DNA from: Gemmatimonadota bacterium
GTDB taxonomy: Bacteria > Gemmatimonadota > Gemmatimonadetes > Gemmatimonadales > Gemmatimonadaceae
Assembly (NCBI GenBank): GCA_021324775.1
Contig: JAJPIM010000023.1
Location: 117,176 to 181,175, forward strand
DNA: 64,000 nucleotides
Direction: 5' to 3'
The notes beneath the pieces were generated by a model. The model did no database searches and was not told where the DNA came from. It saw only the letters and a program-made list of their open reading frames with translations. Of the stretch, positions 1 to 64,000 are shown piece by piece. The translations under genes were made by a program, and so were the position numbers. Numbering within the stretch: position 1 is the first letter of the stretch; each line of letters starts with the position of its first letter.

Positions 1-384
1 ATCCATCTCGAGCCCGAGTGGGCGCGCCAGTACGTGGCGGTCGTCGACCAGCTCAATACCGCCCAGCAACAGCAGCGGGCCGCTCGCGATCAGATCATCC
101 ACCAGTTCCAGCAGCAGGAAATCGCGGCGATCCAGGGCGTCATGGCCAACAGCGAGCGTGGCGGCGATCAGTCCGTGGCGGCCGAGAGCCAGTTTCTTCG
201 GGGAGTCGAGACCTACCGCGACCCTGGAACCGGCAAACAATATGAGCTAGACAACAAGTATGGCCACGCCTGGATGAACAGCAACGGCACCGACGTCATC
301 CTGAGCGATGATCCGAACCTGAATCCGTCGTCCGTCGAAACCGGGAGCTGGACGCCGATGGAGCACGTGCAGGCCAGCCCCTGA
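1..384 (+). CDS. C-terminal part of hypothetical protein (5' end outside window)
   Basis: Open frame from base 1 (IHLEPEWARQYVAVVDQLNTAQQQQ...) to TGA at 384; no internal start needed. Confidence 0.6.
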   Translation: MHLEPEWARQYVAVVDQLNTAQQQQRAARDQIIHQFQQQEIAAIQGVMANSERGGDQSVAAESQFLRGVETYRDPGTGKQYELDNKYGHAWMNSNGTDVILSDDPNLNPSSVETGSWTPMEHVQASP

Positions 385-447
385 CCGCGGAACGCAGGTG
401 ACCGCCCGGGAGCAAGCAACCAGGCCGGAACCCGACCGCACGAAGAG

Positions 448-1242
448 TTACTCGCGAGGGCTCGCGAGATCCGCCGAGAACGCGGCCCGGACATCACGGC
501 GATAGCGCCGGCTCGACCGGAGCGATACGCCCGCAGTCATGCTGATCTCGCACTGACCCGTCGACAACCACTGCACGCTTCGCACGTATTGGATATTGAC
601 CATGACCGACCGGCTGACGCGAACGAACGCGGTGGGGTCGAGCCTCGTCTTCAGTTCGCCCAGCGTGCTCCGCAACAGGTAAAACCGCCCTCCGACTGCG
701 ACACGCAGATAGTTGCCAAACACCTCGAACCATTCGATCTCCGGAGGCTCGAAGAAGTGCAGCCGATCACCCTGCCGAACGATCAACCGGTGCCCCTCTG
801 AGGCGGCGCCAGCCGTCGCATCGTGCGCGCCGGCGCCGGAGACAGGCCCGCGGAGATGACGGACCACTCGCCGTACCGACTCGGCCAGGCGCTCTCGGGT
901 GAAAGGCTTCAACAGATAATCGACCGCGTTATGCCCAAACGCCTCGAGCGCATATTCGGGGTGCGCGGTGACAAAGACGATCGCAGGACGTCGCCCACTC
1001 GACCACCCGCTCAACAGATCGAGCCCGCTCCGGTCCGGCATTCGCACGTCGAGGAACACCACGTCCGGCCTCAGATGCCGCATCGCCGTCAGTGCGTCCA
1101 CACCCGTTGCCGCCTCGCCGAGGATTCGCACATCAGGCTGTGCACTCAGCATCGCCCGGAGCCCGACACGCGCAATGCGCTCGTCATCGACGATGAGGAC
1201 GCCCAACGGCCGGGCCAGCCGCGGTTGCGCTTGGGCACCCAT
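448..1242 (-). CDS. LytTR-family response regulator
   Basis: Receiver domain (VLIVDDERIARVGLRAML, DVVFLDVRMPDRSGLDLL, YLLKPF) plus LytTR-like DNA-binding C-terminus (FEVFGNYLRVAVGGRFYLLRSTLGELKTRLDP..FVRVSRSVMVN). ATG at 1242 preferred over the ORF start at 1320. Confidence 0.9.
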   Translation of the reverse strand: MGAQAQPRLARPLGVLIVDDERIARVGLRAMLSAQPDVRILGEAATGVDALTAMRHLRPDVVFLDVRMPDRSGLDLLSGWSSGRRPAIVFVTAHPEYALEAFGHNAVDYLLKPFTRERLAESVRRVVRHLRGPVSGAGAHDATAGAASEGHRLIVRQGDRLHFFEPPEIEWFEVFGNYLRVAVGGRFYLLRSTLGELKTRLDPTAFVRVSRSVMVNIQYVRSVQWLSTGQCEISMTAGVSLRSSRRYRRDVRAAFSADLASPRE

Positions 1243-1244
1243 GG

Positions 1245-2360
1245 CTACGCCGCCATCACCTCGGCATCGCGATGCGGGATAGTGAGCCGCACGCAAAGAC
1301 CAGTCGGGGATCGGTTGCATAGCTCCAGCGGCGTATTCCGTCCGTTCACCAGATTCACTCTGGCCTGCACGTTGCGCAGTCCAGTATGAGCGGATGATTC
1401 AAACGTCCATTCTGGAGGTAGGCCCGGTCCGTCATCCTCCACCTCGATCACCAACTGACCATTGGCGACCTGGGCCCGGAGCACGAGGTTCCGAGCCGAC
1501 GAATGCTGCCCGATCGCGTGATGAATCGCGTTTTCGACCAGCGGCTGCAGGAGGAGGCTCGGCACAATGGCCGTCTCCGCGCGCACGCTGACCTCGTACG
1601 AGACCGTGAGGCGATCGGTAAAACGCACCCGCTCAATGGCGAGATAGCGGTCGAGGAATTCGAGCTCTTCGGTCAACGGTACCTCCTCCCGCCTGGTCGA
1701 GCGCAGCATATCGCGCAGCAGGTTCGCCAGCTGCACGAGAAACCGATGGGCACGCTCTGGTTCGCGCAACGCCAGGATCGCCGCCGAATGAAGACTGTTA
1801 AAGAGAAAGTGCGGCTGAAGCTGCATCCGGAGCGCCCCCAGTTGGGCGACCGCGAACTGCCGCTTCAGTTCGGCATTACGCAGCTCGTGCTCACGCAACC
1901 GATGGCGATAGGTGATGGCGTGGAGAACCCCGATCACCACCGCATACTTCCACAACGCGATGATCGCCAGCACGGGATAGTGTGCGGTCGCCGACGTGAC
2001 GAACTGCACGCGACGAGGATCGCCCGACCCGCTCAGCGCCACGAGCGTCAGGTAGTTGAGAGTGTCGGCGGCGACAGGCTGCGCCAGCGCGAAGGCCGCC
2101 CCGCCGACCAGCTGCGCTACGACGCTCTGGCGTAGCCACTCGCGATCCAGCGAGAACCGCCGCGCCATGTACGCGAAGTATGGCGTACACAGCGCGAACA
2201 CCGACCAGTACTCCAGCTCATAGCCGACCACCGGCAGCCAGCCGAGCGGCCGGTGCGCCGCGAGCGCAGTTACGATGTTTTGGGCCACGAACACCGATGC
2301 GACGAGCAGCCAAACGACAACAACGATGAGCACCGGCCTGGCGTGCGGTGTCCAGATCAT
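1245..2360 (-). CDS. LytS-like membrane sensor histidine kinase (His_kinase/HATPase), partner of the adjacent LytTR regulator
   Basis: LQPHFLFNSLHS motif, LVENAIHHAIG N-box, EVEDDGPGLP G1 box, several N-terminal hydrophobic segments. Start uncertain (GTG about 100 nt upstream is possible). Confidence 0.88.
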   Translation of the reverse strand: MIWTPHARPVLIVVVVWLLVASVFVAQNIVTALAAHRPLGWLPVVGYELEYWSVFALCTPYFAYMARRFSLDREWLRQSVVAQLVGGAAFALAQPVAADTLNYLTLVALSGSGDPRRVQFVTSATAHYPVLAIIALWKYAVVIGVLHAITYRHRLREHELRNAELKRQFAVAQLGALRMQLQPHFLFNSLHSAAILALREPERAHRFLVQLANLLRDMLRSTRREEVPLTEELEFLDRYLAIERVRFTDRLTVSYEVSVRAETAIVPSLLLQPLVENAIHHAIGQHSSARNLVLRAQVANGQLVIEVEDDGPGLPPEWTFESSAHTGLRNVQARVNLVNGRNTPLELCNRSPTGLCVRLTIPHRDAEVMAA

Positions 2361-2818
2361 TCCACGCCATCGATCGTCCGCAGAGCGCGCCGGTGGAGGG
2401 TCGGCGCGCTCGGCGACCAGGAGGTCACGGGCGTCGGAGGGAGAGGGCGAGGTCACGGTGAGTCTCAACTGTACCCCGATGGGTTCCAGAACCGCCGCAC
2501 TCTTGCAGAACACTGACAATGGCGTACGGCGAAGGCCGCCGGCGGCGCGGGGCGCAACTTGAGATCGCGTGTGGCGCGGCGACAAGACGAGCGACCGCTC
2601 TTCCCAGTGGAGCGACCGTTGGCCACCGGCCAGCGTCTGGGGAAGAGGACAGGCAGGTGGCCCCGCAATGAAAGATGGCAGCTCGGCGGCAGCGAAGGCC
2701 TTGTCGCGACCGGTCGACCCGCCGCAAGGACCAGTTATCACTTTCGCCTTGCCTGTGCCGGCGTGGCCAGTCACAGTGTCATCCGATATTTCACCTATGC
2801 TCGCGAGGCTGGGCGACA

Positions 2819-3610
2819 ATGCGCATTTCAATTGTGATCTCGATGTGTGTCCTCTCTCTCTCCACCGCGCAGCGCACCGTGGCGCAAACCGGTGACACGA
2901 TTACGCTCACCGTTGGTGACCCGGCTGTCGACGGGACGATATATAAGGAACATTGGGCAAGCGCCGAGCGGTCGATATTGAAAGACGGGAAAGTGGCACG
3001 GTCAGTTCGTTACCGAAGTCACACGTATGTGACCACCTGGCACGGCGCCCAAGTGTGCGTCGTCGAGTCGGTCCCCGGTCCCGACGGAACCGATCGCGAA
3101 TTCTACGAAAAGACCGTGCTCGATCAGAAGAGCACGGCCCTCGTGCACATCGAGGCTCGCGACGGCACTGGACGGACGTTTGTCGCTGACGTCGATGGCA
3201 AACACGTGACCGGGAAGTCGCGGGCGTCGCGGACCGCGCCGGAAGAACAGATCGACTTCACCCTGGACACCCCGTCCTACTACGTTCCGTTCGCCGACGC
3301 GGCGATCGGGGCGACCAATATCCGGGAGGGACAGATCTGGCGCGTCCCGGTGTTCAGCTTCGGTTCCACGGGACGGAAGACCGAGTGGCACACGCTGCGG
3401 CTCCTTGGTCGCGAGAGCTCATCGGCGCCGGACGGGATGGCCGGAGCCTGGATCGTTGACGATCCGGCGGGGCAGTCCAGAATCTGGATTACGATGGAGC
3501 CGCCCTATCTACCCCAGGTGCTCCGTACGCTCCCCGACGGCTCGGTCGCTCGCTTCGCCTCTCAGCTCTTGCCGCCCGAGGGACATTCGGCTGGAGCTGC
3601 TTCCCGGTGA
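2819..3610 (+). CDS. secreted hypothetical protein
   Basis: ATG at 2819 gives a signal-peptide-like start (MRISIVISMCVLSLSTAQRTVAQTGD); continuous frame to 3610. Confidence 0.65.
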   Translation: MRISIVISMCVLSLSTAQRTVAQTGDTITLTVGDPAVDGTIYKEHWASAERSILKDGKVARSVRYRSHTYVTTWHGAQVCVVESVPGPDGTDREFYEKTVLDQKSTALVHIEARDGTGRTFVADVDGKHVTGKSRASRTAPEEQIDFTLDTPSYYVPFADAAIGATNIREGQIWRVPVFSFGSTGRKTEWHTLRLLGRESSSAPDGMAGAWIVDDPAGQSRIWITMEPPYLPQVLRTLPDGSVARFASQLLPPEGHSAGAASR

Positions 3611-4325
3611 CGTGCGACGCGCCGAACCGTCGTTCGGACCCTCTCGCAGCGACCATCGCGGCATGTCCGCGCTACGGAAAAACCTCAACTATCGCGACCT
3701 GCAACAGTTGGGTGCTACTGGTCGCCCTTTCAGCCCTCGCCTCGGCGCAGAGTCCCGGACCGCGGCGCGGCCGGCCACCGGGCCGGGTCGAACTCGCTGA
3801 CTCGGCGACCGAGGTTTCACTCGCGACCCCGGGCGACCGGCCGATCGTTGACGTGTGGATCAACGGGCGGGGACCATTCAAGCTGGGCGTCGAGACGGGC
3901 AATCCCAGTGCGTTGACACTGTACACCGATGCACTGCGGCGACTGGTACCAGCGCTCCCGACACGAGCAACAACGCCATTCCGCATGTCGACTCCGTACG
4001 CGCTGGCGGACTCACGCTCCGCGATGTCGACGTTGTCATCCCGGGTCCCTCGCTGCTTCCCACGCAGCTCGACGGTCAGCTCGGGCTGGCCGCATACGCT
4101 CAGCTTCTCATCACCGTCGACTGGCCCCGCCGCCGATTGCGTTTCTCACGCGATACACTCCCTGCGACGAACAACACCGACATCATACCGCTCGCACCGA
4201 TCGGACCGATCATCGGAATTCCGCTCACACTCGGGACGCACGCGGGTACCTTCATCCTCGATACGCAGGGCGGTGTTCATGGGCGTGTCAAACGTCTGAT
4301 TGTTGGGAAAGTGGCAGGCGGTTGA
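3607..4325 (+). pseudogene. aspartyl/retropepsin-like secreted protease remnant, frameshifted and truncated
   Basis: Frame 3607..4299 carries the N-terminal half (VDVWINGRGPFKLGVETGNPSALTLYTDALRRL); coherent sequence resumes in frame 3855..4325 (NNAIPHVDSVRAGGLTLRDVDVVIPG...GIPLTLGTHAGTFILDTQGG) then diverges and stops. Confidence 0.55.
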
Positions 4326-4421
4326 ATATTCTTCGCCTTCACACTCGTTGCTGGCAACGTGGTGCCGTGTCAGCGAGCAAGGATTTCTGGCCAGCGTCCA
4401 TCATCCTCGACCCGCCACCCC

Positions 4422-5324
4422 ATGATGCTGCGCTCCTGTCTCGCGCTGGGCACCTGTATCGCTCTTGTACACAGCTCGCCGGCCTGGTCTCAGGCTGGCC
4501 CGTACGACAAGGCACTCCTGACCGCAGTACGCTCGGTGGCCCGTGCCGTCCCGGGCGATCTGCCAACGGCGGTTCGCTACGTGAGCATCCAGGACGACTC
4601 GGCGCCGGGGTCAAATGCGGTCGAGGGTGCGCCGCACGCCAACATCTTCGACGTCGATCCCGTCTTTCAAGTGCGCTACCCGCATGGCTGGATCATGGTC
4701 GACGCGGGGTACGACCAAGACGCTGCGGCCAGCATCTTCGGGCACTACCACCCTGACGCCTACGAGCGGGTTCTCCGCGCGCTCGACGGCGCACGCCTCA
4801 TCGTCGTGACGCACGAGCACGGCGATCACGTAGGCTCGCTCCTCCAACCAACGGTTGCTCGGCGGGTTGCGTACAAAACGATCCTAACGAAGCAGCAGGT
4901 CGAATTCCTTCAGCACGACGATCACACCAGCGGCGTATTCGGTCCGGACGCCGCGCGTTCGTTCCTCGTCGCCGACTATCAGCGGCTGCTTCCGGTCGCA
5001 CCCGGGGTCGTGCTGATTCGGGCCCCGGGCCACACACCGGGATCACAGATCGTGTACGTACAACTGGCATCCGGGCGCGAGATCATGCTGATCGGTGACA
5101 TCGTCTGGCGCATGATTGGGCTCGAGCTGCGACATCAAAAGCCGGATTCGGTCAGCAGGATGCTGCGCGAGGACCGGACGTCCATCGGGCAAGAGATGGC
5201 CTGGCTTGCCGACATAGTCGCCCCCGGCGGGGTGGTGGTTGTAGCGAGCCACGACGGAAGCGCGATCCACGCGCTCGTTCGCGCCGGCACACTTCGTGAA
5301 GGCCTCGACCTGACATCACCCTGA
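4422..5324 (+). CDS. secreted metallo-beta-lactamase-fold hydrolase
   Basis: VVTHEHGDHVGSL (HxHxDH-like), APGHTPGSQIVYV, IGDIVW; signal-like MMLRSCLALGTCIALVHSSPAWSQA. Confidence 0.85.
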   Translation: MMLRSCLALGTCIALVHSSPAWSQAGPYDKALLTAVRSVARAVPGDLPTAVRYVSIQDDSAPGSNAVEGAPHANIFDVDPVFQVRYPHGWIMVDAGYDQDAAASIFGHYHPDAYERVLRALDGARLIVVTHEHGDHVGSLLQPTVARRVAYKTILTKQQVEFLQHDDHTSGVFGPDAARSFLVADYQRLLPVAPGVVLIRAPGHTPGSQIVYVQLASGREIMLIGDIVWRMIGLELRHQKPDSVSRMLREDRTSIGQEMAWLADIVAPGGVVVVASHDGSAIHALVRAGTLREGLDLTSP

Positions 5325-5376
5325 GGACAACGCGACGCACGGGCGTGACGGATTCACCGCGGTCGCGCGAAGCGGT

Positions 5377-5420
5377 GCCGTTCGAGAACCGAAGGTCGCC
5401 TTGTTGGGGCAACGGCCCCG
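5377..5420 (-). repeat. hairpin element of the dispersed family, inverted copy
   Basis: Reverse complement gtagcggggccgttgccccaacaaggcgaccttcggttctcgaacggc matches the element at 47483-47529. Confidence 0.85.
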
Positions 5421-6827
5421 CTACTGCAGGTGGATCGCGATCGCGATGAGGATGCACGCCGCGCCGAACGCCGCTATGGCCAGAGTGAGGCGCGCAGTCA
5501 CGCGGATGTAGTCCTCGAAGCGGACACTGGCGGCCGCGAGAATTGCCATCAAGCCGCCGTTCGTCGGCGTGACCAACTCGCACAGCCCCGCGCCGAACTG
5601 ATACGCCAGCACCGTCACCTGGCGCGACAGCCCGATCAGGTCCGACAGCGGTACCAGCACGGGCAGCGTCAGGACGGCGTCTCCGCTCACACTTGGCACC
5701 GGCACGTGCACGATCGCCTGCACCGCCATCATCGCGATCGCCGACGCGCCGGCCGGTAGTGAGGCGAGCGGCGCCGCGAGCCCGTGCACCACGGTGTCGA
5801 TGATGTGGCCCTCGGTCATGACGACGGAAATCGACCGCGCGACGCCGATGAGAATCGCGGCGAATGCGATCGACCGGAATCCTTCCACGAACGCGTCTGC
5901 CGTGCCCGCGATCCCTAATCCCCCGGCGACGCCGGCGGCCACGCCCATCACGAAGAACAGCCCCGCGTCCTGGTCGAAGTCCCAGCCCTGCGTCATCACG
6001 CCCCACACGAAGACCGCGAACGCCGCCAGCACGATCGTGATCACGAGTCCGCCGCGGCCGTGCGTCGCGCGCGCGGATGCGGGCGGGGCGGACGCTGGAT
6101 CGACCGGCCGGCGCGTCCGCCGTGCGTAGCGGATCGTCGCACCGATCCACAGCGCGAGCGCCAGGGCGAGCGTCACGAGGCGGAACAGGCCGCCCGATCC
6201 CTGGGGGAGGTGCGCGACCTTCTGCGCGATGAGCACCTGAAATGGATTGATCGGGCTGAACGCCGAGCCGATGGCTGCCGTACCGACGCTCATCATCACG
6301 GCCGTCATCGGATTGAAGCCCAGCCGCTCCGTCAGTACCAGCAGCGCGGGCACCAGCGCGATGATCTCCTCCTGCATGTTCTCGAGCGCACCTCCGGCCG
6401 CGAACGCGAGCGACACCAGCGGAATTGCGAGGATGCCGAAGTTGCCGAGTCGCCGGACCAGCCAGTCGATGCCGTCGTGGAGCGCGCCGGTTTTGTCCAC
6501 GACCCCGAACGCGCCGCCGATCAGAAAGACGAAAAACACGACCGAGGCGGCGTCGATCAGTCCGCGCGGGATCGCGACGGCGGCACCGAACGCGTTGACG
6601 GGTGCCGGCGGGACGTGGTGAAACGTCCCGCTCACGACCACCGGGCGGCCTGTGAGCGGATCGCTGCGCCGGTCGTACTCGCCGGCGGGAATGATGTACG
6701 TGAGTGCCGCCGCGATCAGCGTGCAGACGACGAGGAGTGTGAGCGGGCTTGGCACCCGGATCAGGCGCGCGAGGCGCATCACGCGAGTATCACGCAGTAT
6801 CACGCGCAGCTCAGCGGAGACGAGCAA
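5421..6827 (-). CDS. YfcC/DcuC-like basic amino acid/dicarboxylate carrier family membrane protein
   Basis: Multi-TM protein with TYIIPAGEYDR and GSAFSPINPFQVLIAQ signatures typical of YfcC-like permeases. Confidence 0.8.
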   Translation of the reverse strand: MLVSAELRVILRDTRVMRLARLIRVPSPLTLLVVCTLIAAALTYIIPAGEYDRRSDPLTGRPVVVSGTFHHVPPAPVNAFGAAVAIPRGLIDAASVVFFVFLIGGAFGVVDKTGALHDGIDWLVRRLGNFGILAIPLVSLAFAAGGALENMQEEIIALVPALLVLTERLGFNPMTAVMMSVGTAAIGSAFSPINPFQVLIAQKVAHLPQGSGGLFRLVTLALALALWIGATIRYARRTRRPVDPASAPPASARATHGRGGLVITIVLAAFAVFVWGVMTQGWDFDQDAGLFFVMGVAAGVAGGLGIAGTADAFVEGFRSIAFAAILIGVARSISVVMTEGHIIDTVVHGLAAPLASLPAGASAIAMMAVQAIVHVPVPSVSGDAVLTLPVLVPLSDLIGLSRQVTVLAYQFGAGLCELVTPTNGGLMAILAAASVRFEDYIRVTARLTLAIAAFGAACILIAIAIHLQ

Positions 6828-6887
6828 GGTCCGCCGCGCACATGTTGCCGCGGCGGACCAATACGGTGGATGGGCTTTCTCTCCGCC

Positions 6888-7619
6888 CTAGCGCGGTGTG
6901 CCGCCGCCCATGCCCCCTGGCATCTGGACCTGCGTGTATCCCGCAGGCGGGGAGAACGCATCGTCGCTCACCGGCGACCGGTCGATCTTCGTGGCCTCGA
7001 AGCTGAAGCCGGGTTGTCCAGCACTGCTCGCCGTCAGCTTCAGAATGCCGTTTCCGGGCCCCAGTTCATCGCTCACGGCGCCCCAGGGGGAGTTGCCTGC
7101 GCCCATCCGGCCCCCGAGATGCGCCCATGTGGCCGGGTTGATGCCGGCGCCCTTCGCGACGCACATATCGCCTTCCACGGCCTTGCCGTTGCTCGTGCCG
7201 GTCCCGTGTATCACCTGGCACGACACACCCGCCACGGTCTCGGTGCGCCCGGTCTTTGTGAATGTGAACTTCGGCGCGTTCGCCGCATCAGCGCCCTTGC
7301 CCATCCCGTCCATCGCGCCCGCCATGCTCTCTGGCACCACGATGTACTTCTGCTGCTGGTCCATCACCATCATGCGCGTGTGAGCGGCGCCGTCCATCAC
7401 CATGGCTCCGCTCTCGCCTGGATTCGCCGGGTTGCTCATGCCCACTCGCATCTTGCTGCCCTTGCTTGTCACAACCAGAGTCACGGTCTTGCCGTTCTCG
7501 TTGTGTATCTGAAACGTCTGCGTCCCTTCGAATCCGGTGTCCTGCGCTGCGGCTTGCTGCACGGCAGCGACGGAAAGTCCAATGACAACGATGGACGCCG
7601 TGCTCCACACTTTTCGCAT
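6888..7619 (-). CDS. DUF4412-like secreted protein
   Basis: Signal peptide followed by FQIHNENGKTVTLVVTSKGSKMRVGMSNP...MVMDQQQKYIVVPESM, typical of DUF4412 proteins. Confidence 0.65.
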   Translation of the reverse strand: MRKVWSTASIVVIGLSVAAVQQAAAQDTGFEGTQTFQIHNENGKTVTLVVTSKGSKMRVGMSNPANPGESGAMVMDGAAHTRMMVMDQQQKYIVVPESMAGAMDGMGKGADAANAPKFTFTKTGRTETVAGVSCQVIHGTGTSNGKAVEGDMCVAKGAGINPATWAHLGGRMGAGNSPWGAVSDELGPGNGILKLTASSAGQPGFSFEATKIDRSPVSDDAFSPPAGYTQVQMPGGMGGGTPR

Positions 7620-7823
7620 ACGCGCATCCCCTCAGGCAAGACGGTCGGTTGAGTGGCCCGCATGTCGCGCGGCGTCGGGGCCGCGGCTGCCGGGATCGAT
7701 CGGGTCCAGCGCCGTGAAGCATCGGTCGAAGTGGCGCGCAGCGCCAGAGTCCTTTTTGCCGAGGCCAGTCTCAAAGAACGCGAACCCTGGGTAGCGAGGT
7801 TCGGCTGGGGCCACTAGCCGTAG

Positions 7824-8056
7824 TGGGACGGTAACCGCAGTTCTACCGGGCCGGTCGCGACCGGCCCCTACCAGGGGTGGTTTCTGGTTACACCCTGGCT
7901 GCGGTGAGACGGCAGCTCTTCACCATAGACCGGCGTTGGCCGCGGTGGGACGGCAACCGCAGTTCTACCGGGCCGGTCGCGACCGGCCCCTACCAGGGGT
8001 CGTTTCTGGCTGCACCCTGGCAGCGGTGAGACGGCAGTCTTGTCCCTGGCGCGGAG
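7824..8056. repeat. Tandem duplicate (period 122 bp) of an intergenic element, each copy carrying the perfect 20-bp palindrome GGGCCGGTCGCGACCGGCCC
   Basis: gtgggacgg(t/c)aaccgcagttctaccgggccggtcgcgaccggcccctaccaggggt at 7824 and again at 7946; palindromes at 7849-7868 and 7971-7990. Confidence 0.9.
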
Positions 8057-8470
8057 TTAGAACAGCGAGGGAAGCACGTACCTGCCGCCTCCGGTCGTGA
8101 CGATCACCAGGTTCATGATCACGAACATGAGGTCGTAGTTCCAGCCCAGGCTGTCCTTCCCCCAGAATCCTGTATGCCAGTTCACGATCTTCTTCTTGAT
8201 CGTGCCCGCCATGATGAGGATGAGGCCGATGGCTGCGAGTTGCGCCAGCACTCCGGTCAACACCCCCAAGCCTCCCAGCAGTTCGGCCGTCCCCACCACC
8301 CGCGCCAGCCCGGGGCTTATCTCGTTTTGCTTCGCCTTGGCCACGGGGTTCGATACCTGGCGCCAGCCACTGGTGATGAACACGGCGGCGACGACGCAAC
8401 GCAGCAGGAACAGCGCGATGTCGCTGTACTCGAGCAGACGAGGGAAGACGATTGCCACGCCAGGCGGAAG
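8057..8470 (-). CDS. DoxX family membrane protein
   Basis: FPRLLEYSDIALFLLRCVVAAVFITSGWRQVSNP...LGGLGVLTGVLAQLAAIGLILIM; ORF is open to 8584, start approximate. Confidence 0.7.
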   Translation of the reverse strand, partial: LPPGVAIVFPRLLEYSDIALFLLRCVVAAVFITSGWRQVSNPVAKAKQNEISPGLARVVGTAELLGGLGVLTGVLAQLAAIGLILIMAGTIKKKIVNWHTGFWGKDSLGWNYDLMFVIMNLVIVTTGGGRYVLPSLF

Positions 8471-8529
8471 GTGCAAAACGAGAGCCGCCGGGCGTTGTTG
8501 TGTGCCGATCCGGCGCTTCAACTGTGGCT

Positions 8530-8589
8530 GACAGATATAATTGTCATTGACCCAATTAACGGGCAAGACAATATTATCAGTCATCTGTC
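8530..8589. promoter_or_regulatory. operator-like nested palindrome in divergent promoter region
   Basis: GACAGAT (8530-8536) pairs with ATCTGTC (8583-8589); inner ATAATTGTC (8537-8545) mirrors GACAATATTAT (8567-8577). AT-rich and between divergent genes. Confidence 0.5.
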
Positions 8590-8609
8590 CCAGTCGCTCT
8601 TTCCCGCCA

Positions 8610-9236
8610 ATGCCTGCTGACTGCCTCGTCGTCGAATCAACTAATCAGGCCGCCATACTGATGGATCCGGTCCGCCTCCGGATCCTCACTCTCTTGCGCC
8701 AACCCGAATCCGCCGCTGGTGTCGCGCGGGCTCTCGGTCTCCCCCGCCAACGCGTCGGCTACCACATTCGAGCCCTCCAGAACGCGAAGTTCCTCCAATT
8801 CGTCGGCGAGCGCCGCAGCCGTAACTGTGTCGAACACCTCCTCCAGGCCACGGCATCGTTCTTTATCGTCAGCCCCCACGCTCTGGGTGCGGCTGGCGTC
8901 GTGGGCGGGGACTCGGGCGCCGTCCGCGATCGCTTTTCCAGCAGCTCCCTCCTCGCCGCCGCCAGCCGCACGATCGCTGCGGTCGGTGCATTACGCGAGC
9001 GCGCAGCGGCTGCTGGCCGCCAGTTGCCGACGCTTACGCTCGAAGCCGGGGTGCGCTTCGCCTCCCCCGAGGACCAGCGCGCGTTCGCCGACGAGCTCAT
9101 GGACTCCTTTGCCACACTCGTCGCCAAGTACCACGATGATCAAGCCCCCCGCGGGCGCCGGTTCCGCGTCGTGGTCTCCGGACATCCGGCCGTCCCTCCG
9201 GATGCCGCGGGGCCCGCTGGCGAACGACACCCGTAA
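8610..9236 (+). CDS. ArsR-like winged-helix transcriptional regulator
   Basis: ILMDPVRLRILTLLRQPESAAGVARALGLPRQRVGYHIRALQNAKFLQFVGERRSRN. Confidence 0.8.
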   Translation: MPADCLVVESTNQAAILMDPVRLRILTLLRQPESAAGVARALGLPRQRVGYHIRALQNAKFLQFVGERRSRNCVEHLLQATASFFIVSPHALGAAGVVGGDSGAVRDRFSSSSLLAAASRTIAAVGALRERAAAAGRQLPTLTLEAGVRFASPEDQRAFADELMDSFATLVAKYHDDQAPRGRRFRVVVSGHPAVPPDAAGPAGERHP

Positions 9237-9371
9237 CGGCAGCCGTAATGAGGCCGGCAGCACACTCACCCCCATCGAATTTCGCGACGTTCCGACGATA
9301 ATTAGCTGTATCGCACGAGCGGCCCGCTTCCACCATCAGCGGCCGTCGTCTCCCTCCGCACTCCGGCCCGC

Positions 9372-10541
9372 ATGCCAACGATTGGCTCCGATGTCCAGAT
9401 CCAGGTGTTCTCGGATCGCTCGCCCGGCGACTCGCGCCTCCCGTTCGCCTACGAAGATTGGGAGCGCTGCGCGCGCGCCGAGATGCATCCGTCGGCGTAC
9501 GCGTATGTCGCGAACGGAGCTGGCGGCGAGGACACCATGCGTGCCAATCGCGAGGCGCTCTACCGGCATCGCATCTGGCCGCGCGTCGCGCTCGACGTCG
9601 GTGACCGCGACCTCAGTACCACCGTACTCGGTACGCGCTCGGCGGCCCCGTTCTTCCTTGCTCCTGTTGGCGTGCAAGGGATCATCCACCCGCAGGGCGA
9701 ACGCGCGACCGCACGCGCGGCTGCGGCGATGGGCGTGCCGTTCACGCTGAGCACGGTCTCATCGGTCACGCTCGAGGAGGTCGCCGGCATCATGGGCGAC
9801 GCTCCCCGATGGTTCCAGCTCTACGCGGGTCGCAGCCACGAGGTCATCGGCAGTATGGTGGGCCGAGCGGAGGCGGCTGGCTATTCTGCGCTGGTGCTCA
9901 CGCTCGACACGACGATGCTCGGCTGGCGGGAGGCCGATCTCACCAACGCCTTTCTCCCGTTCCTTAACGGCGACGGCATTGCGAATTACCTCTCGGACCC
10001 AGCGTTCGTTGCGCGACTGGCGAAACCACCCGACGAAGATCCTCGGGCCGCCATCGCGGAATGGTTACGGATCTTCGTGAACCCCTCGTTCGGATGGAAG
10101 GACGTGGCACTCATCCGAGGGATCACCAAGCTGCCGTTCCTTCTCAAAGGCATCATGCATCCGGCTGATGCGGAGCTGGCGATCCAGCATGGGGCCGACG
10201 GCATCATCGTCTCCAACCACGGCGGCCGTCAGGTCGATGGCGCGATTGGTGCGGCTGACGCTTTGCCCGTCATCGCCGCCGCCGTCCGCGGTCGCGTCCC
10301 GGTTCTCATGGACAGCGGCATTCGCCGCGGTGCCGATGTCCTCAAGGCCATCGCACTCGGCGCATCCGCCGTGATGATCGGCCGCCCGTACGCATTTGGC
10401 CTCGCTGCCGCGGGCGAGGCCGGTGTCCGGCAGGTCATCCGCAACCTGCAGGCTGACACCGATCTCGAGATGGGCCTTTCCGGCCTGCGATCGGTCAGCG
10501 AGATCGGTCCCTCTCTGCTCTCGAGTCAAATCCAGTCATGA
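9372..10541 (+). CDS. FMN-dependent alpha-hydroxy acid dehydrogenase (lactate oxidase/2-monooxygenase-like)
   Basis: APVGVQGIIHPQGE, LLKGIMHPADAELAIQHGADGIIVSNHGGRQVDGAIGAADALP signature, GIRRGADVLKAIALGASAVMIGRPYAFGLA. Confidence 0.92.
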   Translation: MPTIGSDVQIQVFSDRSPGDSRLPFAYEDWERCARAEMHPSAYAYVANGAGGEDTMRANREALYRHRIWPRVALDVGDRDLSTTVLGTRSAAPFFLAPVGVQGIIHPQGERATARAAAAMGVPFTLSTVSSVTLEEVAGIMGDAPRWFQLYAGRSHEVIGSMVGRAEAAGYSALVLTLDTTMLGWREADLTNAFLPFLNGDGIANYLSDPAFVARLAKPPDEDPRAAIAEWLRIFVNPSFGWKDVALIRGITKLPFLLKGIMHPADAELAIQHGADGIIVSNHGGRQVDGAIGAADALPVIAAAVRGRVPVLMDSGIRRGADVLKAIALGASAVMIGRPYAFGLAAAGEAGVRQVIRNLQADTDLEMGLSGLRSVSEIGPSLLSSQIQS

Positions 10542-12283
10542 CCGCTCCGAAACCGGCACCACCAGCTCCGAGGATCTCCTCGCCGGTCATTGCGTCGTCC
10601 GAGTCGCTCAACCCCACGCTCAACGACGCGCAGATCGAGCGCATTGCGAAGCATGGCCAAAGGCGCCAGATCCACGAAGGCGAGGTGCTCATCCACCCGG
10701 GCGAACAAACCACGCGGCTCTTCATCGTGATCGATGGCGAGTTGACAGTGGTCCGGTCCAGGGATGTCGTCGGCGTCGCCAGTGACGAGGCGCAGGAGCC
10801 CGAGGTGGTCATCGTGTTCGGGCCGGGCCAGTTCAACGGCGAAGTTGGCATCCTCTCGGGACGCCGCGGCTTCGTCGAGATCCGCGCCACCCAACCTGGC
10901 GAGGTAATCGAGGTCGAACGCGACCAGCTTCTCGCGCTCGTGCAGACGGACAGCGAGCTGAGTGAGATCATGATGCGCGCGTTCATCCTTCGGCGTGTCG
11001 AGATGATCGCGCACCGCTTCGGCGATGTCGTGCTGGTCGGCTCGAGCCACACGTCCGAGACACTGCGCATCAAGGAGTTCCTCACCCGCAACGGCCATCC
11101 GTTCACGTCGATCGATCTGGACCAGCACGCCGATGTCCAGGATGTCCTCGACCGGTTTCACGTCACGGTCAAGGACACGCCGGTCGTCATCTGCCGCGGC
11201 GAATCGGTCCTCCGCAATCCGACGAACCAGCAAATCGCTGACTGCCTCGGCTTCAACGACGCCATCGACGAGACGCAGGTACGTGATCTGCTCGTCATCG
11301 GTGCCGGCCCGGCAGGTCTCGCCGCCGCGGTCTACGCCGCCTCCGAAGGCCTCGATGTCCTCGTTGTCGAACCCAACTCTCCCGGCGGCCAAGCCGGGTC
11401 GACTTCCAAGATCGAGAACTACCTCGGATTCCCCACGGGGATCTCGGGGCAGGAGCTGGCGGGTCGCGCCTTCGCGCAAGCCCAGAAGTTCGGCGCGGAA
11501 ATCCTGATCGCGCAGGGCGCGACGCGGCTGCTGTGCGACCGCGTGCCCTACGTGGTCGAGACGGGTGCCGGCACCCGTGTCTCAGCCCGCGTCGTCGTCA
11601 TCGCCACGGGCGCGGAATACCGGCGGCTGCCGCTGGACAGTCTCAAGCGGCTGGACGGATTCGGAGTCTACTACAGCGCGACGGCCGTCGAAGCGCAACT
11701 GTGCCGCGACAATGAGGTCATCATCGTCGGCGGCGGCAACTCCGCCGGCCAGGCCGCCGTCTACCTCTCCCAGACAGCCGCGCGGGTGCATGTCCTCGTC
11801 CGGTCGGACGGCCTCGCCGCCAGCATGTCACGGTACCTGATCCGCCGGATCGAGGAGACGCCCAACATCACGCTCCACACCCGCACCGAGATTGTCGCGC
11901 TCGACGGCAAGGATCGTCTCGAACACGTGCGATGGCGCGACATGCGCACCGGCGAGACGACGGATCGCGCCATCGGCAACGTCTTCGTGATGACGGGCGC
12001 CAATCCCAACACCGCCTGGCTCAACGGATGTATCGCGCTCGACGAGCACGGCTTCATCAAGACCGGGCCGGCGCTGTCGGCCGAAGAACTCCGCGAAGCA
12101 TCGTGGCCCCCGGGCCGTGCTCCCTTCCTCCTCGAGACGAGTCTCCCGGGAGTTTTCGCCGCCGGCGATGTCCGCTCGGGCAGCGTGAAACGGGTCGCGT
12201 CAGCGGTCGGCGATGGATCGATCGCCGTGAGTTTCGTCCACCAGGTGCTCGCGCAGCAGGGCGCGGTAGCAGGTCGCGGCTAA
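10538..12283 (+). CDS. cNMP-binding domain / thioredoxin-fold / thioredoxin-reductase-like FAD oxidoreductase fusion
   Basis: N-terminal cyclic-nucleotide-binding-like region (IHEGEVLIHPGEQTTRLFIVIDGELTVVR), middle Grx-like segment (VLVGSSHTSETLRIKEFLTRNGHPFTSIDLD), C-terminal GAGPAGLAAAVYAASEGLDVLVVE and GGGNSAGQAAVYLS. ATGA overlap with the upstream gene. Confidence 0.88.
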   Translation: MTAPKPAPPAPRISSPVIASSESLNPTLNDAQIERIAKHGQRRQIHEGEVLIHPGEQTTRLFIVIDGELTVVRSRDVVGVASDEAQEPEVVIVFGPGQFNGEVGILSGRRGFVEIRATQPGEVIEVERDQLLALVQTDSELSEIMMRAFILRRVEMIAHRFGDVVLVGSSHTSETLRIKEFLTRNGHPFTSIDLDQHADVQDVLDRFHVTVKDTPVVICRGESVLRNPTNQQIADCLGFNDAIDETQVRDLLVIGAGPAGLAAAVYAASEGLDVLVVEPNSPGGQAGSTSKIENYLGFPTGISGQELAGRAFAQAQKFGAEILIAQGATRLLCDRVPYVVETGAGTRVSARVVVIATGAEYRRLPLDSLKRLDGFGVYYSATAVEAQLCRDNEVIIVGGGNSAGQAAVYLSQTAARVHVLVRSDGLAASMSRYLIRRIEETPNITLHTRTEIVALDGKDRLEHVRWRDMRTGETTDRAIGNVFVMTGANPNTAWLNGCIALDEHGFIKTGPALSAEELREASWPPGRAPFLLETSLPGVFAAGDVRSGSVKRVASAVGDGSIAVSFVHQVLAQQGAVAGRG

Positions 12284-12368
12284 GCGCAGCCGGGCTACCT
12301 CATGACCGGCGCCGGCCGATGCAGCAGCAAGCGCTGTTTCTACTTCCTGCCTGCTGTTCTTCCGCTCT

Positions 12369-13421
12369 CTAGCGCGGCTTCAGCGAAGCCATATCGATCA
12401 CGAACCGGTACTTCACGTCGCTCTTGAGTACCCGCTCGTACGCCTCGTTGATCTGCTGGATCGGTATCCGCTCGATGTCGGACACGATCCCGTGCTCGGC
12501 GCAGTAGTCCAGCATCTCCTGCGTCTGCGCGATCCCGCCGATCGCCGACCCTGCCAGCGATCGCCGTTTCCCGATCACCGAAAATGCTTCCACCGGCGCC
12601 GGATGCTCGGGCGCCCCGACCAGCACCATGGTGCCGTTGCGGCGAAGGAGCCGCAGGTAGCTGTTGAGATCGTGATCCCCGGACACGGTGTCGATCAGGA
12701 AGTGAAAGCTGTCCTCGTGCGGTTTGAGCGCGCCGGGGTCCCGCGTCACCACGACCTCGCGGGCGCCGAGCCGCCGCGCATCCGCTTCCTTGCCCGGCGT
12801 CGTCGTGAATTGGGTCACGTGTGCGCCGAAAGCGTGCGCGAACTTGAGCGCCATGTGGCCAAGCCCGCCCAATCCGATCACACCGACCCGTTGCCCCGGC
12901 TGCACGTCCCAATGCTTCATCGGTGAATAGGTCGTGATCCCCGCACACAGAAGGGGCGCCACCGCCGCGAGATCCAGCTTCGGGCTGATGCGCAGCACGA
13001 ACGCTTCGTCCACGACGATGTGGCTGGAGTACCCGCCGTACGTCGGCATCCCGTCGTGGAATCGGCCGTTGTAGGTGAAGACGGTCATGCCGCGCTCGCA
13101 GTACTGCTCTTCGCCGTCCCGGCAGCTCCCGCACTCCCGGCAGGAATCCACCATGCAGCCGACGCCGGCCAAGTCGCCCACCTTGAACTTCCTGACAGCC
13201 GCCCCGACGTGCGTCACCCGCCCCGCGATCTCGTGGCCTGGCACCATCGGGTAGATCGACCCGCCCCACTCGTCCCGTGCCTGATGGATGTCGGAGTGGC
13301 AAACGCCCGAGAACAGGATCTCGATCTGCACGTCTCTGGGGCCGGGCTCGCGCCGCTCGAACTCGAAAGGACCGAGGCGGCTCTTGGCGCTCCGGGTGGC
13401 GTATCCGACGGCGTGGCTCAC
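12369..13421 (-). CDS. zinc-dependent NAD(P) alcohol dehydrogenase (cinnamyl-alcohol/YahK-like)
   Basis: GVCHSDIHQARDEWGGSIYPMVPGHEIAGRV, four-Cys structural zinc site (CRECGSCRDGEEQYC), GLGGLGHMALKFA. GTG start at 13421 is in frame. Confidence 0.92.
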   Translation of the reverse strand: MSHAVGYATRSAKSRLGPFEFERREPGPRDVQIEILFSGVCHSDIHQARDEWGGSIYPMVPGHEIAGRVTHVGAAVRKFKVGDLAGVGCMVDSCRECGSCRDGEEQYCERGMTVFTYNGRFHDGMPTYGGYSSHIVVDEAFVLRISPKLDLAAVAPLLCAGITTYSPMKHWDVQPGQRVGVIGLGGLGHMALKFAHAFGAHVTQFTTTPGKEADARRLGAREVVVTRDPGALKPHEDSFHFLIDTVSGDHDLNSYLRLLRRNGTMVLVGAPEHPAPVEAFSVIGKRRSLAGSAIGGIAQTQEMLDYCAEHGIVSDIERIPIQQINEAYERVLKSDVKYRFVIDMASLKPR

Positions 13422-13540
13422 TGTCGCATCTCGGGAGGGGGTGACCGGCTCGATGACCGGGCTCGATGGGTCCGCGCGCCGGATCTTTCGGTCCGGACGC
13501 CCGGAGTAACGTAAACTCAAGACGTAACCCTTCTCCTGGA

Positions 13541-14860
13541 GTGCATCGCGTGCGGCGCCGGTTCCTAGCACTGTTTTGTGGGACGCTGATCCCGCTGGGC
13601 CAATCATCAGGCCAATCACCCGATTCGGCGCCGCTGCTGCACACCGGCATCACCGGCGTCAAGCACGCGACGGGTTTGGCCGATCCGACATTTGTCCTCT
13701 CGCTCCGCCCCGTCCAGCACGTCGTGCTCGATGCAGTCGCCGGCCCGATCGGTGCTGCTCATATCGATTCGCTCTTGCACAGCACTCCGGTGACTCGCGC
13801 CGATCTGGTCAAACTCGGCATCCTCCGCACGCAAGGGAACACGCAAGGGAACACGCAAGGGAACACGCAAGGGAACGAGTACGCGATCGCCTACCTCGTG
13901 CTCACGGCGGGCGACCAGCGAGCGATCTACGCCGCGGCCCGGACGTACGGTCCATCCCTCGCTCGCGCGTACGAATCACACCGCGCGGAGTTCGAACGGC
14001 TGCTCGCGCAGTACCGCAGGCCCGACCTGCGGGCCGAACTCGCGTTCGCGATAGTCGCGGGAATGTCGATGAACTGGGATGGGCTCAAGCTCACGACGGA
14101 CCTCGGCTACCGCGTCGCGCCGGTCCGCTACCCGAACGGCGACGCGTATCTGTTTCACTCGAACCAGCCCGGTGCCCACAATCCTGCCGATGGCCTCTAC
14201 TCCGAGAGCCACAGCCTGCCGGGTGCGCAGACGACATTCACCACATTCGGCGACGGGCCTTCGATCCCGCGGACACACGGGATCCCCGACGTATTCGACG
14301 GACCGGCCGAAGATGGGCTCGAATCACTGAAAGGCGACCCCGCGGTGTACGGAGCGGTCCAGGGCGAACTGCTCGCCTACATCGAAGACGCCGCCGCCGA
14401 CGCGGGCGCCCTGATGGCGGCGCTGGCTGCTGCGCCGCTCACAGTTCCGGCGATGCGCGCGCGTGTGCGTCTGCCGGACGCGCGCTTCGATGCGTCCCTG
14501 CGGTTCCTCGAGGCACTCGGCTACGTCCGCAAATCCGGGGATACGTACGACGTTGCGGTTCCCGTGCTCACGCTGCGCGACAAGCCGATGCTCGATTCGA
14601 CGCTCGCGCTCAGCCGCCGCATCATGACCGAGTGGCTCGCCGCCAACCACGGCGCGATGGAGCACGACCTCGCAGGCCTTTCATCCGTCCGCGACGGGCT
14701 CCCCTTCGCGGCCCCGTTCGGTGAAGTGTGGCATTACGTCTTTGGCCTCGCGGCAAAGTCCCTCGCCACCGACGGATTCTTCGCCGACCCGCGGGCCCAA
14801 GGCCGCCGAGACACGGGCTACGTCCCACTCGTCTGGACAACGTCGCTGTATCACCTCTAG
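13541..14860 (+). CDS. hypothetical secreted protein with internal TQGN tandem repeat
   Basis: Signal-like VRRRFLALFCGTLIPLGQSSGQ; frame to 14860. Confidence 0.6.
   Translation: MHRVRRRFLALFCGTLIPLGQSSGQSPDSAPLLHTGITGVKHATGLADPTFVLSLRPVQHVVLDAVAGPIGAAHIDSLLHSTPVTRADLVKLGILRTQGNTQGNTQGNTQGNEYAIAYLVLTAGDQRAIYAAARTYGPSLARAYESHRAEFERLLAQYRRPDLRAELAFAIVAGMSMNWDGLKLTTDLGYRVAPVRYPNGDAYLFHSNQPGAHNPADGLYSESHSLPGAQTTFTTFGDGPSIPRTHGIPDVFDGPAEDGLESLKGDPAVYGAVQGELLAYIEDAAADAGALMAALAAAPLTVPAMRARVRLPDARFDASLRFLEALGYVRKSGDTYDVAVPVLTLRDKPMLDSTLALSRRIMTEWLAANHGAMEHDLAGLSSVRDGLPFAAPFGEVWHYVFGLAAKSLATDGFFADPRAQGRRDTGYVPLVWTTSLYHL
13829..13876. repeat. In-frame 12-bp minisatellite (ACGCAAGGGAAC)x4 encoding (TQGN)4
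   Basis: Four exact units 13829-40, 13841-52, 13853-64, 13865-76. Confidence 0.95.
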
Positions 14861-14908
14861 TCCTCGCTGCTCGTCCGTCGGCTCTCCTCGTTCTTCTTCC
14901 AACTCCTC

Positions 14909-15397
14909 CTATTTCGTCCCGCTCACCCACGAGAGCACCCGGTCGAGCGTACTCGGCGCTTGCGGGTCGATGATGCGCACCTCGACGCTCGCCATGAAGG
15001 AGCCGCCTGTGATCCGGATGAGTGGAGCGTCCAGTGAGGGCGTGCTCTTCGAGCGGTTCTTGACGGTGAACTCGCCGAGGAAGGGTGACCCATCACACTC
15101 GACGCGCAGGTTGTGCGGTACCGTGATCTCGACATTCCCCATGAACGCGCGAACGTGGATCTCCGACGTGCCCGGACCAAGATGGATGTTCCTGAGATCG
15201 AGTTTGACCTCTCCCATGATTGCCAGCGCGCGGAAAAGGCGGGGCAGCACCCAGCCACCATTCCGTGTGGTGCTCGACAGGCACGCCATCACGCCCTGGC
15301 GATCGGGAACCGACTCGGGCGGCACGAGTACCGGGCCGCCGGAATAGGGAGCAACCGGCCCAGCCGGCACCGATCCAGGGGGAAGCGGAACGCTCAT
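14909..15397 (-). CDS. LiaF-like/cell-wall-active-antibiotic-response C-terminal domain protein
   Basis: AIMGEVKLDLRNIHLGPGTSEIHVRAFMGNVEITVPHNLRVECDGSPFLGEF pattern. Confidence 0.65.
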   Translation of the reverse strand: MSVPLPPGSVPAGPVAPYSGGPVLVPPESVPDRQGVMACLSSTTRNGGWVLPRLFRALAIMGEVKLDLRNIHLGPGTSEIHVRAFMGNVEITVPHNLRVECDGSPFLGEFTVKNRSKSTPSLDAPLIRITGGSFMASVEVRIIDPQAPSTLDRVLSWVSGTK

Positions 15398-15637
15398 CGG
15401 CGGATGGGCAGAGAGTTGCGCAGTGCGAGAAGTGCAGGGATGCGAGAACGAAGGCAGCTATCCATCAGCCACTGGCAGCGAATCGCATCCTGGAACGGCG
15501 AAAACGTATTTGATGGCAAAGCAGCCAACCGCGTGGATGGCGGATGGATGTGGATCAATGACCGGAGCGCCAAGGCGCCACTCGGCGGCCCGATCACTGC
15601 GCACGCAACCCCGCCGGCGTTTCCCACGCAGCCTTGC

Positions 15638-16222
15638 TCAGGTCCTCGGCAGCGTGCCATGGCGGTACATCTCCCTGAACTGGCGGATCTCTTCAGCGCC
15701 GAACACACCGAGTTGGGTGAAGATCTCGGCCGCGAACTCCACAGCACCGAGGCCTGAGGCGGAGATCACACCATCATCGGTGACCGCCAGTACATCAGCG
15801 TACATGCTGTCCTCGCCTGATCCAGGTGCATGCTGCTCGAGATACGCGCGGCCGTTACTCGTATGCCGGCGTCCGCGAAACAACCCGGCGCGCGCCGCCG
15901 CGATGGTGGCGCCGCAGATCGCGGCGACCGGTACGCGGGCCGCCCGCATGCGCGCCAATACGGGATCCAGCATGTCCGCCGGATACCCGGCCTCCCATAC
16001 ATCTCCGCCCGGAAGGATGAGCAATTCGGTGTTCTCCGGGGAGAGGCCGGCCAGAGCCTGGTCGGGGACGATCCGCAATCCGCCCATCGACGTCACCGGC
16101 CGGAGATCATAACCGGCCGTCGTGACAGACCGGCCGCCCCACCGGCGGAGCCCTGTGAGCGCAAACGCGGGCTCCCAATCCGCGAACCCGTCGAATACAA
16201 GCAGCACAACAGCTCTGGCCAC
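15638..16222 (-). CDS. DJ-1/PfpI (ThiJ) family protein
   Basis: VVLLVFDGFADWEPAFALTGLRRW, LLILPGGDVWE, VAAICGATIAAARAGLF nucleophile elbow. Confidence 0.88.
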   Translation of the reverse strand: MARAVVLLVFDGFADWEPAFALTGLRRWGGRSVTTAGYDLRPVTSMGGLRIVPDQALAGLSPENTELLILPGGDVWEAGYPADMLDPVLARMRAARVPVAAICGATIAAARAGLFRGRRHTSNGRAYLEQHAPGSGEDSMYADVLAVTDDGVISASGLGAVEFAAEIFTQLGVFGAEEIRQFREMYRHGTLPRT

Positions 16223-16430
16223 CGCAACGCTCCACGTTGATGCGCGCTATGAGGTAATGATGGCGTTGCCACCGCGCCAGGCCGCAGCTATCGCGAGCCG
16301 ACGCCCGGTGTCTCGAAGTGGCGTGGGTCTTTGGCCAGCATAACGGCTGCGTCCCGTTCAGCGCCGGATGTTTCCGCGACGAGCGTAATGCTTTCCAGCA
16401 CAATTGTTTACACGGATCATGTGACCGATA

Positions 16431-16469
16431 TTGCATCTCATACGCATATTGCGTACGATTGAGATGCAA
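16431..16469. promoter_or_regulatory. nested perfect inverted repeat upstream of the ATPase gene
   Basis: TTGCATCTCA-TACGCA-tat-TGCGTA-cgat-TGAGATGCAA; both arms pair perfectly, separated only by a 3-nt loop and a 4-nt bulge. Confidence 0.6.
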
Positions 16470-16674
16470 GAGTGTCCGGAGATATGAGCTGCGTGCGCAA
16501 CGACATCGATTTCCGGGGTGCGATTCGCCGGTGTTGCCGCGGTGAGGCCAGGGCTCCCCATCGGCCTTCGAAGCGAGCATTACGTGCGGTGCGAGGTAAT
16601 CTTGGGGGGTTGGCCAGATATCGTTCACGTACAATGGTTTACATATATCGCAAACAGCGTATGCTGTCAGCGTA

Positions 16675-17877
16675 ATGCATAACGCGGTCAACAATCCATT
16701 CTGGTATGGCGAATCGGTTGGCTCGCTCCTCGGCCGCGACGCCGATGTCGGTGTCGTGGTTGACGCCCTCACCAACGCCGGCCGCCTTCTTCTTATGGGG
16801 TGGCGCCATTTCGGCAAGACGTCGATCCTGCATGCTGCATGCGCCGAGGTGACGGCGCGGGGGGTCGCCGTCTTGCGGTACGACGCGGAAGCCTTCGAAT
16901 CCCTCGAAGCGCTCGCGCGGGAGATGGCCTCTGGCGCTACTCGAACGTTCGCCACGTCACTTGATCACGCCGGCGATATCGCCCGGCGGTTTTTCGCGTT
17001 GCTTGGTGCTGGCGCGTCGTACGATTTCACGAGCCAGCAGCTCACCATCGAGTTTGCGCTCACAGCGGCTCAACGCCAGCGGCCGATCACGGTCCTCACC
17101 GTGGTGCTCGATGGGATCGAGCAACTCGCGGCCACCCACGGCCGGCCCGCTGCCGTGGTCCTCGATGAGTTCCACGAGATCATTCTCGAAGGCGGGGATC
17201 GTGCAGCGCACGAACTCCGCGCCACGGTCGCGTCGCACCGCTACACCGGCTACGCATTTGCGAGTTCAAATCTCAGGTTGATGGACGAGCTTATGAACCG
17301 CGGATCCGCGCCCCTCCAGGGCCTCGCCGATGCTCGCGTACTCGGCGCCATTTCACGCCACGATTTCCGGCCGCTCATTCGTCGTGGCTTGGCGTCAGCC
17401 GGCGCACCAGACGGCGCATCGGCCGGCGCGCCGGCCGACGACGCTGGCATTGAGGAGATACTCGATCTGGCCGAGGATGTGCCGCGCAACGTCCAGTGGC
17501 TGTGCAGCGGTTGCTGGGATGATCTCCGGGCCGGCCGGACATCGTCTCTGACTACCACCGCCGCCGGTGCCGCGCTCGACCGGATCGTCGGTGAGCACTA
17601 TTCTCAGTACATGCTGGTATGGGCCAACCTCACCAGCGCGCAGCGGCGTACACTCAAAGCGATCGCGCACGAACCGTCCGCGGATTTCCGTCTCACGGAA
17701 GTCGCCGGCGCAGCGGGGCTGGCGCCGTCCACGATGCAACGCACCCTCGCCGCGCTCGAAGACCGCAGCCTCATTCGCTACGCGGCCTCGGACACCGGCA
17801 CCCAGCGCGGTGTGCAATGGCGGCTGAGCGATCCGTTCTTCGCACACTGGCTCGCGCGTGCGCAGGGGACGACATGA
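16675..17877 (+). CDS. ATPase_2-like (archaeal-type) P-loop ATPase with C-terminal winged helix
   Basis: FWYGESVGSLLGRDADV, LLLMGWRHFGKTSIL Walker A, AAVVLDEFHEI Walker B, C-terminal HTH (DFRLTEVAGAAGLAPSTMQRTLAALEDRSLI). Confidence 0.8.
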   Translation: MHNAVNNPFWYGESVGSLLGRDADVGVVVDALTNAGRLLLMGWRHFGKTSILHAACAEVTARGVAVLRYDAEAFESLEALAREMASGATRTFATSLDHAGDIARRFFALLGAGASYDFTSQQLTIEFALTAAQRQRPITVLTVVLDGIEQLAATHGRPAAVVLDEFHEIILEGGDRAAHELRATVASHRYTGYAFASSNLRLMDELMNRGSAPLQGLADARVLGAISRHDFRPLIRRGLASAGAPDGASAGAPADDAGIEEILDLAEDVPRNVQWLCSGCWDDLRAGRTSSLTTTAAGAALDRIVGEHYSQYMLVWANLTSAQRRTLKAIAHEPSADFRLTEVAGAAGLAPSTMQRTLAALEDRSLIRYAASDTGTQRGVQWRLSDPFFAHWLARAQGTT

Positions 17878-17890
17878 TCCGGACTGGCGT

Positions 17891-19459
17891 GTGACGACAT
17901 CGCCGCGAGGCGATCCCCAGGTGCTCATCGCCGGCGCGGGGCCGACGGGCCTCGTGCTCGCGCTGCTCCTCGTGCGCATGGGAGTCCGAGTCCGCATCGT
18001 CGACCCCGCCGCCGAACCAGGGACGACCTCGCGAGCGCTCGCGGTGCAGGCACGCACGCTCGAGTTCTATCAGCAGCTCGGATTCGCCGACCTCGTCGTG
18101 GAACGCGGCCGCGCGTTCGATGCGGTCAACCTCTGGGTCGAGGGACGCAAGGCCGCGCATCTTGCGATTGGTGCTCTCGGCGGGGGCCTCAGCCCGTTCC
18201 CGTATCCGACGATATTCCCGCAGGACGAACACGAGCGGCTTCTGATCGAGCGCCTGTCAGCCGCCGGGGTCGAAGTCGAGCGCGGGACCGCCGTCTCGAG
18301 CTTCACGCACGCCGGCACGACGATGCGAGTGCAGTTGGCCCGGAACGGCGGGACGACCGAATCATGCGAGGTGATGTTCCTCGCGGGTTGCGATGGCGCT
18401 CACTCCCGGGTCCGGCAGGGACTCGGCGCCACGTTCCTCGGCGGCACCTATGAGCACCTGTTCTATGTCGCGGACGTCGAGGCGAGCGGCGCGGTCGTCG
18501 ACGCCGAGCTGCACGTCGCGCTCGACGATGCCGACTTTGTCGTACTCTTCCCAATGAAAGGTGCGGGACGCGTGCGGCTCGTCGGCGCGGTACGTCCGGA
18601 GGCGTCCGGGAACGAGTCCCTCACGTGGGCAGACGTGGGGAAAGATGCGATGACACGCCTCAATCTTACGGTCAGCCAGGTCAACTGGTTTTCGACGTAC
18701 CGTGTCCATCACCGTGTCGCCAACCAATTTCAGCGCGGCCAGGCGTTCCTGCTCGGCGACGCGGCACATGTTCACAGCCCGGTCGGCGGCCAGGGCATGA
18801 ACACCGGGATCGGCGACGCCATGAACCTCGCGTGGAAGCTCGCGGCGTTCATTCACGGCCAGGCCGATAACCGGATTCTCACGACCTATGAGCCCGAACG
18901 CATCGCGTTCGCGCGCCAGTTGGTGCACACGACCGACCGCGCGTTCACCTTCGTCACCGACAACGGCCCGCTCGCGCGCTGGGTGCGTCTGCGGCTCGTG
19001 CCGCGTATCCTTCCGCCGTTCTTTTCGTTCACCGCCGCGCGGCGGCTCATGTTCCGAACGGTCTCGCAGATTGGGATTCGATACCGGTCGAGCCGGCTGA
19101 GCGCTGGCCAGGCGGGACGCGTCCACGGCGGCGACCGGCTTCCGTGGGTACCGCCGGAGAAAGATGGACAGCCGGCCGCGAGTAACTTCGCCCCCTTGTC
19201 GTCACTGGCATGGCAGGTCCACGTCTACGGGGACGCGACACCTGGCCTGGCCGCCGCATGCGACGCGCGCGGTCTTCCGCTCCATACGTTCGCGTGGCGG
19301 CCAGCAGTGCGCACCGCCGGGCTCCAGCGAGGAGCCGCATACCTCGTTCGGCCGGATGGATACGTGGCCCTTGCCGATTCGGCGGCGAGTCCCATCACGC
19401 TGCACCACTTCCTCGATGATCGCGGTCTCCATCCGGGAGCGAGAGGGCAGGGGACCTGA
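17891..19459 (+). CDS. FAD-dependent aromatic-ring hydroxylase/monooxygenase
   Basis: VLIAGAGPTGLVLALLLVRMGVRVRIVDP, FLAGCDGAHSRVRQGLG, FLLGDAAHVHSPVGGQGMNTGIGDAMNLAWKLA; GTG start at 17891. Confidence 0.9.
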   Translation: MTTSPRGDPQVLIAGAGPTGLVLALLLVRMGVRVRIVDPAAEPGTTSRALAVQARTLEFYQQLGFADLVVERGRAFDAVNLWVEGRKAAHLAIGALGGGLSPFPYPTIFPQDEHERLLIERLSAAGVEVERGTAVSSFTHAGTTMRVQLARNGGTTESCEVMFLAGCDGAHSRVRQGLGATFLGGTYEHLFYVADVEASGAVVDAELHVALDDADFVVLFPMKGAGRVRLVGAVRPEASGNESLTWADVGKDAMTRLNLTVSQVNWFSTYRVHHRVANQFQRGQAFLLGDAAHVHSPVGGQGMNTGIGDAMNLAWKLAAFIHGQADNRILTTYEPERIAFARQLVHTTDRAFTFVTDNGPLARWVRLRLVPRILPPFFSFTAARRLMFRTVSQIGIRYRSSRLSAGQAGRVHGGDRLPWVPPEKDGQPAASNFAPLSSLAWQVHVYGDATPGLAAACDARGLPLHTFAWRPAVRTAGLQRGAAYLVRPDGYVALADSAASPITLHHFLDDRGLHPGARGQGT

Positions 19460-19714
19460 TCTGAGCGCCCGCTGTTGGAGGATGGTGGCGGTACCAGTGC
19501 CCAGATTCCGTGATGGCGTCTGGCCGGCACGACACGACTCATGCACATTGGAACTCACCAATGTCCGGTCGCCGGGTCCTGAACGGCCCATTGCCGGCGG
19601 CGATGAGCGGCACGCTCGCCGGAGCGCCTTGATGGATGCCGGGCGGCAATACATGGAAATGGACACGACAGTGACCACGGCACACCGACGTCGCGCGGGC
19701 CCGGAGCGCACGGC

Positions 19715-22603
<2,889 letters not shown>

Positions 22604-24819
22604 CGCATACGCCACTCCTGCCAACCCGCAGCAGATGTTAGCGATGGCGTCCGACGCGTGCTCCCAGGTGCTCCAGGCCGCGCGGTCGGCCAGGTCATCG
22701 AACGCTGTGTCGCCGGTGAGGCGCGCTGCCAGCGTCCAAAGGTGCACGAGCCCCGCGGATCCGTTGCACCAGCCGGCCAGAAGTGTCCGGTACTCCGGTA
22801 CGCGCGGATCGAGCGTGTGTGGCCACCGCAGCCCGCGGCCCCACGGCTGAGCGTACGACGCGATCTCTCGGAGTCGCGGGACCATGTCCGCGGATGCCGG
22901 CCGCCCCGTGACCGCGGACCAGCGGAGCGCCGCGTATAGCACGCCGGTCCAGCCGTGCGCGGCGCCCATCGCGGAGAAACCTGGCACATCGCGCATCGCT
23001 GGCAGTGACACGATGGCGTTCTCGATTTCTTCCAACGCGGCCGTGCCGTGCTGGGCCAGCCGTTGTCGCGGGATTTCGTGGATTGGCGCCAACGCCTCGA
23101 GCAGCAGCGCGCTCGCGATCAGCACACCGCTATGGCCGAGCATCAGGTCGAGGTTCACACGATGAGCCGGAACAGGTGACGCGGCGATGAACGCGTCGAC
23201 GGAATTGGCCAGCGACTGACGATCGCCTGCGGCGTTGGCGATCAGCGCGCGAACGCAGTGGATACCCGCGATCGTGTGGTACGGCGTACTGGCGGAATGG
23301 ACCGCGGACGTGAGCCCGCGTGCCACATCGGCGAAGGCATCTGGTGCGTCACCCGCCGCCATCGCGCGCGACGCCCACAGGTCTGCGAGGGCGAGCATCT
23401 CCGGATCGCCGCGGACGAGCGCGAGACGGTAGAGCGCATACGCGAGTCCCGCGGCGCCGTGCATCACCGAGGCCGCCGGCGCGTGTGGCATGGCTGGCAG
23501 CGCGTCGGTGTGCCCGTATCCCGCTCGCGTGAGAAAAGTGCCGAGCAACATGCGCTGCGCGTCGTCGGGCGTGTATTGCAGGTGTTGATGCACGTTCTCG
23601 TGCGCCGGCGGCCTCCCATCGCCATTGCCACTCGCCGCGACCGTCAGGATCTGCCGCAGGCTGGCCGCGAACGCGGCAATCGACGAATATCGGCCAGCGG
23701 GCGTCTTGCTCAACGCTCTCGCGAGAGCCGCCTCGGCCTCCGGCCATGGCTCGATGCCACGGGCGGCGAACGACAGCATGGCGCCATCACAGATCGCCGA
23801 GAGAAACGCATCTCGATCGAGCTGGAAATCCTGGTAGTGATCGCCTGTGAACAGCAGATAGAGCAATGCACCGAGTGCGAACTGCTCTCCCGCCTCGGAT
23901 GCGGGCGGGGGTGTGACCCCGTCGAGCAGCGCACGGGCCAGCTCCGGCTCGTAGTAGAACGGCACGCCCGCGCGAGGGACGCTGGCGTCCTCCGCACCGA
24001 TGCGTATCGCGAGGGCGAAATCGAGCAACGTGATACGGTTGTCGCGATCGACGAGGATGTTTCGCGGATGGATGTCGCCGTGCACGACCCCGCGCTCGTG
24101 CAGGCGGGCATAGACATCGAGCACGCGGATCCCGAGTTCGAGTAGCGCGGTGCGGCGCTGCCCGGCCGGAAGTGCTCGGCACTCCGCAGCCGGTACATCG
24201 ATGGCGGAGCCCGTGCACCAATCCAGAACGAGGTATGGGGACTCGCCGATCGTCCCACGTCGTCGCAGCCGCGGACCGACGGCCCCATCGAGCTGCGCCA
24301 GCACAGCCGCCTCGTGATCGAACCATCGCGCGAAGCTGGACTCGGGCGGACAGCGTGACGCCTTGAGCGCATACCATCCACCGGCGTCGTCCCTGACCTG
24401 ATACACCTCCGTGTCATCGAGCGTGTACACCGGGCGCACGATATTCCAGTCATCGACGCGGGTGCCGGGCGCGAGCCGGGGCTCAGCGCTGCCGTCCGCC
24501 GGATCGTCCTCGGACACGAGAAGCCGGTCATCGACGAGCCGCGTGATGAGTGGCCACGCGTCGGTGAGTACCGACTCGGGGTCGGTACCCGCAGTGCGGC
24601 TGTACTCGATCACCGCATCCGCGACGGTGCGTGGCGTGCGGAAGCACGAGAGCAGTGCCGCGGTGGAGGCATCGACGACGCGCGAAGGGTCGCGCGCACG
24701 GGCTCGCGTGAGGACGAAATCTGTTGCCGAGTGGGTGAACAGAGCACGTGTCGCGGCGGGAAGCGCCTCGACGGACATCAACTCGACACCGGGCGGAAGG
24801 ACAAGACGTCCCGCGAGGA

Positions 24820-26016
24820 TCACGTCGCCCCCGAGCGCCACACCGTGTCGGCGGGAATCCAGGTTTTGGGGTCGATCCGCAACGCGGCCGCGCGGCGGAG
24901 GGCGAAGCGTACTGGGTCGGCCTGGTCCGGCGCGTGGGGGCCGGTCGTGCGTCCTGCAATGAGTGCGGCTGCGAGCTGCGTGGTGAGCCAACTGCGCCAA
25001 CTCTCGCTGGCTGCGCCACCGATGACCCCCGCGTGCGCCGGAGGGTCGGCAGCCCACGAGATCATGCCATCCGGAGTGATCCCGGCGGTGAACGGAACCC
25101 CGTGCGCGGGTGCTCCGGCCAGCGCGTCAGTCAGCGCCGCGGCGGCCGCGTAGAGGTGGTCGCGGTGGCGGAAGTAGATGACCAGCTTGTCCGGGCGGAG
25201 CAGACCGTAGGGTCCCGCCCCAGCCTTGAACGCGAGCGCCTGGTGCGCGGTGGCGGCGGCGACGGTTGCCGCAAACGCCTCCGGGATCGCAGCGGGAGCG
25301 GGGCTCACATAGAGTTTGCACGTCCCGCGAGTGCCATCGGCCGATTCCCAGCGCTCCGCCGCGGACCAGCAGAGCCACTCGCCGTCGGCGCCTGTTGCCG
25401 TGCACGTCCAAACGCGATCGAGGGCGGTTGCGACGGCGGGCGTCGCGAGCCCCAGCCGCGTGAGGTCAGTCGCCGGCACCGCGGGCGCCGCATTGGCCGG
25501 GCTGAGGGGAAGGCTGTTGAATCGGTACAGGCGTCCGGCGAGGACGGCGACGTCATCGATCGGGAGGGCCGAGGCGTGACGAAGAGCGGCGATCGAGAGC
25601 TGAGCGATGTGACCGTGCGGCGGGGAGTCGTCGGCGCCCCCGTCGTATTCGTCGAGGCCCATGGCGCTGATCGCGTCTGGTCCCGACCGGAACACGCCGG
25701 CCGATTCGATCTCGAGGACGCCGTCGAGAACGAGGCCCGTGATCGTGTGCCAGGCATCTGGCCCCAGGAGCCGCCGCGCGTACGCCGGAATCGGACCCGG
25801 AGTCCGGAGAGTCAGGAGAAGGAGCGCACTTTCGCGATCGGCAGCCTTGGCGGTCGCGGCGGCGGCGTGCCGGCCAACAGGAAGGATGACCCCGTAGAAC
25901 GAGGGATCGCGCGTCAGGCTCGCGAGGCGTAGTTGCAATCCGGGCTCGAGCCGGTCGAACACGACCAGCTCGAGCGCCGGGTTGAATCGATACGTCGCCG
26001 ATTCCAGAGTCGGCAT
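24820..26016 (-). CDS. HopA1-like (T3SS effector HopA1 family) putative phosphothreonine lyase
   Basis: KAGAGPYGLLRPDKLVIYFRHRDHLYAAAAAL, HGVPFTAGITPDGMISWAADPP, C-terminal FALRRAAALRIDPKTWIP resemble the HopA1 layout; position next to a kinase-LanC gene supports this. Confidence 0.6.
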   Translation of the reverse strand: MPTLESATYRFNPALELVVFDRLEPGLQLRLASLTRDPSFYGVILPVGRHAAAATAKAADRESALLLLTLRTPGPIPAYARRLLGPDAWHTITGLVLDGVLEIESAGVFRSGPDAISAMGLDEYDGGADDSPPHGHIAQLSIAALRHASALPIDDVAVLAGRLYRFNSLPLSPANAAPAVPATDLTRLGLATPAVATALDRVWTCTATGADGEWLCWSAAERWESADGTRGTCKLYVSPAPAAIPEAFAATVAAATAHQALAFKAGAGPYGLLRPDKLVIYFRHRDHLYAAAAALTDALAGAPAHGVPFTAGITPDGMISWAADPPAHAGVIGGAASESWRSWLTTQLAAALIAGRTTGPHAPDQADPVRFALRRAAALRIDPKTWIPADTVWRSGAT

Positions 26017-26134
26017 GCGCGCGGAGGGGTGAGGGGGTTCCCGGACCGCGGGCGAGACCCCGCTGCACGCGTGCCGCCGGTGCTACGCCCGGGATTCCTT
26101 GATCGCGGCCGCCCGGATTTGTGGGGGACGAGCT

Positions 26135-26488
26135 TTACGCGGTGACCAGCTCCTCGTCGTTGGCCGGCTCGGCGGCGACGGCGTCCCGGAGTTGCTGAAG
26201 AACGAAATCCAGTTCCGCCTTCTTGGGTTGCGACTTGCCCGGCTGCGCCATGCACGTGTGCACAATGCACTCGGAGGGCACGTTCGGGCTGCACGTCGAT
26301 CCGCCCTTGCGGCAGTCCGTGACGTTCGCGCACGTGTTTCCGCCCTTGCGGCAGTCAGTGACGTCCGGAACGCACGTGTGTCCCCCCTGACGGCATTCGC
26401 TGACGGCGGGCGACTGTTTGCCGACGATCGCGCCGTCCGGAGAATCCATCGTCACGCGAATTACCAGCTCGCTGATCTGGAACGGCAT
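26135..26488 (-). CDS. candidate RiPP/lanthipeptide precursor with four Cys/Thr cassettes
   Basis: 117-aa frame MPFQISELVIRVTMDSPDGAIVGKQSPA-VSECRQGGHTCVPD-VTDCRKGGNTCAN-VTDCRKGGSTCSPN-VPSECIVHTCMAQPGKSQPKKAELDFVLQQLRDAVAAEPANDEELVTA. AGGAG-type RBS (gaggagcgccgtATG) supports the start at 26488 rather than 26680. Confidence 0.75.
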   Translation of the reverse strand: MPFQISELVIRVTMDSPDGAIVGKQSPAVSECRQGGHTCVPDVTDCRKGGNTCANVTDCRKGGSTCSPNVPSECIVHTCMAQPGKSQPKKAELDFVLQQLRDAVAAEPANDEELVTA

Positions 26489-26679
26489 ACGGCGCTCCTC
26501 GATTGTGGGTGTCCGCGTCAGTGCGTCAGGAGACCGACTGGTGGCCGGCGGCGGGGCTCGAATATCCACCGGGACCGGAGTGCCCGCAACCAGAGCCCCG
26601 CGAATTGGCACGTCAGTACCAGAAAATTGCAATCTGCCCCTTGCGCACAAACACGATTGGCCCCTTTTTGTGTCGCTCA

Positions 26680-26695
26680 TGTGATGCGCGTCACA
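26680..26695. promoter_or_regulatory. CRP/FNR-type site TGTGATGCGCGTCACA
   Basis: Perfect TGTGA-N6-TCACA half-sites about 190 bp upstream of the precursor start. Confidence 0.5.
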
Positions 26696-26731
26696 GTTCG
26701 GAACGGTGCGTTTGAGGGGCGCATCGCCGGC

Positions 26732-26757
26732 GTATCAAAAGGTGTAAGTGATACACC
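26732..26757. promoter_or_regulatory. overlapping operator-like inverted repeats
   Basis: GTATCA(26732)...TGATAC(26749-26754) and GGTGTA-agtga-TACACC (26741-26757). Confidence 0.35.
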
Positions 26758-27069
26758 TGTAATAGGTTCGCTGCGGCGGCCAGCGGCGGGCGGCCGCTCG
26801 GGAGGACCGTTCGGCAGAGCGATTCTCACGGTCGGCGGCGATGGAAAGGCCAGCTTGTCTGGAAGGACATACCGATCGGCGTCGGTGGCTAGAAAATTAG
26901 GTCTGGCGCACTCAGGCATATCGGTATACGTTAGGCGCGTCGAAGCCAGGTAATTAAGCGTTGCCTGTGATCTCCGCAGTGGTAAGGCGCTTCGGCACGC
27001 AGTACCGGATCGGTCTACACAGAGGTAGGCCGACGCTTTAGGGATTCCGGCGAGATCGCGCGCCCTTCG

Positions 27070-27172
27070 GGGCTGCGACAAAGGCAAAACCGGCGAAAGC
27101 CGGCGACGCAAAGCTACGAGGCTGTCGTCTGCGGACCCTCACCGCGCAGACCATGCTAGTCGGGCCGCCGAA
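27070..27172 (+). ncRNA. GEMM-I class cyclic-dinucleotide (c-di-GMP or cGAMP) riboswitch
   Basis: GCGACAAAGGCAAAACCGGCGAAAGCCGGCGACGCAAAGCUACGAGGCU: conserved GGCAAA, GAAA-capped stem CCGGC/GCCGG, GACGCAAAGC; second stem GUCUGCG/CGCAGAC and a 3' UAGUCGGGCCGCC block. Located directly upstream of ATG 27197. Confidence 0.88.
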
Positions 27173-27196
27173 CAGACGTTCGAGGGGAGAGATCTC

Positions 27197-28978
27197 ATGT
27201 CGCAGTCGCACCGGTCATCCCGGACGGCCCGGCCGTGCGCCACGTTTGTGGCCCGCGCCGCGGCCAGTACCGGATCGGCGGCCGTCCTTGCCGCCACCTT
27301 TTTGCTGGTCACGGCCTGTGGTGAATCGACCGCACCAGTCAGTGCGGCTCGCCCGATCGCTGGCGCTACCTCCGGCCTGATTCGCGTCGCCGCCAAAGGC
27401 CTCGCGACCGCCGCGGGGACAGCGCGCGATCCGATGACGCTCGAACAAGCCGTGGCGGTCGCACCTGCCGGTGCGACCATCGAGCTGAGCGCCGGCACCT
27501 ATGTCACGGGTGGCCTGGTGATCACGCGGCCGGTCACGATCCGCGCGGCGTCCGGCGCGAAGGTGATCTTGCGCGGGAGCACCGATATCGCGCCCGGCAT
27601 GTGGCAGGCGATGGGCAGTACCTGGCGCACGCCGTGGTCCGCTACCGGCGTCCCCGCCGCTGCCGTCGCCCCCGGTGGTGGAGAGAAAGCCGCCGGCGCC
27701 ACGACGACAATGGCGACGCCGCGGACGACCCCCGAGGTCGCGGAACAGGTCAAGGCCGAACACGACCTCCTCGTCGAGGCGATGGGTGGCGCTGCCGAGT
27801 ACGCGGCGCACCAGCACATGGCGTTCGTCGACGGCCGCGCTCTCCGGCGTGTCACGAACCTCGGCGACGTCAAACCGGGCACGTTCTACGTCGACGCCGA
27901 GTCCAAGTTCCTCTACATCGGCGAGAACCCGGGCGGCCACGAAGTCGCGCTCTCCGCGCAGGCCGTCGGCATGCTCCTCACCACCGGCAACACCCGCATC
28001 ACCGGCCTCACGCTCGAGCACTTCTCGCAGGTCGGTCTGCGCATCCAGGGCGCCTACACCCAGGTCGATCACAACACACTGGAATACAATGGCCTGGACG
28101 GGCTGATGATCAACGCCGCGTCCAACGCCCTCGTCCAGGACAACGCGGTGAAGTGGAACGGACAGGCTGGCATCGTGGGGAACGCCGCCAACGCCGTCAC
28201 CGTGGAAGACAACAACATCAGCAACAACAACACCGGCAACTACGACGCGAGCGAGTACGCGGCCGGCATCAAAGTCACGCAGATGACGAACTTCGTCTTT
28301 CGCGGCAATTGGGTTGCTGACAACAAGTCCAACGCCGTGTGGATCGATGTCAGCTCCACCAACTCGACGGTCGTCGGCAACCAGGTGCTGCGCAGCGCGT
28401 CCTACGGGATCTACATCGAGCAGGGCAACGGGATCATCATCGCCGCCAACATCGTGCACGACAACACGGATGGCATCGGCGTCCACTTCACGGAGAACGC
28501 CAGCGTCTACAACAACACCGTCACCAACAACGGCCTCGATCTCGACATCAGCGCGTGGGACGTGCAGGCGAACACCATCGAGAACGCCAAGATCGTCAAC
28601 AATCTGATCTGGAACGGCAGTACGAGTCTTCTGGTGAACCTGTACCGGGCTGCCGGCTGCAACAGCACGGCTTACAGTGAGGTCGACTACAACGGCTACT
28701 ATCGGCCGTCGGGCTCCGCCGCCAAGAACGCCGTGAACTGGTGCAACGACTTCTTCACGACCATCGGCGCATTCCACTCGAAGACGGGCTACGAAGCCCA
28801 CGGCCTCGAGATCGACGGCGGGGGCGATCCGTTCTTCGTCGCGATCTGGTCCGAGAATTACCACCTCCACTCGGGTAGCCCGGCCATCAACAGAGGCCAG
28901 CCGCTTCCCACCAACATTGCGGCCGCCCTGGGCTGGCGCGCCGGCATCCCCGTCAGCATGGGGGCTGTGCAGGATTAG
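27197..28978 (+). CDS. secreted right-handed parallel beta-helix repeat protein (probable lipoprotein)
   Basis: LLVTACGES lipobox-like; repeated N-rich beta-helix coils (VEDNNISNNNTGNYDASEY, VVGNQVLRSASYGIYIEQGNGIIIAANIVHDNTDGIGVHF). Confidence 0.85.
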   Translation: MSQSHRSSRTARPCATFVARAAASTGSAAVLAATFLLVTACGESTAPVSAARPIAGATSGLIRVAAKGLATAAGTARDPMTLEQAVAVAPAGATIELSAGTYVTGGLVITRPVTIRAASGAKVILRGSTDIAPGMWQAMGSTWRTPWSATGVPAAAVAPGGGEKAAGATTTMATPRTTPEVAEQVKAEHDLLVEAMGGAAEYAAHQHMAFVDGRALRRVTNLGDVKPGTFYVDAESKFLYIGENPGGHEVALSAQAVGMLLTTGNTRITGLTLEHFSQVGLRIQGAYTQVDHNTLEYNGLDGLMINAASNALVQDNAVKWNGQAGIVGNAANAVTVEDNNISNNNTGNYDASEYAAGIKVTQMTNFVFRGNWVADNKSNAVWIDVSSTNSTVVGNQVLRSASYGIYIEQGNGIIIAANIVHDNTDGIGVHFTENASVYNNTVTNNGLDLDISAWDVQANTIENAKIVNNLIWNGSTSLLVNLYRAAGCNSTAYSEVDYNGYYRPSGSAAKNAVNWCNDFFTTIGAFHSKTGYEAHGLEIDGGGDPFFVAIWSENYHLHSGSPAINRGQPLPTNIAAALGWRAGIPVSMGAVQD

Positions 28979-29050
28979 CCCAATCACAAACGGGCTGGCC
29001 GCTGTGGGCCGGCCCGGGCCGCCGATTATCGGCTGGCCACCCACCCTGTA

Positions 29051-29109
29051 GGAGCCGGCCCGGACCGGCTCCACGCGCCCCCGCCCGTGTATTCGACGAG
29101 CGGGGGCGC
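29051..29109. terminator. two successive GC hairpins downstream of the beta-helix gene
   Basis: GGAGCCGGcccGGACCGGCTCC (29051-29072) and GCGCCCCCGC (29075-29084)/GCGGGGGCGC (29100-29109). Confidence 0.5.
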
Positions 29110-29393
29110 TTCACATCCGCCCCGCGCCCTCGCCCCTGAAACCCTTCTCCGTACCGGGCCGTACATTCCCCGCGGCAACGTTTACGCGACCAATGGGCAC
29201 CAAATCAGAGAGGAGCAGTCCAGAAACAAATCGGAGAGGAGAAGTCCAGAAAGGGGAAAGGAGACGAACGACGGAAAGGGCGTAGCGACACTGTGGTTAG
29301 CAAGTAGACTAGGGGCTTCGGCCGGCTCGCCGGCCGCGCCAAGGGATACAATCGACGGGCAACGCACACCTCCACTAAGAGAGAGGCAGGAGC

Positions 29394-30875
29394 ATGGCTC
29401 ACCCGGGCACCACACGATTCCTTCGAGCAGCAACGGCGATGGGCATGCTCGTAAGCGTGCTTATGAGCATGCTTGCCCTCAGCGCGACGGGAGCGGCTGC
29501 GCAGGAAGCCGCCCTGGGCACCACGCCGCCCACACCGGTTGGCTCGGGATCGTCACCCGGAGCGTCAGGATTCGAGGTACCCATCGAATACAAGACACTG
29601 CCCAACGGTCTCCGTGTCGTGCTCTCTCGCGACACGACCGCCCCGATCGTCACCGTGGCCGTCTACTATCACATCGGGTTCCGGGTCGAGCCGCGCGACC
29701 GCACGGGATTCGCCCACCTCTTCGAGCACCTCATGTTCCAGGGCTCGCAGAATCTGGGCAAGCTGCAGTTCATCAAGCTCGTGCAGTCGAATGGCGGTAT
29801 CCTCAACGGATCGACGCGATTCGACTTCACGAATTACTTCGAGATCGTTCCGTCCAACACGCTCGAGATGTTCCTCTGGGCGGAGGCCGACCGCATGCGC
29901 GGCCTCGCGATCACGCAGGACAACCTGACGAACCAGCAGGGCGTCGTGAAGAGCGAAGTCCGCGTGAATGTGCTCAACACGCCGTACGGCGGGTTCCCCT
30001 GGCTGGACATGCCACAGTACGCCAACACGAACTGGTACAACGCGCACAATTTCTACGGCGACTTGCGCGACATCGACGCCGCGACGCTCACCGACGCACA
30101 GGCGTTCCATCGCACGTACTACTCCCCGGGTAACGCGGTCCTCGTGGTCACGGGCGACATCGACCGCACCACGACGTGGAAATGGGTCGAGAAGTATTTC
30201 GCGCCGATCCCCGGGGTCGCCCTGCCGAAACGCCCTGACCTCACGGAGCCGCGCCAGGAGAAACCCATTCGCGCGAGCAAGGACGACACGCTGGCGACTC
30301 GCCCGGCTCTGGCGTTCTCGTATCACATGCCGCCCCGCAACACGCCGGAATACTACGCCATGGGGCTGATCGACCAGATCCTGCTCCAGGGCCACGACAG
30401 TTGGCTCTACCAGGCGCTCGTCCAGCGGGGTGGCTACGCCGGTGATGTCACGGGCGGGATCAATCTCCTTGGCAACATGTTCGACTACGAGGGTCCCATG
30501 CTGTGGACCGCGTCGCTTTACCACGATACGAGCCACTCGCCCGACGAGATCCTCAAAGCCGCCGATGCCACGATCGACTCGCTCCGCAACACGCCGATCG
30601 ATGCTGCCACCCTCGCCCGCGCCCAGGTCAAGGAGCGCGCGGCACTTTACGGCATCATCGGCGGCCGTCTCGGCTTCGGTCGCGCCGATCTTCTCGCGTC
30701 GTTCGCGCTCTTCGACAACGACCCTGCACGAATCAACACGCTCGAGCAGTCATTCCGCGCCGTCACCCCGGCCCTCATCCAGCGGACGGCGCGCGAATAT
30801 CTCCGTCCCGGGAACCAGACTGCTCTCACCATCGTACCCAAAGGAAAAACTGCCAATGCCACGACTGGCCAGTAA
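29394..30875 (+). CDS. M16 family zinc metallopeptidase, catalytic subunit type
   Basis: Signal peptide, HxxEH motif in FAHLFEHLMFQGS, YYSPGNAVLVVTGDID. Confidence 0.92.
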   Translation: MAHPGTTRFLRAATAMGMLVSVLMSMLALSATGAAAQEAALGTTPPTPVGSGSSPGASGFEVPIEYKTLPNGLRVVLSRDTTAPIVTVAVYYHIGFRVEPRDRTGFAHLFEHLMFQGSQNLGKLQFIKLVQSNGGILNGSTRFDFTNYFEIVPSNTLEMFLWAEADRMRGLAITQDNLTNQQGVVKSEVRVNVLNTPYGGFPWLDMPQYANTNWYNAHNFYGDLRDIDAATLTDAQAFHRTYYSPGNAVLVVTGDIDRTTTWKWVEKYFAPIPGVALPKRPDLTEPRQEKPIRASKDDTLATRPALAFSYHMPPRNTPEYYAMGLIDQILLQGHDSWLYQALVQRGGYAGDVTGGINLLGNMFDYEGPMLWTASLYHDTSHSPDEILKAADATIDSLRNTPIDAATLARAQVKERAALYGIIGGRLGFGRADLLASFALFDNDPARINTLEQSFRAVTPALIQRTAREYLRPGNQTALTIVPKGKTANATTGQ

Positions 30876-32313
30876 GCTCGGGGTGAGGCCTGCTGCCAGG
30901 CCAGCTACCAACCTCGCCGCGGCGCTCGTTGCGGGCTGTCTCCTCTTGCCGCCGGGGCTCCACGCGCAGGCCGCGCCGGCCGGAGCCGCCTCGGCCAAGG
31001 AAAGCCCGCCAGCGCCCGCTGCGCCCAAGGACTTCTCGGTGCCCGCCAAGCATGAGTTCACGCTCGCCAATGGCATGCACGTTACGCTCGTTCCGTACGG
31101 CCGCCTTCCCATCGCCACGCTGTCGCTCGATCTGCGCACGGGAGCGATCGATGAGGGCCCGCAGCAGGTCTGGCTCTCCGCCCTGATGGCCGATTATCTC
31201 CAGCAGGGCACGGCCTCGCACCCGGCGGCCGCGGTCGCGGAAGCAGTCGCCGGCATGGGCGGCGCGCTCAGCATCACGGCCGGCGATGATCAGACCTCGA
31301 TCCAGGGCGCCGTGCTCGGCGACTCCGCCGCCGCATTCGCCCGGCTCATCGCCGATATCGTCCAGCACCCGAGCTTCCCGGAATCCGAGTTCCCGCGACT
31401 CAGGAACGACCGGCTCCGCCAGCTCGCAATCGCCTCGAGCCGCCCGCAGGTCATGGCACAGGATCGCTTCGCCGCACAGATATATCCGGATCACCCCTAT
31501 GGGCGGGTCCTGCCCACCGAGGACGCGCTCAAGGGATACACGGCCGCACAGGTGCGCGATTTCTACGCGCACAACGCCGGCGCCGTCCGCGCGCACCTCT
31601 ACATCGTCGGCATGTTCAACAGCGCCGCGGTCGAACAGGCTGTCCGTGATGCCTTCGAGGGATGGACCGCCGGTTCGCCGCCAACGATCAATGTTCCCAC
31701 GGTGCGTGCCGAGCGCACGGTGATCCTGATCGACCGCCCGGGCGCCGTGCAGTCAACGATCGACCTCGGCCTCCCCGTCCCCGACCCGAGCCAGCCCGAC
31801 GACATTCCGCTCCAGGTGACCGACGCGCTCCTCGGCGGATCCTTCGGTTCGCGCATCACCAGCAACATCCGCGAACAGAAGGGCTACACGTACTCGCCAT
31901 TCAGCACGGTGGACACGAAATACCGGTCCGCGGACTGGCGCGAAGGTGCGGACGTGACCACCAATGTCACGGGTGCGTCGCTCAAGGAGATCTTCGGCGA
32001 GATCGATCGCCTCCGCAATGAAGCGCCCACCGCCGACGAAGTCCGCGCCATCGAGAACTATGTCGCTGGGACGTTCGTGCTGGCCAACTCATCGCAGGCG
32101 GGCCTCGCTCGCCAGTTCGGGTTCGTGGACCTGCACGGCCTGGGAGATGATTACCTCACCACGTTCGTCCGCCGTGTCTACGCGGTCACACCGGCCGACG
32201 TTCAGCGCATCGCTCAGCAGTACCTCGACCCGAACAAGATGGCCATCGTCGTAGCAGGCGATAAGAAGACAGTTGCCGACCAGGTCGCGCCCTACGGCAA
32301 GGTGGTGCAATGA
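30856..32313 (+). CDS. M16 family peptidase-like protein, non-catalytic partner
   Basis: M16 fold (LPNG-like LANGMHVTLVPYGRLPIATLSL; YVAGTFVLANSSQAGLARQ) without HxxEH (LSALMADYLQQGTAS). ATG at 30856 overlaps the upstream stop. Confidence 0.88.
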   Translation: MPRLASKLGVRPAARPATNLAAALVAGCLLLPPGLHAQAAPAGAASAKESPPAPAAPKDFSVPAKHEFTLANGMHVTLVPYGRLPIATLSLDLRTGAIDEGPQQVWLSALMADYLQQGTASHPAAAVAEAVAGMGGALSITAGDDQTSIQGAVLGDSAAAFARLIADIVQHPSFPESEFPRLRNDRLRQLAIASSRPQVMAQDRFAAQIYPDHPYGRVLPTEDALKGYTAAQVRDFYAHNAGAVRAHLYIVGMFNSAAVEQAVRDAFEGWTAGSPPTINVPTVRAERTVILIDRPGAVQSTIDLGLPVPDPSQPDDIPLQVTDALLGGSFGSRITSNIREQKGYTYSPFSTVDTKYRSADWREGADVTTNVTGASLKEIFGEIDRLRNEAPTADEVRAIENYVAGTFVLANSSQAGLARQFGFVDLHGLGDDYLTTFVRRVYAVTPADVQRIAQQYLDPNKMAIVVAGDKKTVADQVAPYGKVVQ

Positions 32314-32506
32314 ACAAATGGGCCTCTGAGGCAAGAGGATGTCACCAAAGCCTCAATTCGGCGTTAGTTCCCGGCTAGGGTGGGAACATTGCTGCCAAGA
32401 CGACCCTGATCTCAAAATTGACCGTGGTCAGAGTAGCGGGCGACCGACGCCGCTTGGCTCGACGATTTAGACCGATCTCAAGCTCTGGGTCCTTCGGGCC
32501 ACACCG

Positions 32507-33751
32507 ATGCAGCTAACCGACGAGTTGTTGTTTGCGAAGGCGAGCCTACAAGACCAATTGGAGGAGAAGAAGAAATCTGCCCTGGCGGATGTGGAACATT
32601 ACGATGCGAACAAGCTGCTCAACTCGATTGTTGACGACTTGGTTTTGTACTTCGTGGCTCGGCATGAAGTCGATCCGCCGCAGATCCTCGAGTCAGAGAT
32701 CGAAGCCGATCATGCGGAACATCCAGTCGATGTATCAAATCGGTTCGATTATGGCGCCCCGTTCGGTCGACCGACATACGCACCCGGGGGGACTGTAACC
32801 CTGCACGTACCGATTTCGGGCGAGTTGGGCCTGATCCATTACCACGCCTCCGCATCAGCATTAAACCCTCCTCGCGGGCGGACTCTGGGAAATCGCGTAG
32901 TGCTCTCATACACCGCTCCGCAGAAAGACCTGGATGTCGCGAAGGAGAACCTAAACGGGCAATTGGAAATGTTTCGACGGTATCTGAAATGGACTGCTGA
33001 TGACATCACACAGTTCAACAGCCAGTTGCCCTCCGAGATTCGACGAGCTGTGGAGGCGCGGAGAGAGCGCGTATTGGCAAACCAAAACCTCGTTAGGACG
33101 CTGGGATATCCGCTCCGTCGTCGCGACCACGCGCCCAAAACGTACACGCTGCCGGATGTGAGACGGCGAATAATCCTAGCTCCTCCACCAGCCAGCACGG
33201 CGCCCTATGTTCCTGAGCCTGCTCTTTCCAACGAGATTTATGATCAGATCCTTTCAGTCCTGGGCAACATGGTCCAGGTTATGGAGCGAAGTCCAGCAGC
33301 ATTTATCGGGCTGGGGGAGCAGGACCTGCGAACCCATTTCCTCGTTCAGCTAAACGGGCAGTTCGAGCGCGCAACTGGAGAAACGTTTAGCGGTCACGGC
33401 AAGACGGATATCTGGCTCCGCGAGCTGGATCGAAGTGTCTTTGTCGCCGAATGCAAATTCTGGAAAGGGTCGACATCATTGACGCAGGCGATTGACCAAC
33501 TTCTGGGATACGTGGTTTGGCGAGATGCTAAGGCTGCACTGCTCATGTTCAACAGGAATGCGGATTTCACCACGGTCGTCAAGCAAATACCTGGCTTGAT
33601 AGCCGAGCACTCGCAGACGATTGGGCCCATCGAAAAGATCGGCGAGACCGTATTTCGATCCCGATTGCGCCAGCTGAATGATTCGTCCCGAGAGTTGATG
33701 CTTACTACGCTTGTATACAATGTTCCTACGACTAGTCGACGCGCATCCTGA
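32507..33751 (+). CDS. PD-(D/E)XK-like nuclease domain protein (candidate defence)
   Basis: C-terminal ATGETFSGHGKTDIWLRELDRSVFVAECKFWKGSTSLTQAIDQLLGYVVWRD: D...ExK pattern followed by a Q-containing helix. Confidence 0.7.
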   Translation: MQLTDELLFAKASLQDQLEEKKKSALADVEHYDANKLLNSIVDDLVLYFVARHEVDPPQILESEIEADHAEHPVDVSNRFDYGAPFGRPTYAPGGTVTLHVPISGELGLIHYHASASALNPPRGRTLGNRVVLSYTAPQKDLDVAKENLNGQLEMFRRYLKWTADDITQFNSQLPSEIRRAVEARRERVLANQNLVRTLGYPLRRRDHAPKTYTLPDVRRRIILAPPPASTAPYVPEPALSNEIYDQILSVLGNMVQVMERSPAAFIGLGEQDLRTHFLVQLNGQFERATGETFSGHGKTDIWLRELDRSVFVAECKFWKGSTSLTQAIDQLLGYVVWRDAKAALLMFNRNADFTTVVKQIPGLIAEHSQTIGPIEKIGETVFRSRLRQLNDSSRELMLTTLVYNVPTTSRRAS

Positions 33752-33935
33752 GATCGAAATAACCCCGACTGGTCTGAGAAGAATCGCCCGCCGCTATGTC
33801 AGAACCCTCTGGCTCGCCAACCAGGAGGCCACGCCCATAGGATGCGCGAATCACTACCGCTGCTCGTCCTGGGCACTCCTCGGCGTGTCGGGATCGGTGT
33901 AGAGCCAACGTCGCAAGCACCATTGGTGATGGTCC

Positions 33936-36900
33936 TCAATCGGCAGCAAATCCCTCTCCGGTCCGTTCCATGACGGCGTATCGCACGTCGTCTATGACAG
34001 CCCGCGCCACAGGATCTTTCCCGTACGGTTCGAGCAAGGCGATGTCCGCTCGCGACCCTACAACGCGCAAGGCGATAGCGGCCCCTAGGAAGTTGGCCGC
34101 GTCGGCTGCGAGCCGCCGAATCACGAGCGGCACGATCCGCGAGCGCGTCGCGGGATCGGACACGAGAGTCTCAATCCAATGTTGGAATAACAACTGCCAG
34201 TGTGGCGCCGTATTGTTCGCCCGCGCGTTCCAGAGGTAGTCAAGGTCGTCGTCAGTTGGAAAATGTTGACGCCGTATTTCATCGGAAAGCCTTGGGACGA
34301 TGTGCGTCGCTCCCCATTCGCGCGCGAATCGTTCGCACCATCCGGCAAAGTCGCGCAGCTCGTGGTCGCCAAGCGCACCGACATACGGCTCGATTGAGCG
34401 CAAATTGTGCGCTGTAATTCGCGCCTCTTCCTCAGATCCAATCCCGAGGTGGATGCCAATGTACCGGACGAATTCTTCTGGAGGCATGCCAGCATCCGCC
34501 GCTTCGGCTACGAGTCTGTCGGCTTCCAGTGTGCCGAGGGATAACGCAAGCATGACAAACTCCACGTCGTCCCGCAGGTTGACCCAGCGGGGGACCAGTA
34601 CGGCGGTCGCCTCGCCTGCGGGTATACGGGTTAGCAGCCAGCGTATCGCGTCGTCGCGCTGTTTGGCATTGATCCGTTCCTCGGCGGAGGCATCCACCGC
34701 GAGCGCCGACCACGACCCAAGGTCCCGTTCTATGGAGGCTCGGATCTCTGGTCCCCAAAGAGGGGCCGCCACTCGATACCACCACGGGTCGAGGTCAACC
34801 TTACGAAGGATGGGTTCCAGCGCAGTTTGATCGCCGAGCAAACCACGGGTCCAAAGGGCTGTATCGAACAGTGGCGACTCGGGCTCGATGGCCTGGAGGG
34901 CTGGTAGTTCATCTACCCGGGCGGTCACCACCCAAAGTCGGAGGGCCTCGTGCCGAATACCGACCTCTTCCGATTCGCTCAACCATCGCCCGCGGAGGTA
35001 GTGCCGCGAACTCGTCGACCATACACGGCGACGGCCAACATCTCCCCGCCAATCGGACGCGAACGTGCTGAGCCAGGGCGAGAACTGGCCGGGCTTCAGT
35101 CGGTGCCGTATGCTCGCGGCATATGGAAGGAGGATGCGAAGTGCTTCTGGCGAATCGATATTGCGGAGCGCATTCGCCAGCGCCGACCGTAACGTCGGCC
35201 TATCCTCCATCTTCTGCCCAAGGTAACGGACGACTGCATCACGGACGCCGACGCGTGAAATCATCCCAACAAATTCGTCCGAGACGCGCCCACGGGACGA
35301 CGACCCGAGAAGCGTTTGGTTGTCGTCCGGAAGCGCTGCCCACGCCTCGATAAGGGGGTCGAGGTGCCGCGGCAGCTCATTCTCAGATGCACATTGGGTC
35401 ATTGCCCAAAGGCCGGCGACAACGGCGAGCACGGGGTCGGTGATGCGGCGCCAAGCATCGTCCACCACGCTCGCCAGCCTGGAATCCCCGATAAATCCTG
35501 CGAGGCGCACGCCGCCTAGAGCCACGCGTTCACCGCATTGTTGATCGGTGAGGCTCGCTGTCAGCTCAGAGAGAGCGCGCGTACGGTGTCGATGCAGAAG
35601 CAGATCAATCGATCGGTCGCGGAACGTGTCGGACACTTCCGGGGAGAAGGTGAATCCAGCGGCCACCCAGAGACCGTCCGCGATCGACCCATGCGCGAGC
35701 CGGGTTAATGCGATTCCGGGTGTGCGCGGCAACGGCGCCAGGATACGTACTACCTCAGGGGCCGTGCTTGCGGCGACTGCCTGAAGCGCTGCCTCAGTTC
35801 TGGCTGATCCCAGGTCTGCTCCGCCGACACGCTCAATCCACTTGCCGAGAACGTCGACCAGGAGATCCCGATTGGCGAACGTCCTCGACCCCGCAGCCCG
35901 AAGTGATTCGGCAAGCGCTGCCGGTGTGCGGGCGGCGACTGCTTCTAGTCCTGCGCGAGTGATCGGCACCCTCACTAATGCGGCGCCAGTGATGCCTGCG
36001 AACAACGGATCGGCGGCTAGCTCGAGATCGAGCGGTTTGGTTTCGAGCACGCTCCGCATCGCAACCGTCAATGCTGCATCCCGTAGCCGGTCGTGTCTAA
36101 ACCGGAGGACGGGCTCGCCGCTGCTCTTGTCCTCAAACAGTAAACGACCTTGCCTCAATAGCTCGGTCACCGCGCACCATCCTTCTTCGTCATCAGCCCA
36201 CCACTGCCGCGCCCGCGACATAGGCGGCTCAAGCGCGCGGGTAGCGAGCATCGACCGGCAGAGACGCTCAAGTGCAGACCGATAAGTGGCCACAGTAAGC
36301 GTGCCCTCGCCGCCGGGCCCTGCGAGTTTAGCGATCATCGTCTCCACGTACTGGGCAAGCACGTCACCCGCGAGAACGAAGAGGGCATCGGCGTGGGTTC
36401 CCACGTCGGCCGCAGTCCCGATGAGTAGTGAAACCAGGAAGGGGTCGCCCCCGAGGCGTCGAGCTATTGCGACGGATTCTGATTCGGATATGGCCACGCC
36501 ACGCGACTCCAGCGCGGCGCGCACGATCTGTGTTGTCTTCTGTTCGTCGAGTGCGCCGACGCCGATTACGCGCAACCACTTGGCATTGACGCGGTTCGCG
36601 CCTAAGGACTCCCACACCGTCGGCCACACCGGTGCTACCAGTACAAGGCGCGCCGTATTTATGCTGGAACCGGAACTCGCTGAGGGGCCGGCAGGGGGTT
36701 GCGACCACGCGTACAGTGTCGCGAGCGCTTGCTGCGGCCGTGGTACCCGCATTACATCGTCGACGACAATGACAATCGGTCTTGCTGGGTCGGCGACGAG
36801 CAAAGCACGGCGTGCGGCATCCGGCTCGATCGTGGGGTGCCATTCCTGCAGTGCGATCTCGAGTAGCCGTTGGAGAGACGAGGCACGCTCTACAATCTCG

Positions 36901-37748
36901 GCTCGCGCCCACAGAGCTATACCGCCAGTATCTAGGTAAGAGCGCAGCAACTGCAGCGAGAGGGCACTCTTTCCATACCCTGATTGACCCATCAGCGCGA
37001 CGAGTCTCACCTCGGATGCAAGCGCGACGTTGAGCAGCGGGGTCGCCCGGTCTTCCCACTCGTCCGGGCGCAAATCTTGGTGCCACTTCGCGTACTCAGC
37101 CGCGCTGCGTCGGCCAATCTCTGCAAGCAAGTCTCGTGATACTCGGTCCGTGTCAATCCCCAGGAGTTGGCGACGGACAGCTGTGCCATCGGCTGTGAAC
37201 TCGAGAACGTGTGCTATCGCAGAACGGTCGAACACCTCGATATCAAGGTGATACCTGCCCGCGGCGGCAGAGACCATCTGCAGCAGCTCGAGTGCCGGCA
37301 CGCGGTTTGTCGTCAGGACGAGGGTAACCTTGGCATCTGGACGCTGCGCGCGGATGCTCGCGGCGACCCTGGCCGCCTTGATCACGTCGCCGTCCTCCCC
37401 GGCTGCTCGCCTCCTCCGCCTTGCGGATTCGACGGTCTTATCGTATAGCCACTTCCTCTGCAGCTGATCCCTCGGGGACGTCGCGTGGGCCGCAAATACG
37501 ACATGGTAATCACCGTCGGACCGATCGGTGCCGAAGGCATCGACGGCAGCCTTTACCGTCTTGTGATCGGAGTTGACACCGAGCGTCGAAAGCGTGTAAT
37601 GAGGTCTATGGATTCGCAACGCGGCGACAGCGACGCGCTCGAAGAGACCGGGGTCCGTGATCGCCTCCAAGGCGGCGGTTGTGTCGCTCGCTGGAGCGTT
37701 CGGCGAGAGACCGCCGACAACTGCCGCCTGAGGCACCCGAATGGCCAC
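33936..37748 (-). CDS. 1270-aa STAND-type P-loop NTPase with N-terminal putative effector domain and HEAT-like C-terminus
   Basis: LVALMGQSGYGKSALSLQLL Walker A, PIVIVVDDV Walker B; long helical repeat C-terminus (ALANALRNIDSPEALRILLPYAASIRHR); N-terminus FERVAVAALRIHRPHYTLSTLGVNSDHKTVKAAVDAFG. Confidence 0.75.
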   Translation of the reverse strand: MAIRVPQAAVVGGLSPNAPASDTTAALEAITDPGLFERVAVAALRIHRPHYTLSTLGVNSDHKTVKAAVDAFGTDRSDGDYHVVFAAHATSPRDQLQRKWLYDKTVESARRRRRAAGEDGDVIKAARVAASIRAQRPDAKVTLVLTTNRVPALELLQMVSAAAGRYHLDIEVFDRSAIAHVLEFTADGTAVRRQLLGIDTDRVSRDLLAEIGRRSAAEYAKWHQDLRPDEWEDRATPLLNVALASEVRLVALMGQSGYGKSALSLQLLRSYLDTGGIALWARAEIVERASSLQRLLEIALQEWHPTIEPDAARRALLVADPARPIVIVVDDVMRVPRPQQALATLYAWSQPPAGPSASSGSSINTARLVLVAPVWPTVWESLGANRVNAKWLRVIGVGALDEQKTTQIVRAALESRGVAISESESVAIARRLGGDPFLVSLLIGTAADVGTHADALFVLAGDVLAQYVETMIAKLAGPGGEGTLTVATYRSALERLCRSMLATRALEPPMSRARQWWADDEEGWCAVTELLRQGRLLFEDKSSGEPVLRFRHDRLRDAALTVAMRSVLETKPLDLELAADPLFAGITGAALVRVPITRAGLEAVAARTPAALAESLRAAGSRTFANRDLLVDVLGKWIERVGGADLGSARTEAALQAVAASTAPEVVRILAPLPRTPGIALTRLAHGSIADGLWVAAGFTFSPEVSDTFRDRSIDLLLHRHRTRALSELTASLTDQQCGERVALGGVRLAGFIGDSRLASVVDDAWRRITDPVLAVVAGLWAMTQCASENELPRHLDPLIEAWAALPDDNQTLLGSSSRGRVSDEFVGMISRVGVRDAVVRYLGQKMEDRPTLRSALANALRNIDSPEALRILLPYAASIRHRLKPGQFSPWLSTFASDWRGDVGRRRVWSTSSRHYLRGRWLSESEEVGIRHEALRLWVVTARVDELPALQAIEPESPLFDTALWTRGLLGDQTALEPILRKVDLDPWWYRVAAPLWGPEIRASIERDLGSWSALAVDASAEERINAKQRDDAIRWLLTRIPAGEATAVLVPRWVNLRDDVEFVMLALSLGTLEADRLVAEAADAGMPPEEFVRYIGIHLGIGSEEEARITAHNLRSIEPYVGALGDHELRDFAGWCERFAREWGATHIVPRLSDEIRRQHFPTDDDLDYLWNARANNTAPHWQLLFQHWIETLVSDPATRSRIVPLVIRRLAADAANFLGAAIALRVVGSRADIALLEPYGKDPVARAVIDDVRYAVMERTGEGFAAD

Positions 37749-38142
37749 GATGAGGAAATGGTGAAGTCGCTAGACGCTGCCGCGTCGGCGATCATGACCT
37801 GCCGCGGCAGCGCTCATCACCCGCTGTCGTTCTCACTCCATGCGATTGCAAGACTGCAGGCACTAAACATAAGGATCGTCTTGAGGGTATGGTCGGGCTG
37901 GCGCCTGAACGCGTGCTGCGCGCCGCTTAGCGCCCGGGGGATGGCGGTGTAGAAGCGAGTGCGATAGCACAGATGGGTCCGCCCGCGCTGCGGCTAGTGG
38001 CCTACGTCTATTCGTCTTGGCTCAGCATTGCCCGCCTGAAACTCACCTCCTAACCCGCCCGTACGGTGATCAGGGGGCCGCCCGCATCCAAACCATCCGC
38101 CCGGCCGCGCCATCCCATCTGCACCATTCCTCGGGAGGCTCG

Positions 38143-39051
38143 ATGCTGCGGTTGCCTGTTCTCACTGTCGCGTCCGTAACACTCATGCTCGCCGCCGGTG
38201 CCGTGCAGGCGCAGTATCCCGTGGACGCAGCCACCTTCGACTGGTCCGGGGCGGTCCCCGCCGGTGCGACGCTTCGGATCGCCAGCGTGGACGGCGACAT
38301 CCGGGTCTCGCCCAGCAGTTCCCAACAGGCACACGTGCACGGCGAGCGGACGCACGTGATGTCCGGGGGCCGCGCCCTGGTGTTCGATGTCGTCCAGACC
38401 GGCAGCGACGTCACGATCTGCGCGCGCTACCCTGAAGGACGGTGTGACGAGATGGGTGCCCACGGCGGCTCGGAGGACTACTACGGCAAGAGCCCCGCCG
38501 CGAACCTCACGGTCGAACTCCCGCCAGGGGGCAAGCTCGCCGCCAAGACGGGCGACGGGCGCATCGACATCAAGGACGCCGGCGCCGATGTCATCGCCAA
38601 GAGTGGTGACGGCGCGATCAACATCATCGGCGCCGCCGGCACCGTGGAGGCCAAATCCGGCGACGGCGACCTCACGCTGGAAGGGGTGAAAGGCTCCGTC
38701 ACCGCGCACACCGGCGATGGCAATATTCGCGTGACCGCCGGCACCGCGCCCGTCCGGTTGTCGAGCGGCGATGGCAGCATCGAAGTCCACGTCGGCGCGA
38801 CCGCCGGAGGCCAATCGATCACCGCCCACACGGGGGACGGTTCGATCACGGTCTATCTGCCGGCGAGCTTCGCCGGCGAAGTCGAGGCCTCGACCGGCGA
38901 CGGCACGCTGGAAACCGATTTCCCTGTGACGATCAGCACAGGCGGCACGAACCCCCATCACCTGCGGGGGACGATCGGGAGCGCCAGCGCGAACGCGGCC
39001 ACGGTGTCGGTCTCCACGGGCGACGGGACGGTGCGGTTGAAGAAGAGCTAG
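38143..39051 (+). CDS. DUF4097-like secreted adhesin-type beta-strand repeat protein
   Basis: Signal peptide MLRLPVLTVASVTLMLAAGAVQAQ; repeated (T/S)GDG(x)I motifs (KTGDGRIDIK, KSGDGAINI, KSGDGDLTL, HTGDGNIRV). Confidence 0.8.
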   Translation: MLRLPVLTVASVTLMLAAGAVQAQYPVDAATFDWSGAVPAGATLRIASVDGDIRVSPSSSQQAHVHGERTHVMSGGRALVFDVVQTGSDVTICARYPEGRCDEMGAHGGSEDYYGKSPAANLTVELPPGGKLAAKTGDGRIDIKDAGADVIAKSGDGAINIIGAAGTVEAKSGDGDLTLEGVKGSVTAHTGDGNIRVTAGTAPVRLSSGDGSIEVHVGATAGGQSITAHTGDGSITVYLPASFAGEVEASTGDGTLETDFPVTISTGGTNPHHLRGTIGSASANAATVSVSTGDGTVRLKKS

Positions 39052-39157
39052 CACGGCCGCGAGGGTCTCGCCATCCGGGACGGGTAGTGCGAAAGAGGGG
39101 ACCGCGTACGATATTCGCCGCGCGAACCTTCACCCTCACCGTTATCCGAGGCGACAC

Positions 39158-41275
39158 GTGCGTACCGTGCATCCGCTCCTCTCCTCGCTCTGCGTCCTCG
39201 TGCTCGCGGTTCCCGCGGCGCGTATCCAGTCCCAGACCTCCGGTTCGAGCGGCGGCGCCTCCGCCGGCTTGCAGAGCAGCGACTTGAGTCGGCTCCGCGC
39301 CGTCAACGACGTCGAGCTTTCCCCGGATGGAAAGACAGTCGCCTACACCGTCATCATGCGCGATCAGCCGGGCCGTGCGTACTCACAGCTCTGGGTGATG
39401 GATGTCGCCACCCGGAAGTCATCGCGGATCGGCGATGACAAGTCGGTCGCGGGCTCGCCCCAATGGTCGCACGATGGGCGGTGGCTGAGCTACACCGGCA
39501 CGGACGGCAAGCAGGGCGGCCTCTGGATCGTGCACCCGGATGGATCGGAAGCGACGTTTCTCGCGCCGGTCACCGGCTCGAACTCGCCGCTGCCGGGGCA
39601 GGGCGACAACACCACCTGGTCTCCGGACGGCAAGCAGATCGCCTTCGTGTCGTCGAGTCCCGGCCCCGAGTCGGCTGACGCCACCGGCGACCCGGTCGTG
39701 ATCACGCGCTACCTCTACCGGCCGACGGCCAGCGAAGGCTTCACGCACTTCAACGACAACCGCCGCCTCCACATCTCCATCGTGGATGTCGCGTCGAAAC
39801 ACGTGCGGCAGTTGACCAGCGGGACGCACGACGAGCATTCGATCGCGTGGTCGCCCGATGGGGCCGAGATCGCGTACGTCACGGACCCCGACCCGAATTC
39901 CGATGAGTTCTTCCACTACGATGTGTTCGCGATCAAAGTCTCGGATGGCAGCGTCCGCCGCCTGACGGCGATGGAGAGCACGGAATACGCGCCGGTCTGG
40001 TCCCCCAACGGGAAGTGGATCGCCTACGCGGGGACGCGCCGCGGCATCACGGATCGTGAGACGACGATGGAAGACACCCACGTCTGGATCATGGACAGCA
40101 AAGGTGAGCATCGTCGCGAAATCGGCGGTCCCCTCGACTCCCGCGAAGGACACCCCAGGTGGTCGCCCGATGGTGGCGCGGTCTACTTCACGGCGCAGCA
40201 GCGCGGGAGCACCCATCTCGCGCGCATCGCGATCTCTCCCTCCGGCATCGCTGGTGCCGCCCAGATCGTCGTCAACGACCTCGGGTCGGTCGGCGGCTTC
40301 TCGGCAGGTGCCGAGGGCAAGCTTGCGTATGCGCTCAGCACCACGGGCGATCTGGCGGAACTTTACGTCAAGACCGCCGTGGCACCCGCGCATCAGGTGA
40401 CGGAGCTGAACGCCGATGTGCTCAAGGGCAAGCCGGTCGCGGCCGTCGATTCGCTCACGTTCGTCAGCAACGACAACAAATACGAGATCGAAGCGTTTCT
40501 CGTGAAGCCGGTCGGTCTCGTGGAACACCCGTCGGACACTGGCGCAGTCACGAAGTACCCGTTGATCGTCGAACTGCACGGTGGCCCGCATGGCCAGAAC
40601 GGTCCCGCGTTCAACTTCCAGGACCAGGTGTATGCCGCCCACGGCTGGGCGACGCTGCACGTCAACTACCGTGGCTCGTCGGGCTATGGCCAGAAATTCG
40701 CCGACGCCGTATTCGGCGACCAGGACGGTGACGAAGGACAGGACGTCCTGTACGCCGTGAGCGCCGCAGTGCGGCGGAATCCCTGGATCGATCGCGAGCG
40801 AATGGGCATCGAAGGCGTCAGCTACGGTGGCCAGCTCAGCGACTGGCTCATCACGCAGACGAACGAGTTCAAAGCCGCCGTCCCGATCGCCGGTATCAGC
40901 AATGTCATCAGCTACAACTACATCGACTACTACAACCAGTACGAGGAGATGGAGTTCGGGCAGTTCCTCCATCAGGGCACGGCGATGGACGAGGCCTGGA
41001 AGCGGTCGGCGATCCGTTACGTCGCACAGGTTCACACGCCGACGATGCTGATGCACGGCGAAAACGATCCGGACGTCCCAATCGAGGAAGCAGAGCAGTA
41101 CTACATCGCCCTCAAGGACGTCGGCGTCGACGTGATCTTCGTCCGTTACCCACGCGAAGGACACGGCCTGGCGGAGACCGCCCACGTGATCGACAACATC
41201 AATCGCAAGTTCCGCTGGTACGAACAACACTTCCCGAAGGCGGGCGCCGAAGGCGTCACCAACGTCCAACCGTAG
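39158..41275 (+). CDS. S9 family prolyl-oligopeptidase-like peptidase with WD40-like beta-propeller
   Basis: GVSYGGQLSDWLITQ (GxSxGG), HGENDPDVPIEEAEQYY, REGHGL; multiple SPDG propeller motifs. Confidence 0.93.
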   Translation: MRTVHPLLSSLCVLVLAVPAARIQSQTSGSSGGASAGLQSSDLSRLRAVNDVELSPDGKTVAYTVIMRDQPGRAYSQLWVMDVATRKSSRIGDDKSVAGSPQWSHDGRWLSYTGTDGKQGGLWIVHPDGSEATFLAPVTGSNSPLPGQGDNTTWSPDGKQIAFVSSSPGPESADATGDPVVITRYLYRPTASEGFTHFNDNRRLHISIVDVASKHVRQLTSGTHDEHSIAWSPDGAEIAYVTDPDPNSDEFFHYDVFAIKVSDGSVRRLTAMESTEYAPVWSPNGKWIAYAGTRRGITDRETTMEDTHVWIMDSKGEHRREIGGPLDSREGHPRWSPDGGAVYFTAQQRGSTHLARIAISPSGIAGAAQIVVNDLGSVGGFSAGAEGKLAYALSTTGDLAELYVKTAVAPAHQVTELNADVLKGKPVAAVDSLTFVSNDNKYEIEAFLVKPVGLVEHPSDTGAVTKYPLIVELHGGPHGQNGPAFNFQDQVYAAHGWATLHVNYRGSSGYGQKFADAVFGDQDGDEGQDVLYAVSAAVRRNPWIDRERMGIEGVSYGGQLSDWLITQTNEFKAAVPIAGISNVISYNYIDYYNQYEEMEFGQFLHQGTAMDEAWKRSAIRYVAQVHTPTMLMHGENDPDVPIEEAEQYYIALKDVGVDVIFVRYPREGHGLAETAHVIDNINRKFRWYEQHFPKAGAEGVTNVQP

Positions 41276-41435
41276 CAACGTCCGGACGGCAACTGATACG
41301 CCCGGGGCGCGCCCAACGGATGCGACGGCGATCGTGTATTCAGGGCGATGCACGCTCTGGCCGATCGGCAGTTACCCGTCCACCCCTCGTGCGTCGGAGC
41401 GGTATCGGCTAGCAAAAAAATCTTAGGGAGGTTCC

Positions 41436-41816
41436 GTGCGCCATCACCGTTCGCCACGCCTGGTCTTCGCGCTCCGGATCTGCGCGATCCTGACCGGCGT
41501 CGCGGTGTCCACCGCTTCGAGCTGTATCACCCCCACCAACCCCGCGGCGGTGCAGTTTGGGGCGATCGCTGGCGTCGTGTCCAGCAGCCAGGGCGGCATC
41601 GCTGGCGCTTCGGTCACTGCCGTCTCGGACAGCGGTGGCCAGTACGTCGCGACGACCGCCGCCAACGGCAGCTACCTGATCACCAATGTGCCGGATGGAA
41701 ATGGGACGGTCTCCGTGAGTGTACTACCCGCCGGATGCACGGTTCCCAACGCTGTCGCCTACGCGGTTGCGAGCACCGATACTGCCACCATCTCGATCAC
41801 CGTGACGTGTAACTGA
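41436..41816 (+). CDS. small secreted carboxypeptidase-regulatory-like (beta-sandwich) protein, paralog 1
   Basis: GAIAGVVSSSQGGIAGASVTAVSDSGGQYVATTAANGSYLITNVPDGNGTVSVSV; lipobox-like TASSC. Confidence 0.75.
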   Translation: MRHHRSPRLVFALRICAILTGVAVSTASSCITPTNPAAVQFGAIAGVVSSSQGGIAGASVTAVSDSGGQYVATTAANGSYLITNVPDGNGTVSVSVLPAGCTVPNAVAYAVASTDTATISITVTCN

Positions 41817-41840
41817 TCGTCATTCGCAGGGTCTTTCGGT

Positions 41841-41947
41841 AGGGCAGTTGCCGACACTCTAGGGCAATTGCCGACAAGTGTCCTCTATGACGGAAACGTC
41901 ATTTGACTTGGCCAACGGGCGCCGGTACGATCGCGGCACCGTTGGCC
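41841..41947. promoter_or_regulatory. intergenic array: 20-bp direct repeat x2 plus two perfect inverted repeats
   Basis: AGGGCA(G/A)TTGCCGACA at 41841 and 41861; ATGACG-gaaa-CGTCAT at 41887-41902; GGCCAACGG (41910-41918)/CCGTTGGCC (41939-41947). Confidence 0.5.
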
Positions 41948-41996
41948 TTGACACATCCGCACTGACATCTGAACCCCTGCGTGGTGAGGACTGAAA

Positions 41997-42392
41997 ATGC
42001 TGAGCCAGAGCAAATCGATACGCCTGAGATTCGTAGTGAGCATGTGCATGGTGCTGGCGGCCGGCGCCGTGTCCATGGGGACGAGTTGCATCACGTCCCC
42101 GAAGGGGAAGGGTGCGGGGGCCGGCGGAACCATCAACGGCACGGTCGACTCGGCCAGCACCGGAGCCCCGATTGGCGCGGGTGTGACGGTGACCGCCACC
42201 GACAGCGTCGGCGCGACCTATATCGGCACGACGGCTTCGAACGGGACGTATTCGATTACGGGTGTGCCGAAAGGTCCGGGCACGCTCCTGCTCAGCAATC
42301 TGCCGACCGGCTGCCCGGCCCCGGCGGCGTTAGACTACACTGTACAGAACAACGGCGGGATGCAGACGATTAACATCAACGTGTCCTGCTAA
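41997..42392 (+). CDS. small secreted carboxypeptidase-regulatory-like protein, paralog 2
   Basis: GTINGTVDSASTGAPIGAGVTVTATDSVGATYIGTTASNGTYSITGVPKGPGTLLL; lipobox-like GTSC. Confidence 0.75.
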   Translation: MLSQSKSIRLRFVVSMCMVLAAGAVSMGTSCITSPKGKGAGAGGTINGTVDSASTGAPIGAGVTVTATDSVGATYIGTTASNGTYSITGVPKGPGTLLLSNLPTGCPAPAALDYTVQNNGGMQTININVSC

Positions 42393-42518
42393 CATCAACG
42401 CGGCCCGCGCGACCGAACTCCCGTAGCACCCGTTGCCCATTTGCTAGACCGGCCGGCATTCTCGATCTGCGGATGCCGGCCGGTCAGTCGTTTGGGGGCG
42501 TGTCTGTGCCCCGAGGCG

Positions 42519-43379
42519 TTATCGCTCTCTTGGCGCGCCGAGGCGGCTACGCGATGATGCGCCGGGTTGCCGCCGGGTCTTGGCGGGCGGCGTCATCGCC
42601 GTCGTCAGTTGCGACGTCCCATGTCCATAGTTGGTCTCGACCGCCAGGCGCGCTCCCTCGGCATCTCCTGCGCGGATGCAGCGGATGATCGCATCGTGCT
42701 CCGCGACGGTCGCCGAGATCCGCTTGGGCAGCATGTTGGCGTAGAGCTGGTTGTATCGCTCGGCCTGTGGCTTCACCACCTCGAGCAGCGCGAGCAGCCG
42801 CGGGCCGGCCGCCGCCAGCGTGCACGCGTGGTGGAACGCGGCATCCAGATCATGCAGGCGGTCCCGGCTCGGATCGGGGCGGTCGCCGAGAATGCGCATC
42901 GTGTCGTTGAGTGCAACCAGCTCGCCGGCGAGATCGAGCCGAAGATGCGTCGGAAGCCGCGCCGCGGCCGCTGCGGCGAATCCCTCGAGCAGACCCGCCA
43001 GCGAACACAACTCCTCGGCGTCGGCCTGCGTCAGCGGTGCCACGACCGGACGTGCGTGACGGAACCCTGCCGGTGTCACGACATATCCTTCCTGCTGGAG
43101 CCGCTGGATCGCATCCCGGACCGGCGTGCGGCTCACCCGGAACCGGATCGCCAGTTGATCCTCGATGAGCCGCGCACCCGGGGCGAGTCGTCCATAGATG
43201 ATGGCGTCTCGCAGTGCCCGGTACACTCGCATCCCCTCCGCGCGTCTCGCCGACGGAGCCCGGCGGCGCTGCGGCCCGGGTTGCGCCGTAGAGGGGGACG
43301 CGGTGGGTGATGCAGTGGGCGATGTGGCTGGCGCCGTGACGCGCCGGGCGCGCTGGCGTGGGGGAACAGGAATCGTCAC
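42519..43379 (-). CDS. GntR/FadR-family transcriptional regulator with FCD domain
   Basis: VYRALRDAIIYGRLAPGARLIEDQLAIRFRVSRTPVRDAIQRLQQEGYVVTPAGFRHA; helical FCD C-terminus. Start approximate (ORF open to 43430). Confidence 0.88.
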   Translation of the reverse strand: MTIPVPPRQRARRVTAPATSPTASPTASPSTAQPGPQRRRAPSARRAEGMRVYRALRDAIIYGRLAPGARLIEDQLAIRFRVSRTPVRDAIQRLQQEGYVVTPAGFRHARPVVAPLTQADAEELCSLAGLLEGFAAAAAARLPTHLRLDLAGELVALNDTMRILGDRPDPSRDRLHDLDAAFHHACTLAAAGPRLLALLEVVKPQAERYNQLYANMLPKRISATVAEHDAIIRCIRAGDAEGARLAVETNYGHGTSQLTTAMTPPAKTRRQPGASSRSRLGAPRER

Positions 43380-43593
43380 GGCGTGCCGGGCAGAGAGCGG
43401 GCCGGCGTGCCAATCGGAGGTCCGACGCAAATGCCAGCCTGTTTACCGCTCTGCCACCAGCTACCGGAAGCCATGCGAGCAATGGTAGCGCGCATCGTGC
43501 CATCACGGCAAGCCAATGCCGGCGCACCCCGCGCGACACCTCCCGCTACGTCTGCTCCCAACATCCGCCAGACACCCGTCGTATAGCTTCCGC

Positions 43594-46500
43594 ATGCAGC
43601 GAAACTGCTACCGAGCCGTCACTTGCACCATCGCGCTGGCCCTGGCGGGGTGGCTGATTCCGGGCGAAACGGCTGTCGCTCAGGTCGGATCGACCACGGA
43701 CATCGTGACCGGCAAGGTGACCGGTCCGGCCCCTGACCACCAGGCGGTTGCCGGCGCGACGGTCACCGTGACATCGATCGACACCCACATCAGCCGGTCG
43801 CACACCACCAACAACGACGGCCGCTACACCGTCGTCTTCCCGGACGGCGGTGGCCAGTACCGGGTCCAGGTGAAGTACATCGGATTCGCTCCCGCCGACG
43901 TGCTCCTCTCCCGGCAAGCCGACGAGGACCGGCTCGTCGCCAACATCGAGTTGAGCACGTCGGTCCACCAGTTGGAGACAGTCACGACGCGGGGCCGCCA
44001 GCCCACGGGCCGCGATGCGGCCAACGCCGGCGGCACCGGGCTGACGCTCACACCGTCCCAGATCGAACGCCTCCCGATCGACGGCAGCGATCTCGCCACG
44101 ATCGCGACACTTTCGCCAGGCGTGGTCGGCCTGTCGGCCACGGACACGACAGCCACGGCATTCTCCGTCGCGGGCCAGCGCCAATCGCTCAACTCGACGA
44201 CCGTCGACGGCCTGTCCTTTGCCGGCGCGGCGGTCCCGACCGAAGCCGTGCGCAACATCCGCGTCGTCACCAACAGCTACGACGTCTCGCGGGGCCAGTT
44301 CACCGGCGGCCAGATCGCCACGACGACGCGTGGCGGTACCAACGATGCTGCGGGCTCATTCGGCGTGACCGCCCGCAACTCGAACTTTGCGTTCGGTGCG
44401 CAAGGGCCGCCGGCGTTCGGGCAACTCCGCGACCAGCTCCAACTGAGTGGTGGCTTCGGCGGGCCGATCGTTCGCGACAAGCTGTTCACCTTCACGGCCG
44501 CGCAGGTGAATCGCCGCTCCGACGATCTCATCTCGCTCCTCAACGCCAGCCCTTCGACGCTCGGTCCCCTCGGCATCACACAGGACACGGCCAGCCTCTT
44601 CACGTCCCACGTGCGGCAGCTCGGTGTTCCGGTCACGGGGCCCAACGTGCCGTCGTCGCGGGGGTTGACGTCAGTCGTTGGCTTCCAGCGTTTCGACTAC
44701 ATCCTGTCGGATGACGAGACGCTGACATTGCGCGGCGACTACCGCGCCACGGCGCAGGAAGGAAGCCGCGTCTCGGTCTTCTCGCTCCCATCCGCGGGCA
44801 CGGCCACCTCCAACGCCGGCGGAGGGCTCTTCCTCGGCCTGACCTCTCACCTCGGCGATGCGACGATCAATGATTTCCGGGTGTACGGCGCCCACTCGCA
44901 GACGAGCATCGCGCCATACCTGCAGGTACCCGCTGGACGGGTCACGGTCATCCCGGATGTTGCCGACACGGACGAAGCACAGCCCCTGGGTTTTGGCGTC
45001 TCGTCACTCGCGTTTGGCGGCAGCCCTGCCGTCCCGCAGCGGACGTTCAACAACTACGTCGAATCCACGAACGAGATCTCGATCCTGCCCGGCGATGGTG
45101 CACACCGCATCAAGCTCGGTGGCCTGATCAACATCGCGAGCTTCGGCCAGAACATCACGCCCAACCAGGAAGGCACCTACACGTATACATCGCTCGCGGC
45201 ATTCGAGGCCGACTCGCCGGCCACGTTCACCCGCGAGTTCAATGTCCGCAATACCGACGCCCACGCCATCAACGGTGCCGTCTACCTCGGCGACGCGTGG
45301 CGCAAAGGCCAATTGCAGATCACCTATGGCGCGCGGGTCGAAGGCTCGCTTTACGGGGGCGCGCCCGCGTTCGATCCGGTGATCGATTCGCTCTTTCACC
45401 GGAAGACCAACGACTGGCCCTCGGAGATCCACGCGAGTCCGCGTGCGGGCTTCACCTACATCCTGAACGGTGGTGGCGGGGGTGGCGGTGGCGGCGGTGG
45501 CCGTGGCGGTGGTGGGGGAGGGGGAGGGGGCCGCGGAGGTGGAGGTGGTGGCGGCGGCTTCTTCTCGGCGCCGACGATCATCCGCGGCGGGATCGGCGAG
45601 TTTCGTGCGCCGACGCCGCAGTCGCTCTTTTCGTCGCTGCAGTCGGCGACTGGCGCGGCCAATGGCGAAACGCAGCTCGTGTGCGTGGGTCCGCAAGTCC
45701 CGACTCCAGACTGGGCGGGTTTTGCCGACGGGACAGCCACGCCGCCGACGCAGTGCAATGCCAGCTCACTCCCGGTCTTCCCGGCCGACTCGCTGGGCCT
45801 TGGGGCGCGGAGCGCCGTCACGACATTCGCACCGGATTTCGAGGCGCCGCGTGCATGGCGCGGCTCGCTCGGCGTGTCACATCGCTTCCTGCAGCACGTC
45901 ACCATCTCGATCGACGGCACGTATGCGCGTGGCGAAGCGCTGTTCGGCGTCACCGATCTCAATCTCGACACGGTGCCGCAGTTCCACCTCGCCAACGAAA
46001 ACAACCGTCCGGTTTATGTCAGCCCGACGGCGATCGATCCTGGCACCGGCGCGGCCGCGTTCGGGTCGTCGCGGCTGCATCCGCAATTCGGGCAGGTGCT
46101 CTCGCTCAATTCGAACCTCCAGTCCGACACGCGGCAGGTCACCGCCAGCGCGAACGGATTCACCGACCGCGGGATCCTGTATTCGTTGGCGTACACGTAT
46201 TCCCGGGTGCGCGACCAGTCCTCTTTCGCGGGTGGATCTGCCGTCTACGGATTCGCGTCACCGACGACGGCTGGCAATCCCAACGTGCAGCCCTTCGGGA
46301 CGAGCGACCTGCAGCGCGAGCACCAGTTTGTCGGAACGTTGACCTATCCCGTGACCGCGCTGGTGGAGATCACGGCGATCGCGCAATTGAACTCCGGCGC
46401 GCCGTACTCGCCGATCGTGAACGGCGATGTGAATGGCGACGGTGTCTCGCGCAACGACCGCGCGTTCGTCTTCGATCCCAACAACCCGCTGACCGATCCG

Positions 46501-47427
46501 TCGGTCGCGTCGGCGATGCGGACCCTGCTGACGACGGGCCCAGGACGTATCCAGGATTGCCTGTCATCGCAGCTCGGCCAGATCGCGGCGCGCAACAGTT
46601 GCTTCGGCCCGTGGACGACGTCCCTCAACTGGCAGGTGAACATCCGGCCGAGCGCGTTGGGATTGGACCGGCGTCTCACGATCTCGATACAGTTGTTGAA
46701 CACGCTGACCGGCCTCGATCTCCTGTTCCACGGCCCGAACCATCTGGCGGGCTGGGGACAGCCGGGGTCACCCGATCCGACGCTGCTGTCGATCACCGGC
46801 TTCAACCCTGGCACGGACCAGTACAAATACGTCGTGAACACGCATTTCGGCCAGCCGAGCAGCTACCAGGCGTATGGGCAGCCGTTCCTGTTCGTGATCG
46901 GCGGCCGGCTGAACGTTGGGCCAGGCGATGCGGAGCAGCAACTCCGCGGATTCCTGGGTGGTGGCGGCCGTGGCGGTGGTGGCGGACCTGGCGCTGGTGG
47001 CAACGCAGCCGCCGCTGCAGCGGCCGACCAGAAGCAGAGTCTCCCGGACCAGATCTCGCAGCGTTTCGCGGCGCGGTTGCCGAACCCGTTCGACGAGATC
47101 CTGGCGCTCAAGGACACGCTGGGTCTGAGCCAGGACCAGGAGACCCAGCTCCAGGCGTCATCGCAGGTATTCAAGATCCGTGTGGATTCCCTGACCGGCA
47201 CCGTGCGCGCGCAGTTGCAGAAACTGGGTGCGAACCTCGACGCGACGACGATGTTCGGGATCATGCGCCGCCAGTTCGCGGTGGTGCGCACGATCATGGC
47301 GGCGGCCATCGCCGAAGCGAAGGGGGAGGTGACCGCCGATCAGTGGGAAAAAGTCCCCGAGAGTATCAAGGGCGGCCAGCGTGGTCCGGGCGGCGGCGGC
47401 CGCCGCGGCGGCGGAGGGGGCCCGTAG
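43594..47427 (+). CDS. TonB-dependent receptor-like protein with N-terminal carboxypeptidase-regulatory domain, Gly-rich insert and C-terminal LTxxQ-like helical region
   Basis: Signal peptide; GKVTGPAPDHQAVAGATVTVTSIDTHISRSHTTNNDGRYTVVFPDGG; plug-like SVHQLETVTTRGR; GGGGGGGGRGGGGGGGGGRGGGG; C-terminal LALKDTLGLSQDQETQLQASSQVFKIRVDSL. Confidence 0.82.
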   Translation: MQRNCYRAVTCTIALALAGWLIPGETAVAQVGSTTDIVTGKVTGPAPDHQAVAGATVTVTSIDTHISRSHTTNNDGRYTVVFPDGGGQYRVQVKYIGFAPADVLLSRQADEDRLVANIELSTSVHQLETVTTRGRQPTGRDAANAGGTGLTLTPSQIERLPIDGSDLATIATLSPGVVGLSATDTTATAFSVAGQRQSLNSTTVDGLSFAGAAVPTEAVRNIRVVTNSYDVSRGQFTGGQIATTTRGGTNDAAGSFGVTARNSNFAFGAQGPPAFGQLRDQLQLSGGFGGPIVRDKLFTFTAAQVNRRSDDLISLLNASPSTLGPLGITQDTASLFTSHVRQLGVPVTGPNVPSSRGLTSVVGFQRFDYILSDDETLTLRGDYRATAQEGSRVSVFSLPSAGTATSNAGGGLFLGLTSHLGDATINDFRVYGAHSQTSIAPYLQVPAGRVTVIPDVADTDEAQPLGFGVSSLAFGGSPAVPQRTFNNYVESTNEISILPGDGAHRIKLGGLINIASFGQNITPNQEGTYTYTSLAAFEADSPATFTREFNVRNTDAHAINGAVYLGDAWRKGQLQITYGARVEGSLYGGAPAFDPVIDSLFHRKTNDWPSEIHASPRAGFTYILNGGGGGGGGGGGRGGGGGGGGGRGGGGGGGGFFSAPTIIRGGIGEFRAPTPQSLFSSLQSATGAANGETQLVCVGPQVPTPDWAGFADGTATPPTQCNASSLPVFPADSLGLGARSAVTTFAPDFEAPRAWRGSLGVSHRFLQHVTISIDGTYARGEALFGVTDLNLDTVPQFHLANENNRPVYVSPTAIDPGTGAAAFGSSRLHPQFGQVLSLNSNLQSDTRQVTASANGFTDRGILYSLAYTYSRVRDQSSFAGGSAVYGFASPTTAGNPNVQPFGTSDLQREHQFVGTLTYPVTALVEITAIAQLNSGAPYSPIVNGDVNGDGVSRNDRAFVFDPNNPLTDPSVASAMRTLLTTGPGRIQDCLSSQLGQIAARNSCFGPWTTSLNWQVNIRPSALGLDRRLTISIQLLNTLTGLDLLFHGPNHLAGWGQPGSPDPTLLSITGFNPGTDQYKYVVNTHFGQPSSYQAYGQPFLFVIGGRLNVGPGDAEQQLRGFLGGGGRGGGGGPGAGGNAAAAAAADQKQSLPDQISQRFAARLPNPFDEILALKDTLGLSQDQETQLQASSQVFKIRVDSLTGTVRAQLQKLGANLDATTMFGIMRRQFAVVRTIMAAAIAEAKGEVTADQWEKVPESIKGGQRGPGGGGRRGGGGGP

Positions 47428-47660
47428 GCACAGCAGGCGGCCGTTCTGAGGAGAATCACGGCATCTGTTGCGGGATCCGTCCGGGGGCCGTTGCCCGACA
47501 GGGCGACCTACGGTTCTCGAACGGCCCCCGCTGCGTAGTGCTGGGGCATCGGGCGCGGCCCCTGGATTGACTCGGCGCGGTGCGGTGAGCAGCCGATGAT
47601 TCCGTTGTATCGACGGTACGGCGGGGCGGTCGCGACCGCCCCTACCAAGGCGGGTTTGGT
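47428..47660. repeat. composite intergenic repeat element, copy A
   Basis: Shares gcaggcggccgttctg..gaatcac.gcatctg..., GGGGGCCGTT...AACGGCCCCC (47483-47529), agccgatgattcc and GGGGCGGTCGCGACCGCCCC (47623-47642) with 51858-52102. Confidence 0.88.
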
Positions 47661-47771
47661 CCGCGGCTACCTCCGGTATCGCTGGGTCTCAGCCTTTGAT
47701 CGGATGCGATATTGAAACGGCACAGACCACGCACACCCCGGAAACTTCAACTCGGCACCGGCTTCTTACCC

Positions 47772-48503
47772 ATGACTCTCAACGGCAAGACCGCGCTAGT
47801 GACAGGCGGGAGCCGCGGTATCGGGCGCGCGATATCCGTCGCTCTCGCACATGCAGGTGCCAGCGTCGCGGTGAACTACCACAAGCAGAAAGACGCCGCG
47901 GACGCGGTCGTCAAGGAAATCACGGATGCCGGGGGCCACGCGATCGCGATTGGTGCCGACGTGTCAGACGCCGCCAGCGTGACCACGATGTTCGAATCAG
48001 TGACGCGCCAACTGGGCGACGTCGCGGTCCTCGTCAACAACGCCGGCATTGCGCACCAGCGTACCATCGACACGGTGCAGCTCGCGGATTTCGACGAGGC
48101 GATCCGCGTCAACCTGCGGTCGGCCTATCTCGTTACTACAGCCGCGATCCCGGCGATGCGCCGAGCCAAGTGGGGCCGCATCATTTTCCTGTCGTCGGTT
48201 GCCGCGAACATCGGCGGGGCGATCGGCCCGCACTACGCCGCATCCAAGGCCGGGATGCTGGGCCTCATGCACGGCTACGCGACGCTGCTGGTCAAGGAGG
48301 GGATCACATCGAACGCGATCTCGCCGGGCCTGATCGAGTCCGACATGACGCGGGTGCTGGTGAACGTGACCCCGGAGCGCGTTCCGGTGGGCCGCTACGG
48401 CACGCCCGAGGAAGTCGCCTCGATCGCGGTGATGCTCGCTACAAACGGCTTCATGAATGGCCAGAACATCCACCCGAACGGGGGGATGTACTTCGCGACC
48501 TGA
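47772..48503 (+). CDS. SDR family oxidoreductase (FabG-like)
   Basis: ALVTGGSRGIGRAISVALA, VLVNNAGIAH, YAASKAGMLGLMHGYA. Confidence 0.93.
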   Translation: MTLNGKTALVTGGSRGIGRAISVALAHAGASVAVNYHKQKDAADAVVKEITDAGGHAIAIGADVSDAASVTTMFESVTRQLGDVAVLVNNAGIAHQRTIDTVQLADFDEAIRVNLRSAYLVTTAAIPAMRRAKWGRIIFLSSVAANIGGAIGPHYAASKAGMLGLMHGYATLLVKEGITSNAISPGLIESDMTRVLVNVTPERVPVGRYGTPEEVASIAVMLATNGFMNGQNIHPNGGMYFAT

Positions 48504-48677
48504 ACTGAGTGCTATCACTCACTCGCCAGAGATATCTTGCGAGCGACGTGCGCGCTCCTCGGCGACTTGGCTGCTTTATCGAGCGCTAAATGGCCGAAAA
48601 TGGCTACTAGGCCCCCGCGGCCAATGTCCATCTCGCGCTGTGCCCACGGATAGAGCTGGTCATCGCGCGGGACACGG

Positions 48678-49736
48678 TCAGTGCGCCAGTGCGGAATAGG
48701 CCACGCCATCAGACCAGGCGCCTGTCGGCATGGTGGCCAGCACTGTGCGGGAGGCCACGTCGATCGCCACCACACGATTCCGCCCCTGCAGTGTCACAAA
48801 GGCCGTGCGGCCATCAGGCGTCAATGTCACGCCCTCGGGACACGGTGAGCCCGGCACTTCCGCGGTCGGCACCAGACTATCGGCAGCAAACGTCAACCTG
48901 CCCAGCTCAGCGCGGGTGGCGGTGTTGAAGAATCGGACGACCGCCGACGCAGGGTCGGTGATGATGGCGGTCTTGCCATCGGACGTGATCGCCAGCCGGT
49001 ACGGCAGCCCGAACCCGCCGATCGTATGCGCGACGGCACCCGACGCCGGTGTCACGATGCTCACGATTTTCGTCTTGTCGCTGCCGACCCATACCTGATC
49101 TCCCGCGGGCGACACCGCAATGCCCTCGACGGCCGGCGCAACGGCGATGGTGCGCACGAACGCATGCCGGCTCACGTCCAGCTCCGAGATCGTTCCATCC
49201 CCGACGTTCGTCGTGAATGCGTGATGCCCATCCGCCGTGAGCACGACCATGTGCGAGAGCCGCTGCGTCGTCGGGATCTTCGCACTCACCGTGCCACGCG
49301 CGAGGTTCACGACTACGACGGCCTGGCTGGTCTCGGACGTGACGAGGAGCGTCGTGTCGCCGGGCAGGAACACCGACCCATGCGGCCGGTGGTACTCACC
49401 CAGGCCGATGGTGCGAACGACAGCCGGTACCGGCTGCGTGAGATCGATCACGGTCAGCGAATTGCCGGGCTGCTTCGCTGGGCCATAGTTCGAGACGACG
49501 GCCCACCGCCCGTCGTGCGAAACAGCCACCTCATGCGGCGCCGCGCCTGTCGGCAACGTCGCCAGCGTCCGGCCGGACGCGAGGTCGAGCACTGTGACGG
49601 TGTTGTCGTTCATGTTCGTCGCGAGCAGGGTTCCATGAAGCGGCGGGCCCTGCGAGCGAACGACGCCGGCAGCGTGGGCCAGCGGGAACGCCCCCACGAC
49701 GACGGTGCTTGCCAGTAGACGGGCGGCATAGCGCAT
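48678..49736 (-). CDS. YncE/YVTN-type beta-propeller protein
   Basis: Repeated NDNTVTVLDLASGRTLATLPTGAAPHEVAVSHDGRWAVVSNYG-type blades; signal peptide. Confidence 0.88.
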   Translation of the reverse strand: MRYAARLLASTVVVGAFPLAHAAGVVRSQGPPLHGTLLATNMNDNTVTVLDLASGRTLATLPTGAAPHEVAVSHDGRWAVVSNYGPAKQPGNSLTVIDLTQPVPAVVRTIGLGEYHRPHGSVFLPGDTTLLVTSETSQAVVVVNLARGTVSAKIPTTQRLSHMVVLTADGHHAFTTNVGDGTISELDVSRHAFVRTIAVAPAVEGIAVSPAGDQVWVGSDKTKIVSIVTPASGAVAHTIGGFGLPYRLAITSDGKTAIITDPASAVVRFFNTATRAELGRLTFAADSLVPTAEVPGSPCPEGVTLTPDGRTAFVTLQGRNRVVAIDVASRTVLATMPTGAWSDGVAYSALAH

Positions 49737-49853
49737 TAGGGAAGGCGCCTTGGTAAATGGAAAGCGCGTCCGCGATCACGCGCTGAAATGTGACGGTTGC
49801 CCCTCGGGGTAGACACCCAATGATCAAATCCGGTTGCCGCCATCAGAGGGCCC

Positions 49854-51209
49854 TTATCCCGTCTGGCCTCTCGCGATCCGCACCACTGCCGCCAGGCTCC
49901 GATCGATGTCCTCCTCGGTGGTCTGATAACACGACACGCTGATGCGCATGGCGGTGTGCCCTTGCCATTCGGTTCCGCCACACCAGCAGGTCCCGTCTCG
50001 CTGGACCTCGGCGATCACGCGCCGAGTCTCTTCCGCATCTCCGAACGACACGAGCACCTGGTTCAACACCACGTCGTTCAGCACCTGAAACCCCGCTTGT
50101 GACAACCCGTCGGCAAACCGCGCCGCCAACTCACAGCTCCGCTCGACCATCTCGGCCAGCCCCGAGCGCCCGAGCGACCGAAGGGCCGCCCAGATCTCCA
50201 CGGCACGCGCCCGCCGTGATGCCTCGGGCGTATAGTTGGCAGGCTCGCGAATGAACGTGGATGGCAGATACGCCGAAGCACTCAGCGCCATCGCCTGCTG
50301 CAGATGCGACGGGTCCCGCACCAACGCGAGCCCCGAGTCGTAGGGCACGTTCAGCCACTTGTGGCAATCCACCGCCCAGGAATCCGCCGCCAGAAACGGC
50401 TCGAACAGATGCCGCCGCCCGGGAGCCGCTGCCGCCCACAACCCAAATGCTCCGTCCACATGCACCCACGCTTCCGCGCGCCGCGCCCGCTCGCAGATCT
50501 CACCGGCCCGGTCAAACGCTCCGGTATTCACATTGCCAGCTTGAATGCACACGATGGTCCGCTCGTCGAGGGGTGGCAAAGCATCCGCGCGCATCCGTCC
50601 CTGATCGTCCGCCGGGACTTTCGTTACCCGCGCCCGCCCCAGGCCCAGCATAGCCAGCGCTTTGAGCGCCGAGACATGCACCTCGCCACCTACCACTACG
50701 GTAAGGACCGGCGCGCCAAATAATCCGCTCTCCTCCACGTTCCAGCCGGCCCGCCTGAGCAATGCCGAGCGCGCCGCCGCGAGACACGCGAAGTTGGCGG
50801 TCGTTGCGCCCGTCACGAATCCCGCGCCGCACTGTGCGGGCAGTCCGATGATCTCGCGCAGCCAGCCCAGCGCGATCTCCTCGAGCGCGGCGGCTACTGG
50901 CGACGTCACCGTGTACCCGGCGTTCTGATCCCACGTCCCGGCAAGCCAGTTCGCCGCCAGCGTGGCCGGCAGCGCGCCACCGATCACGAATCCGAAATAC
51001 CGTCCGCCTGTTGATGTCACTGTCGCCGGCGACCCGACCTCATCGAGCAGGCGAATCACATCCGCAGGATCACTCGGTCCCTCGGGCACTGGCCCGCCGA
51101 GCAGCTCGAGCCGGGATACATTCTCCGGCGCCGGCGCCACTCGGCGTCCGGGTACCGATTCCAGATACGCCGTCGCCCGGCGCGCCACGTCCGCCAACAG
51201 CTCGTTCAT
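49854..51209 (-). CDS. PLP-dependent group II decarboxylase (aromatic-L-amino-acid/glutamate decarboxylase-like)
   Basis: WVHVDGAFGLWAAAAPGRRHLFEPFLAADSWAVDCHKWLNVPYDSGLALVRD (PLP lysine HKW). Confidence 0.92.
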   Translation of the reverse strand: MNELLADVARRATAYLESVPGRRVAPAPENVSRLELLGGPVPEGPSDPADVIRLLDEVGSPATVTSTGGRYFGFVIGGALPATLAANWLAGTWDQNAGYTVTSPVAAALEEIALGWLREIIGLPAQCGAGFVTGATTANFACLAAARSALLRRAGWNVEESGLFGAPVLTVVVGGEVHVSALKALAMLGLGRARVTKVPADDQGRMRADALPPLDERTIVCIQAGNVNTGAFDRAGEICERARRAEAWVHVDGAFGLWAAAAPGRRHLFEPFLAADSWAVDCHKWLNVPYDSGLALVRDPSHLQQAMALSASAYLPSTFIREPANYTPEASRRARAVEIWAALRSLGRSGLAEMVERSCELAARFADGLSQAGFQVLNDVVLNQVLVSFGDAEETRRVIAEVQRDGTCWCGGTEWQGHTAMRISVSCYQTTEEDIDRSLAAVVRIARGQTG

Positions 51210-51219
51210 CAGTGCGTCC

Positions 51220-51702
51220 TCATGATTCGCTGACGTTTCCGCCGCGCTCGAGGATCGCAGCTAGTCGCTCGAGCAACTCGAACTCCGACGAGTGCATCCG
51301 GTCCCTCGCCTGCGCGACCGTAAAGAAATCCGCCCTGTCTACCTCGGGAAACTCCTCTTGCTGCCCGGAGCGGGGCGGCCACTCCATCGTGAATGTGTTG
51401 CTCTTGAGCTCCGACGGGTTGCCCGTTCCTGCGAACGCCCACGCGATCACCTGCTTCCCGCTTTTGTGCTTGACGCTCCCGAGCGGCAGGTACGGCCCCG
51501 CCGGCCGAAAGCCGGTCTCCTCCTCGAACTCGCGCTGCGCTGCGGCCAGTTCGCCCTCGCCCGGCTCGATCTCACCTTTCGGTACAAACCAGGCACCTTG
51601 ATCCTTCCCGGCCCAGAACGGCCCGCCGGGGTGAACCAGCAGCACCTCCAGCACGCCGTTCCGCACGCGGTACATCACGAGCCCGGCGCTTGTCTTCGCC
51701 AT
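51220..51702 (-). CDS. NUDIX hydrolase
   Basis: VPKGEIEPGEGELAAAQREFEEETGFRP Nudix box. Confidence 0.95.
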   Translation of the reverse strand: MAKTSAGLVMYRVRNGVLEVLLVHPGGPFWAGKDQGAWFVPKGEIEPGEGELAAAQREFEEETGFRPAGPYLPLGSVKHKSGKQVIAWAFAGTGNPSELKSNTFTMEWPPRSGQQEEFPEVDRADFFTVAQARDRMHSSEFELLERLAAILERGGNVSES

Positions 51703-51739
51703 GGCGTGAAATTCTAACTGAACCCCGATTCTTCGCTCA

Positions 51740-52102
51740 TCACCCGGCGCGGCACCTGGATTGGCTCAGCGAGGTGCGGTGACCAGCCGATGATTCCCTT
51801 GTGTCAGACGGTACGGCGGGCCGGTCGCGACCGGCCCCTACCAGGGACGAATCCGTAGGCACCGCAGGCGGCCGTTCTGGGGGGAATCACAGCATCTCGT
51901 GATTCTGGGGAGAATCACAGCATCTGGTGCGGGATCTGTTTGGGGGCCGTTGCCCAACAGGGCGACCTACGGTTCGCGAACGGCCCCCGCTGCGTAGTGC
52001 TGCGGCATCGGGCGCGGCACCTGGATTGGCTCGGCGAGGTGCGGTGAGGAGCCGATGATTCCCGTGTGTCAGACGGTACGGCGGGCCGGTCGCGACCGGT
52101 AC
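51740..52102. repeat. composite intergenic repeat element, tandem partial plus full copies (period 265 bp)
   Basis: cggcacctggattggctc.gcgaggtgcggtga..agccgatgattcc...gtgtcagacggtacggcgggccggtcgcgaccgg occurs ending at 51837 and at 52102; hairpin element 51942-51988; palindromes at 51818-51837 and (decayed) 52083-52102. Confidence 0.92.
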
Positions 52103-52226
52103 ATGTAATTGGGGATCATGATGGCCGCGCGCCCTGTCTTGTCGTGCAGCCCCAGAGTGTACTGAATTTCGCTTCGACTCGTTCACCGATGCGAAATTAT
52201 CCTGATCCTCTTCCGCCCACTCCGAA

Positions 52227-52997
52227 ATGCGCATCGCGACCTACAACGTCAACGGCGTCAACGGGCGTCTCCCCAATCTCCTCGCATGGCTGGGTGAGAC
52301 ATCGCCCGACGTCGTCTGCCTGCAGGAGCTCAAGGCACCACAGGAAAAATTCCCGGCCATCGCCATCCGCGACGCGGGTTACGACGCTGTCTGGCACGGG
52401 CAGAAGAGTTGGAACGGAGTGGCGATCCTCACGCGCGGCGCCGAGGCGACCGAGTCCCGCCGGGTTTTGCCGGGCGACCTTGAAGACCTGCACAGCCGAT
52501 ACATCGAGGCGGTGATCGGCGGCATCGTCGTGGGTTGCCTCTATCTCCCCAACGGCAACCCGGCGCCGGGCCCCAAGTTCGACTACAAGCTCCGCTGGTT
52601 CCAACGCCTCGAGGAGCACGCGAGGTCGCTCCTGGCCTCAGGCGCGCCCGTGGTCCTCGCGGGCGACTACAACGTCATGCCCACCGATCTCGACGTGTAC
52701 AAGCCGGAGAAATGGGTGAACGACGCGCTCTTCCGGCCGGAAGTACGCGAGGCCTACGCCCGGCTCGTCTCGCAAGGCTGGACCGACGCCATCCGGACGC
52801 TCCACCCAGGCGAGCGGATCTACACGTTCTGGGACTACTTCCGGAACGCGTTCGGCCGTGACGCAGGCCTTCGCATCGATCATTTTCTGCTGAGTCCCGT
52901 CCTGGCGAAACGCCTGACGGCTGCAGGCGTCGACCGCGAGTTCCGCGGGCGTGAAAAGGCGTCCGACCACGCGCCGGTCTGGATCGAACTCGCGTAG
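52227..52997 (+). CDS. xth: exodeoxyribonuclease III
   Basis: MRIATYNVNGVNGRLPNLLAWLGETSPDVVCLQELK, VVLAGDYNVMPTDLDVY, LRIDHFLLSP, SDHAPVW. Confidence 0.95.
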   Translation: MRIATYNVNGVNGRLPNLLAWLGETSPDVVCLQELKAPQEKFPAIAIRDAGYDAVWHGQKSWNGVAILTRGAEATESRRVLPGDLEDLHSRYIEAVIGGIVVGCLYLPNGNPAPGPKFDYKLRWFQRLEEHARSLLASGAPVVLAGDYNVMPTDLDVYKPEKWVNDALFRPEVREAYARLVSQGWTDAIRTLHPGERIYTFWDYFRNAFGRDAGLRIDHFLLSPVLAKRLTAAGVDREFRGREKASDHAPVWIELA

Positions 52998-53117
52998 CCG
53001 CGCAAACCATCCGCCCGGTCCGGCCCTTCCAAGATCCGGGGCCATTCGGCCTGAAACCTGCCGCGCCTTCAGGCCCGTACTGCAACTGAACCACACCTAG
53101 AGGAAGGGAGCGTGCGT

Positions 53118-55541
53118 ATGCCGGATTGGCTCGCCGAGCTGCCGCAGAATCTCTCGTACAGTCTCCGCACGCTCCGCCTCAACGCGGGCTTCGCCGCCGT
53201 CGCGCTGCTCACACTGGCACTGGCGATCGGCGCCAACACCGCGATTTTCAGCGTGACCAATGCCGTGCTCCTGCAGCCGCCACCGTACGGGCAGCCCGGC
53301 CGCCTCGTCGCGGTGTATGAGAACAACCTCCCAACTCAGACACCCCGGAGCCAGCTCTCCGCCGCCGACATCGTCGACTACAGCGCCGCCCAACGCTCGC
53401 TCACTGGCCTCGCCGCTTTCTCCGGCGGACTGTACACGTACACCAACCCGCCCGCCGATCCGATGGTGCTCTTTGGGCTGGAAGTCTCCGCCAACATGTT
53501 CGGCGTGGTGCAGGAGGGTGCGCTCCACGGCCGGACATTCGCGGCCGATGAGGACTCGCCGGCAAAGAAGCACGTCGCGATCATCTCGTACAGTTTCTGG
53601 CAACGCGCGTTCGGCGCCAACCCCAATGTGGTTGGACGCAACATCACGCTCAACGGCGAATCCTACACCGTCGTTGGTGTCATGCCGCAGGGCTTCAGCC
53701 TCGGGTATCGCGAGGACGTCTGGCTTCCACTCGACCTGTCACCGGTGCTCGCGGACGCCAACCGCGCTCGCAAGTTCCACAATCTCCTGGCTATCGGGCG
53801 GCTGCGGCCCGGCGCCACGGTATCTTCGGCGAGCGCTGACTTGCTCAGCATCGCCCACCGCCTCGAGAAGGCATATCCAGAAGCCAACACCGGACATCTC
53901 GTCACGGTGATGCCTTTGCAGCGGGCGATGACCGGCGACCTCCGCCCCGCCATCCTGCTCCTCGCTGCGGCCGCCGCGCTCGTCCTGCTCGTCGCCTGCG
54001 CGAATATCACCAATGTCACGCTGGCCCGGACGATGGCGCGGCGGCGCGAGATGGCCGTGCGAGCGGCGATTGGCGCCGGCCGCGGACGGCTCGTTCGCCA
54101 GCTGCTCACCGAGAGTGTCCTGCTCGCTCTGGCCGGTGGCATCCTCGGCTTCGCGGTTGCTTCCATCGGCACCCGGTTCTTGCTGTCGCTGAGTCCTGGC
54201 ACGCTGCCGCCAATCGTGCACGTGTCCATCGGCGGCACGGTGCTGCTCTTCGCGACGATCGTATCGCTATGCACCGGCGTTGCGTTCGGGCTCATTCCCG
54301 CGCTCGACGGCTCGCGGGCCGAACTGCACGAGGCGCTCAAGACCGGCGGCCGCGCCACCGGTGGCGGAGGTGGTGTGCGCCGGATCCTCGTGGTCGCACA
54401 AGTGGCGCTCGCGATGGTGATGCTCGTGGGCGCCGGCCTGCTCGTCCGGAGCTTCGACGCGCTCGAGCGCGCTGGCATGGGTTTCAGCCCCGGCCACGTC
54501 CTGACCGCGCAGCTCGTCGTCCACGGTCACCAATACGACTCTCTGGCCGTCGCCAATCAGTTCTACAACGGTATCTTTGCCAAGCTTCGCGCTACACCGG
54601 GAGTCGAGGCGGCCGGCGCGGTGAGCAGCCTACCCATGCGGGGCAGCGCGACCTGCAGTCTCATGGTCGAGCGGCACCCGGTACCACCGGGCGTTCTGCC
54701 CGCCGTGCACTGTATGGGTGCCCGGGGCAGCTACTTCGAAGCGCTCCGCGTGCCACTCGTGCGCGGCCGGTTCTTCGGCGAGACGGATCTGCCTGGCAAC
54801 CCGGTGGCCGTTCTGATCAACGAGACCATGGCCCGGCGCTTCTGGCCCGGGGAAGACCCGGTCGGCCAACGCCTGCGGCTCGGGCCCGATCCGGCGACTC
54901 CGTGGGAAACGGTCGTCGGCGTGGTCGGTGACATGCGCTACGAAGGACTGGGCCAGGATCCGGCTCCAACGGCCGTCGAATTCGACGAACAGCAACCCTG
55001 GGGATCGCTCGCAATCGTGGTCCGCACCGCCGGGGACCCCACAAGCGCCGCGGGTGCACTGCGCAGGGCGCTGCACGAGACCGATCCCACGATCGGCGTA
55101 CAGGATGTCCGGCCGATGGACGACATCCTCGGCTCGAGCCTCGCCGCCCGTCGTTTCGCCATGGCGCTCATCTCGGCATTCGCGTTCGTCGCGCTCGCTC
55201 TGGCCGCGATCGGTGTGTACGGTGTGCTGGCATACTCGGTCACGTCACGGACACGAGAGTTCGGGATCCGCATGGCGCTGGGCGCGAGTACGCAAAGCGT
55301 GCTCGGTCTCGTCCTCCGCCAGGGGCTCGGATGGTCGCTCATCGGACTCGCGCTCGGCGCCGCCGGCGCGTTCGTGGCGGGCCGGTCTCTGCGCGCCTAC
55401 CTGTTCGGGATCCAGGCCACCGACGCGGTCACCTTCGCAGCCGTCGCCTGTGGGCTGCTCGCCGCGGTCGCGGCGGCATGCATCGTCCCTGCCCGCCGGG
55501 CCGTTCGGGTGGACCCGATGCAGGCCATGCGCGAGGACTGA
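53118..55541 (+). CDS. ABC transporter permease, ADOP/MacB-FtsX family
   Basis: LRLNAGFAAVALLTLALAIGANTAIFSVTNAVLLQPPPY, two FtsX-like domains, ARRAVRVDPMQAMRED C-terminus. Confidence 0.93.
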   Translation: MPDWLAELPQNLSYSLRTLRLNAGFAAVALLTLALAIGANTAIFSVTNAVLLQPPPYGQPGRLVAVYENNLPTQTPRSQLSAADIVDYSAAQRSLTGLAAFSGGLYTYTNPPADPMVLFGLEVSANMFGVVQEGALHGRTFAADEDSPAKKHVAIISYSFWQRAFGANPNVVGRNITLNGESYTVVGVMPQGFSLGYREDVWLPLDLSPVLADANRARKFHNLLAIGRLRPGATVSSASADLLSIAHRLEKAYPEANTGHLVTVMPLQRAMTGDLRPAILLLAAAAALVLLVACANITNVTLARTMARRREMAVRAAIGAGRGRLVRQLLTESVLLALAGGILGFAVASIGTRFLLSLSPGTLPPIVHVSIGGTVLLFATIVSLCTGVAFGLIPALDGSRAELHEALKTGGRATGGGGGVRRILVVAQVALAMVMLVGAGLLVRSFDALERAGMGFSPGHVLTAQLVVHGHQYDSLAVANQFYNGIFAKLRATPGVEAAGAVSSLPMRGSATCSLMVERHPVPPGVLPAVHCMGARGSYFEALRVPLVRGRFFGETDLPGNPVAVLINETMARRFWPGEDPVGQRLRLGPDPATPWETVVGVVGDMRYEGLGQDPAPTAVEFDEQQPWGSLAIVVRTAGDPTSAAGALRRALHETDPTIGVQDVRPMDDILGSSLAARRFAMALISAFAFVALALAAIGVYGVLAYSVTSRTREFGIRMALGASTQSVLGLVLRQGLGWSLIGLALGAAGAFVAGRSLRAYLFGIQATDAVTFAAVACGLLAAVAAACIVPARRAVRVDPMQAMRED

Positions 55542-55685
55542 GGCCCGGGGATCGAGGGCGCCGCCGCGGCCAACGGTGGCCGCGGGCAGCGGAACTATCA
55601 CAGTCGTGCCGCCGCTGTTTGCGAGGGGACGGCAGGGCCCCCTTATTTAGGTCGTTGACTCTTCTTTGAAGCCGAGACGACCCCC

Positions 55686-56705
55686 ATGCCTGCAACGCAA
55701 TCCCTGCCCACGGACCGTGCCTCAATGCAGGCCGAGTCCCGCCTTCCGAATCTGGCCGAACTGGAGGCCGCCACGACGCTGGTCTACGCGGTCATGCCTG
55801 CCACGCCGCAGTTCCGCTGGCCGCTGCTCGAACGCCGCACCGGCCTCGAGCTGTGGGCCAAACACGAGAATTACACCCCGCTGGGCGCGTTCAAGATGCG
55901 CGGTGGTCTCGTGTACTTCGATCAGTTGCGCCGCGCCCAGCCGGACACCGAGTGCGTGGTCTGCGCTACCCGCGGCAACCACGGGCAATCGGTGGCGCTC
56001 GCCGCGCGCCGCTGCGGCTTCCGCGTGATCGCGGTCGTGCCTCACGGCAACAGCGTCGAGAAGAACGCCGCCATGCGCGCGCTGGGCGCCGAGTTGATCG
56101 AATCGGGTGATGATTTCCAGGCATCGGCGGAGACGGCGGCCTCACTCGCGGAAGAACACGGCTGGCATCCCGTCCCGTCGTTTCACATGCTGCTCGTCCG
56201 TGGTGTTGGCACCTACGGACTGGAACTCTTCCGCGCGGCTCCTGATCTCGACACAGTCTACGTCCCGATCGGGCTCGGCTCCGGCATCTGCGGCGTCATG
56301 GCCGCCCGTGATGCTCTCGGTCTCTCCACGAAGGTGGTCGGCGTAGTCTCGGACGGGGCACCCGCGTACGCGCTGTCGTTCGCCGCGCGGCGTGTCGTAG
56401 AACACGACGTCTCGACCCGCATCTCCGACGGGATGTCCTGCCGCACACCGCACCCCGATGCGCTGCCCTTCATCCTCCGTGGTGCCGACCACATCGTCCG
56501 CGTGACCGATGACGAAGTCGAATCCGCCATGCGCGCCCTCTTCGCCGATACCCACACGGTGGCCGAAGGCGCCGGAGCGGCCCCTCTCGCCGCGCTTCTG
56601 CAAGAGCGCGACTCCCTGCGCGGGCGCAAGGCCGGCATCGTCATTTCCGGCGGAAACGTGGATACGAATGTCTACGCGCGAGTGCTGAGAGGGCCCCTCG
56701 CATAG
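55686..56705 (+). CDS. PLP-dependent threonine dehydratase-like enzyme
   Basis: ELWAKHENYTPLGAFKMRGGL (PLP Lys), ATRGNHGQSVALAARR, GLGSGICGVMAARDALG. Confidence 0.93.
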   Translation: MPATQSLPTDRASMQAESRLPNLAELEAATTLVYAVMPATPQFRWPLLERRTGLELWAKHENYTPLGAFKMRGGLVYFDQLRRAQPDTECVVCATRGNHGQSVALAARRCGFRVIAVVPHGNSVEKNAAMRALGAELIESGDDFQASAETAASLAEEHGWHPVPSFHMLLVRGVGTYGLELFRAAPDLDTVYVPIGLGSGICGVMAARDALGLSTKVVGVVSDGAPAYALSFAARRVVEHDVSTRISDGMSCRTPHPDALPFILRGADHIVRVTDDEVESAMRALFADTHTVAEGAGAAPLAALLQERDSLRGRKAGIVISGGNVDTNVYARVLRGPLA

Positions 56706-56868
56706 CTTGCCGGCACGCGTGCCAGCTCATCGGGCTCCTGCACGCGATGCCTTCATTAGAGAGCGGATAGGGCCCGGCGGTCGCGGGAGCGGACGCCGGG
56801 GCACGGTGATCCACTGCACGGGCGCGGACCGGTCAAACGAACTCAGTACTTTGGGGGTATTAGCCATC

Positions 56869-57987
56869 ATGTGGGGTAACGCACGGCGTAACGCACGGCG
56901 TAGTGTACGGCCCACCGCGTCCGTCTCGGCTCGTGCGAGAGCCGGCGCGGCGCTCGCCATGGCGTACGCGATCACCCTCCCGTTGGCGTTCACCGCATGC
57001 TCGTCGAATTCGACGGCGCCTCCCTCCGGCAGCATCGTGCTCTGGGTCGCGAACTCCGGTCTCACCAAGACCGGCAGCGCCACGGATGCCGCGAACGCCA
57101 ACTCGATCCTGGGTTACACGGCCAGCCAGATCGCGACCGGCACCACGGCAGCACCGGCCGTCAAGCTGATCACCAACAGCGGAAACGGCGGCATCGCACT
57201 GGACGCCGCCGGCAATCTCTGGGTGACTGATCCGCCCAACAATGCGATCGCGGAGTATACAGCCGCTCAGCTCAAGAAGAGCGGACAGCCCAAGCCCAAC
57301 GTCGTGATTTCCGCCGACGCCAACGGTTCGCTCGACTCGCCGGAAGCGCTCGCCATGGATGGCAGCGGCAATCTGTGGGTCGCGAACAGCGCTGCCGCCG
57401 GTTCCGGTGCCAACACGGTCGTCGAATTCACTGCGAGCCAACTCTCTGCATCCGGAAGCCCCAAGCCCGCCGTCCGTCTGGCCTCCAACGCCGGCTCGAT
57501 CAACAACCCTCAGGGCATCGCGTTCGACCCGAAGGGCAATCTGTGGGTCAGCGACTCCGGAGCCGTGAGGGAGTTCTCGACGACTCAGCTCGGCGCGTCA
57601 GGGGCGCCCGCGCCGGCGGTCACGATCGGCGACGACGGACTCGGCTCGCTCAACGGACCCGAAGGGATCACCTTCGACGCACAGGGCAATCTCTGGGTCG
57701 CCGTTTTCTTCAGCAACCTCGTGGTCGGATTCTCGAGCAGCCAGCTCGCGGTATCGGGCAACCCGGTTCCCGCCGTCATCGTGCGCAGTGGCGACCAGAG
57801 CGCTCTGAACAACCCCTGCGGCCTCGCGTTCGACGCCACGGGCAATCTCTGGGTGTCGAATCTCGCGACGAGCTGGCTGCTCAAATTCGTCGCCAAGGAG
57901 TTGACATCCCCCTCATCACCAAAGCCAGTCGTATTCGTCGCCAGCGGATCGCTCGTCTCGCCCTGCGCGCTGGTATACGTGCGGTAA
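56869..57987 (+). CDS. lipoprotein with NHL-like beta-propeller repeats
   Basis: LPLAFTACSSN lipobox; repeated GIAFDPKGNLWVSDS / GITFDAQGNLWVA units. Confidence 0.82.
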   Translation: MWGNARRNARRSVRPTASVSARARAGAALAMAYAITLPLAFTACSSNSTAPPSGSIVLWVANSGLTKTGSATDAANANSILGYTASQIATGTTAAPAVKLITNSGNGGIALDAAGNLWVTDPPNNAIAEYTAAQLKKSGQPKPNVVISADANGSLDSPEALAMDGSGNLWVANSAAAGSGANTVVEFTASQLSASGSPKPAVRLASNAGSINNPQGIAFDPKGNLWVSDSGAVREFSTTQLGASGAPAPAVTIGDDGLGSLNGPEGITFDAQGNLWVAVFFSNLVVGFSSSQLAVSGNPVPAVIVRSGDQSALNNPCGLAFDATGNLWVSNLATSWLLKFVAKELTSPSSPKPVVFVASGSLVSPCALVYVR

Positions 57988-58486
57988 CCTGCGGTAAGCT
58001 GCGATACCGTGCGGGAGAGCGCTACGAGGGGACGTAGCGCATCCGCACGTCGCCGCGGCGCGGCAAAGGACTCCGACGAGACCATAGCACGCGATGTCCG
58101 GTCGATCACATAGTGATTCACAATGACCGGATCAGCGAACCGCACGACCCACGCGCCCACCAGCACCAGTGCGGTCACGGCGACGCTCTTGAGCAGCCGG
58201 TTTGAAACCTGTCAAGCACCGTCTCCGTGGTGATGAGCGCCGCAACTGGTTCCGGATAGTCGAATCCCGGATAGTTGGACAGGGTACCGGGTTGAGAGGT
58301 TGCCGGAGGGACGGACGCGGTGCTAATGTGTGCCACGAAAACCCGGGCCGGATGTCCATTCCTTGATGTCCAAGCCCGCTGCACTGACCGCTGACGGCGC
58401 AGGTCTCCGCTATACTTCCGCCCCAACACCCGGGCGCCAGCGCCGGACGGCCCCGCAGCGTGTCACATCCATCCGTCGGAGCGTCA

Positions 58487-60550
58487 ATGACAAGGCATAG
58501 AGTCGCGAGAGATATCACAGGTATCCGATCCACGAGCCATTCAGCCCGGTTGCTGGCGCTCGCGGCCTGCGCGGCTTCGGCCACGGCATGCGCTCACTCG
58601 GGGATGCCGGCCAATTCCGGCGCGTCGCCGGCCGCCGACATGTCGGTAAACGCACCGAGCCCGGATCCACGCGTGGGTCTCAAAGCCGGCCTCTGGGACG
58701 CGGGCCAGGCGCAGTGGAATCTGCGGCTCCTCTCCAATTCTCGTCCGACTGGCAAGTTCCTCGGCGAAACCAACTCCGACCTCGCCTTCTCCGGCCCATA
58801 CGCGATCGAGGGCAGCTACAACGGCTTCCAGGTCTGGGATATCTCGAATCCCAGCGCGCCGACGCTCAAGACCGCGGAGTACTGCCCTGCGTCACAGAGC
58901 GACGTGTCGGTCTACAAGACGTTGCTCTTCGTGTCGGGCGAGGGAACTAGCGGCCGCATCGACTGCGGCGATCAGGGGGTCAAGGACACGGTCAGCGCCG
59001 CGCGCCTGCGCGGGATCCGCATCTTCGACATCAGCGATCTGGCACACCCGAAGAACGTCGCCAACGTCCAGACATGCCGTGGCTCGCACACGCACACGCT
59101 GGTGGTCGATCCCAACGACCACGACAATGTGTACATCTACGTCTCGGGTTCGGCCGGCGTCCGGTCGCCCAGCGAGCTTCCCGGCTGTGTCAGCGCCCGC
59201 CCCGAACAGGATCCCAACTCGTCGCTCTTCCGCATCGAGATCATCAAGGTGCCGCTCGCGCACCCGGAGCAAGCCGCGATCGTCAGCTCCGCCCACCTCT
59301 TCACCGGACTTGGCACACCCCAGTCACATGGTGAAGCCGCTGCCGATCGCGAGGCGGCCGCCGCCGAGCGGGCCAAGGGCAAGTTCACGGCGACGATCTT
59401 CGGCGACGAGACGGTGCTGCCCGAAGAGTTCATCAAGCCGGAGCTCGAGCAAATCGTGAAAGCCCGCGGGGGCACCGGCGCGGCGACGAGCGCCGACAGC
59501 GCCACACTGCGTCAGGCTGTCCAGGGCATTGTCAACAAGATGGTCGCCAGCCAATGCCCCGGATGCTCCGACAAGGGATTTACGCCGACGCAGTGCCACG
59601 ACATCACCGTCTACCCATCGATCGGGTTGGCCGGCGGTGCATGCGAAGGCTACGGGATGCTGATCGACATCAAGGACCCGGCGCACCCGGTCCGGCTGGA
59701 CGCGGTATCCGATTCGAACTTCTCGTACTGGCATTCCGCGACGTTCAACAACGACGGCACGAAGCTGCTCTTCTCCGATGAATGGGGTGGAGGCGGCCAG
59801 CCGAAGTGCCGCGCGACAGACCCGCACAACTGGGGCGCAGACGCGATCTTCACGATCCAGGGGCAGAAGCTGGTCTTCCAGAGCTACTACAAGATGCTGG
59901 CGCCGCAGACCCCCTACGAGAATTGCGTCGCCCACAACGGCTCGCTGATTCCGATTCCCGGCCGCGACATCATGGTGCAAGCCTGGTATCAGGGGGGCAT
60001 CTCGGTGTTCGACTGGACAGACGCGGCGCACCCGAAGGAGATCGCGTTCTTCGACCGGGGCCCCGTGGACTCGACCCGTCTTGCGGACGGCGGCGAATGG
60101 TCGGCCTACTGGTACAACGGCGTGATCGTCGGCTCGGAAATCGCGCGTGGCCTGGACGTCTGGGAGCTTTTGCCCAGTGGCCTGATCAGCAAGAACGAGA
60201 TCGACGCCGCGAAGTCGGTGCACCTTCCCGAGCTCAATGTTCAGGGGCAGCCGAAGTACGTGTGGCCGCCCTCGTTTGCGCTGGCTCGCGCGTATGCCGA
60301 CCAACTCGAGCGGTCGCAGGGCCTGAGCGCCGACCGGATCACCGCGATCCGCCAGGCGCTGGACGCCGCCGAGAAGGCATCAGGCGGCCAGCGTCACGAC
60401 GCGCTGACGCAGCTCGCGACGCAAGTCGACGGTGATGCGGGCGGTGCCGGGGATGGTGCCAAGGTCAGGAAACTGGCCGATGCAGTCCGTCAGTTGTCAT
60501 CGGCGCCAATGGCGTCCGCCGGAACGGCAAAGACGGCGGCGGGTGACTGA
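58487..60550 (+). CDS. LVIVD-repeat-like secreted protein (beta-propeller)
   Basis: Lipobox-like ATACAHS; YNGFQVWDISNPSAPTLKTAEYCPASQSDVSVYKTLLFVS, RGIRIFDISDLAHPKNVANVQ, ISVFDWTDAAHPKEIAFFDRGP. Confidence 0.8.
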   Translation: MTRHRVARDITGIRSTSHSARLLALAACAASATACAHSGMPANSGASPAADMSVNAPSPDPRVGLKAGLWDAGQAQWNLRLLSNSRPTGKFLGETNSDLAFSGPYAIEGSYNGFQVWDISNPSAPTLKTAEYCPASQSDVSVYKTLLFVSGEGTSGRIDCGDQGVKDTVSAARLRGIRIFDISDLAHPKNVANVQTCRGSHTHTLVVDPNDHDNVYIYVSGSAGVRSPSELPGCVSARPEQDPNSSLFRIEIIKVPLAHPEQAAIVSSAHLFTGLGTPQSHGEAAADREAAAAERAKGKFTATIFGDETVLPEEFIKPELEQIVKARGGTGAATSADSATLRQAVQGIVNKMVASQCPGCSDKGFTPTQCHDITVYPSIGLAGGACEGYGMLIDIKDPAHPVRLDAVSDSNFSYWHSATFNNDGTKLLFSDEWGGGGQPKCRATDPHNWGADAIFTIQGQKLVFQSYYKMLAPQTPYENCVAHNGSLIPIPGRDIMVQAWYQGGISVFDWTDAAHPKEIAFFDRGPVDSTRLADGGEWSAYWYNGVIVGSEIARGLDVWELLPSGLISKNEIDAAKSVHLPELNVQGQPKYVWPPSFALARAYADQLERSQGLSADRITAIRQALDAAEKASGGQRHDALTQLATQVDGDAGGAGDGAKVRKLADAVRQLSSAPMASAGTAKTAAGD

Positions 60551-60573
60551 TCGCACCTGGTAGTGCCGGAGTG

Positions 60574-60619
60574 GTGATGCACAGAGGGGCCGGCTGAGAC
60601 CGGCCCCTCTGTGCATCAC
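60574..60619. terminator. perfect 20-bp stem hairpin
   Basis: GTGATGCACAGAGGGGCCGG-ctgaga-CCGGCCCCTCTGTGCATCAC. Confidence 0.7.
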
Positions 60620-60895
60620 TGGCAACACATGGCGACCCTTGAAGCCTCATCCGAGACATCAGCGGGCCTCGGCCTCGACTTCGCGATCCCGATGTTCTTC
60701 TTTCAGGGGGCCGAAGACTTCACGACGCCCACTGCACTCGCACGCCAGTACCTCGATGAACTCAGAGCCCCGCAAAAAGCCTTCGTTCCAATCGAAGGCG
60801 GCGGGCACTTCGCGATGTTCATGAAGCCGGATCAGTTCCTGAAGGAGCTCGTCACCCGTGTCCGGCCGTTGGCCGTTGCCCCCTCGGCAAACTGA
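60611..60895 (+). pseudogene. C-terminal fragment of an alpha/beta hydrolase
   Basis: DFAIPMFFFQGAEDFTTPTALARQYLDELRAPQKAFVPIEGGGHFAMFMKPDQFLKELV is an alpha/beta hydrolase C-terminus (Asp and His region); the nucleophile part is absent upstream. Confidence 0.65.
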
Positions 60896-60915
60896 CGACG
60901 GTAGGGGGACTCTTG

Positions 60916-61050
60916 TTAGTGCCCGCTTCCGGGTCCTGAGGCCGGTCGTCCGCCCCCACGACGCCGGGTCATCATCCGCGCCACGACGAACACGAGAAAG
61001 ACCAATCCCACGCCTATCAGGAATCCGTGCCAGAAATCATTGGATAGCAT
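60916..61050 (-). CDS. small (44 aa) predicted single-pass membrane protein, not in supplied ORF track
   Basis: MLSNDFWHGFLIGVGLVFLVFVVARMMTRRRGGGRPASGPGSGH: one hydrophobic segment followed by a positively charged stretch. Confidence 0.4.
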   Translation of the reverse strand: MLSNDFWHGFLIGVGLVFLVFVVARMMTRRRGGGRPASGPGSGH

Positions 61051-61192
61051 GTATCAGCTCTTGGTGATTGGACATCCCGGTATGCCGCCCGATCGCTACG
61101 GGGGTCTCGTAGTCTGGCCTGTGTGCGTTGCTGCCGATAGCCCTTGACGTGTCCGGAGCGCGGCCGGGGGCCAACGGGGGTATCGGGCATCG

Positions 61193-63703
61193 TCACATTC
61201 GGAACAGATAGCTGAACTTCACGAAGAAGCTGTCCGCTTCTCTCGTGAGCGTCAGGATCCGGAACGACACGGGTTCGGTGAGGTTGTTCCCATACCCGAT
61301 GAACACCACCGTGCCGGGAATCGGCTGGTACGCGAACAGTGCCTGGCCACCAAAAGTATTGGTGGTCGTCCGCACGGCCCGGGAGATGATCCCGGTGTTC
61401 GGGTCCTTGATGTAGATCGGGAGCTCGGTGCGAGATGCGTCTCGCAGGCTGTCGACGTATACGGCGTCGTACTGGCCCACCAGGCGGAAGAATATGGGGC
61501 GGGACAGTTGATATTCGATGTCCAGCCGCGGGATGATCGTCTGCGCCACGAGCGATCCATCGCTGCGCCGGTGGTAGTACTGCGCGTTGTACGTGAGCTG
61601 TCCCCGGAACTGCGGCGTCGGCCGCCAGTCGAGTGTGAGTGATGTGCTGTTGATATTGGCCGACGCCCACTCGAAGAAGTTCTCGTCCCGGCAGGTGAGA
61701 TAATTGAGCTTGAAGTCGAAGCTTGCGAACGCCGGTGTCTGCAGCGAAAACACGCAATCGGTGTTGGGGATCTGCGACGTGCCGACGAAGTGTGTGAACG
61801 TCGTGTCGCCCCCGGCGATGTGACCGAGGTAGTAGTACTGGTACAACTGCGGATCGTATCCGAAGTGCTCCAGAAACATGGCGCCCTCCAGTTGCCACCC
61901 GCCAAAGAGGGTCGCGAACGCCGAGAAGTGGAACTTCCGGTCTTCGGTCGGTCCTCCATCGGTGAAGTTCCGATAGGTCCAGATGTTCACGAAGGTGAAA
62001 TCCGGTGTGAATGTCTGGAGAAATCCGCCAGGTGCGAAGTAGAATGTGTACCGGCTGTCCGCCGTGAAGTTCGTCACCCCCGCCCGGCTCACAAACCCGG
62101 CGCCCGGCGCCCACTCGGGATCGATCCCGTTCAGGTCGTAGTTGAGGCCGAGCGAGCGCCCGGCCCGCACGAAATGCGCGTCCCACATCGGACCCGCACC
62201 ATGCTGGTTCGTCGCCGGCAGGGTGTCCGTAATGAATGGCGTGTTGACTCGGCTCGAACTCGCCGCACCCTGAACGCCGAGGGAATAAATCTTGTCCCAC
62301 GTGACCCGGGTGTCAGCGCCGACGACTCGGTTGAACGACCCGCCATCCTCCTTGTCCGTCGCGACGAAGCCGATCTGCGACGCCTCGCCGACGTCGGTGA
62401 GCGTCCGCAGCACATTGAAGAGGGGATGCCCCGCGCCGGCCGCGAACGGATTGCCCTCGTCGTCCAGGGCACCGAGATAGGCGACGTCGAAGTTGCCCAC
62501 CTTGCCCGTGAGTTTCACTGCCCCGATCGGCGCCGATATCTGCCGTGTGTAGATGATGTTGTTCGGGACGCTGAACTGGTCGATCCCCTCGAGGAAGAAC
62601 GGCCGCTTCTCCGGATACTGAATCGCCTGGCGCGGATCGTACTGTAGTTGCGTGGCATCGGACTCGACCTCCGCGAAGTCGGGGCGAAATGTCCCGTCGA
62701 GGATCAGGTTGTTCGTGACGCCGTAGCGCACATTGCCACCGAACTGCGGCCGCTCGACCCGGTACACCCACGGCGCCGGCCCGCTCGGCGGATTCCCCGT
62801 CCCGGCCGGACCCGGATAGCCGAGCGATTTCTCGGTCACGATCGGGTTCAGGTCGAGGACCAGGCCGCGATCGAGTCCCGTCAGTCCCACCAGCGTCCCG
62901 GATTGCGCCAGGAACGACGCGTTGGCGATGCGCGTCGGCACCCAGGTATCCATCTCCGCGAGGTGCTGCACGTTGCGGATGATGTTGATCCCCCAGTCCT
63001 GCGGGTCCCGCTGCTGGAACTTGAAGCTGCGGAAGGGAATCCGCATCACGACCTCGTAGCCATAGGCCGTGAGGTGGCCCTTCGACTCATAGACGAAATC
63101 GGCGCTCAGATCCACGGGCGGCGGCCCGGTCGCGGCGACGTTGTAGCCAGTGGCCAGCACGCCCTCGGTGATCGTGCCGTCCTCCTGGACGCCGAACGGA
63201 TTCACGCCCAGGAACAACGCGTGCCGCCCGTGGATGAAAGGCGTGAGGACCAGCTCCACGTTGTCGTCGCCGTCGATCAGGTCGCGGTTGGCCAGCGTCG
63301 CGTGCACGGCTCCGTGCGCCTCGAAGGCGCGGATCCCGAAATACATCGCTGTCGCGCTGTACCACACGAAGACTTCTGTCGAGTCGGAGGCCTGCCGGCC
63401 GTCGACCGGAAAAAACTCCGAGAAGCCGTTGAGGAGCGCCGCGCGCTGCCATACCGGGGCGCTCAGAGTCCCGTCGACTGCGATATCCGTGTCGAACCGG
63501 GGAATCCGGACATTAAGGTCACCCTGCAGCCCACTATAGACGGCCCCCGCCGCCACAGAATCCCCAGTTCTGGGACTCTTGGAATCCCGTGGCGCGCCGG
63601 TGTCGGTTGCAGGCGCGGCGGCAGGCGGCGGCCCGGCCGTCTGAAACGCCAGCAGCGGCGCGATCTCGGGCAGCACGACTGCAGCCAGAAGTGGTAGAAG
63701 CAC
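61193..63703 (-). CDS. DUF5916-containing outer-membrane-type protein with CBM9-like N-terminal domain
   Basis: ISIDG-like VDGTLSAPVWQRAALLNGFSEFFPVDGRQASDSTEVFVWYSATAMYFGIRAFE; FRPDFAEVESDATQLQYDPRQAIQYPEKRPFFLEGIDQF; C-terminal aromatic F.YLFRM. Confidence 0.88.
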   Translation of the reverse strand: MLLPLLAAVVLPEIAPLLAFQTAGPPPAAAPATDTGAPRDSKSPRTGDSVAAGAVYSGLQGDLNVRIPRFDTDIAVDGTLSAPVWQRAALLNGFSEFFPVDGRQASDSTEVFVWYSATAMYFGIRAFEAHGAVHATLANRDLIDGDDNVELVLTPFIHGRHALFLGVNPFGVQEDGTITEGVLATGYNVAATGPPPVDLSADFVYESKGHLTAYGYEVVMRIPFRSFKFQQRDPQDWGINIIRNVQHLAEMDTWVPTRIANASFLAQSGTLVGLTGLDRGLVLDLNPIVTEKSLGYPGPAGTGNPPSGPAPWVYRVERPQFGGNVRYGVTNNLILDGTFRPDFAEVESDATQLQYDPRQAIQYPEKRPFFLEGIDQFSVPNNIIYTRQISAPIGAVKLTGKVGNFDVAYLGALDDEGNPFAAGAGHPLFNVLRTLTDVGEASQIGFVATDKEDGGSFNRVVGADTRVTWDKIYSLGVQGAASSSRVNTPFITDTLPATNQHGAGPMWDAHFVRAGRSLGLNYDLNGIDPEWAPGAGFVSRAGVTNFTADSRYTFYFAPGGFLQTFTPDFTFVNIWTYRNFTDGGPTEDRKFHFSAFATLFGGWQLEGAMFLEHFGYDPQLYQYYYLGHIAGGDTTFTHFVGTSQIPNTDCVFSLQTPAFASFDFKLNYLTCRDENFFEWASANINSTSLTLDWRPTPQFRGQLTYNAQYYHRRSDGSLVAQTIIPRLDIEYQLSRPIFFRLVGQYDAVYVDSLRDASRTELPIYIKDPNTGIISRAVRTTTNTFGGQALFAYQPIPGTVVFIGYGNNLTEPVSFRILTLTREADSFFVKFSYLFRM

Positions 63704-63832
63704 GTGCTATCGTAACACGTCTTGAGGGCTCGCAGGTAGCCAGGGTTACGCCGTCGCGATGCTACCGGGGCAAGTCTTCGACAGCCAGGCATGCCACGAG
63801 GTTGCAGGCGATAGTAGGGTTGCAACTGATGG

Positions 63833-63984
63833 TGGGGGCCGTTGCCCGACAGGGAGACCTGCGGTTCGGAACGGCCCCCACTGCGCGTTGCCGCGACATC
63901 CAGCGCGGGTTCTGGATTGGTGGGACGGGTCAGGCGGCCGTCGGCGGGTGCGGCCGGTGACCGCGGGCCGGTCGCGACCGGCCC
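63833..63984. repeat. composite intergenic repeat element, diverged copy
   Basis: gggggccgttgcccgacagggagacctgcggttcggaacggccccc (63833-63878) and palindrome gggccggtcgcgaccggccc (63965-63984) followed by cctaccagggacga. Confidence 0.88.
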
Positions 63985-64000
63985 CTACCAGGGACGATTT

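Follow-up and report, generated by a model that had tools for sequence, protein, structure and literature searches.

The 5' untranslated region of a β-helix lipoprotein gene in a soil Gemmatimonadota bacterium (genome size 4.2 Mb) contains, judged from sequence, a true c-di-GMP riboswitch belonging to the familiar class c-di-GMP-I (GEMM-I). We propose that this RNA probably controls translation as an OFF switch, in which an upstream hairpin, P0, gives way to an extended P1 helix covering the Shine-Dalgarno sequence (SD). The aptamer class is ordinary and its lineage context apparently undescribed, a literature search having found no riboswitch or c-di-GMP study for Gemmatimonadota; the new content, computational in both parts, would be the expression platform and a lipoprotein regulon. 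A GEMM-I aptamer upstream of the β-helix gene had been proposed in the first-pass annotation of the window, meaning here the whole analysed stretch of 64,000 nucleotides. This core reading is upheld and refined below by three elements missing from it: the Rfam GGC label and its misfit, the platform made of a 5' hairpin and anti-SD, and the family-wide lipoprotein regulon.

Scanning the window with cmscan yielded a single match at the gathering threshold, namely RF03167 (c-di-GMP-I-GGC, 60.8 bits, E 7.1e-12, gathering score 59 bits). The RF01051 covariance-model search, proposed earlier as a check, gave a full-length match (1-87) at the same place, scoring 67.1 bits in the host genome (E 9.2e-13, gathering score 35 bits). 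The aptamer and the gene behind it comprise the following features.

27074-27173, forward strand: c-di-GMP-I (GEMM-I) riboswitch aptamer (matches to RF03167 and RF01051, covariation)
27083, forward strand: G, equivalent of Vc2 G20, indicating c-di-GMP rather than cGAMP (alignment)
27090-27103, forward strand: P2 hairpin with a GAAA tetraloop at 27095-27098 (cmscan alignment, covariation)
27110, forward strand: A, equivalent of Vc2 A47, where the RF03167 consensus has G (printed cmscan alignment and a further alignment)
27113-27165, forward strand: P3 with the apical stem GUCUGCG/CGCAGAC (cmscan alignment, covariation)
27168, forward strand: C, equivalent of Vc2 C92, the Watson-Crick partner of the ligand (alignment)
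27197-28978, forward strand: predicted regulated gene encoding a 593-amino-acid right-handed β-helix lipoprotein with lipobox VTAC and Cys41 (Pfam PF13229 and PF05048)

All sequence elements named in the initial description are present: GGCAAA at 27083-27088, the GAAA-capped CCGGC/GCCGG stem at 27090-27094/27099-27103, GACGCAAAGC at 27105-27114 and the GUCUGCG/CGCAGAC stem at 27127-27133/27145-27151, which represents the apical part of P3. The stem region had been said to end about 25 nt before the ATG; measured from the last aptamer base (27173), the ATG at 27197 lies 23 nt away. Fold support was evaluated in an alignment of 53 homologous RNAs from relatives, using a structure fixed beforehand from the Rfam match. 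Standard pairs occupy 93.6% of the cells, compared with 15-36% in slid controls. Double changes are found at 17 of 25 pairs, a result equalled by none of 500 shuffles, and the number of double-change cells is 125 against a shuffle mean of 32.7 and 5-31 in slid controls. P1, P2 with its GNRA loop and P3, which together mark the c-di-GMP-I class, are all backed by compensatory change.

The downstream protein was correctly described as an exported β-helix lipoprotein under the GEMM-I leader (PF13229, E 1.8e-22), with the lipobox Cys41 invariant in four homologues. Its orthologues are 66, 51 and 47% identical, and the closest of these, found in a genus mate (Gemmatimonadota MAG, palsa_1248), also carries a GEMM-I RNA 23 nt before its ATG. 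An AlphaFold2 model (mean pLDDT 50) places a β-helix core at residues ~270-430 with moderate confidence, the remainder being of low confidence. No enzyme activity was assigned because a phmmer search against the PDB gave only a weak match to 3vst (xylosidase XylC, E 5.5e-5, residues 64-145) and a fold search using the low-confidence model returned generic β-helix carbohydrate enzymes and tailspikes. Two M16 peptidase genes are located directly 3' of the β-helix gene (window 29394-32313). Elsewhere in the window (19715-25057), a Ser/Thr kinase-TPR protein adjoins a kinase-LanC-like fusion resembling class III/IV lanthipeptide synthetases.

The regulatory leader extends 5' of the aptamer, starting at about 27048, and its predicted elements are listed below.

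27048-27059, forward strand: conserved box CGGCGAGATCGC, lying ~25 nt ahead of the aptamer (consensus CGGCANGATCGC); its UCGC is complementary to the 5' strand of P1 (leader counts)
27056-27078, forward strand: predicted ligand-free hairpin P0, sequestering the P1 5' strand and the anti-SD (local fold, covarying halves)
27063-27072, forward strand: putative anti-Shine-Dalgarno segment CCCUUCGGGG (own-versus-swapped complementarity)
27169-27187, forward strand: 3' side shared by P1 and the predicted extended P1 (15 pairs with 27063-27077), which buries the SD (constrained fold)
27183-27189, forward strand: Shine-Dalgarno sequence AGGGGAG (sequence)

The platform was analysed by computing duplex energies between leader segments and their own linker plus SD and comparing them with those of swapped partners. 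Only the 40-nt stretch immediately 5' of the aptamer gave a signal (own pairs -16.8, swapped pairs -14.8 kcal/mol, z -5.06, 0 of 2000), which maps to positions -20 to -4 relative to the aptamer. A held-out set of 51 leaders, drawn from 33 genomes new to the analysis, reproduced it (z -6.07, 0 of 5000), with all control segments negative. Within-genome permutations of SD complementarity were weak to marginal (p 0.02-0.055). The P3 loop, the aptamer 3' end and the early coding sequence were rejected as SD partners, lacking any own-pairing signal.

In P0, UCGCG (27056-27060) and UGCGA (27074-27078) close an inner GCCC (27062-27065)-UUCG-GGGC (27070-27073) hairpin. The two halves covary (z -4.35; held-out leaders z -4.81), and in 56 of 59 leaders the hairpin is closed by a UCGC lying upstream, paired with GCGA in P1; shuffles average 41.6, so that P1 5'-strand sequestration exceeds them only moderately. 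Leaders whose aptamer carries AGUGAC or AGUAAC have GUUACU or GUUGCU as the partner (G033:C37, G022:C33). The CGGCANGATCGC box was detected in 31 of 59 leaders, 30 of them with the box 22-37 nt upstream, versus 3 of 57 control stretches, and in 19 of 51 held-out leaders versus 0 of 51. Its distance is fixed family-wide, and P1 pairing explains part of it, not the conserved CGGCAN. Further upstream, at window positions 26990-27037, lies another hairpin (CGGUCUAC/GUAGGCCG), conserved through compensatory changes at a second GEMM-I leader of the host (C3:27625) and in genus mates.

RNAs with G, A and C at positions 20, 47 and 92 (GAC RNAs) and an assigned gene are a median of 23 nt from the start codon, with the ATG 8-36 nt away in 61 of 76 cases. 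A terminator-type platform was rejected: in the window, the aptamer-ATG interval contains no terminator, and T-runs within the next 70 nt are rare in the GAC class (4/78, versus 10/32 RNAs with A at position 20).

In the proposed mechanism, P0 would hold the P1 5' strand and the anti-SD when ligand is absent, leaving the SD exposed and the protein produced (ON). Binding of c-di-GMP at G20/A47/C92 would stabilise P1, which would then extend as a single helix into anti-SD:SD pairing (27063-27077 with 27169-27187) and shut off translation. With the anti-SD on the 5' side of P1 and the SD on its 3' side, stabilisation of P1 by ligand is expected to promote SD sequestration. The aptamer, the pocket letters, conservation and the complementarity of the 5' segment to its own SD in two leader sets are computed results; ligand binding, the mutual exclusivity of P0 and P1 and the OFF sign of the switch are what we infer. 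In folds that held the aptamer core constant, imposing P1 lifted the pairing of SD and upstream segment from 0.24 to 0.51 (p 2e-6), as against 0.37-0.42 for swapped and 0.28-0.30 for shuffled segments. SD accessibility fell at the same time, by only slightly more than in swapped controls. The unpaired probability of the SD in the window is 0.58 without and 0.26 with P1, in ViennaRNA folds that ignore ligand and tertiary contacts. Thermodynamics alone does not settle the direction, and we favour OFF with some confidence.

The same riboswitch might instead turn translation on, with ligand-bound P1 sparing the inner P0 stem and leaving the SD free, and the apo RNA masking the SD by other means. 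We regard this as unlikely, though worth serious consideration, as GEMM-I switches of both signs are on record (PMC9262584) and activation of adhesins by c-di-GMP riboswitches is documented, for example of GbpA by Vc1 (PMC4744006). In addition, folds limited to 10 nt of upstream sequence give no clear direction over the whole ribosome binding site. However, P1 closure brings the 5' anti-SD and the 3' SD together, and the two pair more when P1 is imposed. Should the OFF model be correct, cells with high c-di-GMP would stop producing polysaccharide-active and Ig-like surface lipoproteins. The covarying 5' anti-SD hairpin offers a specific, mutable platform.

Regarding class assignment, RF03167 is the winner within its clan and scores above its gathering threshold, which could place the RNA in the c-di-GMP-I-GGC variant, possibly with another ligand. 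The name GGC presumably refers to nucleotides 20/47/92 of Vc2, and G is strongly conserved in the position-47 column of the RF03167 consensus (uppercase, model position 37; GACGCGAAGC). However, the window has A at this position, printed as a mismatch, RF01051 gives the higher score and is also the family called for three sister copies in the host genome, and G at position 47 is absent from all 114 aligned RNAs of relatives. The label taken at face value was therefore rejected on position 47, and we judge membership in the variant very improbable.

Vc2 contacts c-di-GMP via G20, A47 and C92 (PMC4744006). The ligand had initially been given as c-di-GMP or 3',3'-cGAMP, with Vc2 position 20 as the discriminating nucleotide; the G found there, together with A47 and C92, reproduces the c-di-GMP contact triple and favours the first option over the second. 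All four GEMM-I RNAs of the host genome have GAC at these positions. No GGDEF domain is encoded in the window, in line with the earlier remark on diguanylate cyclases, the nearest one on the contig (C43:4574) lying outside it. The host genome contains 12 GGDEF matches over the cut-off, most with intact GGDEF/GGEEF and GHxxGD, a complement by which the host is predicted to make c-di-GMP. The Hypr serine (GHxxGS; signature defined in PMC6456294) is absent from its readable GGDEF domains, all of which have the canonical GHxxGD Asp; three further domains are degenerate, and the search for cGAMP cyclases covered GGDEF proteins. Because of the G20/A47/C92 pocket and of GGDEF domains with Asp rather than the Hypr serine, c-di-GMP is the expected ligand.

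A cGAMP riboswitch (GEMM-Ib) would have an identical fold, position 20 is a selectivity factor and not an absolute filter (PMC9262584), and A20 RNAs as well as Hypr-type GGDEFs occur in the order. Yet the G at 27083 departs from the A20 of GEMM-Ib, and the host genome shows neither a Hypr serine among its readable GGDEF domains nor a close Hypr homologue; cGAMP was rejected as ligand on these grounds and appears even less plausible than the GGC variant. That the element is a non-functional relic or chance resemblance is scarcely credible, given an E-value of 7e-12, compensatory changes, an intact pocket and a position conserved at an orthologue, and no point in its favour was found.

RF01051 matches were identified in 39 of 60 relatives and in 113 of 159 genomes of a wider draw from the family. 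The 114 aligned RNAs of relatives carry GAC (78), AAC (32) or GAT (4) pocket triples. Proteins encoded downstream of GAC/GAT RNAs (n=53) include 33 with Big_2, 7 with Beta_helix, 4 with subtilase, 3 with polysaccharide lyase and 1 with alginate lyase domains. The strict lipobox pattern is found in 46 of 63 downstream proteins, several others having a Cys after a hydrophobic stretch. In the family, GEMM-I RNAs mostly precede exported lipoproteins with Ig-like, β-helix or polysaccharide-lyase domains, ~23 nt before the ATG, which would connect c-di-GMP with the set of lipoproteins exported by this soil phylum, a widespread group with few cultured members.

Other families of the order encode A20 RNAs (CGCTGCTCAGAGCAAA) in which the aptamer 3' strand pairs with a CTGGCGG-U-run terminator, therefore implying an ON switch. 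In one genome (G053, three leaders) and another (G051, one leader), such an RNA is found 69-93 nt before a G20 RNA, giving four arrangements of an A20-terminator RNA followed by a G20 RNA at a lipoprotein ribosome binding site.

L080, 724-995 (G053:C246)
L084, 2001-2095 plus ~180 nt upstream (G053:C176)
L095, 1288-1565 (G053:C1)
L096 (G051:C17:53449-53698)

The Hypr signature, here GHLxGS together with GGDEF, occurs in MASE1-like GGDEF proteins of G036, G051, G053 and G044. Across 60 genomes, the Hypr family and the A20 type are associated with a Fisher p of 0.02 if G020, whose match is canonical, is included; the corrected contrast is 4/10 versus 3/50, and the association of the MASE1-like Hypr family with terminator-type A20 RNAs is suggestive. 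The A20/G20 series together with Hypr cyclases is a candidate two-messenger gate, and no cGAMP/c-di-GMP pair is among the tandem riboswitch gates listed in PMC9481103. Tentatively, a Gemmatimonadota-wide 5'-hairpin anti-SD platform may switch off many surface lipoproteins, complemented in G053 and G051 by "cGAMP AND NOT c-di-GMP" leaders supplied by Hypr and ordinary GGDEF cyclases that coexist in one cell. If true, the A20/G20 series would represent a natural two-dinucleotide logic gate.

Several further observations concern these RNAs and cyclases. The signature GHLxGS plus R(F/Y)GGDEF is found in Gemmatimonadota at L169, L177, L179, L182 and L187-L190, with L169, L177, L179, L182 and L187 belonging to genomes that have A20 RNAs. 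Three tandem A20 GEMM-I aptamers, ~70 nt apart, precede a lipoprotein gene at L112 (G036:C3:4761-5163) and L114 (G036:C36:1983-2385). A second A20 group (GATAAGAGCACACCC, GGCCGCAAAGC; L102, L116, L138, L140, L142, L148, L149) is located 5' of short genes, several of them STAS-like, and its members L102 and L116 are labelled RF03167.

Among known systems, c-di-GMP-I-GGC (RF03167) is similar overall, with a score just above gathering, but the RNA described here has A, not G, at Vc2 position 47. The GEMM-Ib riboswitch of Geobacter pilM shares the fold, whereas here G20 replaces A20, no terminator is present and no Hypr cyclase was found in the genome. Like the Vc1/gbpA and Bc2/cap adhesin riboswitches, our system places a c-di-GMP-I RNA 5' of a secreted surface or adhesion protein (PMC4744006; PMC4933901); its targets and leader are different, and Vc1 promotes expression. 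Vc2 of Vibrio cholerae (GEMM-I, RF01051), described as a translational OFF switch in which P1 stability is key (PMC9262584), shares the P1/P2/P3 fold, the GAAA tetraloop, the G20/A47/C92 pocket and the 5' UTR position. In contrast to Vc2, the leader described here has a 5' hairpin with an anti-SD that covaries with the SD, and its targets are Gemmatimonadota lipoproteins.
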